The notes beneath the pieces were generated by a model. The model ran no database searches and was not told the origin of the DNA. It was given only the letters and a program-made list of their open reading frames with translations. Of a stretch of DNA of 64,000 nt, positions 1 to 64,000 are shown piece after piece (position 1 is the stretch's first letter; each line of letters starts with the position of its first letter). The stretch comes from Paenibacillus lutimineralis (lineage in GTDB: Bacteria > Bacillota > Bacilli > Paenibacillales > Paenibacillaceae), in NCBI RefSeq assembly GCF_003991425.1, contig NZ_CP034346.1:967501-1031500 (forward strand). Direction: 5' to 3'. Both the position numbers and the translations under genes were made by a program.

Positions 1-123
1 ATCGTCAGGAAGATCGTTGAGCTGCATAATGGGCGGATCTTCATCGCGGGCAGCTCTCCTGGCGGGGGGACCGTTATTAAGGTAATCCTGCCCATGGGTG
101 ATCGAAATGTCAGTACTGCCTAG
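1..123 (+). CDS. Sensor histidine kinase, C-terminal end (partial)
   Basis: Only the last 40 codons are in the window. They read as the end of a GHKL ATPase domain: IVELHNGRI, then a glycine-rich G2-type stretch (SSPGGGTVIKVILP), then a short tail and TAG. This is the usual C-terminus of a two-component sensor kinase, which autophosphorylates on histidine and passes the phosphate to a response regulator, normally encoded just upstream. The gene starts outside the window, so the sensor domain and signal are unknown. A terminator and a set of 11-bp direct repeats follow immediately, which suggests that the partner regulator may act on the next gene. Confidence 0.8.
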   Translation: MVRKIVELHNGRIFIAGSSPGGGTVIKVILPMGDRNVSTA

Positions 124-143
124 CCAATTTCATAGACAAAACT

Positions 144-184
144 AAGTCTCTGAACGGAATTTTCCGTAGGGGGACTTTTTTTAT
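144..184 (+). terminator. Rho-independent terminator of the kinase operon
   Basis: The outer arms AAGTC and GACTT enclose an inner ACGGAA/TTCCGT hairpin, and a run of seven T follows. It lies 20 bp after the kinase stop codon. Confidence 0.7.
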
Positions 185-188
185 TTCT

Positions 189-227
189 GTTCATATCCCG
201 TTCATACAAGGTTCATGGTCCGTTCAT
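189..227 (+). promoter_or_regulatory. Four GTTCAT direct repeats at 11-bp spacing; probable response-regulator site
   Basis: GTTCAT occurs at 189-194, 200-205, 211-216 and 222-227, exactly 11 bp (one helical turn) apart. OmpR/PhoB-family regulators bind direct repeats with this spacing. A weak -10-like TAAGAT lies at 238-243, which puts the repeats over and upstream of the -35 region of the hydrolase gene, as in activated promoters. Regulation by the partner of the upstream kinase is inference. Confidence 0.6.
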
Positions 228-280
228 AACCCAAGGATAAGATAGGTTCGAATTCATATTACGTAATAGGAGAGTTTAAG

Positions 281-1795
281 ATGAGACTGTATGAAGTGCT
301 TCTTCTTTTATTAAGTGCAGGTTTATTGGTACTGATCATGTTCTTCAGGTACAGCAAGCGTATGCCGTTGTTCCTCGTTAGTGTGACAGGAACTCTCGTG
401 CTGATCATTCATTTAGCGTTCGAAGGGTTCAGAGTTCAGCTTCTGTTCCCTTATTGCATGATACTCGTCTCCCTCGTTGTATCGGTCTACGGATTACTCC
501 GTAAGAAGGCTGCACGAAAGTTCTCACGCTTTATATCGGTTCCACTTTTCTCAATCACAGTATTATCCCTGATCTTAACTGCAGGTGTGATGTACCTATT
601 CCCTGTGTTTCAATTGCCGGAACCTACGGGCAAGCTTGAAGTAGGGACGCAAACGTTCCATTTCATCGATACAGGCAGAGAGGAGCTGTTCGGTGAGACT
701 GTGGGGAGCCCTAGAGAGCTAATGGTCCAGGTATGGTATCCGGCGCAAAATACAAGTGGAAGACCGGTGCCATTTATCCCGGAAAGTGCAAAAGTGTTGA
801 AGGAAGAGCCGATGTCTCATACGATTGGAATTCCGCGGATTTTCATGAATTACTTGAAGTATATCCCGAGCCATTCTTATGATAACGCTGAGGTTTCTAA
901 TTCTAGCCCAACGTACCCCCTGATTGTCCTAAATCATGGCTTTGGTTCCTCGAAAATCTATCAGACCTCTCAGGCAGAAAATCTGGCAAGCCATGGATAT
1001 ATCGTTGCTTCCATCGATCACACGTACAGTACGTTCGCTACCGTATTTCCCGATGGGCGAACAACGGCGATGAGAACCGATGATGAACAGGTCGGCGACA
1101 AGGAGTACCGCGATACGGTGGGCAAGATGTGGACGGACGACATCTCATTTACCCTGGACCAACTTGAACAGATCAATGCTGGTTATATTTCGAGCGGACT
1201 GAAGGGGAGAATGAATCTGGATCGAGTCGGTGCATTTGGCCACTCCTTTGGTGGTGCCGCCTCTTATGATTCGGCCAATGATCCGAGAATTAAGGTAGGG
1301 ATCGATCTGGATGGGGCGCTGTACCGTTATGACCAAGCCCCGGTGACGAAGCCATTTCTGTTCATGTTCTCTGAGAGAACCTTCGATCTTTACAATAAGG
1401 TGAGGGAACATTATGTGTATACGGATGAAGAGCTGGAAGCGATGGGAGCGACCCGAGAACAGTTCGAGGAGGCGGTCACAGAGGTCGATACCCAAGTTGG
1501 ACATTTTAAATATGTCGCTCAGCATGGAGGGCAAATTCTATATGTCGAGAATACGGAGCATTACAATTTTGCCGATTTGCAGTTCATCACTCCGCTCCTG
1601 CGCCAATTCCAGCTCGCCGGCAAGATTAAACCTGTGAGATCCACTGCCCTAGTGAATGCATATGTGCTTGATTTCTTTGACAAATACTTGATGGACAAAA
1701 ACGGGAGCTTGCTTAAAGGGCCGAGCAGCGAGTATCCCGAAGTAAAGTTTGTGACATCGCTGTTTGCCGAGGAAGAACAGGATACGAACAAATAG
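281..1795 (+). CDS. Membrane-anchored alpha/beta hydrolase, PAF-acetylhydrolase-like
   Basis: A 504-residue protein. The first ~110 residues contain about four hydrophobic membrane segments. The rest is a serine hydrolase of the platelet-activating-factor acetylhydrolase (isoform II) type. Visible marks are the oxyanion-hole motif LNHGFGSSK, SIDHTYS, and the nucleophile elbow GHSFGG with Ser322, followed by an Asp in GIDLDGAL and a late His in NTEHYNF that complete a plausible triad. The substrate is unknown; the family hydrolyses short or oxidised acyl esters of phospholipids and other esters. The start is an ATG preceded by AGGAGAG. The gene stands alone between two terminators, behind the 11-bp repeat array. 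Confidence 0.8.
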   Translation: MRLYEVLLLLLSAGLLVLIMFFRYSKRMPLFLVSVTGTLVLIIHLAFEGFRVQLLFPYCMILVSLVVSVYGLLRKKAARKFSRFISVPLFSITVLSLILTAGVMYLFPVFQLPEPTGKLEVGTQTFHFIDTGREELFGETVGSPRELMVQVWYPAQNTSGRPVPFIPESAKVLKEEPMSHTIGIPRIFMNYLKYIPSHSYDNAEVSNSSPTYPLIVLNHGFGSSKIYQTSQAENLASHGYIVASIDHTYSTFATVFPDGRTTAMRTDDEQVGDKEYRDTVGKMWTDDISFTLDQLEQINAGYISSGLKGRMNLDRVGAFGHSFGGAASYDSANDPRIKVGIDLDGALYRYDQAPVTKPFLFMFSERTFDLYNKVREHYVYTDEELEAMGATREQFEEAVTEVDTQVGHFKYVAQHGGQILYVENTEHYNFADLQFITPLLRQFQLAGKIKPVRSTALVNAYVLDFFDKYLMDKNGSLLKGPSSEYPEVKFVTSLFAEEEQDTNK

Positions 1796-1811
1796 TAATT
1801 ATTGTTTTAAT

Positions 1812-1862
1812 AAAAGGGGAAACCGCGCAAATGACTTCATTTGTGAGGATAGCCCCTTTTTG
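1812..1862 (+). terminator. Rho-independent terminator
   Basis: AAAAGGGG at 1812-1819 pairs with CCCCTTTT at 1853-1860, enclosing a CAAATGA/TCATTTG inner hairpin. It ends the hydrolase gene. Confidence 0.8.
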
Positions 1863-1952
1863 CTTTTCAAAGCTGGGGACAACTTATATAATGATCGATA
1901 ATCAGTATCCGAAGTTGGAAGTTTATTCTTGTAGATGAGGAGGAGATGAGAA

Positions 1953-2504
1953 ATGACGAGGAACGCTTTGTCGACCCGAACAGCTGATAGTATTCCCTGG
2001 CAGCGACTAACAACCGCTTATGGAAGAGGTACGGATATTCCTGGTCTTATAGAGACGGGACAGTACGAGGAATTGGCAAATCTGATTGAGCATCAGAGCA
2101 CCTTATGGCAAACAACTCCATGGGTACTGCTCATTCTTCTAAATCAGCTTGCAGAGAAACAGCCAGAGCAGATCACATTGGAGGAGATTGAACTTTATTT
2201 AGCTGTCGCTTCCGCTATCTTAGTCGATCATATGGATCCGCAGAATACGATTGCGACGATGGAAGAATTGCTGTCCGAAGAATACTTATGGCCGGAGGAC
2301 GAAGAGGATGATGAAATGGAATGGGAAGAAGAGGAGCCCCCCGGTTATGAGAAGCGTCCTTTCTTCAGTTACTATTATTTCAGTTATCTTCTACTTAGAG
2401 AGGCAATTCCAGTCTTCACCAGAATCATGAACAACAATGATCAGCAGGCTGCTTCCATTCGGGAATTGCTATCTATGCTCGACCCGGAAGGTGGCAGTTA
2501 CTAA
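1953..2504 (+). CDS. Acidic hypothetical protein (183 aa)
   Basis: I do not recognise the family. The protein appears soluble, with no signal peptide. It is mostly helical by composition and has a very acidic stretch near residues 111-129 (PEDEEDDEMEWEEEEPP), followed by an aromatic patch (FFSYYYFSY). The start ATG follows GAGGAGGAGATG, a strong ribosome site. The last ~35 codons recur in decayed form at 3873-3980, beyond the lipoprotein gene, so this locus has been duplicated or rearranged. The acidic character and the duplicated tail would fit an immunity-type or partner protein, but nothing in the sequence proves that. Confidence 0.6.
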   Translation: MTRNALSTRTADSIPWQRLTTAYGRGTDIPGLIETGQYEELANLIEHQSTLWQTTPWVLLILLNQLAEKQPEQITLEEIELYLAVASAILVDHMDPQNTIATMEELLSEEYLWPEDEEDDEMEWEEEEPPGYEKRPFFSYYYFSYLLLREAIPVFTRIMNNNDQQAASIRELLSMLDPEGGSY

Positions 2505-2515
2505 CTCAAGAAGTC

Positions 2516-2806
2516 TTGAAAGTAGATCACAGTCTCAGGATCTCCTCTGAAGAAGTGGAGCGAGAATTCATTCAAAATAACTCTAAAATAGAACAAGCCG
2601 GAGCATGGATAGGTCATGTTCTCTGGCTTGTTGTCTATGTGTATGAACCGGGGCAGAAGAAGTATGTGTTATGCGGCAAGCTGGACTGTCAGTATTGTGT
2701 GAAGGCAAGGCGTGAAAAAAATTACCTTCCATTACTTGAGTCAAATTGTTATACTTTCAAAATGTGTGTAATATATTGTCAATACTTCGAGGGGGAAAAA
2801 CTTTGA
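2516..2806 (+). CDS. Doubtful small ORF (96 aa), possible gene remnant
   Basis: This open frame starts at TTG 11 bp after the preceding gene, with only a weak AAGAAG-like ribosome site. It has a hydrophobic patch (IGHVLWLVVYVYEP) and a CGKLDCQYC cysteine cluster. The last codons overlap the ribosome site and start of the lipoprotein gene. It could be a real short protein, a fragment of a larger gene or non-coding sequence. No family recognised. Confidence 0.25.
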   Translation: MKVDHSLRISSEEVEREFIQNNSKIEQAGAWIGHVLWLVVYVYEPGQKKYVLCGKLDCQYCVKARREKNYLPLLESNCYTFKMCVIYCQYFEGEKL

Positions 2807-3798
2807 ATCGAAATGTAATCTATTTCTTTCTATGCACTCTGATTTCTATCGCCTTACTTACTGGTTGTTCGTCAAATTCTACCGTCAAAACCAAATCCAA
2901 TCCACAAACAGGAACACAGTCACAACTAGAATCGCAAACAGAAGCGCAATCGCAAGATGAATACAGTCCCGACTGGGGGGATTTGAAAGAATTGGAGTCA
3001 CTTCGCTTTAACGATTCCGAGACCGTTCCGATCAATGTTAACGACTATATGCAGAAATCTTTCAACAACTATGAGCAATTGGATATCCCCTTGGGAAATG
3101 AAAAGGTTCCTTTAACCATTCAACAATTGTTTGCAACATATGAAGCCGGATTCAGCATAAATAATTATTATGGAACAGATCTCAATTATTTGTATGTGAA
3201 CAATGGACTAGCAACCGATTATAACCCTTTTGATGATCCTAAATATACCAAACTCAATCTGAACAATGGAGTCACCGCGTATTACGATAATTCTACAATC
3301 GATAAGGAAAATTTTAAAATCGAATGGAAGACGCCGGAAAAAACGATCACCGCACTGAATTCATTTCGAGCGGACGATAAGGAACGTTTGAGTAATATGA
3401 CGGACATCGCTAATACATTAGGCTCTCACAAGTTGGAACTCCGTTTTCCATTAAGTGACACTTCATTCCCTGCAGCTATGTTGAAAGATGCGAACTTAAA
3501 TATCACCTTTTATCTCTATCATAATCGTTCCGTGATGGAATACATATTGCATTTCAGTCTTAACGATGGGGCAAAACCCTCATTCTATGCTTCCGAGCAG
3601 AATTTTTTTAAATTAAAAATGAACGCGATAGGAAAAGTTAAACTGCAAAACGGAGAATATGCCTTAGTATCGGATCAAGAAATTGAAGAATCTAACGGCA
3701 AGCAATATAATGTCGTTTGGTCGAAGGATGGCATCTATTACAGAGTAGTCGGTGAATCTCAGGAAATTGCGATTAAAATTGCGAATTTAGTGAAGTAG
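2803..3798 (+). CDS. Putative secreted lipoprotein, unknown function (331 aa)
   Basis: The start was placed at TTG 2803, after the ribosome site GAGGGGG (2790-2795), because this gives a clean lipoprotein signal: MNRNV, a hydrophobic core, and the lipobox LLTGC. The +1 Cys would be lipidated after Lgt/Lsp processing, placing the protein on the outer face of the membrane. A Gln/Ser/Thr-rich linker follows (residues ~25-50), then a globular domain with many Asn and Tyr that I do not recognise. Base composition is more AT-rich than in neighbours, as often seen for horizontally acquired genes. It sits between the 183-aa orphan gene and a decayed copy of that gene's 3' end. Confidence 0.65.
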   Translation: MNRNVIYFFLCTLISIALLTGCSSNSTVKTKSNPQTGTQSQLESQTEAQSQDEYSPDWGDLKELESLRFNDSETVPINVNDYMQKSFNNYEQLDIPLGNEKVPLTIQQLFATYEAGFSINNYYGTDLNYLYVNNGLATDYNPFDDPKYTKLNLNNGVTAYYDNSTIDKENFKIEWKTPEKTITALNSFRADDKERLSNMTDIANTLGSHKLELRFPLSDTSFPAAMLKDANLNITFYLYHNRSVMEYILHFSLNDGAKPSFYASEQNFFKLKMNAIGKVKLQNGEYALVSDQEIEESNGKQYNVVWSKDGIYYRVVGESQEIAIKIANLVK

Positions 3799-3872
3799 AA
3801 CTAATATCGTAAGCCTTTGATTCTTATAGATTCTCTTAAGATCCTGGCTGGTGATACTTTCTGTAATCGGTA

Positions 3873-3980
3873 GGCGAAGCGATTCCAGTCTTCATCAAAA
3901 TTATGAATGACAATGATCAGTAGGCTGCTGCCATTCGGGAGTTGTTATCTAGGCTCGACCCGGAAGATAGCAGTGATTAG
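3873..3980 (+). pseudogene. Decayed copy of the 3' end of the 183-aa gene
   Basis: This stretch reads GEAIPVFIKIMNDNDQ, stop, AAAIRELLSRLDPEDSSD, stop. The intact gene at 1953-2504 ends with REAIPVFTRIMNNNDQQ and continues with AASIRELLSMLDPEGGSY. The copies are alike at both DNA and protein level, but here a CAG codon has become TAG (3921-3923). No upstream part of the gene remains. It is a truncated, inactivated duplicate. Confidence 0.8.
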
Positions 3981-3995
3981 TACTCGCATTCATTA

Positions 3996-4715
3996 TCAAA
4001 AGATCATGAAATTTACTCCATAGAAGGACAAACCAAGTTTTCTAGCAACACTCTGAGATGCCATATTGTCCGTAAATGTACTGTATAACGGGAGTCTCCC
4101 AATCTGTCGTACCGCTGTAGCCCATCCAGCAACGACTGCGGCAGCATAACCTCTTCCGCGATACGGCTCCAGCGTTTCTAGACCAGCTTCATGGGCCAGT
4201 GAAGTGATACGTACGCTGCGGCAGATCGAGACGACCTGGTTATCGCGTACAAATGCTACGCAAGGTTGCGCATAGTCGATCTCAGAGACAAGCCATTCGA
4301 AATCTTTGGGTAACCATTCCATGATATTGGATCGGGTGAGGCTGATTACCTGCATGGATGGCGAAGCAACTTGAGGAATAAGATAGCATGGACCCGTGGA
4401 GATTCTCTCACCTTGCAGAAGGTTCATATAGGCTTTCAAATGCTTCGGCTTCGTCTGAAAATCCTGAACGCTGGGCTCATCAGCACATAGCTCCTGCAAT
4501 TGTGCAATGAGCTTCTCAGGCACATCATGCCGAAAACGGCAAATCGCCGTCCCGTCTGTCGTTCTTCCCAAGAAAAAACGCGGGGCAGAGGCCTCTCCAG
4601 GCCAAGGCTCATTGACTGAGCGAAGCCGCATATTCTGATCATGCGTAAAGAGCGCCTCAACATGAAGCTCCATCAGATCATGAGCGTGCGGCTGTTTTTC
4701 TTTCCAATTCATCAT
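3996..4715 (-). CDS. GNAT-family N-acetyltransferase
   Basis: A 239-residue protein with a GCN5-related acetyltransferase domain in its C-terminal half. The acetyl-CoA binding loop is seen as LEPYRGRGYAAAVV (R/Q-x-x-G-x-G/A type). A strand and helix follow, then TFTDNMASQSVARKLG, the usual asparagine and helix after the active-site cleft. The N-terminal half is less conserved. It presumably transfers an acetyl group to an amine of a small molecule or protein; the substrate cannot be read from sequence. The start ATG follows GGAGAG. It converges with the upstream pseudogene region and stands alone. Confidence 0.75.
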   Translation of the reverse strand: MMNWKEKQPHAHDLMELHVEALFTHDQNMRLRSVNEPWPGEASAPRFFLGRTTDGTAICRFRHDVPEKLIAQLQELCADEPSVQDFQTKPKHLKAYMNLLQGERISTGPCYLIPQVASPSMQVISLTRSNIMEWLPKDFEWLVSEIDYAQPCVAFVRDNQVVSICRSVRITSLAHEAGLETLEPYRGRGYAAAVVAGWATAVRQIGRLPLYSTFTDNMASQSVARKLGLSFYGVNFMIF

Positions 4716-4763
4716 ACTTGCATCTCTCCGTTCTTTGCGGTGGTGATTTATAGTGGATACCGT

Positions 4764-5306
4764 TTATCTGTCTGTTAAAATTAGGCTTTCAGCTTTCCAA
4801 TGTAACTCCCATATATTGCAGGTTTGATTGCCTAAAATGGTACTCGTTGTATCTATCTCAGGGTAGTAGGCAAACATAGCCGCTACCCCTGCATTGGAAC
4901 CATCCTTGTACATTCGTATGAGCTTTCCTGAAAGATCATAGGTAAAATGAAAACCATATCCGTTGATGATCTTGCCCCATTCGAACTCCCTTGCGATTGT
5001 CGATTGCGGTTTCATGATTTCCTGGGTCAATTCGGTAGAGAGCAGTTCTCCATTAGCTAGCGCCCGCATAAATAAATCAAGATCCCCCACAGTCGTAAAG
5101 GCTCCTCCGTCAGAGGTACCTATCGGCGGAAATGAATAAATGTTTTTTCTCCACTCCAGCTTGTTATTCTCGTTATAGGTAGCATCATAGCCTTCTGCCA
5201 CTGGAACGTTACTATCGTCTTTTGAAATGAAAAAGGTGCTATTCATTCCGCATGAACGAAAGATGTTATGTGTAACAAACTCCCGATAGCGCAACTCATT
5301 ATACAT
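4764..5306 (-). pseudogene. Truncated serine hydrolase, beta-lactamase/PBP family (C-terminal part)
   Basis: The 180 residues match the second half of class C beta-lactamase/PBP4*-like serine hydrolases: YREFVTHNIFRSCGMNST, then GTSDGGAFTTVGDLDLFMRALANGELLS, and a glycine-rich C-terminal strand region. The N-terminal half, with the essential SxxK nucleophile and YxN motifs, is missing. In the same frame a TAA stop lies 11 codons before the first ATG, so the 5' part was deleted. No good ribosome site precedes the ATG. A functional enzyme is unlikely, so I call it a remnant. Confidence 0.65.
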
Positions 5307-5492
5307 ATAGTTCTCCCCATAGAAATAGTTGCCTTGATTTTACCATATATGGGTGGGTTGATTTGGTAAAGTTAACTATAGTAGTTTCTAACACCTAAGG
5401 TTAGCGCAAACTTTAAATTTTCGCTTTAAGTTTCGCCCCGTGGTGGCTACAATAACATAAATAGAGCAAAGAAATGAAGGAGTGCGAGACTT

Positions 5493-6902
5493 ATGAATAT
5501 ACAGGAAATGAGGGAGCATCGGCAGTATCCAGACAATATCGGCCAGGAAAAGAGCCGTGCGACCTTCGAACGCGATTATTCGCGGTTGATTCATTCGCCG
5601 ACCTTCCGTCGTCTGCAGGGCAAGTCGCAGGTATTTGGAGCGGGAACTGGTGATTATTACCGGACTCGGCTCACACATTCGCTGGAAGTAGCGCAAATTG
5701 CCCGGGAAGCCGCGCGCAGCTTGCTTCGCTCCTATCCGGATGTTGCCGCGGATCGAGCCGGCCATCCCGGACTGATCATTGATCCGGAGGTCGTCGAGTG
5801 TGCGGCGATCTGCCATGATTTCGGGCACCCCCCCTTCGGGCACAAAGGCGAAGAGGTGCTGGACAATATATTGGAGAAGCTGGTGGAAGAGAAGATCAGA
5901 CAGGCCTTGAAGAACACCAACCCAAGCCCCGAGGAAGAACAAAGGGTTCGGGAAGCTGTAAGGCGGAAGTATGAGCATTTTGAAGGTAATGCCCACAATT
6001 TCCGGCTGATGATGTTCCTGGAGAAGCGGGAAAATATCGATGGACTCAACTTGTCTGACGCGGTATTGCTGGGGACGAACAAATATCCTTACTCTGGCAC
6101 CGTTAATAAAAAGGGCCTCTACCTGCACGAGTGGGAGTATATTTCCTACATCCGTGATCGTTGGGGGATTCCAGAAGGTAAAAAAACGTTTGAAGCGCAG
6201 CTGATGGATTTATGCGACGATATCGCCTATTCAGCACATGATCTTGAGGACGGCATCAAAGCGGGGAAAATTGAGGTGCACGAGCATTTTCTCAAGGATT
6301 CCCACATTCAGCGGCTGATTGTCGAGAAGATTATGACGCTGGAGGATCTCTTCTGGGATGGCTGGGTTCCGGAAAAAGTCCAGGTTAAGGTCGAGGAGGT
6401 ACTGGATTCGTTCCTGAGAGTCTGGAATGAGAAAATGCCGATTTGTGGTCATGATTATTCCCGTACACGCCGCGAGGTGAAGGCATATTGGGTCAGTCTG
6501 TTCGTCTCCAGCCTTGGCGTGGTCTCTGATGGGAATTGGCAGAAGGTGACGTTCGTCAAGGAGGGACGGGAGGATGAGGATATGCTGCGTACAGTAAGCG
6601 TGCTGAAAAGCTTCGCTTGGGTAACGATGATTCGTGATTTGCGCGTACAGCGACTACAGAAGCGTAGCGCTTGGGTTATCAAGCGGTTATGGGACGCTTT
6701 CGTCGATCCGGAGACGTCCAAGTCGATCATCCCTGGCGACTGGCTGCGTCGCTTTGACCGCGATCAGGCAAGAGAGAAGCCGATATGGACTTGGGAGCAT
6801 ATGATCATCGACTACATCGCAGGTATGACAGACGCTTACGCGGAGAAGATCTATAATGAGCTGTACGGACTGAAGGTAGGTACGATTTACGATATGGATT
6901 AA
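5493..6902 (+). CDS. dgt: dGTPase-like HD-domain triphosphohydrolase
   Basis: A 469-residue deoxyguanosinetriphosphate triphosphohydrolase-like protein, which hydrolyses dNTPs to the deoxynucleoside and triphosphate. The metal site is visible: His62 in RLTHSLEVAQ, the HD pair His108-Asp109 in ICHDFGHPPFGH, and a later Asp in LMDLCDDIAYSAHDLEDG. The N-terminal SRATFERDYSRLIHSPTFRR is typical of the family. Length fits the family. The ATG follows AAGGAG. The gene is monocistronic and ends in a long perfect hairpin. The next gene (opposite strand) is thymidine kinase, so two deoxynucleotide enzymes are neighbours. Confidence 0.93.
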   Translation: MNIQEMREHRQYPDNIGQEKSRATFERDYSRLIHSPTFRRLQGKSQVFGAGTGDYYRTRLTHSLEVAQIAREAARSLLRSYPDVAADRAGHPGLIIDPEVVECAAICHDFGHPPFGHKGEEVLDNILEKLVEEKIRQALKNTNPSPEEEQRVREAVRRKYEHFEGNAHNFRLMMFLEKRENIDGLNLSDAVLLGTNKYPYSGTVNKKGLYLHEWEYISYIRDRWGIPEGKKTFEAQLMDLCDDIAYSAHDLEDGIKAGKIEVHEHFLKDSHIQRLIVEKIMTLEDLFWDGWVPEKVQVKVEEVLDSFLRVWNEKMPICGHDYSRTRREVKAYWVSLFVSSLGVVSDGNWQKVTFVKEGREDEDMLRTVSVLKSFAWVTMIRDLRVQRLQKRSAWVIKRLWDAFVDPETSKSIIPGDWLRRFDRDQAREKPIWTWEHMIIDYIAGMTDAYAEKIYNELYGLKVGTIYDMD

Positions 6903-6944
6903 TCAAAGAAGAGGCAGGCTTATAAGCCTGCCTCTTCTTTGATT
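6901..6944. terminator. Bidirectional terminator between dgt and tdk
   Basis: A perfect 44-bp palindrome with 22-bp arms around the centre TTAT, A-rich on the left and T-rich on the right. It can end transcripts from both strands. Confidence 0.85.
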
Positions 6945-6947
6945 ATT

Positions 6948-7071
6948 TCTAACGAAACCTGGTATCGCTATTTGCGCTCAAAATGGTTGTTGAAGATTAC
7001 GATCTGTAGTTTCGTTAGATTTGAATCACCACTGTTTTTGGGAAAATAGCGATCTGTAGTTTCGTTAGAGA
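6948..7071. repeat. TAACGAAAC...ATCGCTATTT intergenic repeat cluster
   Basis: One forward unit (TCTAACGAAACC..., then ATCGCTATTTG, at 6948-6976) is followed by two inverted units ending TTTCGTTAGA (about 7000-7020 and 7045-7071). The same unit recurs at 31773-31963, and a variant at 20308-20455. The arrangement allows long hairpins. Confidence 0.7.
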
Positions 7072-7093
7072 TCTAAACACGGTGGTTCTTACG

Positions 7094-7663
7094 TTAAAGG
7101 GGCGGGTTTGCGTGGCATTTGCGGCACACTGGATAGTATGATTCGTTGCCGCCGATTTGAATTTGCTCGCCGGTATAGACGGGTTTACCGTTCTCTACCC
7201 GCAAATTCATCGTTGCTTTGCGCGCACAGAACCAGCAGATCGTCTTCATTTCTTCAATCTTATCCGCGTAGATAAGCAGTTGGCGGCTGCCCTCAAACAG
7301 GTGATTCTGGAAATCATTCTTCAGCCCGAACGCCATTACCGGAATATCCAGCTCGTCAACGATCCGGACTAATTGTTTGATACTGTCCTCACTCAGGAAT
7401 TGGCATTCATCCACCAACACGCAGTAGAGCCGAGGGGTATGACCTTTGACGATTCCGAATATGTCCGTATCCTTGTTCATCGGAATGGCTTGTCGGCGCA
7501 GCCCGATCCGAGAGAAGACGAAGCCGACCTCATCCCGATCATCGACAACAGGAGTAAAAATAAGTACGGGTTTGTTCTGTTCCTCGTAGTTATGGGCCAC
7601 CTTCAAAATCTCAATCGATTTGCCGCTATTCATTGCCCCATATTTGAAAAATAATTGTGCCAA
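7094..7663 (-). CDS. tdk: Thymidine kinase (type II)
   Basis: A 189-residue enzyme that phosphorylates thymidine to dTMP with ATP in nucleoside salvage. The P-loop GAMNSGKS is at residues 9-16, VDECQF carries the catalytic Glu86, and four zinc ligands are visible: C143-x2-C146 in CWFCARK and C180-x2-C183 in CRKCH. The thymidine-binding lasso region is present ([20 protein letters not shown]). Length is normal for bacterial type II kinases. It is transcribed toward dgt; the two genes are separated by the repeat cluster and the shared terminator. Confidence 0.95.
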
Positions 7664-7813
7664 TCTATGTCGCCCTTTCTCTAGTTCTTATCAATAACCA
7701 TGATTATTCTATCACATATTGATAGGCTGAATGAATGCCTAATGAGAGAGCAATATTTCAAATATCACCTTGTGATATAAATAGACATGAATTCGATATA
7801 AGGAGATGAAGAA

Positions 7814-8578
7814 ATGGGTAAATTAGAAGATAAAATTGCTTTAGTGACTGGTGCAAGCCGGGGGATAGGTCGTGGCATAGCCTTACGTCTGGCACAGGAG
7901 GGCGCATTAGTCGCGGTACACTATGGAACAAGACAAAATGAAGCAGAAGAAGTAGTTTATAGGATCAAGCAAGGTGGAGGAGCTGCATTCGCAGTTGGCG
8001 CTGACTTAAGAACTCTTGACGGTATTTATGATTTATATGCGTCATTGGATGAGGCCCTACGGGAACGTACAGGCGATAATCGGCTTGATATCCTAGTAAA
8101 TAACGCTGGAATCGGTCAAATTTTAACCTTAGAAGAGGCTACAGAAGAATCTTATGATCAAGTCATGAACATGAATGTCAAAGCGCCGTTTTTTGTTACC
8201 CAACAAGTGTTGCCGCGTCTGAAAGATGGAGGGCGTATTATCAATATATCATCATTTGTCACACGTGTAGCCTCTCCAAGCGTCTTCACGTACAGTATGT
8301 CGAAGGGAGCGATTGATGTACTTACGCGCACCTTGGCTCAGCAACTGGGGAGACGCAATATTACAGTGAATGCTATTCAGCCTGGCATTATTAATACAGA
8401 GATGAATGCTGGAACGCTGCAAAATCCGAATGGACAGAAATATGCAGCTGGTCTCTCTACCTTCAATAGGTGGGGTGAGCCTGAAGATGTTGCGGATATT
8501 GCTGCCTTTCTTGCTTCATCGGACAGCCGTTGGGTAACAGGTCAGTTCATTGATGCAAGCGGCGGATCTCATCTGTAA
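7814..8578 (+). CDS. Short-chain dehydrogenase/reductase (SDR)
   Basis: A 254-residue classical SDR, an NAD(P)H-dependent oxidoreductase. The cofactor motif is TGASRGIG (residues 12-19). NNAG is at 96-99, the catalytic serine lies in INISS (146-147), and Y160-x3-K164 is in YSMSK. The PG motif and C-terminal GGSHL also fit. The closest named types are 3-oxoacyl-ACP reductase-like and glucose-dehydrogenase-like enzymes; the substrate is not determined. The ATG follows AAGGAGATGAAG. Single gene with its own terminator. Confidence 0.85.
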   Translation: MGKLEDKIALVTGASRGIGRGIALRLAQEGALVAVHYGTRQNEAEEVVYRIKQGGGAAFAVGADLRTLDGIYDLYASLDEALRERTGDNRLDILVNNAGIGQILTLEEATEESYDQVMNMNVKAPFFVTQQVLPRLKDGGRIINISSFVTRVASPSVFTYSMSKGAIDVLTRTLAQQLGRRNITVNAIQPGIINTEMNAGTLQNPNGQKYAAGLSTFNRWGEPEDVADIAAFLASSDSRWVTGQFIDASGGSHL

Positions 8579-8593
8579 TTACGGGGGCCCCAA

Positions 8594-8639
8594 AGAGAGC
8601 TGCAACAGTCTGCCCGTCAGCGACCTGTTGCAGCTCTCT
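8594..8639. terminator. Terminator hairpin (GCTGCAACAG type)
   Basis: A 15-bp arm AGAGAGCTGCAACAG (8594-8608) pairs with CTGTTGCAGCTCTCT (8625-8639). It lies between convergent genes. The loop and arms resemble the hairpins at 11720 and 12318. Confidence 0.8.
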
Positions 8640-8673
8640 ATCTTACGTTCAACGTGGACTTCCCGTATCATCA

Positions 8674-9810
8674 TCACTTTTCGGCATTAGCCAGTATTTC
8701 TCCAGCCTCCAGCTTCGACATGTTGTCATAGTTATAAGTCTTTCCACGATCAGCCGCCAACTTCTGAATGGCAGACAACTGCGTCATTGTTGCTGGCTGC
8801 GCCTGAATGAGTTCCATCATATTGTCATGCGCAATCTTCTTTGCCAGCTCTGGGTCGTCCAGCAGATACAGGATCCGATACATCGCGTCGATGGCCTGTT
8901 CCTCGCTCTCAATGCCATAGCCAGAGTCTGTGCTGAGCATGAAGCGATCCGGATACTTCTTCATAATCGGTATAAAGTTCTCGGGATGTCCTCCTCCTTC
9001 GGGATTATAGACGGAGAACCCGGCGAAAAAGTCAGCATACAGATTCGAATGCTTCCCAAGCAATCGATCGATCTCCTCTGGTGAGCTGTAGGCGTTCATA
9101 TGACCGAAGATAAAAGTCGTGTTCGGATGGGCCTCCAGTGCTTCCTCTAGCTTGAGAACTGGATATCCGTTAGGCGGATCAATGTGGAGCAGGATTGGCG
9201 CTTTATAAGTCGCAATGAGTTCATAGATGTCAGGTAGGAACCCATCCATAGGATCCGAGGCCTTCCAGGCGACACGGGATACGACGGGGGAGAAGGTCGA
9301 GGCAGCGGCAATCTCGCCAAGGCCGAAATAACCTTGCTCCAGATTGTCATGAATGACGTCCAGACAGCCTTGGTCATGCAGATCGAAGCCTGAGAAGAAG
9401 GGGAGGAATTGTTCGGGAGAGCTCTGATAGGCTAACCAGGCGGCTGCATCTGTACCAATCGCGCTGGGCTCGGATACATCGCCGAAGAGAACGACTTTGC
9501 TGATATGATTTTTCTTCCAGACATCGAGCATTGAGGAATAACGCGAACCGGAGGCGTTATGATTATGTACATCGATTAATCCCAGTGGTTCGAAAGCATC
9601 GACAAGTTGCTCTAGTGTTGGAGTGTCCCCGGCTTGCTTTAGCTTCGCCACGCGATCTGTTATCTCATTCACGGAATTGGCTGAGGCGGTATCTGCCCTC
9701 TCAAATGGCCAATAGCTTTTGCTGTTCAACCAAACAATGGTGATGACGACGATGCAGCATACTGCCAATAGAGCTAGACTCGCCTGTTTTGGATTCAGAC
9801 TCTTTCTCAT
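8674..9810 (-). CDS. Membrane-anchored amidohydrolase-family protein
   Basis: A 378-residue protein. Residues ~10-28 form a hydrophobic N-terminal anchor, so the enzyme is probably outside the cell on the membrane. The remainder is a TIM-barrel metal-dependent hydrolase of the Amidohydro_2 type. Motifs are IDVHNHNASG (metal ligands), LLHIDPPNG, FIFGHMN and MLSTDSGYG, giving His and Asp ligands at the expected strand ends. The true substrate is unknown; the family includes decarboxylases and lactone or amide hydrolases. The gene stands alone; the ATG follows a GGAAGG-type site. Confidence 0.75.
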   Translation of the reverse strand: MRKSLNPKQASLALLAVCCIVVITIVWLNSKSYWPFERADTASANSVNEITDRVAKLKQAGDTPTLEQLVDAFEPLGLIDVHNHNASGSRYSSMLDVWKKNHISKVVLFGDVSEPSAIGTDAAAWLAYQSSPEQFLPFFSGFDLHDQGCLDVIHDNLEQGYFGLGEIAAASTFSPVVSRVAWKASDPMDGFLPDIYELIATYKAPILLHIDPPNGYPVLKLEEALEAHPNTTFIFGHMNAYSSPEEIDRLLGKHSNLYADFFAGFSVYNPEGGGHPENFIPIMKKYPDRFMLSTDSGYGIESEEQAIDAMYRILYLLDDPELAKKIAHDNMMELIQAQPATMTQLSAIQKLAADRGKTYNYDNMSKLEAGEILANAEK

Positions 9811-9942
9811 TATGAATCCTTCCTCTCTCCATTTTAGGGAACGTTTTCTAAATTGAATATAATATACTTTGACTTTCTATCATTTGTAAATTAATAAAAT
9901 AGGTGCGTTTCTTACCCAAAGCAGATGGATGCTACGGCTGGG

Positions 9943-10923
9943 TTAAATTTGTTTTTCTAAAGACTTCAATATCTCAGATGTCAGTAATTTGTGATTTTCA
10001 TATTCGTTTTTGTTTTGATATTGAACCTTCCACACAAAAGTGTCGATGAAACTATAAATCAACTTATAAGCGTCAAGTTTAAGTTGTCTGTTAGGTTCAT
10101 CAATATTTTCTCCATAACCTTTCAGGAATGAATCGTTAATCATCCAAGGATTTGCAAATTCGAAATCAGTATCTCCAAAAATTGCCCTATCTGCATCAAT
10201 AATAGCGGCTAGTTCATAATTTGAATTATTGTTGTTTGAATGGACAAGTACATTCCCAGCCCATAAATCTGCATGTATGAGTCTAGGGGTAGTAACACTC
10301 GTGAAAATATTTCTAATGTTTTCAAAAACATGACTAATTCGGTTCACTATGTCACGATCTAATACCCCAAAGAAAAGGCTCTTTTCACCGATCTCTGTTA
10401 TATGTGATACTAAGAATTGATCCCAATGATCATGCCCCTTACCCCTAAGGATATCTGAAACCCTTCCGAATTGTGGACCAACAATCTTATGAATCTCTGA
10501 AGTCCATTTGCCAGCCTGACCGTATATATCACATTTTGCTTCATTGGGTATGGATTCGTCCGAAAGAGGAGTGCTGTCGATATACTCGGTTATCATGTAA
10601 TCCCGGGGGATAAATCTTTTTGAAAAATCAGCTGCTAATACGACAGGACAAGGGATTTGATTTTTGGATAACAAATCATAAACATAACATTCGGCTTCCA
10701 TTAGGTTTTGTTCGTAATTTAAGAGATACTCCCGATTCACAGGTCCTACCCTCAAAATTAATTTACGTTGCAAAGAATTCAGATCTAGTTTGTAAGTTGT
10801 ATTAAAGAGACCGCTATTTAACAAAGAGATTTCAATATGCTCGGAATTGCCGAAATGTAAACTCACGAGTTCGTGGATCTCTTCTACGGATAGTTCACTA
10901 AATATCCTGGATTGTGATTGCAG
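9943..10923 (-). CDS. Aminoglycoside phosphotransferase/choline kinase-like kinase
   Basis: The protein has an APH-type kinase fold: RLIHADLWAGNVLV is the catalytic loop (HxDxxxxN) and AAIIDADRAIFGD carries the metal-binding Asp. GLFNTTYKL starts the nucleotide-binding lobe. The first standard start is GTG at 10866, which has no ribosome site. In the same frame AGGAGG lies upstream at 10932-10937, followed by ATT (10926) and CTG (10923) and by convincing coding sequence (QSQSRIFSELSVEEIHELV). I therefore chose the CTG (326 aa); ATT is the other option. The substrate is unknown. Sequence is AT-rich, suggesting acquisition. Confidence 0.75.
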   Translation of the reverse strand: MQSQSRIFSELSVEEIHELVSLHFGNSEHIEISLLNSGLFNTTYKLDLNSLQRKLILRVGPVNREYLLNYEQNLMEAECYVYDLLSKNQIPCPVVLAADFSKRFIPRDYMITEYIDSTPLSDESIPNEAKCDIYGQAGKWTSEIHKIVGPQFGRVSDILRGKGHDHWDQFLVSHITEIGEKSLFFGVLDRDIVNRISHVFENIRNIFTSVTTPRLIHADLWAGNVLVHSNNNNSNYELAAIIDADRAIFGDTDFEFANPWMINDSFLKGYGENIDEPNRQLKLDAYKLIYSFIDTFVWKVQYQNKNEYENHKLLTSEILKSLEKQI

Positions 10924-10970
10924 AATAAACTCCTCCTAAAATTCCACTATTACCTTGCCCTTTAACCTAA

Positions 10971-11189
10971 TTAAGCAATATGTAGATACTTTGTCAATCC
11001 CTCATAGATAAACCAATCGCTCCAGCTTCTTATCCCCTGACGACCCCCTATGTTTGAACGTTTCCAAAATAAAAAAATGGTCAACCGAACGGATCGCCAA
11101 CAAAAGGCCAAGTGAAGCAAGGTAACACCCTGAGGGTGGGATCTCATGTATGTCCCGTTAATCTGTAATTTGCCATTTGCATTAATCAC
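10971..11189 (-). pseudogene. Possible sulfurtransferase-tail remnant (72-codon ORF)
   Basis: This reverse frame contains SWSDWFIYEG, which resembles GSWSDWISYNENP at the C-terminus of the sulfurtransferase encoded at 12395-13231. The shared DNA CCAATCGCTCCAGCTTC (17 identical bases) is in the same reading frame in both. The rest of the ORF matches nothing I recognise and has no ribosome site. It may be a decayed fragment left by duplication, or chance similarity. Confidence 0.3.
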
Positions 11190-11258
11190 AATGAATTGCC
11201 CAATCTTTCTCTGCTTACCCAGAATATATTGAAGGTATCAATTAAAGGAGTTGATATC

Positions 11259-11684
11259 TTGGTACGTATTCTTGATAAAGCTGCCGTTCAGCCGCGCAGC
11301 AGATTTAATTTAACAAACTCAGTTATTATCCGACGTTCGCCAGCAAGATCTCGTCTTGCAACAATCACTTTACTTATTCCAAAGAATTCTCAACCTAATC
11401 GGGTAGATTTGGTAGCAACTGTGGGTGTTCGAGGTGTCACTGGCATTGCGCAAATACTCTTTAGAATCTTCCGCGATGGAAAAGAAATTTTCAACACACA
11501 ACAAGGTATCGAATCTGCTGGTTCTGAGCAAAATTATGCAGTTACGTTCCAGGCGGAAGATAGAAATGTAAGATCGGGTAACCATGTTTACACCGTCACA
11601 GCAGAGAATCGTACTGCAAATACAAGAGCTGATGTTGTCGGGCCTATATCGTTTAGTGGGCTTGCCGTTAAAACGAGAACCTAA
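11259..11684 (+). CDS. Probable spore-surface (exosporium protein C-like) protein
   Basis: The start was set at TTG 11259 because AAAGGAG lies 8 bp upstream; this gives 141 residues. The protein looks all-beta. It has the pattern NRVDLVATVGVRGV, then QILFRIFRDGKEIFNT, then a Tyr/Val-rich end (HVYTVTAENR, DVVGPISFSGLAV). From memory this resembles exosporium protein C and related small beta-sandwich proteins found on spores of Bacillus-group bacteria. There is no signal peptide, in line with assembly from the mother cell. Family assignment is moderate. A bidirectional terminator follows. Confidence 0.55.
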   Translation: MVRILDKAAVQPRSRFNLTNSVIIRRSPARSRLATITLLIPKNSQPNRVDLVATVGVRGVTGIAQILFRIFRDGKEIFNTQQGIESAGSEQNYAVTFQAEDRNVRSGNHVYTVTAENRTANTRADVVGPISFSGLAVKTRT

Positions 11685-11719
11685 AAGTCACCACTTGTTT
11701 GTAAAGCGTTGAACGAAAC

Positions 11720-11763
11720 AAGGGCTGTGACAGCCTGCCCCTCGGCAATCTGTCACAGCCCTT
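11720..11763. terminator. Bidirectional terminator hairpin
   Basis: AAGGGCTGTGACAG (11720-11733) pairs with CTGTCACAGCCCTT (11750-11763), a 14-bp perfect stem between convergent genes. Confidence 0.8.
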
Positions 11764-11791
11764 AAACCCGTGTACTGGTGCAACAACAATA

Positions 11792-12181
11792 CTAATATTT
11801 AGCGTGCAAATAAAACCAATTAACGGTTCCATAGTTGCCTTCGAATTGGGCTTGTACAACTACAGGATTAGCGTAAGGATTCACATAAGATGCAGAGCAG
11901 CAATCAAGAACGGGACCATTGATCCAAGCGCTTCCGCTGGAGTCAAGCGTGACGGTGATGGTTGAACCGTAGACAGGCTCGCGCTGCCCCAAAGGGCCTT
12001 TGTACATCAAAGTGACGGTCACTTGGGTATTGGGTTGTCCCGAAAGAGACACTTCGTAGGCATATTTAGAGTGACCTGGCTGCCCATATCTCGTCTCTTG
12101 TGATTCCGTAGTATACGCGGCAGAGGCCGGACTGGAGAAGGCTAACATCGCAATGAGGACTAAGAATACTACTTTTTTCAT
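11792..12181 (-). CDS. Small secreted protein (129 aa), unknown function
   Basis: The start was set at the ATG preceded by GGGGAGGTGAG, because this yields a typical Sec signal peptide: MKKVV, a hydrophobic core, and ASA-A as the cleavage site near residue 23. The mature part (~106 aa) is rich in Thr, Ser, Gly and Tyr, appears beta-structured (QVTVTLMYKG, STITVTLDSSGSAWING) and has an adjacent Cys pair (LDCCSASY). No catalytic motif is visible. It resembles small extracellular beta-sandwich proteins; I cannot name a family. It is transcribed alone. Confidence 0.65.
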   Translation of the reverse strand: MKKVVFLVLIAMLAFSSPASAAYTTESQETRYGQPGHSKYAYEVSLSGQPNTQVTVTLMYKGPLGQREPVYGSTITVTLDSSGSAWINGPVLDCCSASYVNPYANPVVVQAQFEGNYGTVNWFYLHAKY

Positions 12182-12317
12182 TATTCTCACCTCCCCTCTG
12201 TGAAGGTTAATCGTAAAGAAATCAGCACACTCCCTGATGAGAAAAAATAGTGAATCGAATATATTATATAAAAAAATACAAAAATAGGGAATGAAAATTT
12301 TCCGGGAACTGCAGCCC

Positions 12318-12362
12318 AAAAAGGGCTGCAACAGATTACATGCACACCACCTGTCACAGCCC
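12318..12362 (-). terminator. Terminator of the sulfurtransferase gene (minus strand)
   Basis: Read on the minus strand, GGGCTGTGACAG pairs with CTGTTGCAGCCC and is followed by TTTTT. The arms resemble the hairpins at 8594 and 11720. Confidence 0.65.
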
Positions 12363-12394
12363 CCAAGCCCGCGTCCAACGCGGCCTTTCAGCTC

Positions 12395-13231
12395 TTATTC
12401 ATCACCCGTCTCAATCGGATTCTCATTATAAGAGATCCAATCGCTCCAGCTTCCCGCATACAATTTTACTTTCTCATAGCCTGCTTCCTTCAGGCCAATG
12501 AAATTCGGACAAGCCGAGACGCCTGAACCGCAGTACACGATAATTTCCTTATCAGCGGGAAACTCTTTATAGTGCTCCGCTAGTTGATCGGCAGCAATCC
12601 ATTTTCCGTCCTGTTCCACAAGCAGCTTCCAGAACTTATTCTTCGCTCCTGGAATATGACCGGCCGCTTTATCCATCGTCTCCTCTAACCCTTGATAACG
12701 GCGCGGATCGCGTGAATCAATGACGATTACCTCGTTATTACCAGCTACGCTACGTACCTCATCTATACTGGCAAGTATTTCGGGATGCAGGCTATATGTG
12801 TAGCTAGCTGGCACGCGGATCGGCTGATCAGCGGTCACCGGATAATTGGCATTCTTCCAAGCCGTGAAGCCCTCGTTCATAACATAGGCCTGCTTATGTC
12901 CTAAATAGCTCAGCAGCCACCACAATCGGGAGGCGTACATTCCGCCTTGGTCGTCATAGGCGATAATCCGCGTTTCAGGCGTAATGCCGATTTTGGCCAG
13001 AGTCTTGCTTAGTTGTTCCGGATCGGGTAGCGGATGGCGACCGCCATGCTCGCTTATTGGGGAGGAGAGATCTTGTTCAAGATCCAGGTAGACAGCGCCG
13101 GGAATATGTTCCTCTTCATAGGCTTTCCGTCCTGCGTCAGGCTTTCCCAATTCAAAGCGGCAATCCACGATCGTTATATCGGGCTCGTACATCCGTGCCA
13201 ACACCCAAGGTTTGCTTACTATAATGTTCAT
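12395..13231 (-). CDS. Sulfurtransferase, tandem rhodanese domains
   Basis: A 278-residue thiosulfate/3-mercaptopyruvate sulfurtransferase. It has two rhodanese domains. The first is catalytically silent (IVDCRFELGKPDAGR, HIPGAVYLD). The second is active, with IDSRDPRRYQG, HIPGAKNKFW and the active-site loop YCGSGVSACPN holding the sulfur-carrying Cys. The CGSGVxA loop is closer to the mercaptopyruvate type than to the CRKGxT loop of classical rhodanese. The start ATG follows AAGGCGGTG; a GTG four codons upstream is an alternative. A fragment resembling its 3' end may lie at 10971-11189. Confidence 0.88.
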   Translation of the reverse strand: MNIIVSKPWVLARMYEPDITIVDCRFELGKPDAGRKAYEEEHIPGAVYLDLEQDLSSPISEHGGRHPLPDPEQLSKTLAKIGITPETRIIAYDDQGGMYASRLWWLLSYLGHKQAYVMNEGFTAWKNANYPVTADQPIRVPASYTYSLHPEILASIDEVRSVAGNNEVIVIDSRDPRRYQGLEETMDKAAGHIPGAKNKFWKLLVEQDGKWIAADQLAEHYKEFPADKEIIVYCGSGVSACPNFIGLKEAGYEKVKLYAGSWSDWISYNENPIETGDE

Positions 13232-13400
13232 AATAGAAAACACCGCCTTCTAGAAATAATGAATAAAGCCAGTATACACCGTTTGCAGTGGAGAAAAAAT
13301 AACCAGCCTGCATACGCAGTTAGCAATACGAAGTATGCTGTACATAATAAATCCGAGGCGGTATGATTAGGGACGCAGAGTGTTAGAATTTTATCCAGAT

Positions 13401-13565
13401 TTAATCGCGATAAACGATGCGAATATTTAGATGGCAGTATGTCTCTTCGGTATAATGTTGGTTGGGACAACTCTTGATGCAGCGAAGTGAGTCCGATTTG
13501 ACATGAAGCTTTTCATCGCAGTTCGGACAGCGGTCCTGAAATAAAGACCTGAGTTTGCTAAGCAT
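13401..13565 (-). CDS. Small zinc-ribbon-like protein (54 aa)
   Basis: A short reverse-strand gene starting at ATG 13565 behind GGAGGTGTTGAC, a strong ribosome site. It reads MLSKLRSLFQDRCPNCDEKL, then CIKSCPNQHYTEETYCHLN, and ends VYRD. Cys pairs CPNC and CIKSC plus further Cys/His residues suggest a zinc-binding ribbon. Unknown function; similar very short Cys proteins are common in Paenibacillus genomes. Confidence 0.65.
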   Translation of the reverse strand: MLSKLRSLFQDRCPNCDEKLHVKSDSLRCIKSCPNQHYTEETYCHLNIRIVYRD

Positions 13566-13687
13566 GTCAACACCTCCGTCTACATTTATCCCATTGAATT
13601 ACTTGGTTTTATTTATTATAGCGCATCGTGATTCATTCGTATATCGTGTGTGCAAAATATTATGAGCAGCTTAGGAGGTATACATAC

Positions 13688-14485
13688 GTGGATACAGCAG
13701 GATATTTCATTATGTTTCTGATTGGCCTAATAGGTTCATTTTTTTCTGGCTTGCTAGGTATTGGAGGGGCGATTATTAACTATCCACTGCTGCTGTACAT
13801 TCCTGATCTACTTCATGTAGGTAACTTTACCCCAAAAGAAGTGTCGGAAATCAGCATGTTTCAGGTATTCTTTTCGTCTTTGGCAGGTGTCTTAGCATAC
13901 AAGAAGCAGAGCAAGAATGAAAAACCGTTAATGCATAAAGGGCTAATCAGCAATATGGGGATTAGTATCCTGATTGGCAGCTTGGCAGGCAGCGTTAGCT
14001 CTAAGTATTTGCCTAGCGAGACGATTAACATTATATATGGAGTGCTGGCTGTGATCGCGGCTATCATGATGATGGTTCCAAATCGGGGGAGCAGGGAAGA
14101 TACGGACCTCCGGGCAATTTCCTATAACCATGTTACGGCATCGGTTGCGGCTCTTCTGGTCGGGATCGTATCCGGGATTGTAGGAGCAGGCGGTTCGTTC
14201 ATCTTGATCCCCATCATGCTGACCGTATTGAAGCTCCCTACCCGTGTTACGGTGGCATCTTCACTTGCCATTGTATTTATTTCGGCAATTGGCGGTGTAA
14301 CAGGTAAACTCATTGGCGGAGGGATTCCGCTGCTGCCCACGATGTTTACGATATTCGGCAGTGTTATTGGAGCTCCGATCGGCACTCGGGTTAGCCGTTA
14401 CTTGAACGTGAAGTACCTTCGGGTTGCGTTAGCCGTGCTAATCGCTGCAACCGCCATAAAAATCTGGTGGGGCATTATTGCGTGA
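13688..14485 (+). CDS. TauE/SafE-family (TSUP) membrane transporter
   Basis: A 265-residue membrane protein of the TSUP family, which exports or imports sulfur-containing organic anions. The start GTG 13688 is preceded by AGGAGG. About eight hydrophobic segments are visible. The two family repeats carry glycine-rich motifs: IGSFFSGLLGIGGAIINYPL near the N-terminus and GIVSGIVGAGGSFILIPIM in the second half. The substrate is not determined. It lies close to, but is not co-transcribed with, the sulfurtransferase. Confidence 0.85.
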   Translation: MDTAGYFIMFLIGLIGSFFSGLLGIGGAIINYPLLLYIPDLLHVGNFTPKEVSEISMFQVFFSSLAGVLAYKKQSKNEKPLMHKGLISNMGISILIGSLAGSVSSKYLPSETINIIYGVLAVIAAIMMMVPNRGSREDTDLRAISYNHVTASVAALLVGIVSGIVGAGGSFILIPIMLTVLKLPTRVTVASSLAIVFISAIGGVTGKLIGGGIPLLPTMFTIFGSVIGAPIGTRVSRYLNVKYLRVALAVLIAATAIKIWWGIIA

Positions 14486-14533
14486 ATAAAGTAATGTAAG
14501 AGGAATGCTGGACAGACAGCTGCATAAAATCAA

Positions 14534-14562
14534 TTGCTGGGACCAGGACGTATCGCTATAAT
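14534..14562 (+). promoter_or_regulatory. SigA-type promoter of the EamA gene
   Basis: TTGCTG (14534-14539), a 17-bp spacer, then TATAAT (14557-14562), about 52 bp before the start codon. Confidence 0.55.
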
Positions 14563-14614
14563 GTGGTGTGTTGACATGTAAAATATACATATTTTTGGAT
14601 CGAGGGACGCTAAA

Positions 14615-15535
14615 ATGTACTCCAGGGTTAAATCATCTGTATCATATGAAGTACTCTATATAATCGGTATCATAGCGATATCGTTCTCCTCTATTTTTGT
14701 GCGCTGGTCTACCGCCGAGGTATCTATTATTGCGATGTACAGATTGTATCTTACAAATTTGCTTATGCTTCCTCTACTATGGAAGTATCGTAAAGAAATG
14801 CTTCAGCTGACTTCCAAACAATGGCTCTTGTTGATCTCATCGGGACTCATGCTGGGACTGCATTTTCTGTTGTGGATGGGCTCCTTGCAACTGACAACCG
14901 TAGCCAGCTCAACGGTGATTCTAACTTTGGAACCGATTATCGTTATGTTCGGATCATTCTTTCTGTTCGGTGCCCGGATCAACCGGGCTATGCTGATTGG
15001 TCTCGGTCTCGCTCTCATTGGCTCAATTGCTATCGGCATTGGAGATTTTCAGCTATCGGAGGAGGCAATTCGCGGGGATATTCTATCTCTTCTAGGGACA
15101 GTCGCGGTAGCGGCACATATGCTGATCGGCAAGCACTTACTTAAGAACTTGAGCGCTTATGTGTATAATTTCTGGGTTTTTGCGATCGCGGCAACTTTTC
15201 TGGCAGGGTATAACCTAGTTCGTCATATTCCGTTTACAGGCTATGTGCCGAGAGAATGGGGCATTTTCCTTTTGCTGGCTGTAGTACCGACTCTATTCGG
15301 CCATTATCTGTTCAACTGGCTGATGAAGTATATTAGTGCGGCTGCTGTATCCATGGCTGTATTGGGGGAGCCGGTCTTTGCGTCTTTGCTGGCCTGGCTG
15401 CTGCTAAAGGAGGCGCTCAGCTCTCTACAATTATGGGCTGGAGCCATTATATTATGTGGTGTGGCGATCTTTATCCGCTATGGCAAAGACGCACCTTCGG
15501 ATCAAGTAAGCCATGAGAGTGCCATTCAAGGATAA
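14615..15535 (+). CDS. EamA-family (DMT superfamily) transporter
   Basis: A 306-residue membrane protein with about ten hydrophobic helices in two EamA repeats. The first repeat includes SSIFVRWSTAEVSIIAMYRLY and LTLEPIIVMFGSFFLFG; the second VPTLFGHYLFNWLMKYISA and LGEPVFASLLAWLLLKE, with the typical LxEP(V/I) turn in each. The family exports amino acids, drugs or other metabolites; the substrate cannot be read from the sequence. The start ATG follows a weak GAGGGA site. A good promoter lies upstream, and a hairpin with arms CTCACCCT/AGGGTGAG follows the stop. Confidence 0.85.
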   Translation: MYSRVKSSVSYEVLYIIGIIAISFSSIFVRWSTAEVSIIAMYRLYLTNLLMLPLLWKYRKEMLQLTSKQWLLLISSGLMLGLHFLLWMGSLQLTTVASSTVILTLEPIIVMFGSFFLFGARINRAMLIGLGLALIGSIAIGIGDFQLSEEAIRGDILSLLGTVAVAAHMLIGKHLLKNLSAYVYNFWVFAIAATFLAGYNLVRHIPFTGYVPREWGIFLLLAVVPTLFGHYLFNWLMKYISAAAVSMAVLGEPVFASLLAWLLLKEALSSLQLWAGAIILCGVAIFIRYGKDAPSDQVSHESAIQG

Positions 15536-15558
15536 TATTTCGTCGTTGACCTTCCAGT

Positions 15559-15596
15559 CTCACCCTTAAATCGCTCTAGGCATATGATAGGGTGAG
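15559..15596. terminator. Hairpin after the EamA gene
   Basis: CTCACCCT (15559-15566) pairs with AGGGTGAG (15589-15596). There is no strong T-run directly after it; it lies between convergent genes. Confidence 0.45.
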
Positions 15597-15624
15597 TTAG
15601 AAAAAGCCCTTATTTTTTTATGAA

Positions 15625-15840
15625 TTACCTCTTCTTTAATTCAAAAAACTCGCATTCTTGACGCGAATGATACGTGAGATCACTAACGCTGGTCTGAGTT
15701 ATAACCTTATCCTCGGTAAAGCGGACGATAATTGCTCCGCTCTCAACCATATGACTATTGTGAAATACGCGAATCCGCAGCTGACGGTCCAGCGCATCCT
15801 GAAAATCTTGATCAGTGGTAAGGCGTCTATTTATCGGCAT
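15625..15840 (-). CDS. Small hypothetical protein (71 aa)
   Basis: The start ATG 15840 follows AGAAGGAGAACGG, a good ribosome site. The protein reads MPINRRLTTDQDFQDALDRQ, then RIRVFHNSHMVESGAIIVRF, and ends in FELKKR. It seems a compact alpha/beta domain (a helix followed by strands) without signal or membrane parts. Unknown function, no family recognised. Confidence 0.55.
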   Translation of the reverse strand: MPINRRLTTDQDFQDALDRQLRIRVFHNSHMVESGAIIVRFTEDKVITQTSVSDLTYHSRQECEFFELKKR

Positions 15841-16039
15841 AATGTCCGTTCTCCTTCTTCTCTCCTGAATGAATACTCTTGTCTGTAACACTTGAAATAG
15901 CATAGCAATCAGAACAGGCTGTTGTCCAGCCCAGGGTATTTAGAATGTCCTTCCATACTAAATGTAATGAGCCCAGTCCATTCTATAGGTCATTTCCATA
16001 CAATATAGCAGTCTAGAACCGCTATAGGGAGATGATGTT

Positions 16040-16618
16040 ATGGTGAAGCATAGGGGCAGGCACCGGCAGCCTGTTCTCGCCCCAACAGGAGCAGCTTTAC
16101 AGCGAATTGCATGTCAGATGCTGCCCTTCTACAAAGCTATAGCCTGTAATCGAAAATATGCTGCAGCCTGGAGCAGGGCCGTTGTCTCGGCTGATCTTGA
16201 TGCGATGATCAAGCTATTGTGCAAAGTATCTCCTGTGTTGGGTAGACATGGACTAGGAACCAATGCGATAGGATATTTCATTTCATTTGCGATTCACAAA
16301 TCAAGCTATTTGAATGGTGTAACGATTCCGCCAGGAACGGTGCGATTCAAGTTCGAGACCGCCGCCCATCGGGCCATGACACGGGCAATCTTGCCTCTTT
16401 ATCGTAGGCTGGCTTGTCAGCGTTCCTTCGCGGATCGACTTGCCCGGGCCATTCGTTGTCATAATAAATCGCTGGCAATTGCACTTATCCGCAGCACTAT
16501 AAGGTCTTCGGCATTGAAGGCAGTCCATATCGATCATACTGGCTTTGGCTTGAGTTCCAAATTCCCTTTCAGTAAACATGTGTATCAGAATCTATTATTT
16601 CTTGAATTCGAGAAGTAA
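16040..16618 (+). CDS. Hypothetical basic protein with an internal duplication (192 aa)
   Basis: The ATG follows GGGAGATGATGTT. The protein is basic and helical and contains two related halves. The first reads ACQMLPFYKAIACNRKYAAA near residues 25-44, then WSRAVVSADLDAMIKLL. The second reads RAILPLYRRLACQRSFADRL near 115-134, then ARAIRCHNKSLAIALI. Each repeat has the pattern P-(F/L)-Y-(K/R)-x-(I/L)-AC-x-R-x-(Y/F)-A. Single Cys residues are conserved between the repeats. No signal peptide. Function unknown. Confidence 0.6.
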   Translation: MVKHRGRHRQPVLAPTGAALQRIACQMLPFYKAIACNRKYAAAWSRAVVSADLDAMIKLLCKVSPVLGRHGLGTNAIGYFISFAIHKSSYLNGVTIPPGTVRFKFETAAHRAMTRAILPLYRRLACQRSFADRLARAIRCHNKSLAIALIRSTIRSSALKAVHIDHTGFGLSSKFPFSKHVYQNLLFLEFEK

Positions 16619-16656
16619 ATAACGACCGGAATAGTGGGTCAGGACGACTTATCCGG

Positions 16657-16708
16657 AATCACAAACGGAAGACTCCTATACTGAGATAGGAGTCTTCCGT
16701 TTGTGATT
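16657..16708. terminator. Strong terminator hairpin
   Basis: A 23-bp arm starting AATCACAAACGGAAG (16657-16679) pairs perfectly with the arm at 16686-16708. It ends the 192-aa gene. Confidence 0.85.
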
Positions 16709-16823
16709 GGGAATAAGCTCGAAATCACCGTAAGTCCAAACCAAGCTCGTCATTCGATCATAATTAATAGTAATTTTTCCGAAAATAAGAAGATTTATAG
16801 AAGAAGACAGGAGGGAGAGGTAT

Positions 16824-16898
16824 ATGTCAGTCATTAGTCCGTATCCACATCTATTTATTATTAAAGAGGAAATGAGAATTTATATTCAGGCAGGATGA
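16824..16898 (+). CDS. Possible 24-codon leader peptide before topB
   Basis: The ATG follows AGGAGGGAGAGG, one of the strongest ribosome sites in the window. It encodes MSVISPYPHLFIIKEEMRIY plus IQAG and ends 42 bp before topB. Expression is likely if the region is transcribed; function is unknown. Confidence 0.35.
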   Translation: MSVISPYPHLFIIKEEMRIYIQAG

Positions 16899-16940
16899 GA
16901 TGATATAATGGGGGGAGGAAGGGAGTGCATCTTTTACAAT

Positions 16941-19061
16941 ATGAAAACTTTGGTATTAGCGGAGAAGCCGTCTGTTGCGCGTGAGATCGCGCGGGTGATG
17001 GGAAGCCGTGAGAAGCATAAGAGTCATTTTGAAGGAAGTAAATATGTAGTTACCTGGGCGCTTGGCCACTTGGTTGGACTTGCTGAGCCTGAGGATTATG
17101 ATAAAAAATTTGCCAACTGGTCGTTGGAGGACCTGCCGATTCTCCCTGACAAAATGAAGTTGAAGGTGCTCAAAGAGACCAACCATCAGTATAAGGCTGT
17201 TCAGCAGCTAATGCGCAGGCAGGATATAGGGGAACTGATCATCGCTACCGATGCAGCGCGTGAGGGAGAGCTGCTGGCTAGATGGATCATGGATATGGCG
17301 AAATGGAGCAAGCCGTTCAAGCGGTTGTGGATCTCGTCGCAGACGGATAAGGCGATCAAGGAAGGGTTCGCGTCATTGAAGCCGGGAAGTCAGTTCGAAC
17401 GACTGTATCAATCAGCTCGCTGCCGTGCAGAGGCAGACTGGATGGTCGGCTTGAACGTTACGAGAGCCTTGACCTGTAAATTTGGATCGCCCTTATCAGC
17501 TGGGCGTGTTCAGACCCCTTCGCTCGGGATGATTATGCAGCGTGAGAACGAGATTCTCAAGTTCCGTTCCGAGGAATACAGCATTCTGCGCGCCGATCTA
17601 GGCAATTTTGAAGCGACTTGGCGTGGAAGTAATGGCGACTCTCGTATTTTCGAGAATGATAAAGTGCAGGATCTGCAAAATAAACTAAGCGGACGCACTG
17701 GTAAAATCATCAAGCTGAAAAAGACGGAGAAGCATGTCCCACACCCACTCGCTTATGATCTGACGGAACTGCAGCGGGATGCGAACCGCATGCTCGGATT
17801 TTCGGCGAAGCAAACATCGAATGTATTGCAGCGCTTGTATGAGCAGCATAAGCTAGTCACCTATCCGCGTACAGATTCACGCTATTTGTCCTCGGACATG
17901 GCCGATACGTTAAAAGAAAGACTGACCAGTGTAGCCATTGGTCCTTATGCGGCGATAGCTCGGCCTCTGCTCCGCAAACCGCTGCCTTTGTCGAAGCGAA
18001 TTGTTGACGATAGCAAGGTTACGGATCACCATGCGATTATTCCAACGGAGCAGACCGTACTGCTAAACGCACTTAGCTCTGAGGAACGCAGATTGTATGA
18101 TCTGATCGTACGCAGGTTCATCAGTTTATTCTATCCACCTGCCCGCTATGACAATGTTGCCGTAGAGCTTGACGTTGCTGGAGAAACCTTGCATGCCAAG
18201 GGTATTACGATGAAGGAGAGCGGCTGGCGAGCTGCTTATGATGAATCGCTTCTTGATGGAGATGAAGACGATGATGATCTGGAGAGCGGAGCATCACTTC
18301 CGGAATTGAAGGAAGGGGAAACTGTAACCGTTAAGCGCTGCATAATTCAGAGCGGACGTACTCAGCCGCCGAAGCGTTATACCGAGGCGGCCCTCCTGAC
18401 GCAAATGGAGAAGCATGGCCTTGGCACGCCAGCGACACGCGCTGATATTATCGAGAAGTTGGTGAATTCGGATACGATAGAGCGGCAGGGAAATTTGCTG
18501 CATCCAACTGGCAAGGGTAAACAATTGATTGAGTTAGCTCCAGCGGATCTACGCAGTCCTGACCTGACGGCCCGTTGGGAAGCGGAGCTCGAGCGGATCG
18601 CTCGCGGACAAGGTAAACCGGGACCGTTCCTGGGCGGTATCCGCGATATGGCGCAGAGCCTGGTGAAGGGCGTCAAGAATAGTGAGGCATCTTATAAGCC
18701 ACATAATGTCTCGAACAGTCATTGTCCAGATTGCGGGACAAGATTGTTGGAGAAGAAGACGAAGCGGGGCCTACTCTTAATCTGCCCGAATGAAGATTGC
18801 GGCTATAAACGCTCCGGAGAGAAGAGATTGTCCAATCGCCGTTGCCCGCAATGTCATAAGAAGATGGAGCTTAAGGAAGGCAAGGCTGGTCTATATGTGC
18901 AGTGTCTCTCCTGTGGAATAACTGAAGTTATGAATAAGGATTCGAAGCATATCAATAAGCGGGAACAGCAGAAGCTGGTCAAGCAATATGCGAAGCAGGA
19001 GCCTGCCGGCAATAATCTGGGTGATCTCCTCAAGGCTGCAATGGAGAAGAAGAATCAGTAA
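16941..19061 (+). CDS. topB: DNA topoisomerase III
   Basis: A type IA topoisomerase of 706 residues, which relaxes or decatenates DNA through a transient 5'-phosphotyrosine link. The Toprim domain begins MKTLVLAEKPSVAREIARVM and carries the acidic motif ATDAAREGELLARW. The active-site Tyr308 lies in LVTYPRTDSRYLS. The C-terminus has two four-Cys zinc ribbons (CPDCG...CPNEDC and CPQCH...CLSCG). I chose the ATG at 16941 because it gives the family's N-terminus; an in-frame ATG at 16908 would add 11 residues. The ribosome site (GGAGGAAGGGAG) lies a little far upstream. It is the first gene of a possible unit with the small gene behind it. Confidence 0.92.
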   Translation: MKTLVLAEKPSVAREIARVMGSREKHKSHFEGSKYVVTWALGHLVGLAEPEDYDKKFANWSLEDLPILPDKMKLKVLKETNHQYKAVQQLMRRQDIGELIIATDAAREGELLARWIMDMAKWSKPFKRLWISSQTDKAIKEGFASLKPGSQFERLYQSARCRAEADWMVGLNVTRALTCKFGSPLSAGRVQTPSLGMIMQRENEILKFRSEEYSILRADLGNFEATWRGSNGDSRIFENDKVQDLQNKLSGRTGKIIKLKKTEKHVPHPLAYDLTELQRDANRMLGFSAKQTSNVLQRLYEQHKLVTYPRTDSRYLSSDMADTLKERLTSVAIGPYAAIARPLLRKPLPLSKRIVDDSKVTDHHAIIPTEQTVLLNALSSEERRLYDLIVRRFISLFYPPARYDNVAVELDVAGETLHAKGITMKESGWRAAYDESLLDGDEDDDDLESGASLPELKEGETVTVKRCIIQSGRTQPPKRYTEAALLTQMEKHGLGTPATRADIIEKLVNSDTIERQGNLLHPTGKGKQLIELAPADLRSPDLTARWEAELERIARGQGKPGPFLGGIRDMAQSLVKGVKNSEASYKPHNVSNSHCPDCGTRLLEKKTKRGLLLICPNEDCGYKRSGEKRLSNRRCPQCHKKMELKEGKAGLYVQCLSCGITEVMNKDSKHINKREQQKLVKQYAKQEPAGNNLGDLLKAAMEKKNQ

Positions 19062-19118
19062 TTATGATGCATAAATCATGTGCCATCCCGGGATGCTATG
19101 CCTGGAGGTGGTATGCAA

Positions 19119-19256
19119 ATGCCGCATAATAAAGCGCAGAAAATCAAAAATCAGCAGAACAAATCAAGTATTATGGAAGCCGCCGATGAGCTTCAGCCTA
19201 AGAAGCAGGCGGGCAAGCCATCCAGCTTGAACAAGATTCCGAAGCAGGAATCATAG
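19119..19256 (+). CDS. Small basic protein (45 aa)
   Basis: This lies 57 bp after topB, with GGAGGTGG ahead of the ATG. It reads MPHNKAQKIKNQQNKSSIME, then AADELQPKKQAGKPSSLNKI, ending PKQES. It is Lys/Gln/Asn-rich, hydrophilic and probably disordered, a composition seen in small acid-soluble or coat-associated proteins. A terminator follows directly, supporting a real transcript end. An ATG two codons upstream is an alternative start. Confidence 0.55.
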   Translation: MPHNKAQKIKNQQNKSSIMEAADELQPKKQAGKPSSLNKIPKQES

Positions 19257-19267
19257 CTGCTGCACTG

Positions 19268-19292
19268 AAGCTCCCCACGAGGGGAGCTTTTT
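19268..19292 (+). terminator. Rho-independent terminator
   Basis: AAGCTCCCC, a four-base loop, then GGGGAGCTTTTT. Confidence 0.9.
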
Positions 19293-19365
19293 AATTGCTG
19301 TGATTGGCGTTATAATATTATTAGATAGAGTTACCTCTATCTCGAATTCGAAGGGAGCAATCGGC

Positions 19366-19629
19366 ATGAGAATGGGCCTAGTAATCTGGCTAATTTTTAT
19401 TAATTTAGTGGCCTATCTGGTCATGTCCGACGATAAGCGGCGCGCAAGGCAGAGGAAGGAAAGAATCCCCGAGAAGACGCTGTTCCTGCTGGCCTTCATC
19501 GGCGGGGCCTTAGGCGTATTGATCGCCATGAATACGAAACGCCATAAGACCAAGCACATGAGCTTCCGGATCGGGATCCCGCTGTTACTCCTTTTGAACG
19601 CGGTGTTGTATGGTTATTTTCTAACCTGA
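19366..19629 (+). CDS. DUF1294-family small membrane protein
   Basis: An 87-residue protein. The start ATG 19366 follows AAGGGAGC. It has hydrophobic helices at residues ~3-20, ~38-53 and ~68-85, joined by a basic stretch (SDDKRRARQRKERIPEKTL). The GGALGVLIAMNTKRHKTKH segment, with F-R-I-G-I-P after it, is the DUF1294 signature. Function of the family is unknown. Longer upstream starts would run through the preceding terminator. Confidence 0.8.
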   Translation: MRMGLVIWLIFINLVAYLVMSDDKRRARQRKERIPEKTLFLLAFIGGALGVLIAMNTKRHKTKHMSFRIGIPLLLLLNAVLYGYFLT

Positions 19630-19715
19630 TTTATGATTGGCGCATCAAATTCTATCGTACTATTGGCTAGTTGACGGTTAATCGTATTAATACTTAGATG
19701 AGAGAGGTGCTTGTC

Positions 19716-20150
19716 ATGTTATTCTCCAAAATAGTAGCAGCATACGATGGATCCAAAGCGGGTACCAAAGCGTTAGACAAAGCGATTGAATTGGCAAAAT
19801 TAAATCCGGATGCAACGCTTGAAGTGCTCCATGTATTTGATTTTCCACGGTTCTATGTAGCGGATGGCTTTGCCCCAGTGCCTGCTTCCGTGAATGAGGA
19901 GTTCTATGAACTTGCGGAGAAGACGGTGGAGGAAGCTAAGAAGCGCCTTGAAGAGGCAGGGGTTAATGCTACCGTTCAATTGATACAGGGTGCGCCAGCG
20001 GAAGTCATACTTGATTATACGAAGAAGAATCATAACGATCTGATCGTAATCGGCAGCCGCGGTCTTGGCGGCATACGCGAGTTCGTGCTTGGCAGCGTCA
20101 GCCACAATGTTGTACAGCATGCCAGAATCCCGGTTCTGGTCGTAAAATAA
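19716..20150 (+). CDS. Universal stress protein (UspA family)
   Basis: A 144-residue cytoplasmic Usp-fold protein. It starts MLFSKIVAAYDGSKAGTKAL and ends with the ATP-binding motif G-x2-G-x9-G-(S): GSRGLGGIREFVLGSVSHNV, then the final strand RIPVLVVK. Proteins with this motif bind ATP and are induced under stress or growth arrest. The start ATG 19716 follows GAGAGGTG; an ATG six codons upstream is less likely. A plausible promoter (TTGACG 19671-19676, 17 bp, TTAGAT) precedes it, and a terminator follows. Confidence 0.88.
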   Translation: MLFSKIVAAYDGSKAGTKALDKAIELAKLNPDATLEVLHVFDFPRFYVADGFAPVPASVNEEFYELAEKTVEEAKKRLEEAGVNATVQLIQGAPAEVILDYTKKNHNDLIVIGSRGLGGIREFVLGSVSHNVVQHARIPVLVVK

Positions 20151-20167
20151 AGAATAAAGCTTAGGAT

Positions 20168-20214
20168 AAGGGCTAGCTCTTAGTGAGGAAGATTGCTAAG
20201 AGTTGGCCCTTGTT
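20168..20214 (+). terminator. Rho-independent terminator
   Basis: AAGGGCTAGCTCTTAG pairs with CTAAGAGTTGGCCCTT and TGTTT follows. Confidence 0.75.
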
Positions 20215-20307
20215 TGCGTAAAATGCGGCCATTGCTTTAGAAGATAGCAAGTAGTGACAATTAAAAAATCAATTCGAGTGCTGTCCTGTCCGTAAGTCTG
20301 TATATTT

Positions 20308-20455
20308 TCTAACGGAAATCTGGGACCCTATTTGGCAAAATTAGCGAGAAAATTGGTCTAATTATGGTCGATTAACGTCCCTCAGTTCCGTTAGAATTGA
20401 AAACGGGGCTGTTTTCGCAATATAGAGGCCTCTATTTCCGTTAGAGCAGAACCGA
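20308..20455. repeat. TAACGGAA-type intergenic repeats
   Basis: One forward unit (TCTAACGGAAATCTGGGACC, then CTATTT) and two inverted units ending TTCCGTTAGA lie in the 345-bp gap before the SpoIIP gene. The layout parallels the TAACGAAAC clusters at 6948 and 31773, but with a different core. Confidence 0.6.
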
Positions 20456-20565
20456 CTCTCGCAATCTAGTAATCCGTCTCGATCATTTCGACGAATAGGG
20501 GAGGGTTTCATCTATCTATGTCGAAATAATAGAGCAAGACTAACGATGTTGGGAGAGAATTTATT

Positions 20566-22029
20566 TTGCCTCGTTTTAAAATGTGGAGAGTTGCTGTATG
20601 TGTCGTTCTTTTACTAGGAAGTGCTAATGGTCTCTATGCATCAGGTCAGGCTCATGCGGCCAAAGGGAACGCTGCTGAGGTCAAGACTGTGAAGAAGCAA
20701 AGTACCAAGCCAAGTGATAATTCTAAGAAGATTGAATATGCCAGAAGTACGGTTGAACGTTTGAATGTACGTACAGAGCCAAACTTGAAGGCAGCAGTTA
20801 TCCAGATGATCGGCAAGCAGGGTACATATCAGGTGCTGGATAAGCAGGGGAAATGGATCAAGATTAAGCTGGCGAAGTCTGATGGATGGGTACACACTGA
20901 TTATATCGAGTATGTGAAAGATGGGAACAAAGGAACTGTTAAGGACGAGACTAAAGTCGTTAAGAATGAGACAAAAGCCGCCAAGGACGAGACAAAAGCC
21001 GCCAAGAATGAGACAAAAGCCGTCAAGGACGAGACTAAGGTCGTTAAGCAGGAGCAGGACAAGTTCCAGAGCGGTCAAGAGGAGAAGCCTCAGACCGTGG
21101 AGCAGAACAAACCTGATCAAGCGGCGGACGGAGAGTCCGATGCTGGGGATAAGAGTGCTTCCGTCGTTAAAATTGTTGATGTGACGAATTTGCGTGTCGG
21201 ACCGGGCATGGACTTCGAGATCGTTGGCAAGGCTCAGCCCGGCGAATCTTATACAATCGTAGAGAGTGATGGAGAATGGTTCAAGGTTGCAATGCAGGAT
21301 GGCAGCACGGCCTATATCGCTGGCTGGGTTGTACAGATTGGTTCTGCCAACGATGCACAGGATACTGCAGGACAATCCAATGCTGAAGTGAATTATGAGA
21401 ATCAAGTATTCATTTATTCCTCTCATAATCGGGAATCCTGGCGAAGTGTTGCCCGTAATGTGAAGGGCTCTTCGGTAGATGATCGTGATATTAATATTGC
21501 GATGGTCGGTAGATATCTAGGTGATGTGTTACAGGAGAAGGGTGTACCGACGTTCGTTAATAACATCGATATAGCGAGGCGGTTGGAGGAGCAAAGACTC
21601 AGCTATTCCAAATCATATGAGGAATCGCGCAGGGCGATTAATACAGCGCTGAAGACGAATCCTTCATTGACTTATTTCCTCGATATCCATCGTGACAGCG
21701 ATGTACCGAAACAGACGACGACAACCTCGATTAACGGGGAGTCCTATGCGCGCATTTTATTCGTGATTGGAACGAATCATAGCAACCATGCGAAGAATAA
21801 GCAGTTCGCTGATGAGCTGAATGAGCTATTGAAGCAGAATTACCCTGGCATATCCCGGGGCGTGCTGCTCAAGAGTGCGAAGCAAGGCAATGGTGAATAC
21901 AATCAATCGGTATCGACGGGCAGTCTGTTGATCGAGATTGGGGGAGCCAACAATACGTTCCAGGAGAGCCAGCGTGCCGCAGAAGCTTTGGCGGATGTGT
22001 TTGCACAGTACTATCATTCCAATAAATAA
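20566..22029 (+). CDS. SH3-domain SpoIIP-like cell-wall hydrolase
   Basis: A 487-residue exported protein starting at TTG, after GGGAGAG. It has an N-terminal signal peptide (hydrophobic core to ASGQAHA), then a bacterial SH3 domain (about 58-117). Five heptad-like repeats [DN]ETK[AV][AV]K follow (about 127-161), then a second SH3 domain (about 203-260) and a C-terminal SpoIIP domain: VFIYSSHNRESW, DIHRDS and SLLIEIGGANN contain the His/Glu residues expected for zinc. SpoIIP cleaves peptidoglycan (amidase/endopeptidase) in sporulation. The SH3 fusion and lack of a transmembrane anchor suggest a wall-bound paralogue rather than SpoIIP itself. Confidence 0.85.
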   Translation: MPRFKMWRVAVCVVLLLGSANGLYASGQAHAAKGNAAEVKTVKKQSTKPSDNSKKIEYARSTVERLNVRTEPNLKAAVIQMIGKQGTYQVLDKQGKWIKIKLAKSDGWVHTDYIEYVKDGNKGTVKDETKVVKNETKAAKDETKAAKNETKAVKDETKVVKQEQDKFQSGQEEKPQTVEQNKPDQAADGESDAGDKSASVVKIVDVTNLRVGPGMDFEIVGKAQPGESYTIVESDGEWFKVAMQDGSTAYIAGWVVQIGSANDAQDTAGQSNAEVNYENQVFIYSSHNRESWRSVARNVKGSSVDDRDINIAMVGRYLGDVLQEKGVPTFVNNIDIARRLEEQRLSYSKSYEESRRAINTALKTNPSLTYFLDIHRDSDVPKQTTTTSINGESYARILFVIGTNHSNHAKNKQFADELNELLKQNYPGISRGVLLKSAKQGNGEYNQSVSTGSLLIEIGGANNTFQESQRAAEALADVFAQYYHSNK

Positions 22030-22053
22030 TTATATTTTTTATATCAGATAAGC

Positions 22054-22100
22054 AGAGACCGTCCTGTACTGCAGTTTAATACGGAGGACGGTCTCTTGTT
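22054..22100 (+). terminator. Rho-independent terminator
   Basis: AGAGACCGTCCT (22054-22065) pairs with AGGACGGTCTCT (22085-22096), followed by TGTT. Confidence 0.8.
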
Positions 22101-22173
22101 GTAAATACATAATTTATGTAAATTTACGATGATATAGAGTTTTAAGATTAGGTTAACAAGGAGTACATTGGTT

Positions 22174-22216
22174 AAAAACGAACATTATTATACAGTGTTT
22201 TTATATTGTTCGTGTT
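22174..22216 (+). promoter_or_regulatory. PurR operator (PurBox pair) of the pur operon
   Basis: The first box AAAAACGAACATTA (22174-22187) is matched on the other strand by an ACGAACAAT-type box (22203-22216), with about 15 bp between. This fits the Bacillus PurBox layout (CGAAC-centred inverted repeats 16-17 bp apart). PurR binds such pairs and is displaced by PRPP. The pair ends just before the -35 hexamer. Confidence 0.75.
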
Positions 22217-22220
22217 TTAG

Positions 22221-22250
22221 TTGACATATGATAGGAGGGATTGTTAAACT
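22221..22250 (+). promoter_or_regulatory. Promoter of the pur operon
   Basis: TTGACA (22221-22226), an 18-bp spacer, then TAAACT (22245-22250), directly after the PurBoxes and about 90 bp before the aptamer. Confidence 0.7.
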
Positions 22251-22340
22251 AGACATAGAGAGCAGGTAATTTGCTCATAGAATGTTCATATCATAAGCTT
22301 TGTTGAACAAGCTTTTTTCTAATAAATTTTGTGGAATAAT

Positions 22341-22411
22341 TGCTCGTATAACCTTGGGAATATGGCCCGGGAGTCTCTACCCGATTACCTTAAATAGTCG
22401 GACTACGAGTG
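22341..22411 (+). ncRNA. Purine riboswitch aptamer, guanine class
   Basis: P1 pairs CTCGTA (22343-22348) with TACGAG (22404-22409). Conserved loops are present: CTTGGGAATATGGCCCGGG for P2 and its loop, GTCTCTACCCGAT leading into P3, and CCTTAAATAGTCGG. The 3' junction reads GGACTACGAG; the base that decides specificity (position 74 in xpt numbering) is C, so the ligand should be guanine or hypoxanthine rather than adenine. The antiterminator strand lies unusually far downstream (22645-22663). Confidence 0.92.
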
Positions 22412-22668
22412 AATACGTCATTAGGATAGGTCATACCATTCTCCTTACGGATCATTGGAACAACGACATGCGGATGCTGCGAGTTTGGCTTAAGTGAAGG
22501 CCAGCATGCATGGGTTAATGAAGATTGGACGAAGCCCGGATGGGGAGTCGTCCACGGTGTGGCGCAGCCTGAGACGAAGATAGCCGCATTAATCATTCAT
22601 GAAGCCGATCGTTCTGTTCCCGTTGGTTGCAAAAGGGCGAGGCGCGTATTCACTTTTGGTCCGGATTT

Positions 22669-22712
22669 CTGGAAATACTTTGTTATTTCTCGGAGTTTCC
22701 AGGACTTTTTTT
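22669..22712 (+). terminator. Riboswitch-controlled terminator of the pur leader
   Basis: CTGGAAA (22669-22675) pairs with TTTCCAG (22696-22702), outer bases GTC/GAC can extend the stem, and seven T follow. Its 5' flank overlaps the sequence 22645-22663 that can pair with the aptamer's 3' strand, so the two structures exclude each other. Confidence 0.75.
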
Positions 22713-22840
22713 GTTTCTTCTACCTTCTACATCAACGAAATGACACAACGTTATTTTCACAGCCTTTTAATCATTAATTCACTTCAATAGCAATACTCAG
22801 TTTCGTAATTATACTTTTACTTAAGAAAGTAGGTTGAAGA

Positions 22841-23344
22841 ATGTCAGCACAGGTTGCAGTGATCATGGGCAGCAAATCGGATTGGGACACGATGTCTCAT
22901 GCTTGCGTCATTCTTGAGGAGCTTGGGATTCCGTATGAGAAGAAGGTTGTCTCCGCTCATCGTACTCCGGACTTGATGTTTGAATTCGCAGAGCAGGCAG
23001 CAGAGCGCGGTATTAAGGTTATTATTGCTGGTGCAGGCGGTGCGGCTCACTTGCCAGGCATGGTTGCCGCGAAGACGACCCTTCCTGTCATTGGCGTTCC
23101 GGTCAAATCCGCTGCGCTTAACGGACTTGATTCACTGTTGTCCATCGTACAAATGCCTGGTGGCATTCCTGTAGCAACGGTTGCGATCGGCAAGGCGGGA
23201 GCTACCAATGCTGGCCTGCTGGCTGCGCAAATCCTTGGCGCGTTTGATCCTGAGTTAGCGCAGCGTCTGGAGCTGCGTCGTACAGCATTACGTGATGCGG
23301 TCATTGAGACAAGCGATGATCTGGTGTTGGAGGAACAACAATAA
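22841..23344 (+). CDS. purE: N5-carboxyaminoimidazole ribonucleotide mutase
   Basis: A 167-residue class I PurE that moves the carboxyl group of N5-CAIR to give CAIR in IMP synthesis. It starts [20 protein letters not shown], with the nucleotide-binding GSKSDW motif. The catalytic His lies in VSAHRTPD, and [15 protein letters not shown] is the conserved substrate loop. The ATG follows AGTAGGTTGAAG. It is the first gene of the operon, 128 bp after the leader terminator. Its stop overlaps the purK start by one base (TAATG), indicating translational coupling. Confidence 0.96.
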
Positions 23345-24618
23345 TGGATAAAATGATCTCGGAGCGTAAGGCTGTCACAGGACTTGAGACGGTACGGATT
23401 ATTCGGCCAGGCGCGACCATCGGCGTCCTTGGCGGAGGTCAGCTTGGAAGGATGATGGCGCTCGCCGGAAGTAATCTGGGCTATCGCTTCATCGCGCTTG
23501 ATCCGACACCTGCTGCGCCATGTGGTCAGGTTGCCGAGCAGATCGTAGCTGCTTACAGCGACAAGGAAGCGGCGAAGTTACTTGCTGAACGATCGGATGT
23601 CATTACTTATGAATTTGAGAATGTCGATGCAGAGGTGGCAGCCCTGCTTGAGGAGCAATCCTATGTGCCGCAAGGAAGTCGCCTACTGTACACCACGCAG
23701 CATCGTCTGCGGGAGAAGAAGGCGGTGGAAGCTGCGGGCGTACGCGTGGCCCCCTACGCGGAGATCGGCAGTGAAGATGAACTGAGGGCGGCTATAGCAA
23801 GGCTCGGATTACCGAGTGTTCTGAAGACGGCGACCGGAGGCTATGACGGCAAAGGGCAGTGGGTAATCCGTTCGGAAGAGGAAATTGCATTGGCCTATAA
23901 GGAGTTAAGTAAGGCTGGTACGGAACTCATACTGGAGCAATTCATCTCCTTTGAGAAGGAATTGTCCGTCATTGCTGCACGCAGTCCACGTGGGGAGATC
24001 AAGACATTTCCTGTTGCCGAGAACATTCACGTCGATAATATCCTGCATGCATCGATTATTCCAGCTCGGGTAGCCGAGTCAATCCAGCGTGATGCGGAGC
24101 GGCTTGCCGCTCGTATCGCCGAATCGATGGGTGCGGTCGGATTACTTGCCGTGGAGATGTTCCTGACGAAGGACGGCGAGCTGTTCGTTAACGAACTTGC
24201 CCCGCGACCTCATAATTCTGGACATTACACGATGGAAGCCTGCAATACCTCGCAGTTCGAGCAGCATGTCCGGGCGATATGCAATCTTCCGCTCGGCGAT
24301 CCTTCGCTGCGAACACCTGTCGTAATGGTGAACATACTTGGAGAGCATATAGATAAGGTTGTACAGGCGATGACAACGGATCAGTGGCATAGGGATCTGT
24401 CGAACTCCGAAGACCAGGATGGACAGGAACAGCCAGACGAGCAGTTGGCTTCGGGGAGCCAGCCTGGATTTGCCGTCATTCCGAAAGTACACTTATATGG
24501 AAAGAGCGGTTCGGTACCTAAACGGAAGATGGGGCATATCAATTTGCTCTGTGAAGAGGTATCGGACGGACTCGATTGGATAAAGAAAACCAAAATATGG
24601 AGGAATCAACATTCATGA
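23344..24618 (+). CDS. purK: N5-carboxyaminoimidazole ribonucleotide synthase
   Basis: An ATP-grasp enzyme (424 residues) that carboxylates AIR with ATP and bicarbonate to N5-[22 protein letters not shown] opens the N-terminal domain, [12 protein letters not shown] is the ATP-grasp loop, and [20 protein letters not shown] is the metal and substrate motif. It is about 40 residues longer than many PurK proteins. The excess is a short N-terminal extension and an acidic Gln/Glu/Ser insertion near residues 350-375. Its last codon overlaps purB (ATGA). Confidence 0.95.
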
Positions 24619-25916
24619 TTGAACGTTATAGTCGACCGGAAATGAGAGCGATCTGGACGGAGGAAAATAAATTCAAGGCATGGCTGGAGGTTGAGCTGTG
24701 CGCTTGTGAAGCTTGGTCGGAGCTAGGGATTATTCCTAAGGAAGATGTTGACCTGCTGCGGAAGAACGCTTCGTTTGATATGGACCGGATCTATGAAATT
24801 GAACAGGAGACGCGTCATGACGTTATTGCTTTTACACGGGCTGTATCTGAGACATTAGGTGCAGAGCGTAAATGGGTTCATTATGGTCTGACCTCGACCG
24901 ACGTCGTTGACACAGCTCTTGGTTATTTGCTGAAGCAGGCTAATGAAATCCTAGAACGGGATATTATCAATTTTATTGAAATTTTGCGTGATAAGGCGCT
25001 GGCCTATAAAGATACCCCGATGATGGGGCGGACGCATGGGGTACATGCCGAACCGACTACCTTCGGATTAAAAATGGCGCTCTGGCACGAAGAGATGAAG
25101 CGCAACCTGGATCGTTTCCGCCACGCGGCAGACAATGTGCAATACGGTAAAATCTCCGGAGCTGTCGGAACGTACGCCAATATCGATCCTACGGTTGAAC
25201 AATTCGTCTGCAAGAAGCTCGGCACGAAGGCAGCTCCAATCTCGACACAGACACTGCAACGCGACCGTCATGCTGAATATATGGCGACGCTGGCTCTAAT
25301 CGCTACTTCGCTCGACAAGTTCGCTACCGAGATCCGCGCATTGCAGAAGAGTGAATTCCGTGAGGTGGAGGAAGCCTTCGCCAAAGGGCAAAAGGGCTCC
25401 TCAGCGATGCCACATAAGCGCAATCCGATCGGTTGCGAGAATATTTCTGGTTTGTCTCGTGTCATCCGTGGTCATATGATCTCTGCTTATGAGAATGTGA
25501 CACTTTGGCATGAGCGCGACATTTCGCATTCCTCAGTCGAGCGGGTCATTCTCCCGGATGCAACGATGCTGCTCAATTACATGTTGAATCGCTTCGGTAA
25601 TATCGTGAAGAATCTAACGGTATTCCCTGAGAATATGAAGCGCAATATGGAGCGCACTTACGGCGTGCCGTTCTCTGGCCGCGTGATGACGAAGCTTATT
25701 GATAAAGGCTTCAGCCGTGAACAAGCTTATGATACAGTGCAGCCTCGGGCGATGCAGGCTTGGGAGACGCAACGTCATTTCCGTGACATTATCGAAGAGA
25801 CGCCGGAGATTACAGCGGTGTTAAGCAAAGAAGAAATTGAGGATGCGTTCAATCCAGCTTGGCATTTGAAGCATGTGGATACCATCTTCCACAAGCTCGG
25901 ATTGATCGAAGGATAA
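24615..25916 (+). CDS. purB: Adenylosuccinate lyase
   Basis: A 433-residue lyase acting twice in purine synthesis: SAICAR to AICAR, and adenylosuccinate to AMP. The family signature is [11 protein letters not shown]. The His in [14 protein letters not shown] and the Thr/Ser of [11 protein letters not shown] are also conserved. I chose the ATG at 24615, which overlaps the purK stop by four bases and gives the standard N-terminus [20 protein letters not shown]; an upstream in-frame ATG would add 13 residues inside purK. Length fits the Bacillus enzyme. Confidence 0.96.
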
Positions 25917-26018
25917 GAGGAGTTCATCGCCTCTTATGAGGCTTAAACGGCAGCGCCGCTTGGCTATAATTGTTGAATTAAGGGCAGGCGGCGCGCGCCA
26001 CTAAGGAGGAAAGTGATT

Positions 26019-26915
26019 ATGTCAGCAAGAGCCATTTCTACGGCAGAGGGTATCGTGAACGCCCCGCTGCTGTACAAAGGTAAGGTCCGCGAATTGTATG
26101 ATCTTGGTGAACACTACTTAATCGTCGTGACCGACCGGATTTCCGCTTTTGACTACGTGCTTGAACCGGCCGTGCCTGATAAAGGCAATGTTCTGAATCG
26201 GCTAAGCGCCTTTTGGTTTGAGCAGACTGCAGAACTGATGGAGAATCATGTCGTGCATACCGATGTCGAATTGCTTGGCGATGTGATCAGCGAAGAGAAT
26301 AAGGACGTTCTGCGTAAAAGAGTGATGGTTACCCGCAAGGCGCAGCGCATCGATATCGAATGTGTGGTGCGTGGTTATATCACCGGCGGAGGCTGGCGGC
26401 AATATCAGAAAAACGGTGAGATCAACGGCATTTCGCTTCCTGAAGGCTTGCGGATGAATGATCAATTACCGGAGCCGATCTTTACTCCTGCAGCCAAAAA
26501 CGATGTTGGCCACGATGAGGATATCTCGTTCGAAGTGATGGCGGAGAAGGTCGGAGTCGATCTGGCTGAGCAACTACGCAACTGTAGTCTTGAACTGTAT
26601 GCCTTCGCTCGTGATTTCTGTGAGAAGCGCGATATCATTCTTGCGGATTGCAAGCTTGAATTTGGCCTGATCGACGGCAAGCTGATTCTGATTGACGAGA
26701 TATTCACTCCAGATGCATCTCGTTTCTGGGCCAAAGAGAAATATGCGCTGGGCGTAGATATTGACAGTATGGATAAAGAACCGGTACGCAATTATCTGGC
26801 CCATTCCGACTGGGATAAGAACAGTCAGCCTGATCCGCTGCCGACGCCTGTAGTCGATGAGACTTCACACCGCTATCGTGATATTTACTCTCGTATTTCC
26901 GGACAGCAGCTATAA
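26019..26915 (+). CDS. purC: SAICAR synthase, long form
   Basis: Phosphoribosylaminoimidazole-succinocarboxamide synthase (298 residues), which joins CAIR and aspartate with ATP. Motifs are LLYKGKVRELYDLG at the N-terminus, VTDRISAFDYVL, the substrate motif VVRGYITGGGWRQYQ and LIDEIFTPDASRFW. Bacillus and E. coli PurC have about 240 residues; this longer type resembles the form in yeast Ade1 and some bacteria. The ATG follows AAGGAGG by 9 bp. It starts 102 bp after purB. Confidence 0.95.
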   Translation: MSARAISTAEGIVNAPLLYKGKVRELYDLGEHYLIVVTDRISAFDYVLEPAVPDKGNVLNRLSAFWFEQTAELMENHVVHTDVELLGDVISEENKDVLRKRVMVTRKAQRIDIECVVRGYITGGGWRQYQKNGEINGISLPEGLRMNDQLPEPIFTPAAKNDVGHDEDISFEVMAEKVGVDLAEQLRNCSLELYAFARDFCEKRDIILADCKLEFGLIDGKLILIDEIFTPDASRFWAKEKYALGVDIDSMDKEPVRNYLAHSDWDKNSQPDPLPTPVVDETSHRYRDIYSRISGQQL

Positions 26916-27038
26916 AACTGCTATTTTCCGCAATGATATTCTAATAGACAGTTTTCTTGGCATTTACACTAGATTTTCTATCATCCTGTGTTTCAAGCTT
27001 TTGTATTCATAGAGTTGGAAAGTGTACTAATAGTGCGT

Positions 27039-27099
27039 GTTCAAAAAGCCCGGTTTTCAGCAACGAGAAGGTTGGATGAAGCTAGTTTTTGAACTACCT
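27039..27099 (+). repeat. Short inverted-terminal repeat element (copy A)
   Basis: It begins GTTCAAAAAGCCCGGTTTTC, continues with AACGAGAAGGTTGGATGAAG, and ends CTAGTTTTTGAACTACCT. It is a minimal version of the elements at 32022 and 32319, lacking their centre, and lies between purC and purS. Confidence 0.7.
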
Positions 27100-27140
27100 T
27101 ATACCGCGGCAGCGCCGCAATACAAACCCTTAGGAGGAAC

Positions 27141-27395
27141 ATGAGAGATATGTTGAAAGCGAAGGTCTATGTCACCATTAAACAAAGCGTACTTGATCCG
27201 CAGGGAGTTGCCGTACAAGGCGCACTGCATTCAATGGGATTCAACGAAGTAGGAAGCGTTCGTATCGGTAAGTATATGGAGCTTCAACTCGACACAGATG
27301 ACCGCTTCGAGGCCGAGGCTCGTATCAAGGCAATGTGTGAGAAGCTTTTGGCGAATACAGTCGTAGAAGACTACCGCTTTGAATTGGAGGGCTAA
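27141..27395 (+). CDS. purS: FGAM synthase subunit PurS
   Basis: A small (84-residue) subunit of formylglycinamidine ribonucleotide synthase. It bridges PurQ and PurL in Gram-positive bacteria and helps ammonia transfer. It contains KVYVTIKQSVLDPQGVAVQG, VRIGKYMEL and ANTVVEDYRFELE, all characteristic. Two starts are possible: ATG 27141, only 3 bp after AGGAGG, and ATG 27150, 12 bp after it. The second matches the family N-terminus better. It ends 3 bp before purQ. Confidence 0.95.
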   Translation: MRDMLKAKVYVTIKQSVLDPQGVAVQGALHSMGFNEVGSVRIGKYMELQLDTDDRFEAEARIKAMCEKLLANTVVEDYRFELEG

Positions 27396-27398
27396 TTC

Positions 27399-28088
27399 AT
27401 GAAATTCGCAGTACTCGTATTTCCCGGTTCCAACTGTGACATCGACTGTTATAAAGCGGTGGAGGATACATTAGGCGAACCTGTTGATTATGTTTGGCAT
27501 ACAGCCACGGATTTATCCGCCTATGATTGTATCTTAGTTCCGGGCGGTTTCTCATATGGTGATTATCTTCGCTGCGGCGCAATTTCTCGCTTTGCTCCGG
27601 TTATGGCTGAGGTAGCCAAAGCGGCAGAGGCAGGCAAGTTTGTACTCGGCATTTGCAACGGATTTCAAATTTTGACGGAGGCAGGCCTGTTGCCAGGAAC
27701 ACTGCGCCGCAATATGTCACTGAAGTTCCGCTGTCATGACACGCTTCTGCGGGTTGAGAACAACAGCAATCCGTTCACGAGCGAATATGCACTTGGCGAG
27801 GAGATTAACATTCCGATCGCTCATGGGGAAGGCAACTATTACTGTGATGAGGCGACTCTTGCGCAACTGCAGGCGAACGGACAAATTATTTTCCGTTATG
27901 TTAATAATCCGAATGGGTCGCTTGACGATATCGCCGGTATTTCCAATGAACGCGGTAATGTGGTCGGCATGATGCCGCATCCGGAGCGTGCGGTTAGCAG
28001 TCTGCTTGGATCAGAGGATGGTAAGAAAATGTTCACATCGATTTTGAAGACTTGGAGGGATCAGCATGAGTCAGCAAGTGTCCGCTAA
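27399..28088 (+). CDS. purQ: FGAM synthase, glutaminase subunit
   Basis: A 229-residue class I glutamine amidotransferase that supplies ammonia to PurL. The nucleophile Cys86 is in [11 protein letters not shown], and the catalytic His/Glu pair is in MMPHPERA near residue 195. The N-terminus [19 protein letters not shown] is standard. It overlaps the purL start by 23 bp, so translation is probably coupled. Confidence 0.96.
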
Positions 28089-30312
28089 GGAACCGAATGC
28101 AGAGCAAATTGCAGAGCAGCAAATTTATAAACAGATGGGCGTTTCGGATAGCGAGTATGGGCTGATCTGCGGATTTCTCGGCCGTAAACCGAACTATACT
28201 GAGATTGGCGTATTCAGCGTCATGTGGTCTGAGCACTGCGCATACAAGAACTCCAAGCCGCTTCTGAGAAGATTTCCAACTAGCGGCCCGCGCGTATTGA
28301 TGGGTCCAGGTGAAGGTGCAGGTATCGTCGATATCGGTGACAATCAGGCGGTTGTATTCAAAATTGAAAGTCATAACCACCCTTCAGCTGTAGAGCCTTA
28401 TCAAGGTGCGGCTACCGGGGTGGGCGGCATTATTCGCGATATTTTCTCTATGGGTGCAAGACCGATTGCTTCTCTGAACTCTCTGCGTTTCGGCAAGCTG
28501 GAGAGCGACCGGGTTAAATATTTGTTCGAGCATGTGGTAGCTGGAATTGCTGGTTACGGCAACTGTATCGGTATTCCGACGGTTGGCGGCGAGGTTGTCT
28601 TCGACGAATCTTATGACGGCAATCCGCTTGTCAATGCGATGTGTGTCGGTCTAATCGATCATGATAAAATCCAGCGCGGTGTGGCGAAGGGGGTTGGTAA
28701 CCCGGTGTTCTATGTGGGGCCGCCAACAGGTCGCGACGGTATCCATGGTGCGACCTTCGCATCCGAGGAACTGACTGAGGAGTCTGAAGCGAAGCGTACG
28801 GCTGTACAGGTTGGCGATCCATTCATGGAGAAGCTTGTGATGGAAGCTTGTCTGGAACTGATCGATACGGGCATCGTACTTGGTATTCAGGATATGGGCG
28901 CAGCGGGCCTTACCTGCTCCAGTGCGGAAATGGCTAGTAAAGCCGGCAACGGTCTGGAGCTATATCTGGACGAAGTTCCACAACGCGAGGAAGGCATGAC
29001 GGCTTATGAAATGATGCTCTCGGAGTCGCAGGAACGGATGTTGTTCGTGGTAGAGCCAAAGGATGAAGCTCAGGCACGGGAGATTTTTGAACGTTGGGGC
29101 GTGATTTGCTCCAAGGTTGGTAAAGTAACAGATGATGGGCGCTTGAAACTGATTCATCATGGCGAAGTTGTTGGCGATATGCCGGTGACAGCACTCGTTG
29201 ATGAATGTCCTATTTACAACAAGCCATCCAGCGTACCAGCTTACTATGAAGAGAATGCCAATATAGATACTTTAAGATATGAAGAAGTTCGTGATTTGAA
29301 CGGTGCATTGGATAAAGTGTTATCTTCGCCTTCTGTATCCAGCAAGGCATGGGTTTACAACCAATACGACTACATGGTGCGTACAAGCACCGCGGTTCGT
29401 CCGGGTTCAGACGCCGCTGTCGTAACGGTGCATGGAACGCGCAAGGCACTGGCGATGACGACGGACTGTAACGGACGGTTCGTGTATCTTGATCCTGAGA
29501 TCGGCGGCAAGATCGCAGTGAGTGAAGCAGCGCGTAATATCGTCTGCTCTGGCGCAGAGCCGCTGGCGATTACGGATAACCTGAACTTCGGCAGCCCGGA
29601 GAAGCCGGATATTTTCTGGCAGATGGAGAAATCGGTTGACGGGATGGCGGAAGCCTGCCGTGTACTGGATACTCCGGTAATCGGCGGTAATGTCAGTCTC
29701 TATAACGAGAATTCCAAAGGCGCGATCTATCCGACACCGGTTGTCGGCATGGTCGGTCTGGTACATGATACGGATCATATTACGACGCAAGGCTTCAAAA
29801 ATGAGGGAGATGCAATTCTCCTGCTTGGTGACACTTATGGTGAACTGGGCGGCAGTGAGTTCCAGGCTGTTGTTCATGGCGTTACTGAAGGGCGTCCACC
29901 GCAGCTTGATTTGAACAAGGAAAAATCGCTTCTTAACGCGGTTCTTAAAGCAATTCAGAGCGGACTCGTTCAATCGGCGCATGACCTTTCTGAAGGCGGC
30001 CTTGCTGTCGCTCTGGCAGAATCCTGCATCAGCGGTGGCTTGGGAGCTCATGTTGAGCTGCCTACATCGGATTTGCGTGCGGACATCGCTTTGTTCAGTG
30101 AATCCCAATCACGTATCCTGCTCTCGGCTTCGCCAAATCATGCGGATGAACTTGTGCAGTTGATCGCGCAGCATGGAGTACCAGTGCGGGTAATTGGACG
30201 CGTGGAAGGCGGGGATCTTGTCGTTCATGCGAATGGTGCTGCTGTTGTGAATAGACCTGTACAAACACTGAAGCAGGTCTGGGAGGATGTTATTCCATGT
30301 CTGATGAAATAA
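28066..30312 (+). CDS. purL: FGAM synthase, large subunit
   Basis: A 748-residue small-type PurL, the ATP-dependent synthase half that converts FGAR to FGAM with ammonia from Pur[21 protein letters not shown] holds the family's active-site His. [20 protein letters not shown] and [15 protein letters not shown] belong to the first AIR-synthase-like lobe, and [16 protein letters not shown] and [17 protein letters not shown] to the repeated lobes. Length matches the Bacillus type. Its last 16 bases overlap purF. Confidence 0.96.
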
Positions 30313-31769
30313 TGCCTTTCTGGACAGGTGATTATTACAACGAGGGCAGCGGGCGAGACGGCATATTCGATAAATTAAAAGAGGAATGCGGCGTATTCGG
30401 GGTGTTCGGTCATCCCGAGGCCGCTTCCCTATCTTATTACGGCCTGCATGCGTTGCAGCATCGTGGTGAAGAGAGCGCAGGGCTCTGCGTTACGAATGGA
30501 ACGGAGTTCAATTATCACCGCGAGATGGGGCTGGTCAAGGAAGTGTTTGACCGTGACAAGCTGTCCTCCCTGCAGGGAGAGTGCTCGATCGGCCATGTCC
30601 GTTATTCGACAAGCGGAGATAGCCGCCTGACGAATGCCCAGCCGCTCATCTTCAAGTATCGCGACGGCGACCTTGCGGTTGCGACGAACGGCAATATCGT
30701 CAACGCTCCGAAGATCCGCCGTGAGTTAGAACAGTCCGGCTCGATCTTCCAGACGACAAGCGATACGGAAGTCATCGCTCATCTGATCGCCCGTTCCTCT
30801 AAGGACTTCGTGGAGGCGGCGAAGGATGCGCTTCGTCAGTTGGTCGGCGGATTCGCCTTCCTGTTGATGACGAATGACAAGCTGCTTGTTGCCAGCGATC
30901 CAAACGGTTTGCGGCCTATTTCGATGGCACGCCTTGGCGATGCTTATCTGTTCTCGTCCGAGACTTGTGCCTTTGAGGTTGTTGGGGCAGAGATCATTCG
31001 CGACATCCGCCCTGGCGAATTGCTGGTGTTGGATGCGAATGGCCTCCGCGAAGACCGTTATGCCGAACCGCAGCGTAAAGCTCTATGCGCGATGGAGTAT
31101 ATCTACTTCGCGCGCCCGGATAGCGATCTGAACGGTTCGAATCTGCATTCGGCCCGAAAGCGGATGGGCCAGGTAATGGCTCAGGAGTCTTTTGTCGATG
31201 CGGATGTTGTTACAGGTGTGCCGGATTCCAGCATTTCAGCGGCGATCGGCTATGCGGAGCAGACCGGGATTCCCTATGAGCTCGGCTTGATCAAGAACAA
31301 ATATACGGGCCGGACCTTCATTCAGCCTAGTCAGGAGCTGCGTGAGCTCGGCGTAAAGATGAAGCTTAGCGCTGTACGCCGCGTTGTGGAGGGAAAACGT
31401 GTCGTTATGATCGATGACTCCATCGTGCGCGGAACTACATCTCGCCGTATTGTTAATTTGCTGCGTGAAGCAGGAGCAACAGAGGTGCATGTCCGCATTA
31501 CCTCGCCACCATTCAAAAATCCTTGCTTCTATGGGATCGACACACCGGATCGCGGCGAGTTGATTGCCTCCTCCCGCTCCATCGAGGAGATTCGCCAGGA
31601 GATTAATGCTGATTCATTGGAATTTTTAAGCGCAGAAGGCTTGATTCAGGCTGTCGGCGGCGACAATAAAGATGACTATAAAGGCGGTATGTGTATGGCT
31701 TGCTTCGACAACGACTACCCTACACGCACCGACTTTAATGGTGAAGAGAAGTACGGCTGTACTAGTTAA
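30297..31769 (+). CDS. purF: Amidophosphoribosyltransferase
   Basis: A 490-residue enzyme for the committed step, PRPP plus glutamine to phosphoribosylamine. The N-terminal nucleophile is Cys31 in [11 protein letters not shown], so a 30-residue propeptide must be removed, longer than the 11 residues of the Bacillus subtilis enzyme. The phosphoribosyl motif is [18 protein letters not shown]. Late Cys residues, including [14 protein letters not shown], fit the 4Fe-4S cluster that makes the Bacillus enzyme oxygen-sensitive. The ATG follows GGGAGGATG inside purL. Confidence 0.96.
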
Positions 31770-31772
31770 TAT

Positions 31773-31963
31773 TCTAACGAAACGACAGATCGCTATTTTC
31801 TCTAAAAACGACGGTCGTTTAAAGCTAACGAAACACCATATCGCTATTTGGGCTAAAACCAGTCTTTAAGTCATTATTTCTGCTAAATAGCGATCCCCAG
31901 TTTCGTTACAATTCTCAGATGCCCTTATTGGCGTAAATAGCGATACCAGGTTTCGTTAGAAAT
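31773..31963. repeat. TAACGAAAC...ATCGCTATTT repeats, two direct and two inverted
   Basis: Direct units start at about 31773 and 31824 (CTAACGAAAC, five bases, ATCGCTATTT). Inverted units end at about 31909 and 31959 (AAATAGCGAT, then TTTCGTTA). The symmetric order allows nested hairpins directly behind purF. Same family as 6948-7071. Confidence 0.75.
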
Positions 31964-32021
31964 CGAGCAGGTCATATGTGATGATCCATGTGATTAATGA
32001 TGTGAAATATCATAAGTTCGA

Positions 32022-32303
32022 GTTCAAAAAGTACGGTTTTCAGCACCGAGAAGGTTGAATGAAGCTAGGGCGTGAGGAGCGGAGCGTACGTAGTTTGTAC
32101 GTGAGCACCGGAAGGCCCGGCTGAATTCAAGATTCGATGTCGAATAAGCATTCAATGTTACTTCGTGTTAGATATAGAATTTATAAGTTATCAGCGTAGC
32201 TGATGAAATTCTATATCGCAAGAAAACCAACCTTTGATTCGCGGTCGCTCATCCTTGAATGGCCTCGTTAGAGGTTTTCTTATCAAAAGCGGACTTTTTG
32301 AAC
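32022..32303 (+). repeat. Inverted-terminal repeat element, long form (copy B)
   Basis: It begins GTTCAAAAAGTACGGTTTTC and ends GGACTTTTTGAAC, so the ends are near-perfect inverted repeats. The interior holds small hairpins (CGTAC/GTACG; ATTCGA/TCGAAT). Compared with copy C it carries an extra ~125 bp with two further hairpins (GATATAGAATTT/AAATTCTATATC and AGAAAACC/GGTTTTCT). No ORF of note. Confidence 0.8.
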
Positions 32304-32318
32304 TACCTATAAGTTCGA

Positions 32319-32486
32319 GTTCAAAAAGTACGGTTTTCAGCACCGAGAAGGTTGAATGAAGCTAGGGAGTGAGGAGCGGAGCGTACGTAGTTGGTACGTG
32401 AGCACCGGAAGGCCCAGGTGAATTCAAGATTCGATGTCGAATAAGCTCTCAGTGTTACTACGTGATCAAAAGCGGACTTTTTGAAC
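32319..32486 (+). repeat. Inverted-terminal repeat element, short form (copy C)
   Basis: The same ends and left ~130 bp as copy B, 297 bp downstream in the same direction. Both copies are preceded by ATAAGTTCGA, so the pair looks like a tandem duplication. It ends 34 bp before the purM start. Confidence 0.8.
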
Positions 32487-32520
32487 TACCTATAATCTAC
32501 GTTAAGGAGAGTGTCCTGTC

Positions 32521-33564
32521 GTGTCAGAAGCATATAAGAACGCCGGGGTGGACATCGCGGCTGGCAATGAAGCGGTAGAACGGATGAAGAAGCACGTCAA
32601 ACGGACGTTCCGTCCGGAGGTCATGACCGACCTGGGTGGGTTCGGTGCTTTATTCGGCTTGAACAAGGATAAGTATGAGGAGCCGGTGCTTGTATCGGGA
32701 ACCGATGGCGTGGGAACGAAGTTGAAAATTGCCTTTGCGATGGACAAGCATGACACGATCGGTATCGATGCGGTGGCGATGTGCGTGAATGACATCGTTG
32801 TTCAAGGGGCGGAGCCGTTGTTTTTCCTCGATTATCTAGCCTGTGATAAGGTGGTTCCGGCCAGGATCGAAGCGATCGTTGCTGGAATTGCTGAAGGATG
32901 CCATGAATCCGGCTGTGCGCTGATCGGCGGAGAAACAGCCGAGATGCCAGGTATGTATGCAGAGGGTGAATATGATATCGCTGGTTTCACGGTAGGTGTT
33001 GTGGATAAGAGTAAGATTGTGAACGGTAGTCAGATTGCTTCTGGTGATGTCGTGATTGGTCTTGCTTCCAGCGGAGTTCATAGCAATGGCTTCTCGTTGG
33101 TACGCAAGCTGCTGTTGGAAGATGGGGGTTATAGCCTGCAGGATGAAGTGGCGGAGCTTGGCGGTGCGAAGCTAGGTGATGTGCTGCTAACGCCAACGAA
33201 ACTGTATGTGAAGCCCGTCCTTGCTTTGCTAGAGAAGGTTCAGGTGAAGGGTATGGCTCATATTACCGGCGGCGGCTTTATCGAGAATATTCCGCGCGTA
33301 TTGCCGGAAGGGGTTAATGTCGAGGTCGATTACGGCTCATGGCCGATTCAACCAATATTCTCCTTGCTTCAGCGGCAAGGCAATGTCAGCAATCGCGATA
33401 TGTTCACGACATTTAATATGGGAATCGGCCTAGTGATTGTTGTGGTAGAAGATCAGGCGGAGGCTGCTCTTGCTGCACTTCGTAGTGCTGGAGAGAACCC
33501 GTATGCGATTGGGCGAGTGACTGAAGGTGACCGGGAAGTGACCTTTAAAGGAGTGGAAGTCTAA
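32521..33564 (+). CDS. purM: AIR synthase (FGAM cyclo-ligase)
   Basis: A 347-residue enzyme that closes the imidazole ring: FGAM plus ATP to AIR. It shows [46 protein letters not shown] and [16 protein letters not shown], all standard. The start GTG follows TTAAGGAGAG. It lies 751 bp after purF, a gap filled by repeats, but the order and coupling onward (TAATG with purN) keep it in the pur operon. Whether transcription crosses the repeats or restarts is open. Confidence 0.96.
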
Positions 33565-34178
33565 TGGCTTCGACTTTCCGGATTGCCGTATTTGCTTCAG
33601 GGCAGGGAAGCAACTTCCAAACGCTGGTAGAGGCGACGCAGAACGGGAGGATTGACGCTGAGATCGTACTGCTGGTTTGTGACAAGGCAAAGGCGCCGGT
33701 TGTCGAACGAGCCAATAAGGCTGGCATTGACAGCTATGTGTTTGATCCGAAGGCTTATGCGAAGCGTGAAGATTATGAACTGGAAATCGCTGCTGAATTG
33801 GAGCGCAAGCAGGTCGATTTGGTGGTTCTTGCTGGTTATATGCGTCTACTGACGCCGGTATTGGTTGATCGATATACAGGGAGAATGATCAATATTCATC
33901 CATCGCTGTTGCCGGCTTTTCCAGGTAAGGATGCTATCGGACAAGCCTGGGAGTATGGTGTCAAAACGACCGGAATTACCGTCCATCTTGTAGATGGAGG
34001 CATGGATACTGGTGCTGTCATTGCCCAGAAAGCGGTTGAGATCAGGAACGAGGATAGCCTGGAATCTCTGGAAGAGAAAATTCACGCGGCTGAAAAGGAG
34101 TTGTACCCGGAGGTCGTCTCGTGGTTCGCAAAAGAACTGATTCATGTCGAAGGCCGTAAGGTTTCGGTTATGCAATAA
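33564..34178 (+). CDS. purN: GAR transformylase (folate-dependent)
   Basis: A 204-residue phosphoribosylglycinamide formyltransferase that uses 10-formyl-THF. FASGQGSNFQTLVEA is the nucleotide motif, and INIHPSLLPAFPGKDA holds the catalytic Asn and His. The catalytic Asp follows in LVDGGMDTGAVIAQ. Its ATG overlaps the purM stop by one base. A 120-bp gap separates it from purH, with no clear terminator. Confidence 0.95.
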   Translation: MASTFRIAVFASGQGSNFQTLVEATQNGRIDAEIVLLVCDKAKAPVVERANKAGIDSYVFDPKAYAKREDYELEIAAELERKQVDLVVLAGYMRLLTPVLVDRYTGRMINIHPSLLPAFPGKDAIGQAWEYGVKTTGITVHLVDGGMDTGAVIAQKAVEIRNEDSLESLEEKIHAAEKELYPEVVSWFAKELIHVEGRKVSVMQ

Positions 34179-34298
34179 TAATTTGTTGTCATACAGAGGT
34201 CAACAGATCCATTAGAGCAGCAGGGCATCAATGCAATTTCGATATTTCCCGAGAAATATCGTGTCTATATTTCGCCATTAAAGAGGAGGAAGCAATTC

Positions 34299-35846
34299 GT
34301 GGGTATCAAAAGAGCGTTGGTAAGTGTGTCGGATAAGACAGGCATCGTAGATTTTTGCCGGGAGCTGTCTCAGCTCGGCGTAGAGATTATTTCGACAGGA
34401 GGAACGAAGAGTCTGTTGTCGAAGGAAGGGGTTCCTGTTATCGGCATTTCTGATGTTACAGGCTTCCCGGAAATTTTGGACGGGCGAGTTAAGACGCTGC
34501 ATCCGACCGTTCACAGCGGCTTGTTGGCGATTCGGGACAGTGCAGAGCATCAGGCGCAAATGAAGGAGTTGGGACTCGACTATATCGATCTGGTCGTTGT
34601 AAATCTGTATCCGTTCCAGGAGACGATTGCTAAGCCTGGTGTTGCATATGAGGAAGCGATCGAGAATATCGATATCGGCGGTCCAACCATGCTGCGTTCT
34701 GCGGCCAAGAACCACGCCTTCGTCAGCGTTGTTGTTGATGCGAACGATTATAGCCAAGTGTTGGATGAGATTCGTGATGGCGGAGACACAACGCTTGAAA
34801 CCCGTAAACAGCTCGCGGCAAAAGTATTCCGTCATACCGCAGCCTATGATGCTCTTATTTCCGACTATTTGTCCAACAAGCTAGGTGAACCGCTTCCGGA
34901 ACGTCTTACCGTTACCTATGAGAAGATTCAGGACCTTCGTTATGGCGAAAATCCACATCAAAAAGCCGCTTTCTACCGTAAGCCGCTGGCTGCTGTCGAT
35001 TCATTGACGAATGCGGAGCAACTGCACGGCAAGGAATTGTCCTATAACAATATCAATGATGCCAATGCTGCGCTGCAGATCGTAAAAGAATTCACGGAAC
35101 CGGCTGTCGTAGCGGTGAAGCATATGAATCCTTGCGGCGTAGGGATCGGAGAGAGCATTTACGAAGCTTACCGTAAGGCTTATGATGCTGACCCAGTTTC
35201 TATCTTCGGTGGTATTGTGGCAGCAAATCGCATTATCGATGAAGATACAGCTAACTTGCTCAAGGATATTTTCCTGGAGATCGTCCTTGCACCAGGGTTT
35301 ACAGATGAAGCGCTCGCCTTACTGACACAGAAGAAGAATATTCGCCTTCTGAAGATCAGCGGTCTGGAACTGGCAGCGGATCGTAAGAGCCAATACGTGG
35401 TTACTTCCATCGACGGCGGCATGATCGTGCAAGAGAGCGATATTCACTCTTTGACTGAGGCTGACTTGCAGGTTGTAACGGATCGTAAACCAACTGAGGA
35501 AGAGTTGAAGCAATTGCTGTTCGGCTGGAAGGTTGTTAAGCATGTTAAATCTAATGCGATTGTTCTGGCGAAGGACGACATGACAGTTGGCGTTGGTGCT
35601 GGACAAATGAATCGCGTAGGTTCTGCCAGAATTGCAATCGAGCAAGCGGGTGAGAAATCGAAGGGCAGCGTGCTTGCTTCCGATGCATTCTTCCCGTTGG
35701 GAGACACCTTGGAGGAAGCTGCCAAGGCCGGCATTACGGCGGTGATTCAACCAGGCGGATCGATCCGTGATGAGGAGTCGATTAAGGTAGCGAATGAGTA
35801 TGGAATCGCTATGGTATTTACTGGAGTGAGACATTTTAAACACTAA
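34299..35846 (+). CDS. purH: AICAR transformylase / IMP cyclohydrolase
   Basis: A 515-residue bifunctional enzyme for the last two steps to IMP. The N-terminal cyclohydrolase domain starts [20 protein letters not shown] and includes [15 protein letters not shown]. The transformylase domain shows [24 protein letters not shown] and the C-terminal [14 protein letters not shown] with [11 protein letters not shown]. The start is GTG behind AGAGGAGGAAGC. Length is normal. Confidence 0.96.
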
Positions 35847-35856
35847 GAGACCTGAA

Positions 35857-35890
35857 GACGGCAGACCGCTGCGGCGGCCTGTCGTTTTTT
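35857..35890 (+). terminator. Hairpin with T-run between purH and purD
   Basis: GACGG pairs with CCTGTC around an inner CCGC/GCGG stem, followed by TCGTTTTTT. It could reduce read-through into purD. Confidence 0.5.
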
Positions 35891-35976
35891 GCAAAAGGCC
35901 CAAATATAGACATTTGAACAGAACGGCTTGGGCCACAGTTGCAGTAGCGATTAAACAAATAAAAGGAGGAACCCGA

Positions 35977-37248
35977 ATGGATATTCTAGTGATCGGCGGC
36001 GGTGGTCGTGAGCATGCGATTTGCTGGGCGTTGGCCAAGAGTCCTAAGGCAGACAAGATCTATTGCGCTCCGGGGAACGCTGGGATCGGACAAATTGCTG
36101 AGCTTGTGTCGATTCAGGTAGGAGAGTTTGAGCGCCTGGTCGCTTTTGCTGAGGAGATGAAGGTTGGCCTTGTCGTGGTCGGGCCCGATGACCCGTTGGC
36201 GGACGGGATTGTGGATGCATTCGAAGCGAAGCATATCCCAGTATTTGGACCACGCAAGAACGCGGCGCATATTGAAGGCAGCAAGACTTTCATGAAGGAT
36301 TTGCTCCATAAATATAACATCCCCACTGCAGCCTATGAGAAATTCGACAACTATGAAGCGGCCTTGAGTTATTTGCATAGTCAGCCTGTGCCGATCGTCA
36401 TCAAGGCGGACGGTCTGGCGGCGGGCAAAGGAGTAACCGTAGCCTTTACTCGTGAGGAAGCAGAGGACGCGTTACAGAGCATTATGGTCGATAAGGTGTT
36501 CGGCGAATCAGGCAGCCAAGTCGTCATTGAAGAGTTCCTGGCAGGTCAGGAAATGTCGATTCTCTCTTTTGTCGATGATGAGGTTGTACGTCCTATGGCG
36601 GCAGCGCAGGATCATAAGCAGGTCTATGACAATGACAAAGGCCCAAATACCGGCGGGATGGGCACGTATTCTCCGCTACCGCATATCGCAGACCGTATCA
36701 TTGAAGAAGCGGTTGAGACGATCATTAAGCCTACAGCTAAAGCGATGGTAGCGGAAGGACGCCCGTTCCGTGGCATATTGTTCGCTGGTCTCATGATCAC
36801 GCCGGATGGAAAGCCGAAGACGATTGAATTCAACGCGCGGTTCGGTGATCCCGAGACCCAGGTCGTTCTGCCTCGCTTGAAGAGCGATTTGCTGGAAATT
36901 TTCCTTGCTGCGGTGAATGGTACGCTGGATCAAGTGGAGATTGAATGGAGCGATGAGGCCGCAGTCTGTGTCGTGCTGGCTTCCGGTGGCTATCCTGCTT
37001 CCTATCCGAAGGGCCTGCCGATCCACGGTTTACAGGATGTTGAGCAGGAGCAGTCTCTAGTGTTCCACGCCGGAACAGCAAAAAATGCTGAAGGAGAATG
37101 GGTCACGAATGGCGGTCGCGTGCTTGGAGTCGTTGGATTAGGTAAGGATATTGCCGATGCTCGTGATAAGGCTTATGCTACTGCCAATCAGATTTCATTT
37201 GAAGGTAAGCATAACCGTAGCGATATTGCCATGAAGGCATTGCGATAA
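35977..37248 (+). CDS. purD: GAR synthetase (phosphoribosylamine-glycine ligase)
   Basis: A 423-residue ATP-grasp ligase joining phosphoribosylamine and glycine. It starts MDILVIGGGGREHAICWALA. VIKADGLAAGKGVTVAF is the ATP-grasp lid, DNDKGPNTGGMGTYSP the conserved active-site loop, and EFNARFGDPETQVVLPRL the metal site. The ATG at 35977 follows AAAGGAGGA; the longer upstream frame lacks a ribosome site. It is the last gene of the operon and is followed by a clear terminator. Confidence 0.96.
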   Translation: MDILVIGGGGREHAICWALAKSPKADKIYCAPGNAGIGQIAELVSIQVGEFERLVAFAEEMKVGLVVVGPDDPLADGIVDAFEAKHIPVFGPRKNAAHIEGSKTFMKDLLHKYNIPTAAYEKFDNYEAALSYLHSQPVPIVIKADGLAAGKGVTVAFTREEAEDALQSIMVDKVFGESGSQVVIEEFLAGQEMSILSFVDDEVVRPMAAAQDHKQVYDNDKGPNTGGMGTYSPLPHIADRIIEEAVETIIKPTAKAMVAEGRPFRGILFAGLMITPDGKPKTIEFNARFGDPETQVVLPRLKSDLLEIFLAAVNGTLDQVEIEWSDEAAVCVVLASGGYPASYPKGLPIHGLQDVEQEQSLVFHAGTAKNAEGEWVTNGGRVLGVVGLGKDIADARDKAYATANQISFEGKHNRSDIAMKALR

Positions 37249-37285
37249 GAGATTTTAAAGTAGCTAATTGGAATAGATGATCTAT

Positions 37286-37333
37286 AACCCGAAAGACGAA
37301 CACTTAAAGAATAGTGGCCTCTTTCGGGTTTTT
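37286..37333 (+). terminator. Terminator of the pur operon
   Basis: AACCCGAAAG (37286-37295) pairs with CTTTCGGGTT (37321-37330), followed by TTTG. Confidence 0.8.
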
Positions 37334-37349
37334 GTATTTAAATCTTTGG

Positions 37350-37511
37350 ATGAAAATAAATATAATAACAATTGTGCCATGCATAGGAGTAGGTGATGTA
37401 TTGAAATATGATTCCTACCATGTTTCTAATTATGGGGGTATAATGTTGGGAGCTGCGTATTTGCTGATCGGGCAGCGTTTTTTTGAAAAAAAGGGACTGG
37501 TTATAGCATGA
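37350..37511 (+). CDS. Possible small membrane protein or gene fragment (53 aa)
   Basis: The frame reads MKINIITIVPCIGVGDVLKY, then DSYHVSNYGGIMLGAAYLLI and ends GQRFFEKKGLVIA. It has two hydrophobic stretches joined by a polar loop and looks like the end of a membrane protein. There is no convincing ribosome site, and it begins directly behind the pur terminator. I cannot decide between a short gene and a remnant. Confidence 0.3.
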   Translation: MKINIITIVPCIGVGDVLKYDSYHVSNYGGIMLGAAYLLIGQRFFEKKGLVIA

Positions 37512-37583
37512 TAGAAATACGTACTTAATACTTGCATATGTTCATTGGTTATTTGAAATTCGGTGGGAAGAGGAGGAGCAAAT

Positions 37584-38192
37584 ATGAAGAGATGGAAAGT
37601 AGGCATTCTGCTGTTTGACGATGTGGAAGTGCTTGATTTTGCCGGGCCGTTTGAGGTGTTTGCTGTGACAACGGCAAAGCAGGATGATGGGGAGCTATAC
37701 AGTCCTTTTGAAGTAACGACTATTTCAGAGGATGGTCAGATGATTACGGCCCGGAACGGTTTGAAGGTGCAGCCGGATTACAGCTTCGGAACAGCACCTG
37801 CCTATGATTTGTTGGTCATTCCAGGGGGCATGGGCACAAGAGGGCTCGTGCACAATAAAGTGGTTGTAGCTTGGATCGCCGAGCGGTTTGCAGAAGTGCA
37901 GTGGATGACCTCGGTCTGCACCGGGGCCTTCTTGCTCGCGGAAGCGGACTTGCTTGAGGGCAAGCGTGCTACGACGCATTGGGCGAGCATTGAAAGAATG
38001 CGCGATACTTACCCTACGGTCATAGTAGAGGAAGATGTCAAATTTGTCGATGAAGACCGAATTGTAACCTCGGCTGGAATATCAGCCGGAATTAACATGG
38101 CATTTCATATGGTTAGTCGTCTACTTGGTAAAGAGGTAGCAATGGAAACGGCACGGACGATGGAGTACGATATTGATCTGAATAGAGAATAA
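37584..38192 (+). CDS. DJ-1/PfpI-family protein (isonitrile-hydratase/GlxA-like)
   Basis: A 202-residue glutamine-amidotransferase-like fold protein. It starts MKRWKVGILLFDDVEVLDFA, typical of the GlxA and isonitrile hydratase group. The nucleophile elbow carries Cys in MTSVCTGAFLLAEA, and ATTHWASIERMRD follows as in the family. PGGMGTRGL is the conserved glycine loop. There is no AraC DNA-binding domain, so it is a stand-alone enzyme. The reaction is not determined. The ATG follows GAGGAGGAGC; it is probably monocistronic. Confidence 0.82.
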   Translation: MKRWKVGILLFDDVEVLDFAGPFEVFAVTTAKQDDGELYSPFEVTTISEDGQMITARNGLKVQPDYSFGTAPAYDLLVIPGGMGTRGLVHNKVVVAWIAERFAEVQWMTSVCTGAFLLAEADLLEGKRATTHWASIERMRDTYPTVIVEEDVKFVDEDRIVTSAGISAGINMAFHMVSRLLGKEVAMETARTMEYDIDLNRE

Positions 38193-38432
38193 TGACTAAC
38201 CGCAAAAGTGACTCCCGAGTCCTTATTAAGGATTTAGGGATGTGCACTTTTTTAAAGATATCTCTTTGAGGCGTTGTAAGCAATTCATAATTCAATTTGC
38301 CTGTACATCTATGCAGTGATATATTCTCAGAATCCAATATCGCTTCTGGTAGGGATAATTCTCGTGCCTTTGACAAATGTTAAAGCAGAAAGTTCTACAT
38401 TATTCCAACATTGTCGGGAGGCGACCTAACGG

Positions 38433-38654
38433 ATGAGTAAAGAGAAAAAGGATATGCTTCCGGTATCGCGCGAGCAAGTGGAAGTTGAGGGTGTCTATAC
38501 GGATGAACTTGGCCGTGAGGAGTACCTGCACAAGGGGGAGCAATTCCCTGCCGATCTGGTCCATGGGACGGTAGAATGGAAGCTGACTGAACTGGCCCAG
38601 ATCAAGCATGCTGAAGGGCGGACAGACCCTGAGTCGGATACAGAGGAAGATTAG
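38433..38654 (+). CDS. Small hypothetical acidic protein (73 aa)
   Basis: The ATG follows GGGAGGCGAC. The protein is hydrophilic: MSKEKKDMLPVSREQVEVEG, then VYTDELGREEYLHKGEQFPA, with a C-terminal acidic tail DPESDTEED. The GVYTDELG...KGEQFP pattern loosely recalls the short YjzC-type proteins, but the match is not strong enough to name. No signal or membrane segment. A repeat element follows 12 bp after the stop. Confidence 0.55.
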   Translation: MSKEKKDMLPVSREQVEVEGVYTDELGREEYLHKGEQFPADLVHGTVEWKLTELAQIKHAEGRTDPESDTEED

Positions 38655-38666
38655 TTCAAAGAGGTT

Positions 38667-38743
38667 GTTCAAAAAGTCCGCTCCACTCCTCATGCCCTAG
38701 CTTTATTCAACCTTCTCGGTGCTGAAAAGCGCCCTTTTTGAAC
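38667..38743 (-). repeat. Inverted-terminal repeat element (copy D, reverse orientation)
   Basis: The ends are GTTCAAAAAGTCCG and CCCTTTTTGAAC. On the minus strand the interior reads CTTTTCAGCACCGAGAAGG, then TTGAATAAAGCTAGGG, matching the left part of copies B and C. The right half is missing. Confidence 0.75.
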
Positions 38744-38891
38744 GCGCACTAAAAGCAGAAATGAGTCGAACGTCCCCGAGTTCATTTTTCGGAAGGGCGT
38801 TCGATTTGTTTTCACTACGAATGGATGAATTCAGTGCGGATGTTCCGTATAATGGATAACTGAGGAGAGGTATTAATCGGGAGGACAAGCG

Positions 38892-39839
38892 ATGAGCGTT
38901 ACGACAGGGATTCATCATATTACAGCTATTGTGGGGGATGTTCAGGAGAGCGTTGATTTCTACGCCGGTGTTCTAGGTCTAAGGCTCGTGAAGAGAACAG
39001 TTAATTATGAGGCCCCGGATCTATATCATCTATATTTTGGCAATGAGAATGGAGACCCTGGAACGATTATGTCTTTCTATCCGCTGGAGAGTGACCATCA
39101 GGGTATTCTTGGCGGTGGTCAGGTTGGCGTCATCGTGCTTGCGGTTCCACCGGGAAGCATGTTCTATTGGCGGCAGCGGTTGAAGGACTTTGGGATTACA
39201 TATATGGATCTGGCTCGTTTTGAGGAGGAATACGTCCGGTTCGCCGATCCGTCCGGCCTACTGATCGATCTGGTTGAGAGCCGGGAAGGGCCGTTCAGCC
39301 TTTGGCAATTTGGTGGCATCCCGGAAGGCTATGCAATTAAGGGGCTGGCGGGTGCTTTATTATTCAGCTGCAACAGTGCGAAGACGGCGGAGGTCCTTCA
39401 GGAGGTTCTGGGCCTGGATTACATCGGCGAGGAGGAAGGACTGCTGCGTTTCAAGGCGGCCGATAGCCTTGGCAATGTGATCGATTTAAATTTGGAAAAC
39501 TTACCAAGAGGCTGTAGCGGTGCTGGGACCGTTCACCATATGGCCTGGCGGACGAAGGACAAAGAAGAGCAGATGAAGTACCATGAACTGCTTGAAGTAA
39601 GCGGCATGGAACCGACGCCGGTCGTCGATCGCCAATATTATAAGTCCTTATTCTTCCGTGAGCCGGGGGGGATTCTGTTCCAGGTAGCTACGGATGGGCC
39701 AGGGTTTGATAATGACGAGCCTCCGGAATCCCTGGGTAATGAGCTAATGCTGCCGGATATGTATGAGGATCAGCGCGAGAGGATAGCGAAGCGCCTGAAG
39801 CCGTTCCAGGTCAGAGCAGTAAAGCCAGCGGGGAAATAG
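38892..39839 (+). CDS. Ring-cleaving dioxygenase of the VOC/glyoxalase superfamily (MhqO-like)
   Basis: A 315-residue protein built of two vicinal-oxygen-chelate modules. The N-terminal module has GIHHITAIVGDVQESVDFYA (first metal His); the C-terminal module has GTVHHMAWRTKD and FREPGGILFQVATDGPGF (second His and Glu). This is the arrangement of the MhqA/MhqO/LinE group, iron-dependent enzymes that open hydroquinone- or catechol-type rings and in Bacillus respond to quinone stress. The ATG follows CGGGAGG. The next gene is ilvA, 76 bp away, probably a separate unit. Confidence 0.82.
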   Translation: MSVTTGIHHITAIVGDVQESVDFYAGVLGLRLVKRTVNYEAPDLYHLYFGNENGDPGTIMSFYPLESDHQGILGGGQVGVIVLAVPPGSMFYWRQRLKDFGITYMDLARFEEEYVRFADPSGLLIDLVESREGPFSLWQFGGIPEGYAIKGLAGALLFSCNSAKTAEVLQEVLGLDYIGEEEGLLRFKAADSLGNVIDLNLENLPRGCSGAGTVHHMAWRTKDKEEQMKYHELLEVSGMEPTPVVDRQYYKSLFFREPGGILFQVATDGPGFDNDEPPESLGNELMLPDMYEDQRERIAKRLKPFQVRAVKPAGK

Positions 39840-39915
39840 TGCTTGATCGATAAGCCGTTCGGGTGTAACTTTATAAAAACAATAAAAACGATCGAAGTAA
39901 AGTGAGGAGAAGAGG

Positions 39916-41178
39916 ATGAACCAAACGGAACGGCAACCAGTTGGGATGGAGGATATCGTACGCGCTCATCATGTGTTGAAAGAGGTTGTAAAACGTACAC
40001 CGTTGCAATTAGATGCGGCGCTGTCTGCCAAATATGAGTGCAATGTCTACTTAAAACGTGAGGATTTACAGGTTGTCCGCTCCTTTAAAATCCGCGGGGC
40101 TTACAATATGATCCGTAGTCTGAGCCAGGAGGAGTTGGCTAAAGGGATCGTATGTGCCAGTGCAGGCAATCATGCGCAGGGAGTCGCCTTCTCATGCAAT
40201 GCGCTGGGAATCCAGGGTAAAATATATATGCCAAGCACGACGCCAAATCAAAAAGTGAAGCAAGTGAAGCGCTTTGGCGGTTCTGCGGTAGAAATCGTAC
40301 TGACTGGTGACACCTATGATGATGCATATGAAGAAGCGATGAAGGCGTGCCGGGAAGGCGGGATGACGTTCATTCATCCTTTTGATGACCCGAAGATTGT
40401 AGCCGGCAACGGAACGATCGGAATGGAAATCATGGAGGGCCTTGACGCGCCGGCGGATTATATCTTCGTCACGATTGGTGGCGGAGGGCTGGTCTCCGGA
40501 GTGGGTACGTATATCAAGACCGTCAGTCCGGTGACGAAGGTGATCGGTGTAGAACCAGCCGGGGCTGCATCGATGTCAGAGGCGCTGAAGCAGCAGCAGG
40601 TCGTAACTCTGGAGGCGATTGATAAGTTCGTCGACGGGGCCGCTGTGAAGCGGGTCGGGGATTTGAACTACGCCATTTGTGCAGAGCTTCTTGATGATAT
40701 TGTTAAAGTCCCTGAAGGCAAGGCTTGTACGACCATTCTCGAGCTATATAATGACAGTGCGATTGTGGTAGAGCCGGCCGGAGCTTTGCCTGTATCGGCA
40801 CTTGATATGTACCGGGATCAAATCCGCGGCAAGACGGTAGTCTGCATCATTAGTGGCGGCAACAACGACATCGACCGGATGCAGGAGATGAAGGAGCGTT
40901 CGCTCATTTATGAAGGCTTGAAGCATTACTTCCTGATCAATTTCCCACAACGCGCCGGAGCGCTGCGTGAGTTCCTAGAGGACGTGCTTGGACCGAATGA
41001 CGATATCGCCCGGTTTGAATATACGAAGAAGCATAACAAGGAGAATGGCCCGGCCTTGGTTGGAATCGAGCTAAGCGACCAGGCGGATTATGGGCCGTTG
41101 ATCGAACGGATGCAGTCGAAGAATATTGCCTATACCGAGCTGAATCGCGACTTGAATTTGTTTAACCTGCTGATTTGA
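39916..41178 (+). CDS. ilvA: Threonine dehydratase (biosynthetic)
   Basis: A 420-residue PLP enzyme that deaminates threonine to 2-oxobutanoate, the first step to isoleucine. The PLP lysine is in VRSFKIRGAYNM, the substrate loop in CASAGNHAQGVAF, and the phosphate-binding loop in IGGGGLVSGVGTY. A single ACT-like regulatory domain follows residue ~330 (LINFPQRAGALREFLEDVLG), as in the short Bacillus-type enzyme. The ATG follows GTGAGGAGAAGAGG. A terminator follows. No T-box leader is visible in the short upstream gap. Confidence 0.95.
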   Translation: MNQTERQPVGMEDIVRAHHVLKEVVKRTPLQLDAALSAKYECNVYLKREDLQVVRSFKIRGAYNMIRSLSQEELAKGIVCASAGNHAQGVAFSCNALGIQGKIYMPSTTPNQKVKQVKRFGGSAVEIVLTGDTYDDAYEEAMKACREGGMTFIHPFDDPKIVAGNGTIGMEIMEGLDAPADYIFVTIGGGGLVSGVGTYIKTVSPVTKVIGVEPAGAASMSEALKQQQVVTLEAIDKFVDGAAVKRVGDLNYAICAELLDDIVKVPEGKACTTILELYNDSAIVVEPAGALPVSALDMYRDQIRGKTVVCIISGGNNDIDRMQEMKERSLIYEGLKHYFLINFPQRAGALREFLEDVLGPNDDIARFEYTKKHNKENGPALVGIELSDQADYGPLIERMQSKNIAYTELNRDLNLFNLLI

Positions 41179-41258
41179 GCGGACGATGAGGAATCCCTCT
41201 GCGGATAAGAGTGGACGAATATAGTAATATTACAGAAAATTGAACAGCGATGCATACT

Positions 41259-41299
41259 TGAGCAGTCTGCGGCATTTCATGCCTTGGGCTGCTCTTTTT
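41259..41299 (+). terminator. Terminator of ilvA
   Basis: TGAGCAG pairs with CTGCTC around a GGCAT/ATGCC inner stem, and TTTTTC follows. Confidence 0.75.
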
Positions 41300-41422
41300 C
41301 TATGTCCATACGAGTCTTAAGGGTAAATAGGTGCGGGAATTGGGTAGGGCAGAGAAATGGGCAAATAAGCTATTATAATTTAAAACAACAGCCACATTAG
41401 AGCACAAGAGGAGGAATGTCTG

Positions 41423-43030
41423 GTGTCTTATATAGTGAATCCGATCTTGAGGGGATTTAATCCCGATCCGTCGGTCATCCGGGTTGGCGTGGATTATTAC
41501 ATTGCAACCTCAACGTTCGAATGGTTCCCGGGCGTACAGATTCATCATTCCCGGGATTTGCAGAACTGGAGGCTAATCGGTCATCCGTTAAATCGAACGA
41601 GCCAATTGAATATGACGGGAAATCCGGACTCAGGTGGCGTCTGGGCGCCTTGCCTTAGCTACCATGAAGGAACATATTATCTTATTTATACTGATGTTAA
41701 GAGTCATATGGGGCCGTTCAAGGACACGCATAATTATATGGTTACCGCGAGTGATATACGAGGTCCATGGAGTGAACCGATTTATCTGAACAGCAGTGGC
41801 TTCGACCCTTCGATGTTTCATGAAGAGGACGGAACCAAGTGGATTATTAATATGGTATGGGATCATCGTAAGGGGAAAAATCATTTCGGTGGCATCGTCA
41901 TTCAGCAATATTCGGAGACAGAGAAGTGCCTTGTCGGTCCAATCCATAACATCTTCAGGGGGACTCCGCTCGGTTTGACCGAGGGTCCTCATATTTATAA
42001 AGCTAATGGCTATTATCACCTGATGACGGCGGAAGGGGGAACGAGATATGGACATGCCATTACGATGGCACGCTCGACTTCGCTCCTTGGTCCCTATGAG
42101 GCTGATCCAGCGGGACCTATGCTAACCTCAGCTGACCGTCCTAAGGCAGACCTGCAGCGTGCAGGCCATGGCTGTCTGGTGGAGACACAATCCAGAGAAC
42201 TGTATCTTGTTCATCTGTGCGGGCGTCCGTTGAAGCCGTCGATGTGCTGTACATTGGGCAGGGAGACAGCGATTCAGAGATGTATATGGAACGAAGCGGG
42301 CTGGTTAACCCTGGCCTCGGGAGAACATGAGCCTGAAGTGAAGGTAAAGGCCCCGTCTTTACCGGAATATAAATTTGAGCTTGAGCCGGAGATAGAGCAT
42401 TTTGATGGTGATCAGATCAGCATTCATTTCAATAGTTTGCGCGAGCCATTGGCTGAAGATTGGGCGTCTCTTAGTGAACGTCCTGGATTTCTGCGTCTAA
42501 GAGGGCGGGAATCACTGTCTTCCCATCATCGACAGAGCTTGATCGCTTGCCGCCAGCAGTCATTCCTGGTTGAAGCCGAGACGGTTGTTGAATTTGCGCC
42601 AGATAGCTATCAGCAACTGGCTGGACTGATCTATTACTATAATTCGAGGAACTATTATTATCTGTGGATCAGTTGGGATGAGGAGCTCGGGAAATGTGTG
42701 GGGATTATGTCCAGCGACCGCGGGTTATATAATGAGCCGTTGAAATCGCCAGTGTCTATCGAAGGTTGGGAACGCTGTTATTTAAAAGCGATGATCCGCA
42801 GGGAAAGGCTGCAGTTCCTCTATTCCCAGGATGGGCAGGAATGGCTGCCAATTGGCGAGGAACTAGATGCGACGAAGCTCTCGGATGAGAATGCAGAATT
42901 GATTAGAGACGGAGTTGCTCTTGACCAAGGCTTTACTGGGGCATTTCTCGGTATGTGTGCTCAAGATTTAAGCGGCCGTAGGCTGCATGCGGATTTTGAT
43001 TATTTTACGTACCGTGAGCTGGACGAATAA
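41423..43030 (+). CDS. Glycoside hydrolase family 43 beta-xylosidase
   Basis: A 535-residue GH43 enzyme of the XynB/beta-1,4-xylosidase type. The five-bladed propeller shows the catalytic Asp in GFNPDPSVIRVG, the pKa-modulating Asp in SGFDPSMFHEED and the acid Glu in GLTEGPHIYK. The C-terminal ~200 residues are the beta-sandwich domain (GFLRLRGRESLSS, then DSYQQLAGLIYYYNSRNYYY) that closes the active site in this subfamily. There is no signal peptide, so it works inside the cell on imported xylo-oligosaccharides. It starts at GTG after AGAGGAGG. The next gene, 24 bp on, is a polyol dehydrogenase. Confidence 0.88.
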   Translation: MSYIVNPILRGFNPDPSVIRVGVDYYIATSTFEWFPGVQIHHSRDLQNWRLIGHPLNRTSQLNMTGNPDSGGVWAPCLSYHEGTYYLIYTDVKSHMGPFKDTHNYMVTASDIRGPWSEPIYLNSSGFDPSMFHEEDGTKWIINMVWDHRKGKNHFGGIVIQQYSETEKCLVGPIHNIFRGTPLGLTEGPHIYKANGYYHLMTAEGGTRYGHAITMARSTSLLGPYEADPAGPMLTSADRPKADLQRAGHGCLVETQSRELYLVHLCGRPLKPSMCCTLGRETAIQRCIWNEAGWLTLASGEHEPEVKVKAPSLPEYKFELEPEIEHFDGDQISIHFNSLREPLAEDWASLSERPGFLRLRGRESLSSHHRQSLIACRQQSFLVEAETVVEFAPDSYQQLAGLIYYYNSRNYYYLWISWDEELGKCVGIMSSDRGLYNEPLKSPVSIEGWERCYLKAMIRRERLQFLYSQDGQEWLPIGEELDATKLSDENAELIRDGVALDQGFTGAFLGMCAQDLSGRRLHADFDYFTYRELDE

Positions 43031-43054
43031 AATAACAGAGGAGAGTTGAGAACG

Positions 43055-44113
43055 ATGTCTATGATACCTGGAGTAATGGAAGCAGCTGTCTTGAATAAAC
43101 CGATGGATATTGAATTGAAACAAGTACCTGTGCCTGGCATTAAGGAAGATGAGGCGCTCATTCGGGTGCATTGTATCGGTGTCTGCGGCTCGGATGTTCA
43201 CTATTATGAGCACGGCAGAATCGGTCGTTATGTGGTGGAGAAGCCGATCATTCTAGGCCATGAGCTGGCCGGGGAAGTCGTACAGGTGGGAGCAGGAGTG
43301 ACGAATGTATCTGTCGGCGATCGCGTTGCGGTAGAGCCTGGCGTAGCCTGCGGACGCTGTGAATACTGCAAGTCAGGCCGTTACAATCTATGCCCGGATG
43401 TGGTGTTCATGGCCACTCCGCCGGTGGATGGAGCGTGGGCCGAATATGTCGCGGTGCGCAGCGATTTCCTGTTTCAGCTTCCAGACGGGATAAGCTTCGA
43501 GCAAGGAGCCTTGCTGGAGCCGTTGTCGGTAGGCATGCATGCCATGATCCGCGGTAGAGTCAACCCCTCTGACCGCTTGCTAGTTACAGGGCTTGGCCCC
43601 ATCGGCTTACTGGCGATCCAGGCGGCTAAAATATACGGAGTCACCGAAATTTATGCGACAGACATTGTGCCGTTCCGTCAAGACCTCGCGATAGAAATGG
43701 GGGCCACTGCGGTGATCAATCCAGCGAAGGAAGATCTGAAGGAACGGATTGCAGAATTAACCTCAGGGCGAGGAGTAACCGTGATCGTGGAGTCATCGGG
43801 GAATGGCCGGGCGATTCCCGATGCGCTGACTACTGTAAATCGCGGCGGCCGGGTTGTCCTGGTCGGGATGCCTGCGGCTAAGGAGATCCCGGTGGATATT
43901 AATACGATTATCGACGGTGAGATTGATGTGTATGGATTGTTCCGCTACGCTAATACATATCCGTCGGCAATTCAGGCTCTTGGCAGATCAGACATTGATG
44001 TAGAGCGGGTCATTACACATAAGTATGCGCTGAAGGATATTCAGGAAGCAGTGGAAGTCGCCCGGACGGAGAAAGAGACGAGTATCAAAGTGATGATTTA
44101 TCCGCAACTTTAG
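43055..44113 (+). CDS. Zinc-dependent polyol dehydrogenase (xylitol/sorbitol type)
   Basis: A 352-residue medium-chain dehydrogenase. Catalytic zinc ligands are in CGSDVHYYEHG and ILGHELAGEVV, structural zinc cysteines in CGRCEYCKSGRYNLC, and the NAD(P) fold in VTGLGPIGLLAIQAAK. FEQGALLEPLSVGMHA and the overall pattern place it with sorbitol/xylitol dehydrogenases, which interconvert polyols and ketoses. It follows the beta-xylosidase by 24 bp, so both are probably co-transcribed and serve pentose use. The start ATG follows GAGGAGAG. Confidence 0.87.
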   Translation: MSMIPGVMEAAVLNKPMDIELKQVPVPGIKEDEALIRVHCIGVCGSDVHYYEHGRIGRYVVEKPIILGHELAGEVVQVGAGVTNVSVGDRVAVEPGVACGRCEYCKSGRYNLCPDVVFMATPPVDGAWAEYVAVRSDFLFQLPDGISFEQGALLEPLSVGMHAMIRGRVNPSDRLLVTGLGPIGLLAIQAAKIYGVTEIYATDIVPFRQDLAIEMGATAVINPAKEDLKERIAELTSGRGVTVIVESSGNGRAIPDALTTVNRGGRVVLVGMPAAKEIPVDINTIIDGEIDVYGLFRYANTYPSAIQALGRSDIDVERVITHKYALKDIQEAVEVARTEKETSIKVMIYPQL

Positions 44114-44132
44114 TTCATAGGTTTTAGCTAGG

Positions 44133-44158
44133 CAACCCTCCACATGAATGGAGGGTTG
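44133..44158. terminator. Hairpin after the xylosidase/dehydrogenase pair
   Basis: CAACCCTCC, an eight-base loop, then GGAGGGTTG; the T-run is weak. It lies between convergent genes. Confidence 0.6.
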
Positions 44159-44209
44159 TCTGCTAGAACCTTGTGCCTGTATATAGCTTTGAATCATTCC
44201 TAATTCATA

Positions 44210-44964
44210 TTATTTTGTATTGGTTCCATTCACCCAATAATTAGCGGCTACCTTGTTCAGAAAATAAGCGTAACCCAATTGCCATTGCTCAAGCATATTT
44301 CTATGAAAATCGTCAACGATGAAAAACTCGGTTTGATTTAGAAAATCTTGCGATGTGGAGGGATGCCCCATTTTTTCTAAAATGGATAAATGCTCTTTTA
44401 CACGTTCGAAGACTTCCGGATCATTAGCGGGGAAACCTTCTCGTAAGTAGCGGATCATATCTTCATTAAACGACTGTGCTTCCATCGCAGAGTCATTCAT
44501 TGATTCTACATCAACCGTTTGATACGACAAGTCAAAACCATATTCTTGTTTCAAATGCTCATTTTGGTCCTTTAAGGCTTCCTTCCATTCTTCTTCGGTT
44601 TCAAACCCTTTAAACATATTCTCCATATCTACATCTACCCCTTCTTTAGCGCTTTTGATGGAGGAATTGATCGTCTTGATCAGTCCTTTAAACCGTTCGA
44701 CCTTTTGCTCCAGTAAAATTCTTTGTTGAATCAACGTATTCTCCCTGTCGATTTCACAATCCAGCAATTGCTTAATTTCCTTGAGTGGCAAATCCAGTTC
44801 TTTGTAAAAAAGAATTTGCTGTAATCGTTCTAAATTTTTTTTTCCGTATAAACGATAACCGGCTTCCGTTGTTGCTCCGGAATCAGAAGTCCTATTTTAT
44901 GATAATGGTGTAATGTCTTTACTGTTGTATAAGCTAACTTTGCAACTTCATGAACGGTATACAT
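44210..44964 (-). pseudogene. MerR-family regulator with TipAS domain, frameshifted
   Basis: Two frames together give a full MerR regulator. From ATG 44964 (after GAGGAGG) comes MYTVHEVAKLAYTTVKTLHH with YHKIGLLIPE, the helix-turn-helix. The frame then hits TAG. Near 44870-44878 a one-base shift restores TTEAGYRLYGKKNLERLQQI, then LDLPLKEIKQLL, a coiled coil and a TipAS-like ligand domain ending NYWVNGTNTK. TipAS regulators sense thiopeptide-like antibiotics and activate multidrug genes. The break probably inactivates the gene unless it is a sequencing error. The divergent neighbour is an ABC exporter. Confidence 0.75.
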
Positions 44965-45105
44965 TTCTTCCTCCTCATCATGTTTGTATAAATCATAGTA
45001 TCATTGTCCCCTCCTTCTTTTCTTATAAAAGGAACTATAATCTATCCTCTTGGAGGAGAGTCAATTCGTTATTTTCAGCTTTTTTTGTAAATTTCAAGAA
45101 TGGGC

Positions 45106-45150
45106 TTTACAATATCTCGTTACTAGTGTACTATTCAACTATAACACTAA
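45106..45150 (+). promoter_or_regulatory. Promoter with a TAGTGT/ACACTA operator
   Basis: TTTACA (45106-45111), 17 bp, TACTAT (45129-45134). Overlapping the -10 is a dyad with arms TAGTGT (45124-45129) and ACACTA (45144-45149). A GntR/YtrA-type repressor is encoded in the same operon, and autoregulation through this site is likely (inference). Confidence 0.6.
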
Positions 45151-45171
45151 TACAAATAAGGAGTGGCCGTA

Positions 45172-46152
45172 ATGAATAAAGCGGTAAACCAGGTTGGAAC
45201 AGGGCCTGCGAACGGAACAGGTCAGGTTGTCCTTCAAGTGAATGGAGTAACCAAGCAGATTGGACATAAGAAAATAGTCGATCGGCTGTCATTTAATATA
45301 CATCAGGGTGAGATCGTTGGATTGCTTGGACCGAATGGAGCGGGTAAGACAACCACGATCCGTATGATAGTCGGATTAATCGGTATGAGCGAAGGTGATG
45401 TGCTGATTAAGGGGGAGAGCGTGAAGCGACATTTCGCCAAGGCGATTGCCCATGTTGGCGGTATTATTGAGAACCCGGAATTTTATCCATATATGACAGG
45501 CTACGATAATCTGAAGCAATATCAGCGTATGGCCAAAGGCATTACGGAGGAGAGAATCGCCGAAGTTGTGAGACTAGTCGGGCTTCAGGATGCAATGAAG
45601 AAGAGAGTGAAGGCTTATTCGCTTGGAATGCGTCAGCGTCTCGGCATAGCTCAAGCTCTTCTGCATAATCCATCTATTCTGATTCTGGATGAGCCGACGA
45701 ACGGTCTGGACCCTGCGGGAATTAGAGAAATGCGCGACTACCTCAAAAAAATTGCCCGTGAGGAAGGCATCGCCATACTCGTCTCCAGCCATCTGTTATC
45801 GGAGATGGAATTGATGTGCAGCCGGGTTGTCGTCATTCAGGAAGGCAAGCTGGTTACTGTTAGAACGCTAGGCGATTCGTCCGCTGTAAAGGAAGAGGAA
45901 CAAATTCAAGTCATGCTGCGTGTCAATGATGCAGAGCAGGCGAAGTTAAGACTCGTACGCATGGAGGAACTACGTGTGGTCGGGATCGATACGGATCGGA
46001 ATCAAGTTACGATTGCTGTACACGACAGAGATATCCCGAACGTAATCGATGTCTTGCGGAACGAAGGGGTTTCACTGTATCGGATTGAGGAAATGAAGGA
46101 ATCGCTGGAAGATGAGTTCTTGAAATGGACAGGAGGAAGTCAAAGTGCATAA
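45172..46152 (+). CDS. ABC transporter ATP-binding protein (BcrA-like)
   Basis: A 326-residue ATPase of the drug/bacitracin exporter type. Walker A is GPNGAGKTT, the signature is YSLGMRQRLGIAQALL and Walker B is ILILDEPTNGLDP. The C-terminal ~90 residues are the variable extension typical of this subfamily. The start ATG follows AAGGAG; an upstream GTG in frame is less likely. It overlaps the permease gene by 8 bp and pairs with it to form an exporter. It is the first gene of a five-gene unit with a GntR regulator, an arrangement like ytr in Bacillus. Confidence 0.88.
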   Translation: MNKAVNQVGTGPANGTGQVVLQVNGVTKQIGHKKIVDRLSFNIHQGEIVGLLGPNGAGKTTTIRMIVGLIGMSEGDVLIKGESVKRHFAKAIAHVGGIIENPEFYPYMTGYDNLKQYQRMAKGITEERIAEVVRLVGLQDAMKKRVKAYSLGMRQRLGIAQALLHNPSILILDEPTNGLDPAGIREMRDYLKKIAREEGIAILVSSHLLSEMELMCSRVVVIQEGKLVTVRTLGDSSAVKEEEQIQVMLRVNDAEQAKLRLVRMEELRVVGIDTDRNQVTIAVHDRDIPNVIDVLRNEGVSLYRIEEMKESLEDEFLKWTGGSQSA

Positions 46153-46894
46153 ATTGGTCTTTAATGAATGGTTGAAATTGTTCAAGAAAAGAAGCTTCTT
46201 CATTGCTTACTTGGTTATTGCAGTTTTTGTCATCGGCGCCGCCTATTTTATGGCCAAATTGTTGGGAGACGAGGCTTTCAATGCACGGGATTTCGTCTTA
46301 ATGGCTATGTCGCCTAACGGATTTGGTACCCTGCTCCTCTTCCTGGTCGTTGTGGGAACGGCGGGGGTTGTCTCCAAAGAGTATGGTCAGGGAACGATTA
46401 AGCTGTTACTGATCCGTGCCCAGAGCCGAGGCAAGATTTTACTCTCTAAATATATTAGCATCGTCTTGTATATTTTGTCGCTGATGCTCACGATGTTCGT
46501 TATCTCCTTCATCACAGGTACGATTGCCTTCGGGGCAGGGGCTCCGAGCGTAAGCTGGAATGATATCGCTCAGACGGCGCTCTACACCTTGGTCTACACC
46601 GTCATTTATGCAACAATTACGTTTATGTTAGGCGTACTCACCCGATCTACTGGAATAACGGTCGGGCTCACCATGTTCTTGATGATGCTTGAGGGTCTGA
46701 TTGTCGGCCTACTTGCGAAATATTCCTTTACGAAGTATTTGATCTTTGCGAATACCGATTTGTCCAAATATGTGGACGGCGGTTCACCGCTGCCGGGGAT
46801 GACGATGAGCTTCTCCGTAATCGTTATTGCGGTATATATGGCATTGTTTCTTATGGTAAGTTTTGTTACCTTTAAAAAACGAGATGTTGCATAG
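46145..46894 (+). CDS. ABC-2 type permease
   Basis: A 249-residue membrane protein with about six hydrophobic helices; partner of the preceding ATPase. It starts at GTG after AGGAGG within the end of the ATPase gene. A short cytoplasmic N-terminus (VFNEWLKLFKKRSFF) is typical of ABC-2 permeases. The motif SKEYGQGTIKLLLIRAQSRG is the usual cytoplasmic coupling region. The substrate, perhaps a peptide antibiotic or lipid, cannot be read. Confidence 0.82.
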   Translation: MHKLVFNEWLKLFKKRSFFIAYLVIAVFVIGAAYFMAKLLGDEAFNARDFVLMAMSPNGFGTLLLFLVVVGTAGVVSKEYGQGTIKLLLIRAQSRGKILLSKYISIVLYILSLMLTMFVISFITGTIAFGAGAPSVSWNDIAQTALYTLVYTVIYATITFMLGVLTRSTGITVGLTMFLMMLEGLIVGLLAKYSFTKYLIFANTDLSKYVDGGSPLPGMTMSFSVIVIAVYMALFLMVSFVTFKKRDVA

Positions 46895-46940
46895 GTCAGA
46901 GTGGCCTGGGAACATGACGGATGAAAGGAGCCAACGGATC

Positions 46941-47312
46941 GTGAGTATAGAATTTGATAACAATCTACCGATCTATTTGCAGATCATGAATTTTATCAAG
47001 AAAGAGATTGTCACTGGAAAGTTGAAGGCCGGGGATAAGATCCCATCGGTTCGTGAGCTTGCGGCCGAGCTGCAAATCAATCCGAATACGGTACAACGAA
47101 CATTTCAGGAACTGGAGCGTGAGGAAGTCGTGGAGACAAGACGCGGGCTAGGAAGATATGTGACGAGCGAGGAAGCGAAGATTATGACGATCAAGAAGGA
47201 AATGGCCGGGGACCTGCTGGATAATTTCATTAACGGAATGCAGGAACTGGGCTTCTCGAATAAGGATATTGCAACTATTGTTGCGGAAGCAGTTGAAATA
47301 AAGAGTGAATAG
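46941..47312 (+). CDS. GntR-family regulator, YtrA subfamily
   Basis: A 123-residue repressor. The start was placed at GTG 46941 behind AAAGGAG. It has a winged helix (PIYLQIMNFIKKEIVTGKLK, then KIPSVRELAAELQINPNTVQ and RTFQELERE) and only a short C-terminal part for dimerisation, the hallmark of the YtrA group. Such regulators are encoded with, and repress, ABC transporter operons induced by cell-wall antibiotics. The TAGTGT/ACACTA dyad at the operon promoter is the likely target. Confidence 0.88.
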   Translation: MSIEFDNNLPIYLQIMNFIKKEIVTGKLKAGDKIPSVRELAAELQINPNTVQRTFQELEREEVVETRRGLGRYVTSEEAKIMTIKKEMAGDLLDNFINGMQELGFSNKDIATIVAEAVEIKSE

Positions 47313-47328
47313 AGAGAGGAGAGAGAAC

Positions 47329-48027
47329 ATGGATAATCTGTTACAATTCCAGGGCGTATCTAAATCTTACGGATCAAGAAAAGCTTTGAACGATGTATCC
47401 TTCAGTATCGGTCCCGGTAAAATTATCGGCTTGCTGGGTACGAACGGAAGTGGTAAAAGTACACTGATGAAGATAACGGCTGGACTACTGCCGGTATACT
47501 CCGGAAGCGTAACGGTAGCCGGCCAGCCGCTTGATCTGAATACGAAATCAATCGTCTCATTCATGCCGGATCGTCCTTTGACGGAATCCTGGATGAAGGT
47601 CAGGGATGCGATTACGTTCTATAGTGATTTCTATTCAGACTTCGATATGGCAAAAGCACTGCAAATGCTCGATTTCATGAATTTAAATCCGCAGGACCGG
47701 ATCAGTTCTTTATCCAAAGGGATGAATGAACGACTGCAATTAACATTGGCCCTGTCCAGAAATGCCAAGCTTTATTTGCTGGATGAACCGATTGGCGGAG
47801 TGGACCCGGTAGCCAGAACGAAAATTCTTGATGCAATTGTCGAGTTCTATAGCGAAGACAGCAGCTTGATCATATCGACGCATCTGGTGAAGGACATTGA
47901 ACGGATCTTTGATGAAGTGATCTTCATCAAGAATGGGGATCTTGTACTACATGAGGAAGTGGAGGAGCTGCGACTCAAGCATGGCAAGAGCGTGGACGAT
48001 ATGTTCAAGGAGGTGTTCGCCGAATGA
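47329..48027 (+). CDS. ABC transporter ATP-binding protein (YtrB-like)
   Basis: A 232-residue ATPase. Walker A is LLGTNGSGKST, the signature is LSKGMNERLQLTLALSR and Walker B is LYLLDEPIGGVDP. The Q-loop region reads SFMPDRP. It lacks the long C-terminal extension of the first ATPase in the operon. The ATG follows GAGAGGAGAGAG, 16 bp after the regulator stop, and its stop overlaps the next gene by four bases. Confidence 0.87.
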   Translation: MDNLLQFQGVSKSYGSRKALNDVSFSIGPGKIIGLLGTNGSGKSTLMKITAGLLPVYSGSVTVAGQPLDLNTKSIVSFMPDRPLTESWMKVRDAITFYSDFYSDFDMAKALQMLDFMNLNPQDRISSLSKGMNERLQLTLALSRNAKLYLLDEPIGGVDPVARTKILDAIVEFYSEDSSLIISTHLVKDIERIFDEVIFIKNGDLVLHEEVEELRLKHGKSVDDMFKEVFAE

Positions 48028-48785
48028 TGAGACTGCTTAAGTACGATTGGAAGAAGAATTCAACGATGCTGCTAAGTACAGCTGTTATTTTGATCCTTGC
48101 TGAAGCAGGATTCACAACGGCTAGCTATACCCGGGGATGGGAAGAGGGAATCACCATTGGACTCAGCATTATGCTGTATGTCTTCGTTTCTATGCTAGCA
48201 ATGATCATGACTTATAGAACCTTCTTTAGCAATGCCAAGTCATATAGCCGCCGATTGCTCCCTGTCCGTACGGTATGGAGTGTTCTTTCCCCAATGGTTC
48301 TGGGATTGTTGGTACTGATTGGGCTAGGTATTCTCATTTGTATCCATATTGGAGTCTTCAGTTTGATCTATGGGGTTCCTAATCTTAAGGATATTTCTAC
48401 GGAAGTAACTCCCCAGCTCTTGAAGGTAACAGCGATATTTGTATTCCAGGTGTTCTGGGCCTATCTCTTCTCCTATATGGCTATAGCTCTATCCATAGCG
48501 ATCGCATTAATGTTCCAACGAGGTAGAGTATGGATCGGGATTCTGAGCTTCATTGTTATACAGAATGTAATCAGCTGGATTATATCCAAGCTGTTCCAAG
48601 TGAACTTCGGAGGTATTCCATTCCTCAACGTCAATGTTCAAACTGATCTGATGGTCGGTGGTCAGGTGATCTTCCCAGATGACATTATGCTCATTAATTG
48701 GGGAGAAACCTTGCTAGAAGCAGCCTTCATCATCTTGATGCTGTATGCAACCGTCCTGCTGCTGAACCGCAGAGTAGAAGCTTAA
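48024..48785 (+). CDS. Membrane protein, ABC exporter subunit
   Basis: A 253-residue protein with about six hydrophobic helices, starting at the ATG that overlaps the preceding ATPase stop (ATGA). It begins MMRLLKYDWKKNSTMLLSTA, the usual cytoplasmic start of ABC-2-like permeases. Sequence conservation is low, so the call rests on topology and on coupling with the ATPase. A large hairpin terminator follows. Confidence 0.75.
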   Translation: MMRLLKYDWKKNSTMLLSTAVILILAEAGFTTASYTRGWEEGITIGLSIMLYVFVSMLAMIMTYRTFFSNAKSYSRRLLPVRTVWSVLSPMVLGLLVLIGLGILICIHIGVFSLIYGVPNLKDISTEVTPQLLKVTAIFVFQVFWAYLFSYMAIALSIAIALMFQRGRVWIGILSFIVIQNVISWIISKLFQVNFGGIPFLNVNVQTDLMVGGQVIFPDDIMLINWGETLLEAAFIILMLYATVLLLNRRVEA

Positions 48786-48826
48786 TCGCAGCAAGATATT
48801 GATAGCCTAGCAATACAATGAAATAA

Positions 48827-48893
48827 TCCCTTTCAAGGAGTCTCAACTGAGCCTATTGGCGCATATAGAGACTCCGTGAGAGGGATTTTTATT
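48827..48893 (+). terminator. Terminator of the GntR-ABC operon
   Basis: AATCCCTTTCAAGGAGTCTC pairs with GAGACTCCGTGAGAGGGAT (two small mismatches), then TTTTTATTT. Confidence 0.85.
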
Positions 48894-49139
48894 TTTCCTG
48901 AGAGGCAGTATACGCTCTCGACAGGCAAGCCAGCGTTTGTCGCGAATCTGATGCAGTGGAGCCTCGCTGAAGTGAACCCGGAAGGCGTTGCCGATCCGAT
49001 AATATCTTATAGATTTGCGGTTCATAGAACCGAAGAGAGATTTGCCAAGAGGAGCGAACTATGTCAGTATAGTACGATAGTTGTTTTTTTGCTGGAGTTA
49101 CATGGACAACTGACAATTATGAATGGAGGACATGAAGCT

Positions 49140-49478
49140 ATGCCTTTCCCAAATTGCCCGAAATGTAATTCTGAGTACACGTATGAGGATAGAGACTTGC
49201 TTGTCTGCCCGGAATGTAGCCACGAGTGGTCTGCTGAATCATCCAGTGTTGAGAATGAAGATGCGAGAGTCGTGACGGATGCCCACGGCAATGTTCTAAG
49301 CGATGGCGATTCTATTACTGTAATCAAGGATTTGAAAGTAAAAGGAAGCTCATCGGTCATCAAAATCGGTACAAAGGTGAAAAATATCCGTCTGATCGAG
49401 GGCGATCATGATATCGACTGCAAAATTGACGGCTTCGGCGCGATGAAATTGAAGTCGGAATTTGTTAAGAAGATCTAG
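49140..49478 (+). CDS. PhnA/YjdM-like zinc-ribbon protein
   Basis: A 112-residue protein starting at ATG 49140 after GGAGGAC. The N-terminal zinc ribbon is [20 protein letters not shown] followed by CPECSHEW. The C-terminal PhnA domain shows [20 protein letters not shown] and [20 protein letters not shown]. The family was first linked to alkylphosphonate use, but its real role is unclear. The long open frame before this ATG has no recognisable content. A terminator follows. Confidence 0.9.
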
Positions 49479-49490
49479 CAAGAGCATGAA

Positions 49491-49535
49491 AAAATACAGT
49501 CCGCGTCTCCTAGGAGATCGGGCTGTATTTTTGTT
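49491..49535 (+). terminator. Terminator of the phnA-like gene
   Basis: AAAATACAG pairs with CTGTATTTT around an inner TCTCCTAGGAGA stem, followed by TG and TTT. Confidence 0.85.
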
Positions 49536-49627
49536 TAGTAACGGTATATACTCATCCGGTTGCCATCGGAATCGAAATACCTCCAATTTGTGATATTGAA
49601 GTAAGATTCGTTACAAAGGTGTGTTAT

Positions 49628-50338
49628 TTATTTGCTGCGTCGTGCGAAGATGAAGATTTGACCAAGCAGACCGATGATAAAGATGATCAAGCTCTGCCAA
49701 GGGGTAACAACGAAGGATGGCATAATCTGGTTGAGCAGCAGGCCTACAGCAACGACGGCCAGGGCGATAATAATATAAATGCCGAAGGCTCTCATATCGA
49801 AAAATTTACGCGGCTGCATCGGGTCTGAAGATGGTGCGGCTTTCTTGGCGCCATCATCCTCTTGCCCTGGCCCGAGAAACCGGGTAATCGATTCGATAAA
49901 TACGATGGCCAGTCCGGCGATTAACACCAGGATTCCGCTGTTAATGGTTGTATTGGCTAGTTCACCTCCGAACCATTTGCCGAAGAAGCCGGTAATCATA
50001 AAGATGAAGAATACCCAGGTGATCGTAACCCATGGGATCATAATGTAATATTTGATCTTCTCTCTTAAAGTCCGAGGCCTGCGCATTTTGACATCGTCGA
50101 TGAGCTGTGCGCAGTAAGCAGTGGCGCTTGCTCCGAATAATTGGTCGGCATTAGCACCTTTACGTTCGTGCTTGCTGATCTTCTGCGCCAGGTAGAGCAG
50201 TAGCTCTTCTTTCTTGGCATCGCTGATCTCTTCCTCTTTGCGGATATACTTGCTCATTTCCTGAAAATAAGCTGCATTCTCTTGGTTCATTTGCTGGCTG
50301 AGTTGTTCAACTCTAGCAGCTTTCTCTTGAGTGTTCAA
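49628..50338 (-). CDS. DUF1129-like membrane protein
   Basis: A 236-residue protein. The first ~100 residues are charged and helical (RVEQLSQQMNQENAAYFQEM, then YIRKEEEISDAKKEELLLYL). Four hydrophobic helices follow, with two in each of two clusters separated by an acidic loop (GPGQEDDGAKKAAPSSD). This layout matches the DUF1129 family of unknown function in Firmicutes. It is transcribed toward the phnA-like gene and stands alone. The start ATG follows TTGGAGGG. Confidence 0.7.
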   Translation of the reverse strand: MNTQEKAARVEQLSQQMNQENAAYFQEMSKYIRKEEEISDAKKEELLLYLAQKISKHERKGANADQLFGASATAYCAQLIDDVKMRRPRTLREKIKYYIMIPWVTITWVFFIFMITGFFGKWFGGELANTTINSGILVLIAGLAIVFIESITRFLGPGQEDDGAKKAAPSSDPMQPRKFFDMRAFGIYIIIALAVVAVGLLLNQIMPSFVVTPWQSLIIFIIGLLGQIFIFARRSK

Positions 50339-50478
50339 TCAAGACCCTCCAACTATGCTGATATTGTTCAATAGTATACGGTACTCTTGGATCGAATCGC
50401 AAGGATAGCGATGTAAATGTACAGGAGAAGCCCGATAAATCAGATGAAAATATGAATCGTACAGAAACGGGATTGAAA

Positions 50479-50565
50479 TGTACTAACTATTAAATTTGAG
50501 TATAAATTTATATTGAATAAATTATTAAATAATATATAATGTACTCATTATTAAATATAAGTACA
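50479..50565 (+). promoter_or_regulatory. Promoter with two TetR-type operator palindromes
   Basis: TTGAAT (50513-50518), 16 bp, TATAAT (50535-50540). A palindrome TGTACT...AGTACA lies at 50540-50565, over the start site, and a related half-decayed copy (TGTACTAACTATTAAATTTG at 50479-50498) lies 61 bp upstream. The TetR regulator encoded as the third gene (52336-52926) is the likely binder (inference). Confidence 0.65.
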
Positions 50566-50582
50566 GTTGGAGGTTGGGGGAC

Positions 50583-51488
50583 ATGGACGCGATTTCGGTA
50601 TCTGGTCTATCGAAGTACTACGGCAAGAAGATCGGTGTAGAAAATGTCGGCTTTACCGTGTCAAAGGGGGAGAAGTTCGGGTTTATCGGTCCCAATGGTG
50701 CTGGTAAGTCTACGACAATTCGTATGCTGATGCAGCTTTTGCATCCTTCCGGTGGAGAAATCTCTCTCTTGGGCAAGATACTTGGCAAAGAGAACCCGGA
50801 TATACGCGGCAGAATCGGTTACCTGCCTTCTGAGGTACAGTATGACAGTGATATGAACGGTCATCAGGTGCTAAAATTTGCTGCCCGGGCTTACGGCATG
50901 AATCTCCAGGATACAATGGGGCTGGAGATGGCGGAACGACTGCAGCTCGATCTGAGCCGTAAGGTTCGCGATTATTCCCTTGGGAACCGTAAGAAGCTGG
51001 GTATTGTGCAATGTCTTCAACATCGGCCGGAGCTGGCCGTACTCGATGAGCCAACATCGGGTCTGGATCCGCTCATTCAACATGAATTCTTCAACCTCTT
51101 GAGCGAATTGAATAAAGAAGGTATGACCGTATTCTTCTCTACGCATGTTCTGTCTGAGGTAGAGAGGTTCTGTGATCGGGTAGCTTTTATTCGGGAAGGT
51201 AAGCTGCTTAGAGTATCCCGGGTGGATGAGATTGCAGAGCGACTGCTGCGCAAATTTACAGTAATATTCCGGGACCAGGGGAACCTCATTGATAAGCTGG
51301 CATTGTACCAATTGGATCCGAATGCCGAATATCAGCACGGTGAGCATACCTTCCAGGTATCAGGCCCAATCGAGCCTGTACTGAGGATGTTGGCCGATGC
51401 CGGAGTGAATGATCTGCGTGTAGAGCGGCCATCTCTGGAAGAGATATTTATGAAGGATTATTCGGAGCATACGGAGGGAGAGCAATGA
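50583..51488 (+). CDS. ABC transporter ATP-binding protein
   Basis: A 301-residue exporter ATPase. Walker A is GPNGAGKST (36-44), the signature region is DYSLGNRKKLGIVQCLQ and Walker B is LAVLDEPTSGLDP, followed by STHVLSEVE (H-loop). The C-terminal ~80 residues are the extension found in drug and lipid exporters of the DrrA/BcrA type. The start ATG follows GGAGGTTGGGGG. It overlaps the permease by four bases. The operon continues with a TetR regulator. Confidence 0.88.
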   Translation: MDAISVSGLSKYYGKKIGVENVGFTVSKGEKFGFIGPNGAGKSTTIRMLMQLLHPSGGEISLLGKILGKENPDIRGRIGYLPSEVQYDSDMNGHQVLKFAARAYGMNLQDTMGLEMAERLQLDLSRKVRDYSLGNRKKLGIVQCLQHRPELAVLDEPTSGLDPLIQHEFFNLLSELNKEGMTVFFSTHVLSEVERFCDRVAFIREGKLLRVSRVDEIAERLLRKFTVIFRDQGNLIDKLALYQLDPNAEYQHGEHTFQVSGPIEPVLRMLADAGVNDLRVERPSLEEIFMKDYSEHTEGEQ

Positions 51489-52288
51489 GAGGCATGATTG
51501 GAAATTTGGTCAGGAATGAATGGTGGGTAAATCGTCGCAATTTCGTGATCGCTCTTTTCATCATCGTCGGCTTTCAGGTGCTATTCACCGGTGTGTCGGA
51601 TATTTATCTGCAAAATGATGATATCGTCAAATTAATGGAGACCATTCCGTCTGCCATGCTGGAAGCCTTCGGTATGCATCCGGAGCAGATGACCAGCTTT
51701 GAGGGCTGGATGAGCAGCGAGCCGCTTCTGTTCTATCAGATGCTGTTCGGCGGATTTGCTGCTGTGTGGGGGAGTCAGACGATCGCACGTGAGCGGGGAA
51801 ATAAGACACAGGATTTCTTGTTCACGCTACCCTATACACGTACGCAAATCTTTCTGTCCCGAGTTCTGGCGCATTTGGTGCAGATGTTCGTCGTATTTCT
51901 CATTGTTATGGGCTCCGTCTATTTATTTGGCTCCCTATTTAGCACAGTCGGTAATCCAGAAGCAGTTCTTGTCATGATGCTGTCCGGCCTGCTGGTGGCC
52001 CTGGCCTTTGCTGGAATTGGATATCTGTTCACAACGTTGGTCCGCACAGAGCGGGCGGCCATGTCGATCAGTATCGGTATCGTGATGGTATCCTTCCTGC
52101 TGAAGATGCTATCTGGGTTAAGTGAATCCATCTCCTGGTTGTCGAAATGGAGTTTATTTAATACTTTTGATAGTCTCAGAATGGCAAGCGAATCGTACCT
52201 TTCCTGGACAGGGGTAGCTGTCTGCTTATTGGTTTATTTTCTTGGAATTGTGATTGCTGCATTTTTGCTCCGTCGGCAGGATATTTAG
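51485..52288 (+). CDS. ABC-2 type permease
   Basis: A 267-residue membrane protein with about six helices and a large external loop after the first helix (residues ~40-85, with MLEAFGMHPEQMTSFEGWMS). The region SQTIARERGNKTQDFLFTLP followed by YTRTQIFLSRVLAH is the coupling segment of ABC-2 permeases. It pairs with the preceding ATPase. The substrate is not known. Confidence 0.82.
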   Translation: MRGMIGNLVRNEWWVNRRNFVIALFIIVGFQVLFTGVSDIYLQNDDIVKLMETIPSAMLEAFGMHPEQMTSFEGWMSSEPLLFYQMLFGGFAAVWGSQTIARERGNKTQDFLFTLPYTRTQIFLSRVLAHLVQMFVVFLIVMGSVYLFGSLFSTVGNPEAVLVMMLSGLLVALAFAGIGYLFTTLVRTERAAMSISIGIVMVSFLLKMLSGLSESISWLSKWSLFNTFDSLRMASESYLSWTGVAVCLLVYFLGIVIAAFLLRRQDI

Positions 52289-52335
52289 TTTATAATATAT
52301 AGAATGTGATATTGAACAAAGGGGGCGTACTGTCC

Positions 52336-52926
52336 GTGGCTAACGGAAAAAAAGAGCAAATCATACGGACGGCGCGCAGGCTGTTTTATGAGCAGGGGAT
52401 CTCCACTACGAGTATGGATCAAATTGCCGAGGCTGTACCTGTATCAAAAATGACCATTTACAAATATTTCGGCAGCAAGGATGGCTTGATCGAGCAGGTA
52501 GTTACGGCGATCAATGAAGAGACCCATGCGGATTTTGCGCAAATGATGGAGCAATCCAATGATGCGATTGAACTTATGCACCATCTGCTTCGTTATCAGA
52601 AAATGAATGACTATTCTGCCGAATTTATCAATGATCTGGTCAATGTATATCCGGAATATACACAGCAAATGATTGAATATAATGAGCAGAAGAACATGCC
52701 GCTGTTCGAGGAGATGGTGTTCCGTGGTCAGCAGAACGGGCAAATTCGTAAGGATATCTCACCGCATTTGCTGGTGCTGTACCTGTCTTCAATGAAGGAA
52801 TTCATGGCAAAGCCCGGCCGGCTGGAGCCATTTACGAATATGAACGTACTGGCGGATCAATTCATATCGCTGCTGATTCATGGCATTTCTAATACTCCGT
52901 TTACGACAGAACCGCCAAAAGAATAG
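52336..52926 (+). CDS. TetR-family transcriptional regulator
   Basis: A 196-residue regulator. The start is GTG 52336 after AAAGGGGG. The helix-turn-helix is intact: EQIIRTARRLFYEQGISTTS, then MDQIAEAVPVSKMTIYKYFG and SKDGLIEQV. The rest is a helical ligand and dimer domain. It is the third gene after the ABC exporter pair, 47 bp downstream, and likely controls that operon through the palindromes at 50479-50565. A terminator follows. Confidence 0.88.
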   Translation: MANGKKEQIIRTARRLFYEQGISTTSMDQIAEAVPVSKMTIYKYFGSKDGLIEQVVTAINEETHADFAQMMEQSNDAIELMHHLLRYQKMNDYSAEFINDLVNVYPEYTQQMIEYNEQKNMPLFEEMVFRGQQNGQIRKDISPHLLVLYLSSMKEFMAKPGRLEPFTNMNVLADQFISLLIHGISNTPFTTEPPKE

Positions 52927-52968
52927 GATGAACTTTTTTACACTCGAGTTGATTTATGCTGTACAGGG

Positions 52969-52995
52969 CACCGCTTTGAAGCGGTGTTCTTTTTT
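52969..52995 (+). terminator. Terminator of the TetR-ABC operon
   Basis: CACCGCTT pairs with AAGCGGTG, followed by TTCTTTTTT. Confidence 0.88.
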
Positions 52996-53083
52996 GTATT
53001 TTTCGTGAACATCGCATAAAAAGGTACACATCAAGACGAAACTACATCATCACGGAAATTTGTTAAACAGGAGGAAAGTATCC

Positions 53084-53299
53084 ATGGAGAACGAAGCGGA
53101 ATTAACACGCCGTTACTTGCTCAACAGTCATTCACGGGGCAGTCTGGAGGAAGTCGTAAGCGAGAATGAACAATTGGAGCTGGCGGATGGCCGGGAACAG
53201 GCGATCCAGATCTCCGAGGATATCCCTCCAACACTGTTTGAAGAAGAACAATCAGGAAAAGAGAAGATCGCACATTATCTCAGACAATACTATAGCTGA
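53084..53299 (+). CDS. Small acidic hypothetical protein (71 aa)
   Basis: The ATG follows AGGAGGAAAG. The protein is acidic and helical: MENEAELTRRYLLNSHSRGS, then LEEVVSENEQLELADGREQA, ending KIAHYLRQYYS. No signal, membrane segment or metal motif. No family recognised. It lies in front of an alpha/beta hydrolase gene with a 98-bp AT-rich gap, so it may be its own unit. Confidence 0.55.
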   Translation: MENEAELTRRYLLNSHSRGSLEEVVSENEQLELADGREQAIQISEDIPPTLFEEEQSGKEKIAHYLRQYYS

Positions 53300-53397
53300 T
53301 AATTGACACCTTGTTATTCACGATGATAATATAAAACCAATAATTCATATTAAAATTATCGGAATTATATTTATCGCAGTAACGGGGAGGAATAGAG

Positions 53398-54225
53398 ATG
53401 GAACGGCAAATCATCATACAGCATGGAACTGAGGAAATTGCGGCGAGTGTTCACTACCCGGTCTTGGTTAAAGCAGAAGGGCGATGCAAGAACCGTATGC
53501 CCTTGGTTATTATTTGCCATGGCTTCGTAGGCAGCCGGATTGGCGTTGACCGTTTGTTTGTGAAGACGGCACGGGAGCTGGCGCAAGCGGGATCTATGGT
53601 CGTCCGCTTCGATTATATCGGCTGTGGGGAGAGCAGTGGGGACTATGGCCGCGAGAGCGTAGATTCCATGATCGCGCAGACGAGAGACGTGCTTGATTAT
53701 TCGCTGGGACTTGGCGACATTGATCCGGAACGGGTGACGTTGATTGGACATAGTCTGGGCGGGATGATTGCTTTGCTGACAGCTGCTCGTGATCGGCGCG
53801 TGAAGAATCTGGTGCTGTGGTCTGCCGTAGGCTACCCATTCAATGATATCGTCAAGATTACTAGCCGCAAGCTGTATGATGAAGCGATAACGCGAGGCAA
53901 AGTCGACTATTTGGGCTATGGTCTTACGCCGCAGTTCTTCGAATCGCTCGCCGCTTACCAGCCTTTCCAAGAGGCGAAAAAATTCGCTGGCGATGTACTC
54001 GTCATTCACGGTACCTCTGATGATGCGATACCAGTCGATTATGCCTTCTTGTACCAGAAGGTGTTCTGGATGCGATCTGAAGGGCGCTGCGATAAGGAGA
54101 TTATATTCCAGGCGGATCATACGTATTCGAGTGGTGGGCATCAGCAGCAGGTGATTCATAAGACGAGAGATTGGCTCGGCGGGCTTGAGAACGCTCATCG
54201 TGAGTGGCAAGACTGGACAATCTAA
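53398..54225 (+). CDS. Alpha/beta hydrolase (esterase-like)
   Basis: A 275-residue cytoplasmic serine hydrolase. The oxyanion loop is VIICHGFVGSRIGVDRL, then VVRFDYIGCGESSG. The nucleophile is in IGHSLGGMIALL, the acid in VIHGTSDDAIPV, and the His in FQADHTYSSGGHQQQ. This resembles cinnamoyl/feruloyl-esterase-like and peptidase_S9-related hydrolases; the substrate is unknown. The ATG follows GGGGAGGAATAG. Confidence 0.83.
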   Translation: MERQIIIQHGTEEIAASVHYPVLVKAEGRCKNRMPLVIICHGFVGSRIGVDRLFVKTARELAQAGSMVVRFDYIGCGESSGDYGRESVDSMIAQTRDVLDYSLGLGDIDPERVTLIGHSLGGMIALLTAARDRRVKNLVLWSAVGYPFNDIVKITSRKLYDEAITRGKVDYLGYGLTPQFFESLAAYQPFQEAKKFAGDVLVIHGTSDDAIPVDYAFLYQKVFWMRSEGRCDKEIIFQADHTYSSGGHQQQVIHKTRDWLGGLENAHREWQDWTI

Positions 54226-54329
54226 TTTCCTAATTTACTTCGTGATCAAAGGTGTAAGTGGGAACTAGTAAATACCGACATATAGGGATACAATGAAGAT
54301 GTAACCATTCTGGTGCCCTGGAGGTATGT

Positions 54330-55130
54330 ATGATGACTCAGCCTGCAATGTTTCTCGCGCACGGGTCCCCTACACTCGCGATTGAAGACAACAACTATAC
54401 CCAATTTCTGAAGCAATTGATACAGCAATTGCCGCGTAGACCCAGGGCAGTCGTTGTGTTCTCAGCCCACTTCGATTCACCTGTTCAGGCTGTAAGCAAT
54501 GATGATGTTCATGAGACGATGCATGATTTCTATGGATTCCCGGAGGAAATGTACGGCATAGATTACCCTGCTCCCGGAGACCGGGAACTCAGTAAGCAGA
54601 TCGGAGACCTGTTCGCCGACAATAATCTCCCGTATGAGATGTCCTCGGGAAGAGGGCTGGACCATGGAGTCTGGGTGTTCCTTCGTACGCTGTTCCCTAA
54701 GGCAGATGTGCCTGTAGTGGAGCTGTCGGTGGATTCCAGACGTTCTCCTGCAGAGCAATATGCGATTGGCAAAATGTTGACCCAACTACGTCAGGAGAAT
54801 GTGCTTGTCATTGGCAGCGGTGGTCTAGTGCATAATTTACGGCTGCTGGATTCCGGAGCCTCCTCGCCCGCTGATTGGGCGGTAGAATTTGATGAATGGA
54901 TTGGCCAGCAGCTGCAGGACTGGAATCTGCGGATGTTGTTCGATTATGAGCGGCGGGCTCCGCATGTGCGGAAGGCGGTTCCTGTCTACGCAAATGAGCA
55001 TTTCGCCCCCTTGTTGTATGCGATGGGAGCTGCGGATGACGAGCGTAGAGCGGTGAAGCTGTTCCAGGATTACCAATATGGCAGTATAAGTCTGAACTGC
55101 TGGGTATTCGGTGGAACGGTATCGAAATGA
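54330..55130 (+). CDS. Class III extradiol dioxygenase (DODA/LigB-like)
   Basis: A 266-residue iron-dependent ring-opening dioxygenase of the DODA type (4,5-DOPA-dioxygenase-like, E. coli YgiD). Metal ligands are in MFLAHGSPTLAIEDN and VVFSAHFDSPVQ, GRGLDHGVWVFLRTLFP gives the conserved catalytic region, and IGSGGLVHNLRLLD follows. The true substrate in bacteria is uncertain; a catechol-like compound is expected. The ATG follows GGAGGTATGT; ATG one codon later is equally possible. Its terminator is strong. Confidence 0.87.
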   Translation: MMTQPAMFLAHGSPTLAIEDNNYTQFLKQLIQQLPRRPRAVVVFSAHFDSPVQAVSNDDVHETMHDFYGFPEEMYGIDYPAPGDRELSKQIGDLFADNNLPYEMSSGRGLDHGVWVFLRTLFPKADVPVVELSVDSRRSPAEQYAIGKMLTQLRQENVLVIGSGGLVHNLRLLDSGASSPADWAVEFDEWIGQQLQDWNLRMLFDYERRAPHVRKAVPVYANEHFAPLLYAMGAADDERRAVKLFQDYQYGSISLNCWVFGGTVSK

Positions 55131-55190
55131 TCGGATGATACGCTATTGAGTTAATATATAAAATATTTATGCGAGTAAAATCGCCACAAA

Positions 55191-55233
55191 GACTGCCGGA
55201 ATGATCCATGGATCATTCCGGCAGTCTTTTTTT
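55191..55233 (+). terminator. Strong rho-independent terminator
   Basis: GACTGCCGGAATGATCC pairs with GGATCATTCCGGCAGTC (17 bp, 2-base loop), followed by seven T. Confidence 0.93.
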
Positions 55234-55307
55234 GTCTTTTCTAGGCGAGTCGGTTCAAAGTATAATAGAGGGAACTAGAGCTAATAGAAGAAAATAATGG
55301 AGGAATT

Positions 55308-56378
55308 ATGAAATCTTATCTATCCAGAATTAGTCTATCCCTGCTGTTAGCGGCATGCTTGCTGCTTGTTCCCGCATGTGGGAAAGGGAGCAACCATGCA
55401 TTGAATGAAACGGATCAACCCATTCCAAACGAAGATGTTCAGGAACCACCGGTGGAAGAACTGGAACAACAAGCGCTATACAAATCTCCCTTTACGGGAA
55501 TGCCGCTTGATGAACCGACTACGCAAAGACCACTCGCTATCATGGTGAACAATGCTCCCCAAGCAAGACCTCAGTCCGGACTAGGAGGAGCGGATATCGT
55601 GTATGAGGTTCTGGCGGAGGGAGGAGTTACCCGGCTGGTCGCAATATATCAAAGCGGCGGTGATGTGGCCAAGATCGGCCCGATCCGCAGCATACGTCCT
55701 TATTTGATTGAGCTCGGCGAGAGCTATCATGGCATAACGGTTCATGCTGGTGCCAGCAATGATGCCTTTGCTATTTTGCAACGTCAGCATAAGGATGATT
55801 TGGACGAGATTACAAATGCTGGCCCTTATTTCTGGCGGGATAAATCGCGGAAAGCACCACATAATTTATATTCCAATTTAGAGAAGCTACTCGAAGGCGC
55901 TGAGAAACGGAAATACTCGATCCAAGATAGTGAGATTCCGACCTACACTTTCCGCGATTCAAATGATCCGGGAGAAGGTGATCCAGCAACATCCGTAGAG
56001 ATTAAGTTCCAGCTTGAAAAATATAGGGTATCTTACGTGTATGATGCGGAGAGCAAGTTGTACAAACGCTATATTAACGGTGAGCCGCATAAGGATCTGG
56101 ACACCGGGGAACAGCTGACCTGCTCGAATGTGGTCATTCTTGGTACAGACCATAAGGTACTTGATGATATCGGCCGTCTCAGCATTAATCTGGAGATGGG
56201 CGGGGAGGCGATCCTGCTTCAGAATGGCAAAGTTATTCGTGGCACCTGGATTCGTAAAGCGGATGACGTGATCCGTATCATTAAGGATAATGTCGAGGTT
56301 CCATTTTATCCTGGCAAAACATATTTCAATATCGTCCCTAACAAGCCCGATTTCGAGAGTCATATTAAGCTTGAATAG
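55308..56378 (+). CDS. yerB: DUF3048 lipoprotein (YerB-like)
   Basis: A 356-residue lipoprotein. The signal is MKSYLSRISLSLLLAACLLL followed by the lipobox VPAC, so the mature protein is anchored outside. DUF3048 is clear: FTGMPLDEPTTQRPLAIMVN, then PQSGLGGADIVYEVLAEGGV and the IGPIRSIRPYLIEL segment. The C-terminal half is the second DUF3048 domain. Function is unknown; in Bacillus subtilis yerB lies near yerC and yerQ, relatives of which also occur at the right end of this window. The ATG follows GGAGG. Confidence 0.88.
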   Translation: MKSYLSRISLSLLLAACLLLVPACGKGSNHALNETDQPIPNEDVQEPPVEELEQQALYKSPFTGMPLDEPTTQRPLAIMVNNAPQARPQSGLGGADIVYEVLAEGGVTRLVAIYQSGGDVAKIGPIRSIRPYLIELGESYHGITVHAGASNDAFAILQRQHKDDLDEITNAGPYFWRDKSRKAPHNLYSNLEKLLEGAEKRKYSIQDSEIPTYTFRDSNDPGEGDPATSVEIKFQLEKYRVSYVYDAESKLYKRYINGEPHKDLDTGEQLTCSNVVILGTDHKVLDDIGRLSINLEMGGEAILLQNGKVIRGTWIRKADDVIRIIKDNVEVPFYPGKTYFNIVPNKPDFESHIKLE

Positions 56379-56600
56379 TGATGGTTGTGACAAGGCTTTA
56401 TTGTCTCAATATGGATGTTCCTCTGGATGAATATGGGGCTTTAAGGATAGAGCTGGGAACACTGGGGGAAAAATAAGTTATATAGGTGAAATGTTTTCGA
56501 CAAAATGATCTATACTATCCCAAGTTATGATAATATATTGTGGGTTAGTAATAGGAGTGTTAGGGGCATAAACAAACGTAAAGAGAAGAGAGGATACCAA

Positions 56601-57215
56601 ATGCGAGTTAAGAAGAAGGATATCTTTTTCCAGACGTTGGAGAACATGGCGGATACGATTGTACAATCGGCCGATTATTTCGCCCAGCAGGTTGCGGAAT
56701 TTAAAGACGTAGATCAATTCGCGAAGAAAATGAAGGAGCTCGAGTCGCAGTGCGATAATTACACGCACACGATTATCGTGGAACTGAACAAGACGTTCAT
56801 TACTCCGATCGAGCGTGATGATATCATGGAACTTACGACAACGCTGGATGATGTAATGGATGGTCTGGAGGCTACGACTTCACGCTTCTTCATGTATCAT
56901 TTACATGAGCCGGACGAGCATATTACACGCTTTGCCGAGATTTTGCGTAACTCTGCATATGAAATTCAAAAGGCAATTCATCTGCTCTCGCAGAAAAAAT
57001 TGCTCGCTATACGAGAATACACAATTCGATTGAACGATCTGGAGAATCAGGGTGATGAACTGCTTCGGATTTGTATCAAAGAGTTGTTTGCTAAAGTAAC
57101 AGACCCAATCACTCTGATTAAGAAGAAGGAAATTTACGAGCGACTCGAGACCACGACAGATGCGTGTGAGCATGTTGCCAATACGCTTGAATCCATAATT
57201 ATGCGCAATTCATAA
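56601..57215 (+). CDS. DUF47/PhoU-like protein, phosphate-uptake partner
   Basis: A 204-residue all-helical protein of the DUF47 (PhoU-related) family. It starts MRVKKKDIFFQTLENMADTI; KELESQCDNYTHTIIVELNK and TFITPIERDDIMELTTTLDD are the typical helices with acidic metal-binding positions. Such proteins are encoded with PiT phosphate transporters and are thought to regulate them. The start ATG 56601 follows AGAAGAGAGGA. The next gene, 87 bp downstream, is the PiT transporter. Confidence 0.9.
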   Translation: MRVKKKDIFFQTLENMADTIVQSADYFAQQVAEFKDVDQFAKKMKELESQCDNYTHTIIVELNKTFITPIERDDIMELTTTLDDVMDGLEATTSRFFMYHLHEPDEHITRFAEILRNSAYEIQKAIHLLSQKKLLAIREYTIRLNDLENQGDELLRICIKELFAKVTDPITLIKKKEIYERLETTTDACEHVANTLESIIMRNS

Positions 57216-57302
57216 GATTAAGCTACTTATTTGAAATTCGGGAGGTTGGAATTGCGCGGATTCTGTAAAGTGAATACTCCATCTGTGCAATAATAAAAAA
57301 CC

Positions 57303-58292
57303 ATGGATACGAGTCTAATAATTATTTTTGTTGTTATCATACTGGCGTTAGGCTTCGACTTTATTAACGGCTTCCATGATACAGCCAATGCGATTGCAAC
57401 ATCGGTCTCTACCCGGGCCTTGAAACCGCGGACGGCGATTTTGATGGCTGCCGGAATGAACTTCCTCGGAGCCTTGTTGTTTACCGGCGTTGCGAAGACG
57501 ATCGGGGGGAGTGTGGCGGACCCTTCCACACTAGATAATGGTCTGGAAGTATTAATTGCTACTCTACTTGCTGCTATTATCTGGAACTTGATCACATGGT
57601 GGTTCGGTATACCGTCTTCTTCCTCACATGCCCTTATCGGTGCATTGGCTGGTGCGGTATATGTTGGAGCAGGACCGGATAAGTTGAACTGGGGCGGTTT
57701 TACCAAGATCGTTGAGGCATTGATTATTTCTCCATTCCTTGCGTTTGGGATCGGCTTTATTGTGATGAAGATTCTGAAATGGATCTTTGCCAAACGAAGC
57801 CCGCATACGGTCAACAAAGGATTCCGTTCCATGCAGGTGCTGACAGCTGCGATTCAGAGCTTCTCTCACGGTACGAATGATGCCCAGAAAGCGATGGGAA
57901 TCATCACTTTCGCATTGGTGACGGCCAATTTCCAGGATCATATGGAAGTGCCGCTATGGGTTAAGATTGCTGCTGCATCCGCGATGGCTCTCGGTACATC
58001 TCTTGGGGGCTGGAAGATTATTAAGACGATGGGTACAAAAATATTCAAAATCGAACCGATTAACGGTTTTGCAGCGGATCTCTCATCGGCCTCAGTTATT
58101 TTTGGGGCGACGTTGATTCAATTGCCAGTCAGCACTACGCATGCTATTACGTCATCCATTCTTGGCGTTGGCGCTGCGAAACGGTTCTCTGGGGTTAGCT
58201 GGGGGCTAGCCGGTAGGATTGTTATCGCTTGGGTAATTACGATTCCAATCGTAGCTGTACTTGCAGGTTTGATCTATGTTGTATTGTTCTAA
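57303..58292 (+). CDS. pit: PiT-family inorganic phosphate transporter
   Basis: A 329-residue low-affinity phosphate symporter with about ten membrane helices. The two inverted PiT signatures are GFDFINGFHDTANAIATSVS near residue 20 and SFSHGTNDAQKAMGIITFAL in the second half. IPSSSSHALIGALAGA and VSTTHAITSSILGVG are the matching repeats. It works with the DUF47 protein upstream. No good ribosome site is visible directly before the ATG, so expression may depend on the upstream gene or on another start. Confidence 0.93.
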   Translation: MDTSLIIIFVVIILALGFDFINGFHDTANAIATSVSTRALKPRTAILMAAGMNFLGALLFTGVAKTIGGSVADPSTLDNGLEVLIATLLAAIIWNLITWWFGIPSSSSHALIGALAGAVYVGAGPDKLNWGGFTKIVEALIISPFLAFGIGFIVMKILKWIFAKRSPHTVNKGFRSMQVLTAAIQSFSHGTNDAQKAMGIITFALVTANFQDHMEVPLWVKIAAASAMALGTSLGGWKIIKTMGTKIFKIEPINGFAADLSSASVIFGATLIQLPVSTTHAITSSILGVGAAKRFSGVSWGLAGRIVIAWVITIPIVAVLAGLIYVVLF

Positions 58293-58315
58293 AAGATAAA
58301 GCGAATAACAATGAC

Positions 58316-58345
58316 GCCAATCTGCTGCAGGATTGGCTTTCTTTG
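58316..58345 (+). terminator. Terminator after the PiT gene
   Basis: GCCAATC pairs with GATTGGC, loop TGCTGCAG, then TTTCTTTGT. Confidence 0.65.
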
Positions 58346-58378
58346 TATTCTAGTGAATGGTGTGGGAGGTTATGGACT

Positions 58379-59344
58379 ATGATTCGTGTGATGGGGATTA
58401 CGCATGATCATCAGGTAAGAACGGATATTGCGTTGGAAGACATTCATAACAGACACAATTTTTTGTGGAGCTGGGTTGATTTCAGCGAACCAACAGATGA
58501 GGAAGCAGAGCTCTTGGGTTCCTTCTTCCAATTCCACCCACTAGCCATTGAGGATTGTATACTGCATATCATGCAGCGTCCCAAAATTGACTTCTACGAG
58601 GATCATGATTTTCTTGTTCTGCATGCGTTGGACCCGGACACGCTGGAGCTGATTGAGGTGAATCTGTTCATTGGCGAGAACTATTTGGTATCCTTTCATT
58701 ACCGAGAGCTTCAGGAGATCGATATGGCCTGGGAGAGCATTCAGAAGCGGGCGCTGAACCGAAAGATGTGGGAGCGTGGCCCTTTTACCGCTGCTTATCT
58801 GGTCATCGACAATCTGGTCGATCAATATTTCCCTTGCGTCTATGCAGTGGAAGATGAACTGGACGAGCTTGAGAAGCTGGGCAGTCGAGAGTCGATCGAG
58901 CAACTGATGAATCAAGTATTCGATCTACGAAGCAGGCTGCTCAAGCTGCGCCGGACGATCGTACCGATGCGCGATCTAATGTATCATATCCTCAATTCGA
59001 AGCATATTCAGTCGCAGAAGGAGGCAGGAGCGTACTTCTCAGATATCTATGATCATCTGCTGAAGCTGTCGGAAATGGTCGAATCCAATCGTGAGATGAC
59101 GGCGGATCTCCGCGACTCCTATCTCTCATTGAACTCCAACCGGATGAATGGCATTATGAAGACCCTGACCGTGATCACCAGTGTATTTATGCCGCTGACG
59201 CTCATCGCCGGCATTTATGGCATGAACTTCGCGAACATGCCTGAGCTGCACTGGCGCTATGGCTATTTTGGCATACTCGGCCTGATGGGTGTGCTCAGCA
59301 TTTGGATGATACTCAGCTTCATGCGGCGAGGCTGGTTCAAATGA
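58379..59344 (+). CDS. corA: CorA-family magnesium/divalent cation transporter
   Basis: A 321-residue CorA-type channel. A large cytoplasmic N-terminal domain (about 250 residues, including FHPLAIEDCILHIMQRPKID and the long helix DELDELEKLGSRESIEQLMN) is followed by two C-terminal membrane helices. The selectivity motif GMN lies in the loop between them (LIAGIYGMNFANMPEL). The protein forms pentamers. The start ATG 58379 follows GGGAGGTTATGG. A remnant of a repeat element and a terminator follow. Confidence 0.93.
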   Translation: MIRVMGITHDHQVRTDIALEDIHNRHNFLWSWVDFSEPTDEEAELLGSFFQFHPLAIEDCILHIMQRPKIDFYEDHDFLVLHALDPDTLELIEVNLFIGENYLVSFHYRELQEIDMAWESIQKRALNRKMWERGPFTAAYLVIDNLVDQYFPCVYAVEDELDELEKLGSRESIEQLMNQVFDLRSRLLKLRRTIVPMRDLMYHILNSKHIQSQKEAGAYFSDIYDHLLKLSEMVESNREMTADLRDSYLSLNSNRMNGIMKTLTVITSVFMPLTLIAGIYGMNFANMPELHWRYGYFGILGLMGVLSIWMILSFMRRGWFK

Positions 59345-59352
59345 CAGCGGAA

Positions 59353-59416
59353 GCTCTGCTCCTCAGTCCCTAGCTTCATCCCACCTTCTCTGTGCTGAAA
59401 ACTAGATTTTCGGACA
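59353..59416 (-). repeat. Degenerate repeat element remnant (copy E)
   Basis: On the minus strand it reads GTTTTCAGCACAGAGAAGG, TGGGATGAAGCTAGGGACTG, AGGAGCAGAGC, matching the left part of copies B and C with many changes. The terminal GTTCAAAAAG is lost. Confidence 0.6.
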
Positions 59417-59439
59417 TCATTTATAGCCCCATCTCAAAG

Positions 59440-59481
59440 ACGGTCATTTCCCAATTTCGACGGGAAGTAACCGTTTTTTTT
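59440..59481 (+). terminator. Terminator after corA
   Basis: ACGGT and ACCGT form the base, ATTTCCC and GGGAAGT the upper stem, followed by eight T in total. Confidence 0.75.
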
Positions 59482-59600
59482 GCTGCGCTGGACGGGCATT
59501 CAATTATTTTTTGCCTTATTAGATAGATGTCCACTATTCAAAAGCTTCTCTGGCATACGATGACATCATATACAACTGCATCATTAAGGAGGAGGACCAG

Positions 59601-60494
59601 TTGAAGATTCGTAAGGCGATCATACCGGCAGCAGGTTACGGAACGCGGCTTCTTCCAGCAACCAAAGCAATGCCCAAGGAAATGCTTCCGATTATTGATA
59701 AACCAACGATTCAATTCATTATCGAGGAAGCGGCGGCGGCCGGAATCGAGGAGATTCTGGTTGTCACTGGTAAAGGGAAGAAGGTCATCGAGGATCATTT
59801 TGATTCTGCACATGAGCTCGAATACTTCCTGGAACAGAAGGGAAAGTTCGAAGAGCTTCGCAAGGTGAGGGAATTTACTGGTCTGGCAGACATTCATTAT
59901 ATCCGCCAATCTGATCGTAAAGGGCTGGGCCACGCGATTCATGTGGGTAGAAAGTTTATTGGGGGAGAGCCTTTTGCTGTTCTGCTTGGAGATACCTTCT
60001 TCGAGTCAGAGCCTCCAGCACTGGGGCAGTTGATCAAGGGCTTCGACAGATTCCAGACATCCATTCTGGGAGTTCAGACGGTACCAGAAGAGAAAGTATC
60101 CAAATATGGGATTGTGGATGCCAAGCCATTGATTGATGCTTTCGCCTATGTCAATCAATTAGTCGAGAAGCCCCAGGCGGGTACGGTCCCTTCGCGTCTG
60201 GCTATGGTAGGGCGTTATATTCTTACACCATCCATCTTTGATATTCTGGAGAATCAGCCACCAGGCGTAGGAGGTGAAATCCAGCTCACCGACGCGTTGA
60301 ACAGGCTCCTGACCAGGGAAGCCGTCTATACTTGCGAGATCAACGGCCGCTGGCATGATGTTGGAGACCCGCTTGGCTATCTTAAGGCCATTCTCGCGAT
60401 TACAGGGCACCGTGGAAATCTGAAGAATGATCTTCAAGAAGAAGTAAACAGACTGCTGCAAGTTGACAAGGATATCCCTAGTTCCGAACAATAA
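59601..60494 (+). CDS. galU: UTP-glucose-1-phosphate uridylyltransferase
   Basis: A 297-residue GalU/GtaB enzyme making UDP-glucose for cell-wall and teichoic-acid glycosylation. The nucleotide-binding start is AIIPAAGYGTRLLPATKAMP, followed by KEMLPIIDKP; VLLGDTFFESEP is the metal and sugar site and LVEKPQAGTVPSRLAMVGRY the conserved loop. It starts at TTG behind AAGGAGGAGG. It is probably transcribed with, or just ahead of, the glycosyltransferase gene. Confidence 0.94.
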   Translation: MKIRKAIIPAAGYGTRLLPATKAMPKEMLPIIDKPTIQFIIEEAAAAGIEEILVVTGKGKKVIEDHFDSAHELEYFLEQKGKFEELRKVREFTGLADIHYIRQSDRKGLGHAIHVGRKFIGGEPFAVLLGDTFFESEPPALGQLIKGFDRFQTSILGVQTVPEEKVSKYGIVDAKPLIDAFAYVNQLVEKPQAGTVPSRLAMVGRYILTPSIFDILENQPPGVGGEIQLTDALNRLLTREAVYTCEINGRWHDVGDPLGYLKAILAITGHRGNLKNDLQEEVNRLLQVDKDIPSSEQ

Positions 60495-60607
60495 CGATCT
60501 ACGTTTAATCAGTAGGAACGCAGACTCCAAGAGGCCGTGAGAATAAAAGGTGCGGCAGTCGTGAGCTACGTTGTTTTCTAAAAACCAGGGAGAGGTGTTA
60601 ATTGTAA

Positions 60608-61822
60608 ATGGTTGAACTGGCCTTAGCATTTACAGATAAGGATGGAAGTTATGCAGAACATGCCGCTGTCGTTCTTACATCGGTCTTCCGCAATACAAGT
60701 TCACAAGTTAACGTTCATATTCTTCATGACGAGTCGTTAACCAGAGAGAACATGCTAAGAATTAAACAGCTGGTTACACATTATAATCATACTGTTAAAT
60801 TCTACTCTATCGTCTTGGCTCGTGACTTGGCCGAAGTTGTCGGGGGGGCCCAATCGGTTAATACATGGACTTGGGGAAGCATGTACCGTCTGCTTCTGCC
60901 TTCTCTGCTTGATGTCAGCAAAGTTATTTACCTGGACTGCGATGTGCTGGTAAATCTGGATATTCAAGAATTGTGGAATATCGATTTGAATGGTTGCTAT
61001 CTGGCCGCGGCCCGAGATCAAGGCGCCGTAGGAATTACTGACAATCTCTCACCCTTAGGATTAAATCCGGATACTTACTTCAATTCGGGCGTTATCATAT
61101 TTGAACTTAACAATATTCGTCAAAACTCGGAGTGGTATGTGAAGATGCAGGATTTCCTGCGGCAATATCCTAGCACAACCCTACCTGACCAGGATGTACT
61201 CAATCACATTTATGGTGACAATTATTTGCAACTTGGTGAAGAATTTAACGCCTTTAGCATCAGTAATACGGATCTAGACTTCAATCATAAAATTGTGCAC
61301 TTTGCTGGCGAGACGAAGTGGTGGGACCCCGTGTCTCCAGGCTTCGCCCTGTATCAGGAATATCTTAATTTGACACCGTGGAGATTGCCTGAGTCACATT
61401 TCGGCCCGGTTGGTCCTATATTGCCTGAGCATGGGACAGAGTTGGATGAGCGGTCGTTCACGTTTCGATTGGATCATGGTGAGCCATCGATGCGGGAGGA
61501 GTCTATACATGCCGGGAACCAGCATCCAGTGCAGCCTGTGCACTCCATGAAGAAGGCGCGGATGAAGCGATCGAAGAGACTGAAGAAGTTCAAGAAATTG
61601 ACGAGGCTGAAATCATCGAAGAGACCTGTAAAACGGGCCGGATTCACCCGAAACCTCAAGCCTTCTTTACGTCGTATACATCGGATAACATCGGTGCAGC
61701 GGAGATCCCGATTGAAGCGTAAGAGAAGAGTGTGGAGTTCCTATCCGGGTAAAGTTATGCCTTCGAGAACGAGTCGGCAAGTCGTTGTACGTCGGCAAAA
61801 AAAGGTTACCAGAACTGCCTAG
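60608..61822 (+). CDS. GT8 glycosyltransferase with Lys/Arg-rich C-terminal tail
   Basis: A 404-residue protein. Residues 1-260 are a family 8 glycosyltransferase: ELALAFTDKDGSYAEHAAVV, the DxD metal motif in VIYLDCDVLVNLD, YFNSGVIIFEL, TTLPDQDVLNHIYGD and VHFAGETKWWDP. The last ~90 residues are unrelated and very basic (KKARMKRSKRLKKFKKLTRL, then many more Lys/Arg/Ser). Such tails occur in spore-coat-associated proteins, so attachment to spores, nucleic acid or anionic polymers is possible (inference). The sugar donor may be UDP-glucose given galU upstream. The ATG follows GGGAGAGGTG. Confidence 0.85.
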   Translation: MVELALAFTDKDGSYAEHAAVVLTSVFRNTSSQVNVHILHDESLTRENMLRIKQLVTHYNHTVKFYSIVLARDLAEVVGGAQSVNTWTWGSMYRLLLPSLLDVSKVIYLDCDVLVNLDIQELWNIDLNGCYLAAARDQGAVGITDNLSPLGLNPDTYFNSGVIIFELNNIRQNSEWYVKMQDFLRQYPSTTLPDQDVLNHIYGDNYLQLGEEFNAFSISNTDLDFNHKIVHFAGETKWWDPVSPGFALYQEYLNLTPWRLPESHFGPVGPILPEHGTELDERSFTFRLDHGEPSMREESIHAGNQHPVQPVHSMKKARMKRSKRLKKFKKLTRLKSSKRPVKRAGFTRNLKPSLRRIHRITSVQRRSRLKRKRRVWSSYPGKVMPSRTSRQVVVRRQKKVTRTA

Positions 61823-61861
61823 AAGACGGTACGCTACGGACCAAGAACGATCTCATAGATC

Positions 61862-61905
61862 AAGGATCTCAGATTCCGTGATGAAGCGGACTGGGATCTT
61901 TGTTG
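61862..61905 (+). terminator. Terminator of the GT8 gene
   Basis: AAGGATCTCAGATTCCG pairs imperfectly with CGGACTGGGATCTTTG. Confidence 0.5.
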
Positions 61906-61924
61906 TATATAACGTACGAATATG

Positions 61925-61957
61925 AAAAAAACAGCTGCCGAGGCTTCTCGACAGCTC
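61925..61957 (-). terminator. Terminator of the YqfQ-like gene (minus strand)
   Basis: On the minus strand GAGCTGTCGAG pairs with CTCGGCAGCTG, followed by T and a T-rich run (A-run at 61925-61930 on the plus strand). Confidence 0.7.
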
Positions 61958-61994
61958 TACAGTCCCAAATATAATGATGTGCGGGGTTTTAGGA

Positions 61995-62489
61995 TTAGCG
62001 TCGACGTTTGGATTTTCCGCTGCGAGTACGGGAAGAGGAGCGTTTACTGCCTTTTCTACTCTTCCTGCCGCTTCCTTTGCTGCGGCGAGGTTTGTATTCG
62101 TTCAGATTGTCGTCGTTGTTACCGCCCTTTCCCTTGGCTCCAGGAAGCAGGCTAGTGAACATCTTGGCCATCGGCGCAAACTGCTGAACCGTCTGCATAA
62201 TCCTCTGTACCTTGCCCATTGTGGCGACGATTCCATCGATTCCACCCATACGGTCGATCATGCCTTTCAGATCGCCCAGATTCGGGATAGAGAATCCGCC
62301 TCCAGCCTTGGCTGCCGTATTTGGAGCAGCGGGTAGTGGATCGGCCGGTTGTGAATAAGGAACAAGCGCGGAAGCCTCGATGATCTCGGTAGGATTGGAA
62401 TCGAACGGCGTAATCCCTGGATAATTGTGCGAGTAGGGATACGAAGGGGGCGTCGCACTTCGCCGTGGAGGAGTGTAATGCGGCATCAT
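61995..62489 (-). CDS. YqfQ/VrrA-like protein with basic tail
   Basis: A 164-residue protein. It has a Pro/Tyr/Ser-rich N-terminus (MMPHYTPPRRSATPPSYPYS), then a central helical region (IPNLGDLKGMIDRMGGIDGI, then MQTVQQFAPMAKMFTSLLPG) and a Lys/Arg/Ser tail of about 34 residues. The middle and overall layout recall the YqfQ/VrrA family, proteins of unknown function in sporeformers. The basic tail parallels that of the neighbouring GT8 protein. The ATG follows AAAGGAAAGTG. The family call is tentative. Confidence 0.6.
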   Translation of the reverse strand: MMPHYTPPRRSATPPSYPYSHNYPGITPFDSNPTEIIEASALVPYSQPADPLPAAPNTAAKAGGGFSIPNLGDLKGMIDRMGGIDGIVATMGKVQRIMQTVQQFAPMAKMFTSLLPGAKGKGGNNDDNLNEYKPRRSKGSGRKSRKGSKRSSSRTRSGKSKRRR

Positions 62490-62723
62490 ATCACTTTCCT
62501 TTACAAGTATTGTGTCAGGAGGTGGGTAGCGGCACTTGTCGCTTCTCCTTCCTGGTTATGCATATAAACCGTTAGTGTGACTAAGATAGTTCTTTAGTAA
62601 ATAGGCATTTGCAATAATACAATGTATGTATCTACCCAGATTTTCGTCTGGACGAATGCCCCGGTTTTGTGGGCATTTGCGGAAAATGGGCGTTCTTTCT
62701 GTGATGCGTGAAATCGTTAATGC
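62490..62723. other. Divergent intergenic region without a gene
   Basis: No coding frame stands out. It holds two small hairpins (CAGATTTTCGTCTG and AATGCCC...GGGCATT near 62637-62682) without a clear T-run. The minus-strand gene and yerC are transcribed away from it. Confidence 0.5.
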
Positions 62724-62753
62724 TTGAAAAAGATGACCTTACTCGGGTACAAT
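62724..62753 (+). promoter_or_regulatory. Promoter of yerC
   Basis: TTGAAA (62724-62729), an 18-bp spacer, then TACAAT (62748-62753). It supports the GTG start at 62792 over longer frames. Confidence 0.65.
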
Positions 62754-62791
62754 GGTGGTGTGGTACAGTAACGGTAGGGGATGATGATTCA

Positions 62792-63082
62792 GTGCAACTT
62801 AAGAAGTTGAATGATAAGACAATCGATCAATTGTTTGAAGCGATACTTTCTTTGGAGAATGTTGAGGAATGCTACGTCTTCTTTGATGATCTTTGTACAG
62901 TTAACGAAATACAATCGCTCTCCCAGCGTCTGGAGGTAGCGAGAATGCTTGGCAAGGGTTCTACATATAATCAGATCGAAGCTGAGACTGGAGCTAGTAC
63001 GGCAACAATTTCACGTGTTAAGCGCTGTCTTAATTATGGTAATGATGGGTATAAAATGGCGCTTGAGCGCATCAACCTGTAA
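62792..63082 (+). CDS. yerC: YerC-like TrpR-related DNA-binding protein
   Basis: A 96-residue protein of the YerC/YecD family, a relative of the Trp repressor. It is helical, with CYVFFDDLCTVNEIQSLSQR, then LEVARMLGKGSTYNQIEAET and the recognition helix GASTATISRVKRCL. I set the start at GTG 62792, downstream of the promoter, because the family N-terminus begins here; a longer frame would start upstream of the -10. The ligand and targets are not known. The gene next to it is a CbiX-type chelatase. Confidence 0.88.
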   Translation: MQLKKLNDKTIDQLFEAILSLENVEECYVFFDDLCTVNEIQSLSQRLEVARMLGKGSTYNQIEAETGASTATISRVKRCLNYGNDGYKMALERINL

Positions 63083-63141
63083 TTGTGAAGACAGGGCCAG
63101 GGATATCACAGGATTGGACAGTCGGTCAGGGGGCATGTGAC

Positions 63142-63930
63142 ATGAAGAGTTTTCTGGGGAAGCCCGGGGTACTTGTTATTAGTCACGGGTCCCCTGATTT
63201 GGACTGGGTAGCCTTCGTCGACGAAGCGGTTGCAGGTGCGGTGGTAGAACTACAGGGAAATATCCCAATCGTATCCTCCTTTCTGGAGATTGTGGAAGGG
63301 CGGCTGATCCAAGACGGAATCGATCAGTTGGAAGCCTGGGGAGTGACAGATATTATCGTCATTCCGTTATTCGTCTCGTCGGGCAGTACTCATATCGATG
63401 AGATTTCATATGCACTTGGCATGAAGAGCACGCCGGAGAAGGAAACGGATTTAGAGCCTTTTTCTTTATCCGCTCGCGTGTTTTTTGGCGATCCGATCGA
63501 TGACGATCCGATCGTGGCAGAGATCGTCTGGGATAAGGTGAAGGAGCTGTCGACCAGGCCGGAGCGGGAAGTGCTGCTTCTCGTTGGCCATGGCAGTCGG
63601 CATGAGGGCTTCCGACAGCGCTGGGAGCGGGGGATCGCAGGACTATCCGCGCGTGTTGGTCGTCTCGGCGGTTTGGCTCATGCCGATTATGCGCTTCTAA
63701 GTCCGGATAGCTTACGCAGTAAAGTAAGCTATTGGCAGGAGGAGCGGGGCTATGAGGTGATCGTTGCTCCGCTATTTTTAAGTAAGGGCTACTTCACCGG
63801 TACAGTGATTCCATCTCGTCTAGAGGGACTATCTTATCGCTACCTGGGGGAGGCTTTATTGCCACATTCCAGGTTGTCCCGCTGGATATATCATCAGATA
63901 TTGAATATAATGGGATCATTGAAATTATGA
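63142..63930 (+). CDS. CbiX/SirB-family sirohydrochlorin chelatase-like protein
   Basis: A 262-residue protein with two CbiX modules. Each begins with a metal-binding His motif: LVISHGSPDLDWVAF (N-terminal) and LLVGHGSRHEGFRQRW (C-terminal). The family inserts cobalt, iron or nickel into sirohydrochlorin; no other tetrapyrrole genes are near, so the metal and pathway remain open. The start ATG 63142 follows CAGGGGGCATGTG. An upstream in-frame start would add 19 residues. Confidence 0.82.
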   Translation: MKSFLGKPGVLVISHGSPDLDWVAFVDEAVAGAVVELQGNIPIVSSFLEIVEGRLIQDGIDQLEAWGVTDIIVIPLFVSSGSTHIDEISYALGMKSTPEKETDLEPFSLSARVFFGDPIDDDPIVAEIVWDKVKELSTRPEREVLLLVGHGSRHEGFRQRWERGIAGLSARVGRLGGLAHADYALLSPDSLRSKVSYWQEERGYEVIVAPLFLSKGYFTGTVIPSRLEGLSYRYLGEALLPHSRLSRWIYHQILNIMGSLKL

Positions 63931-63951
63931 TAAACAGGTGGCGTTCAAGTA

Positions 63952-64000
63952 ATGAAAAAAGCTAGGCTTATCTATAATCCTACTTCCGGAAGGGAAGAAA
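63952..64000 (+). CDS. dgkB: Diacylglycerol/lipid kinase DgkB, N-terminal start (partial)
   Basis: Only 16 codons are present: MKKARLIYNPTSGREE. This is the conserved start of DgkB/YerQ-type lipid kinases (the N-P-x-S/T-G-R/K motif binds nucleotide), which recycle diacylglycerol from lipoteichoic acid synthesis. The ATG follows CAGGTGGCG. The gene continues past the window end. Confidence 0.75.
   Translation, partial: MKKARLIYNPTSGREE

What the first reader, a model, noticed from the sequence alone, without database searches (positions are those of the whole stretch)
22341..22712. Guanine riboswitch whose antiterminator lies ~230 nt from the aptamer
The aptamer's 3' strand CGGACTACGAGTGAATACG (22399-22417) can pair with CGTATTCACTTTTGGTCCG (22645-22663): 18 of 19 positions pair, two of them G-U. 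The second strand runs into the 5' side of the terminator hairpin (22669-22702, T7). So ligand-bound P1 and the antiterminator exclude each other, as in known pur riboswitches, but here 227 nt of extra, partly structured RNA sits between them. Long-range antitermination raises a kinetic question: the polymerase must copy the spacer before the choice is made.
Basis: partly seen in the sequence, partly recalled or inferred. Interest (0 to 1): 0.75.

Follow-up and report, generated by a model that had tools for sequence, protein, structure and literature searches.

The report
Guanine riboswitch with a distant antiterminator
A guanine-sensing RNA switch in front of the purine-synthesis genes of a Paenibacillus appears to make its on/off choice by pairing two RNA strands 227 bases apart; related species keep the pairing but vary the distance about thirty-fold, a natural series for testing whether such switches work against the clock.

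Summary
A purine aptamer (RF00167, 85 bits) with the guanine-type C74 precedes purE-K-B-C-S-Q-L. Its 3' strand (22399-22417) pairs with 22645-22663 at 18 of 19 positions, the best partner on the window's + strand. The pairing is conserved: in 106 of 108 Paenibacillaceae purE leaders examined, the best complement of the aptamer strand anywhere in the leader lies 30-90 nt before a terminator (39.6 expected). Between near relatives, native strand pairs beat exchanged ones (33 against 10, p=0.0006; 13 against 1 when both spacers are >=100 nt). So this is, by mechanism, an ordinary guanine OFF switch with an unusually long spacer. The new point is clade-wide: the spacer varies from 12 to 385 nt (CV 0.61) and changed length repeatedly, while antiterminator strand to U-tract stays near 60 nt (CV 0.08-0.09). 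Corrections: the antiterminator excludes only the terminator's basal helix, and a residual hairpin stays 1 nt from the U-tract, so antitermination here may be leaky (one crude equilibrium score does not call the window switchable); the window's spacer is no more structured or compact than shuffled RNA. Whether spacer length tunes the guanine threshold or drifts is untested.

The parts
22178..22213 (+). PurR-box-like inverted repeat (ACGAAC...GTTCGT) upstream of the promoter
   Evidence: Sequence read; single exact copy in the genome; the name PurR box is recalled.
22221..22250 (+). Promoter-like -35 TTGACA (22221-22226) and -10 TAAACT (22245-22250), 18-nt spacing; start site about 22257
   Evidence: Sequence read and spacing computed; not tested.
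22341..22411 (+). Guanine aptamer: P1 22341-22348/22404-22411, P2 22352-22372 (one non-standard pair at its base), P3 22381-22401, specificity C22403
   Evidence: RF00167 85.1 bits; helices from the cmscan alignment, pairs listed.
22399..22417 (+). Antiterminator 5' strand (base of P3, J3/1, P1 3' strand and a 6-nt toehold)
   Evidence: 18 of 19 pairs with 22645-22663; conserved in relatives.
22418..22644 (+). Spacer nested inside the antiterminator helix; single copy in the genome, homologous sequence in 3 of 394 family genomes searched (own included)
   Evidence: no other Rfam family up to E 5; MFE z -0.38 against dinucleotide shuffles.
22645..22663 (+). Antiterminator 3' strand
22659..22712 (+). 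Intrinsic terminator: stem 22659-22705 and T7 22706-22712; bases 22659-22663 shared with the antiterminator
   Evidence: Folds at -17.8 kcal/mol; residual hairpin 22667-22704 at -13.6 kcal/mol once the antiterminator strand is taken.
22841..23344 (+). purE, first gene of the controlled operon purE-purK-purB-purC-purS-purQ-purL (22841-30312)
   Evidence: ORFs; NCBIfam equivalog models over cut-off for all seven.

Best explanation
This is a transcriptional OFF guanine riboswitch controlling de novo purine synthesis by strand exchange. The aptamer folds first. RNA polymerase then copies a 227-nt spacer that folds on itself. The strand 22645-22663 emerges, anchors on the single-stranded toehold 22412-22417 and, if no guanine is bound, unzips P1 from its base up to P3. 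That helix holds 22659-22663, so the terminator cannot close its base next to the U-tract and transcription goes on into purE. If guanine is bound, the upper P1 and J3/1 resist invasion, 22659-22663 stay free, and the terminator closes. The spacer is a nested insert that barely affects the equilibrium; its length is loosely constrained. What selection holds is the pairing and the roughly 60-nt step from antiterminator strand to U-tract. Shown by computation: aptamer, pairing, its conservation and covariation, the constant 60-nt step, the variable spacer, predicted switching of the window leader in one of two scores. Inferred: guanine as ligand in vivo, order of events, strand exchange, near-neutral spacer.
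For: RF00167 match with C74. All seven downstream ORFs are pur enzymes. Best pairing partner on the window's + strand. In 106 of 108 Paenibacillaceae leaders the best complement of the aptamer strand lies 30-90 nt before a terminator, 39.6 expected, distance CV 0.08. Own duplex beats dinucleotide shuffles of the terminator region with z below -3 in 64 of 88 leaders. Own strands pair 5.9 kcal/mol better than strands of other leaders on average (133 leaders). Swap test on 44 disjoint nearest pairs: 33 negative, 10 positive, 1 zero; Wilcoxon 3e-5; both spacers >=100 nt: 13, 1 and 1 of 15. 86 two-sided compensated cells against 53 (sd 7.5) in shuffles, 0 of 500 as high. Partition function switches with a ligand bonus. 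Sequestering the antiterminator strand costs the terminator a median 11.7 kcal/mol over 107 leaders. Spacer length and the step to the U-tract are uncorrelated, r 0.002, and predicted antiterminator formation does not fall with spacer length, r 0.06. Long spacers (>=140 nt) need 9 changes on the purE tree, at least 5 forced by well-supported branches.
Against: In the window and its two near relatives the hairpin left when the antiterminator forms still ends 1 nt from the U-tract (window -13.6 against -18.7 kcal/mol), so antitermination may be leaky (residual gap <=2 nt in 32 of 107 leaders). A cruder equilibrium score, which counts any pairing of the terminator's 3' arm, called only 41 of 106 leaders switchable, and the window was not among them (0.68 without, 0.69 with ligand bonus, because that residual hairpin counts). 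In the column test, sliding the partner by +1 gave as many two-sided cells (89), though only 44.6% of cells paired against 72.1%; the number of pairs with any compensation (10 against 9.4) and of extra pair types (38 against 38.7) was not above shuffles. Long spacers are clustered on the tree rather than scattered (9 changes against 13.2 shuffled, 1 of 500 as low), so their length is partly inherited. No termination, probing or expression data exist here.
Confidence: 0.83

Rival explanations
1. The spacer is a timer: its length is selected to give guanine more time to bind before the antiterminator strand appears, so longer-spacer species respond to lower guanine (kinetic tuning).
For: The step after the antiterminator strand is held constant while the step before it varies 30-fold. 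Association-limited arithmetic gives about 2.6 s of sensing time for an 83-nt spacer and 6.1 s for 225 nt at an assumed 40 nt/s (rates assumed). Pausing and transcription intervals are reported to matter in pbuE (PMC7707468, passages) and the 2'-dG riboswitch (PMC5838219, passages).
Against: Spacer length differs several-fold between close sisters (68, 121, 123, 123 and 385 nt in one supported clade), as drift would give too; spacer sequence is recognisable in only 3 of 394 family genomes.
Confidence: 0.22
2. The spacer carries a second regulatory element (another ligand, a protein site or a leader peptide) integrated with the guanine switch, as in guanine-PRPP tandems.
For: Tandem guanine-PRPP riboswitches exist before purine genes (PMC5912903, passages). 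Terminator-like hairpins occur inside 21 of 100 spacers of relatives against 9.1 expected, though several of the 21 are near-copies.
Against: No other Rfam family in 22200-22850 up to E 5 or, up to E 0.05, in 10 further loci (8 purE leaders and two other switches of this genome); in published tandems the two P1 stems are typically 5-7 nt apart. No reading frame is conserved among the three closest leaders, judged by eye on the translations. No terminator-like hairpin in the window's spacer.
Confidence: 0.08
3. The 22399/22645 pairing is a by-product: the terminator's 5' arm only resembles the aptamer's complement because both contain CGGAC-type sequence, and the switch works some other way.
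For: The first five pairs (22399-22403) are nearly invariant, so say little about covariation.
Against: Complementarity extends over about 20 nt and compensates in the variable half, outside the invariant block.
Confidence: 0.04

Closest known systems
Bacillus subtilis yxjA guanine riboswitch (PMC9756952, abstract and passages seen)
   Same: OFF purine switch; a 'central helix' between P1 3' strand and terminator 5' strand competes with both; a stem (P4) lies between the strands.
   Different: There the aptamer junction does not overlap the expression platform and the whole riboswitch is given as 220 nt; here the nested part alone is 227 nt and the antiterminator reaches through J3/1 into P3.
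B. subtilis pbuE adenine riboswitch (PMC7707468, passages seen)
   Same: Strand exchange through P1 started from a nucleating P4/L4 stem-loop with a U-rich tract and pause site.
   Different: pbuE is an ON switch with adenine and a short P4; the window's spacer has no U-tract hairpin.
Tandem guanine-PRPP riboswitch (PMC5912903, abstract and passages seen)
   Same: Guanine aptamer before purine biosynthesis genes with extra RNA before the terminator.
   Different: No second aptamer found here; the tandem aptamers typically lie 5-7 nt apart.
Covariation models of whole purine riboswitches (PMC13273304, abstract and passages seen)
   Same: Models that take in both the aptamer and the expression platform of purine riboswitches.
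   Different: Their purine alignment was limited to 45-65 nt after the aptamer, so leaders like this one were outside it.

Membership tests
Purine riboswitch (RF00167) | Covariance-model score over the curated cut-off | tested here: met
   85.1 bits against 37
Purine riboswitch (RF00167) | Guanine-type specificity nucleotide C74 | tested here: met
   C22403 in GACUA, read from the cmscan alignment; position name recalled; U22 and U51 also present by reading
Purine riboswitch (RF00167) | Upstream of purine metabolism genes | tested here: met
   purE, K, B, C, S, Q, L
Purine riboswitch (RF00167) | Binds guanine | not testable with these tools
   No binding data
Transcriptional OFF switch with antiterminator | Intrinsic terminator before the gene, with an alternative helix sharing aptamer and terminator strands | tested here: met
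Transcriptional OFF switch with antiterminator | Antiterminator leaves no terminator-competent hairpin | tested here: inconclusive
   Residual hairpin -13.6 kcal/mol, 1 nt from T7; window not called switchable by the crude score
Transcriptional OFF switch with antiterminator | Pairing conserved with compensatory change | tested here: met
   two of the four column measures were not above shuffles
Tandem guanine-PRPP riboswitch | PRPP (ykkC 2b) aptamer directly downstream | tested here: not met
   No second Rfam match up to E 5

The most novel reading that the evidence does not exclude
In Paenibacillaceae the pur guanine riboswitch separates two clocks: a sensing interval (aptamer to antiterminator strand) that evolution lengthens and shortens 30-fold to set the guanine threshold, and a decision interval (antiterminator strand to U-tract) fixed near 60 nt. 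The window's 227-nt spacer would be a slow-sensing setting that pushes a kinetically controlled switch towards equilibrium.
Probability: 0.22. Interest if true: 0.75.

Novelty: new variant of a known kind. Interest (0 to 1): 0.48.

Why it matters
Whether transcriptional riboswitches are set by binding kinetics or by equilibrium has been argued mostly from designed variants and a few natural ones (recalled; PMC7707468 and PMC5838219 are examples seen in passages). Here one gene in one family gives a ready natural series, with the same kind of aptamer, antiterminator and decision step but spacers of 12 to 385 nt, including close sisters at 68, 121, 123 and 385 nt. It also shows that the antiterminator can lie hundreds of nucleotides from the aptamer, so whole-riboswitch models built with a length limit after the aptamer (45-65 nt in PMC13273304) may miss members.

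Tried and rejected
Spacer as mobile or repeated element: single copy in the genome, no phage-record match, recognisable only in two close relatives. Rejected. Spacer as leader peptide gene: frames not conserved, judged by eye. Rejected. Spacer as second riboswitch: no Rfam match besides RF00167 (the window leader up to E 5, 20 loci at gathering scores, 10 loci up to E 0.05). Spacer selected to bring its ends together: natural spacers have the same mean exterior-loop size as dinucleotide shuffles (13.0 against 13.1, 59 spacers of >=80 nt, Wilcoxon p 0.96). Rejected. Spacer strongly structured: median z -1.59 over 85 spacers, 28 below -2, 8 above 0, but the window's own is -0.38. Consensus structure of the three closest leaders: 69 pairs unchanged, 9 with one-sided compatible changes, 0 two-sided, 7 broken in at least one row; column shuffles give z -3.9 for the spacer part (one row was cut short of the terminator). 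Weak support only.

Errors of mine: P1 was placed two bases out (corrected); one search used wrong coordinates for one row and was not used; one search failed on a file name; the first U-run was sometimes taken for the terminator (for example L009), re-chosen. In one search three long-spacer leaders (L024, L031, L032) gave no support because their terminators were missed; the relaxed filter recovered them. Rows dropped: 17 of 170 leaders had no aptamer found (among them L067 with only 656 nt upstream and L110, both Paenibacillaceae by title); L063 was found by profile only and not used further; 152 leaders with the aptamer pattern collapsed to 148 distinct; L076 (P. lacisoli) was left out of the Paenibacillaceae set because its three-T terminator failed the filter, although its best complement also lies just before that hairpin; L169 has no terminator by the filter; L129 was skipped; L009 did not enter the tree. 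L058 (labelled Bacillus sp.) was counted as Paenibacillaceae by its place in the purE tree.

Full report
WHAT IS THERE. A purine riboswitch aptamer lies at 22324-22425 (RF00167, 85.1 bits), the only Rfam match at gathering score in the 64 kb window. The alignment puts P1 at 22341-22348/22404-22411 and the guanine-type C at 22403. Upstream are a promoter-like -35/-10 pair (22221, 22245) and a PurR-box-like inverted repeat (22178-22213). Downstream are purE, purK, purB, purC, purS, purQ and purL, each over an NCBIfam cut-off. The strand 22399-22417 pairs with 22645-22663 at 18 of 19 positions, two of them G-U; no better partner exists on the + strand of the window.

IS IT MORE THAN CHANCE. I collected 170 purE leaders: 30 genus loci found by DNA similarity to the leader (so chosen partly for their aptamers), the best 80 of 581 named loci matched by purE, and 60 unnamed family loci that I picked across genera from the listed part of 392 genomes matched by purE alone. 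An aptamer was found in 153, including all 60 of the last set; 148 with the aptamer pattern were distinct. Searching each leader without restriction, the best complement to the aptamer's 3' strand lay 30-90 nt before a terminator in 106 of 108 Paenibacillaceae leaders, where random placement would give 39.6 (L076 not counted, see Tried and rejected). The duplex beats dinucleotide shuffles with z below -3 in 64 of 88 leaders. Native strand pairs are 5.9 kcal/mol better than cross pairs on average over 133 leaders. In 44 disjoint nearest-relative pairs with differing arms, swapping the strands costs energy in 33, gains in 10 and is neutral in 1 (sign p 0.0006, Wilcoxon 3e-5); with both spacers >=100 nt it is 13, 1 and 1. 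A column test over 86 rows gave 86 two-sided compensated cells against 53 expected (0 of 500 shuffles as high) and 72.1% paired cells against 68.6% (0 of 500). But the slid control at +1 had 89 two-sided cells (only 44.6% paired), and the numbers of compensated pairs and of extra pair types were not above shuffles. The energy-based tests carry most of the weight.

HOW FAR APART, AND WHERE. In 107 Paenibacillaceae leaders the spacer between the two strands ranges from 12 to 385 nt (median 83, CV 0.61; 37 at >=100, 16 at >=150, 9 at >=200). In 39 other Bacilli it is 27-152 (median 61; 2 at >=100). The step from antiterminator strand to U-tract is 62 nt (median) with CV 0.09 and no correlation with the spacer (r 0.002). 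Because that search was confined to 75 nt before a terminator, I repeated it without confinement: median 60, CV 0.08, range 51-80 in the 106. On a purE tree of 86 tips, spacers >=140 nt (14 tips) need 9 changes, at least 5 forced by well-supported branches; they are nevertheless clustered (shuffled labels need 13.2 on average, 1 of 500 as few as observed). One supported clade holds 68, 121, 123, 123 and 385 nt. So spacer length has changed repeatedly under a fixed switch, though the tree does not say which changes were gains.

WHAT THE SPACER IS. It is single copy, without phage-record matches, and its sequence is recognisable in only 3 of 394 family genomes, the window's own included. No conserved reading frame by eye, no second Rfam element. 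The window spacer's folding energy is ordinary for its composition (z -0.38); over 85 spacers the median is -1.59, so the family as a whole is somewhat more structured than shuffles. Spacers are no more compact than shuffled RNA. Predicted antiterminator formation does not fall with spacer length (r 0.06).

THE SWITCH. Equilibrium folding of the nascent leader shows P1 at 0.88-0.98 at six of the seven lengths tested up to 22650 (0.43 at 22500), then replaced as soon as 22645-22655 exist. At full length without ligand the antiterminator is 0.97-0.99 and the terminator base 0.01. A -9 kcal/mol bonus on the inner P1 pair (a crude stand-in for guanine) gives terminator base 0.99 and aptamer-proximal antiterminator 0.00, while the outer 11 pairs stay at 0.93. 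So ligand and antiterminator contest the upper P1 and J3/1, not the whole helix. The terminator overlaps the antiterminator only at 22659-22663. With that strand taken, the window keeps a -13.6 kcal/mol hairpin ending 1 nt from T7, whereas over 107 leaders the median residue is -8.5 kcal/mol with a 4-nt gap. The window's own antitermination may therefore be weaker than its relatives'. A second, cruder score that counts any pairing of the terminator's 3' arm called 41 of 106 leaders switchable and did not call the window (0.68 to 0.69); by the same run the antiterminator falls with ligand in 78 of 106 and the terminator rises in 61.

AGAINST WHAT IS KNOWN. The mechanism is that of the yxjA central helix with a P4 stem (PMC9756952, passages) and of pbuE-type strand exchange (PMC7707468, passages). 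The 2'-dG riboswitch work argues that metastable states must live within defined sequence intervals (PMC5838219, abstract and passages); here one interval is conserved and the other is not. Whole-riboswitch covariation models for purine limited the post-aptamer sequence to 45-65 nt (PMC13273304, passages). Searches of the held library showed no title or abstract start on long or variable spacers in Paenibacillus purE leaders; listings were capped (20 of 81; 12 of 30), and that library lacks most subscription journals.

VERDICT. Real, conserved, mechanistically familiar; the long spacer is an extreme of a variable family trait. The valuable part is the natural length series. Guanine binding, termination and any effect of spacer length remain to be measured.

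Noticed in passing
L019-L021, L023-L026, L028, L029, L031, L032, L041, L135, L137, L138, L140, L144, L146, L147, L158, L159 (spacers): Terminator- or pause-like hairpins with a U-tract sit inside the spacer, often soon after the aptamer: 21 of 100 spacers >=40 nt against 9.1 expected from shuffles, several of the 21 being near-copies. Could be pause hairpins like pbuE P4/L4, or a second terminator.
   Followed up: partly
L005 (G000:C1:919358-919474): A fifth purine aptamer of the same genome (51.9 bits) has AAC instead of GAC before UA, and its own 3' strand pairs with the sequence just before a T6, an ON-type arrangement, ahead of a membrane-protein-like ORF (by eye); compare the variant guanine aptamers reported in Paenibacillus (PMC9295807, passages).
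   Followed up: no
L004 (G000:C1:627756-627855): A purine aptamer (66.2 bits) stands directly before an ORF that reads like an FAD/NAD(P)-dependent oxidoreductase (by eye), not a usual purine gene.
   Followed up: no
window 22667-22704: When the antiterminator forms, an alternative hairpin (-13.6 kcal/mol) remains 1 nt from the U-tract, closer and stronger than the median relative.
   Followed up: partly
L031: This purE leader is 791 nt from the GACUAC strand to the start codon, with further T-runs at 734 and 750 after the riboswitch terminator.
   Followed up: no
L036 against L027 and L030: Close sisters differ by about 53-55 nt of spacer (68 against 123 and 121) while the antiterminator is kept: a natural length experiment.
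   Followed up: partly
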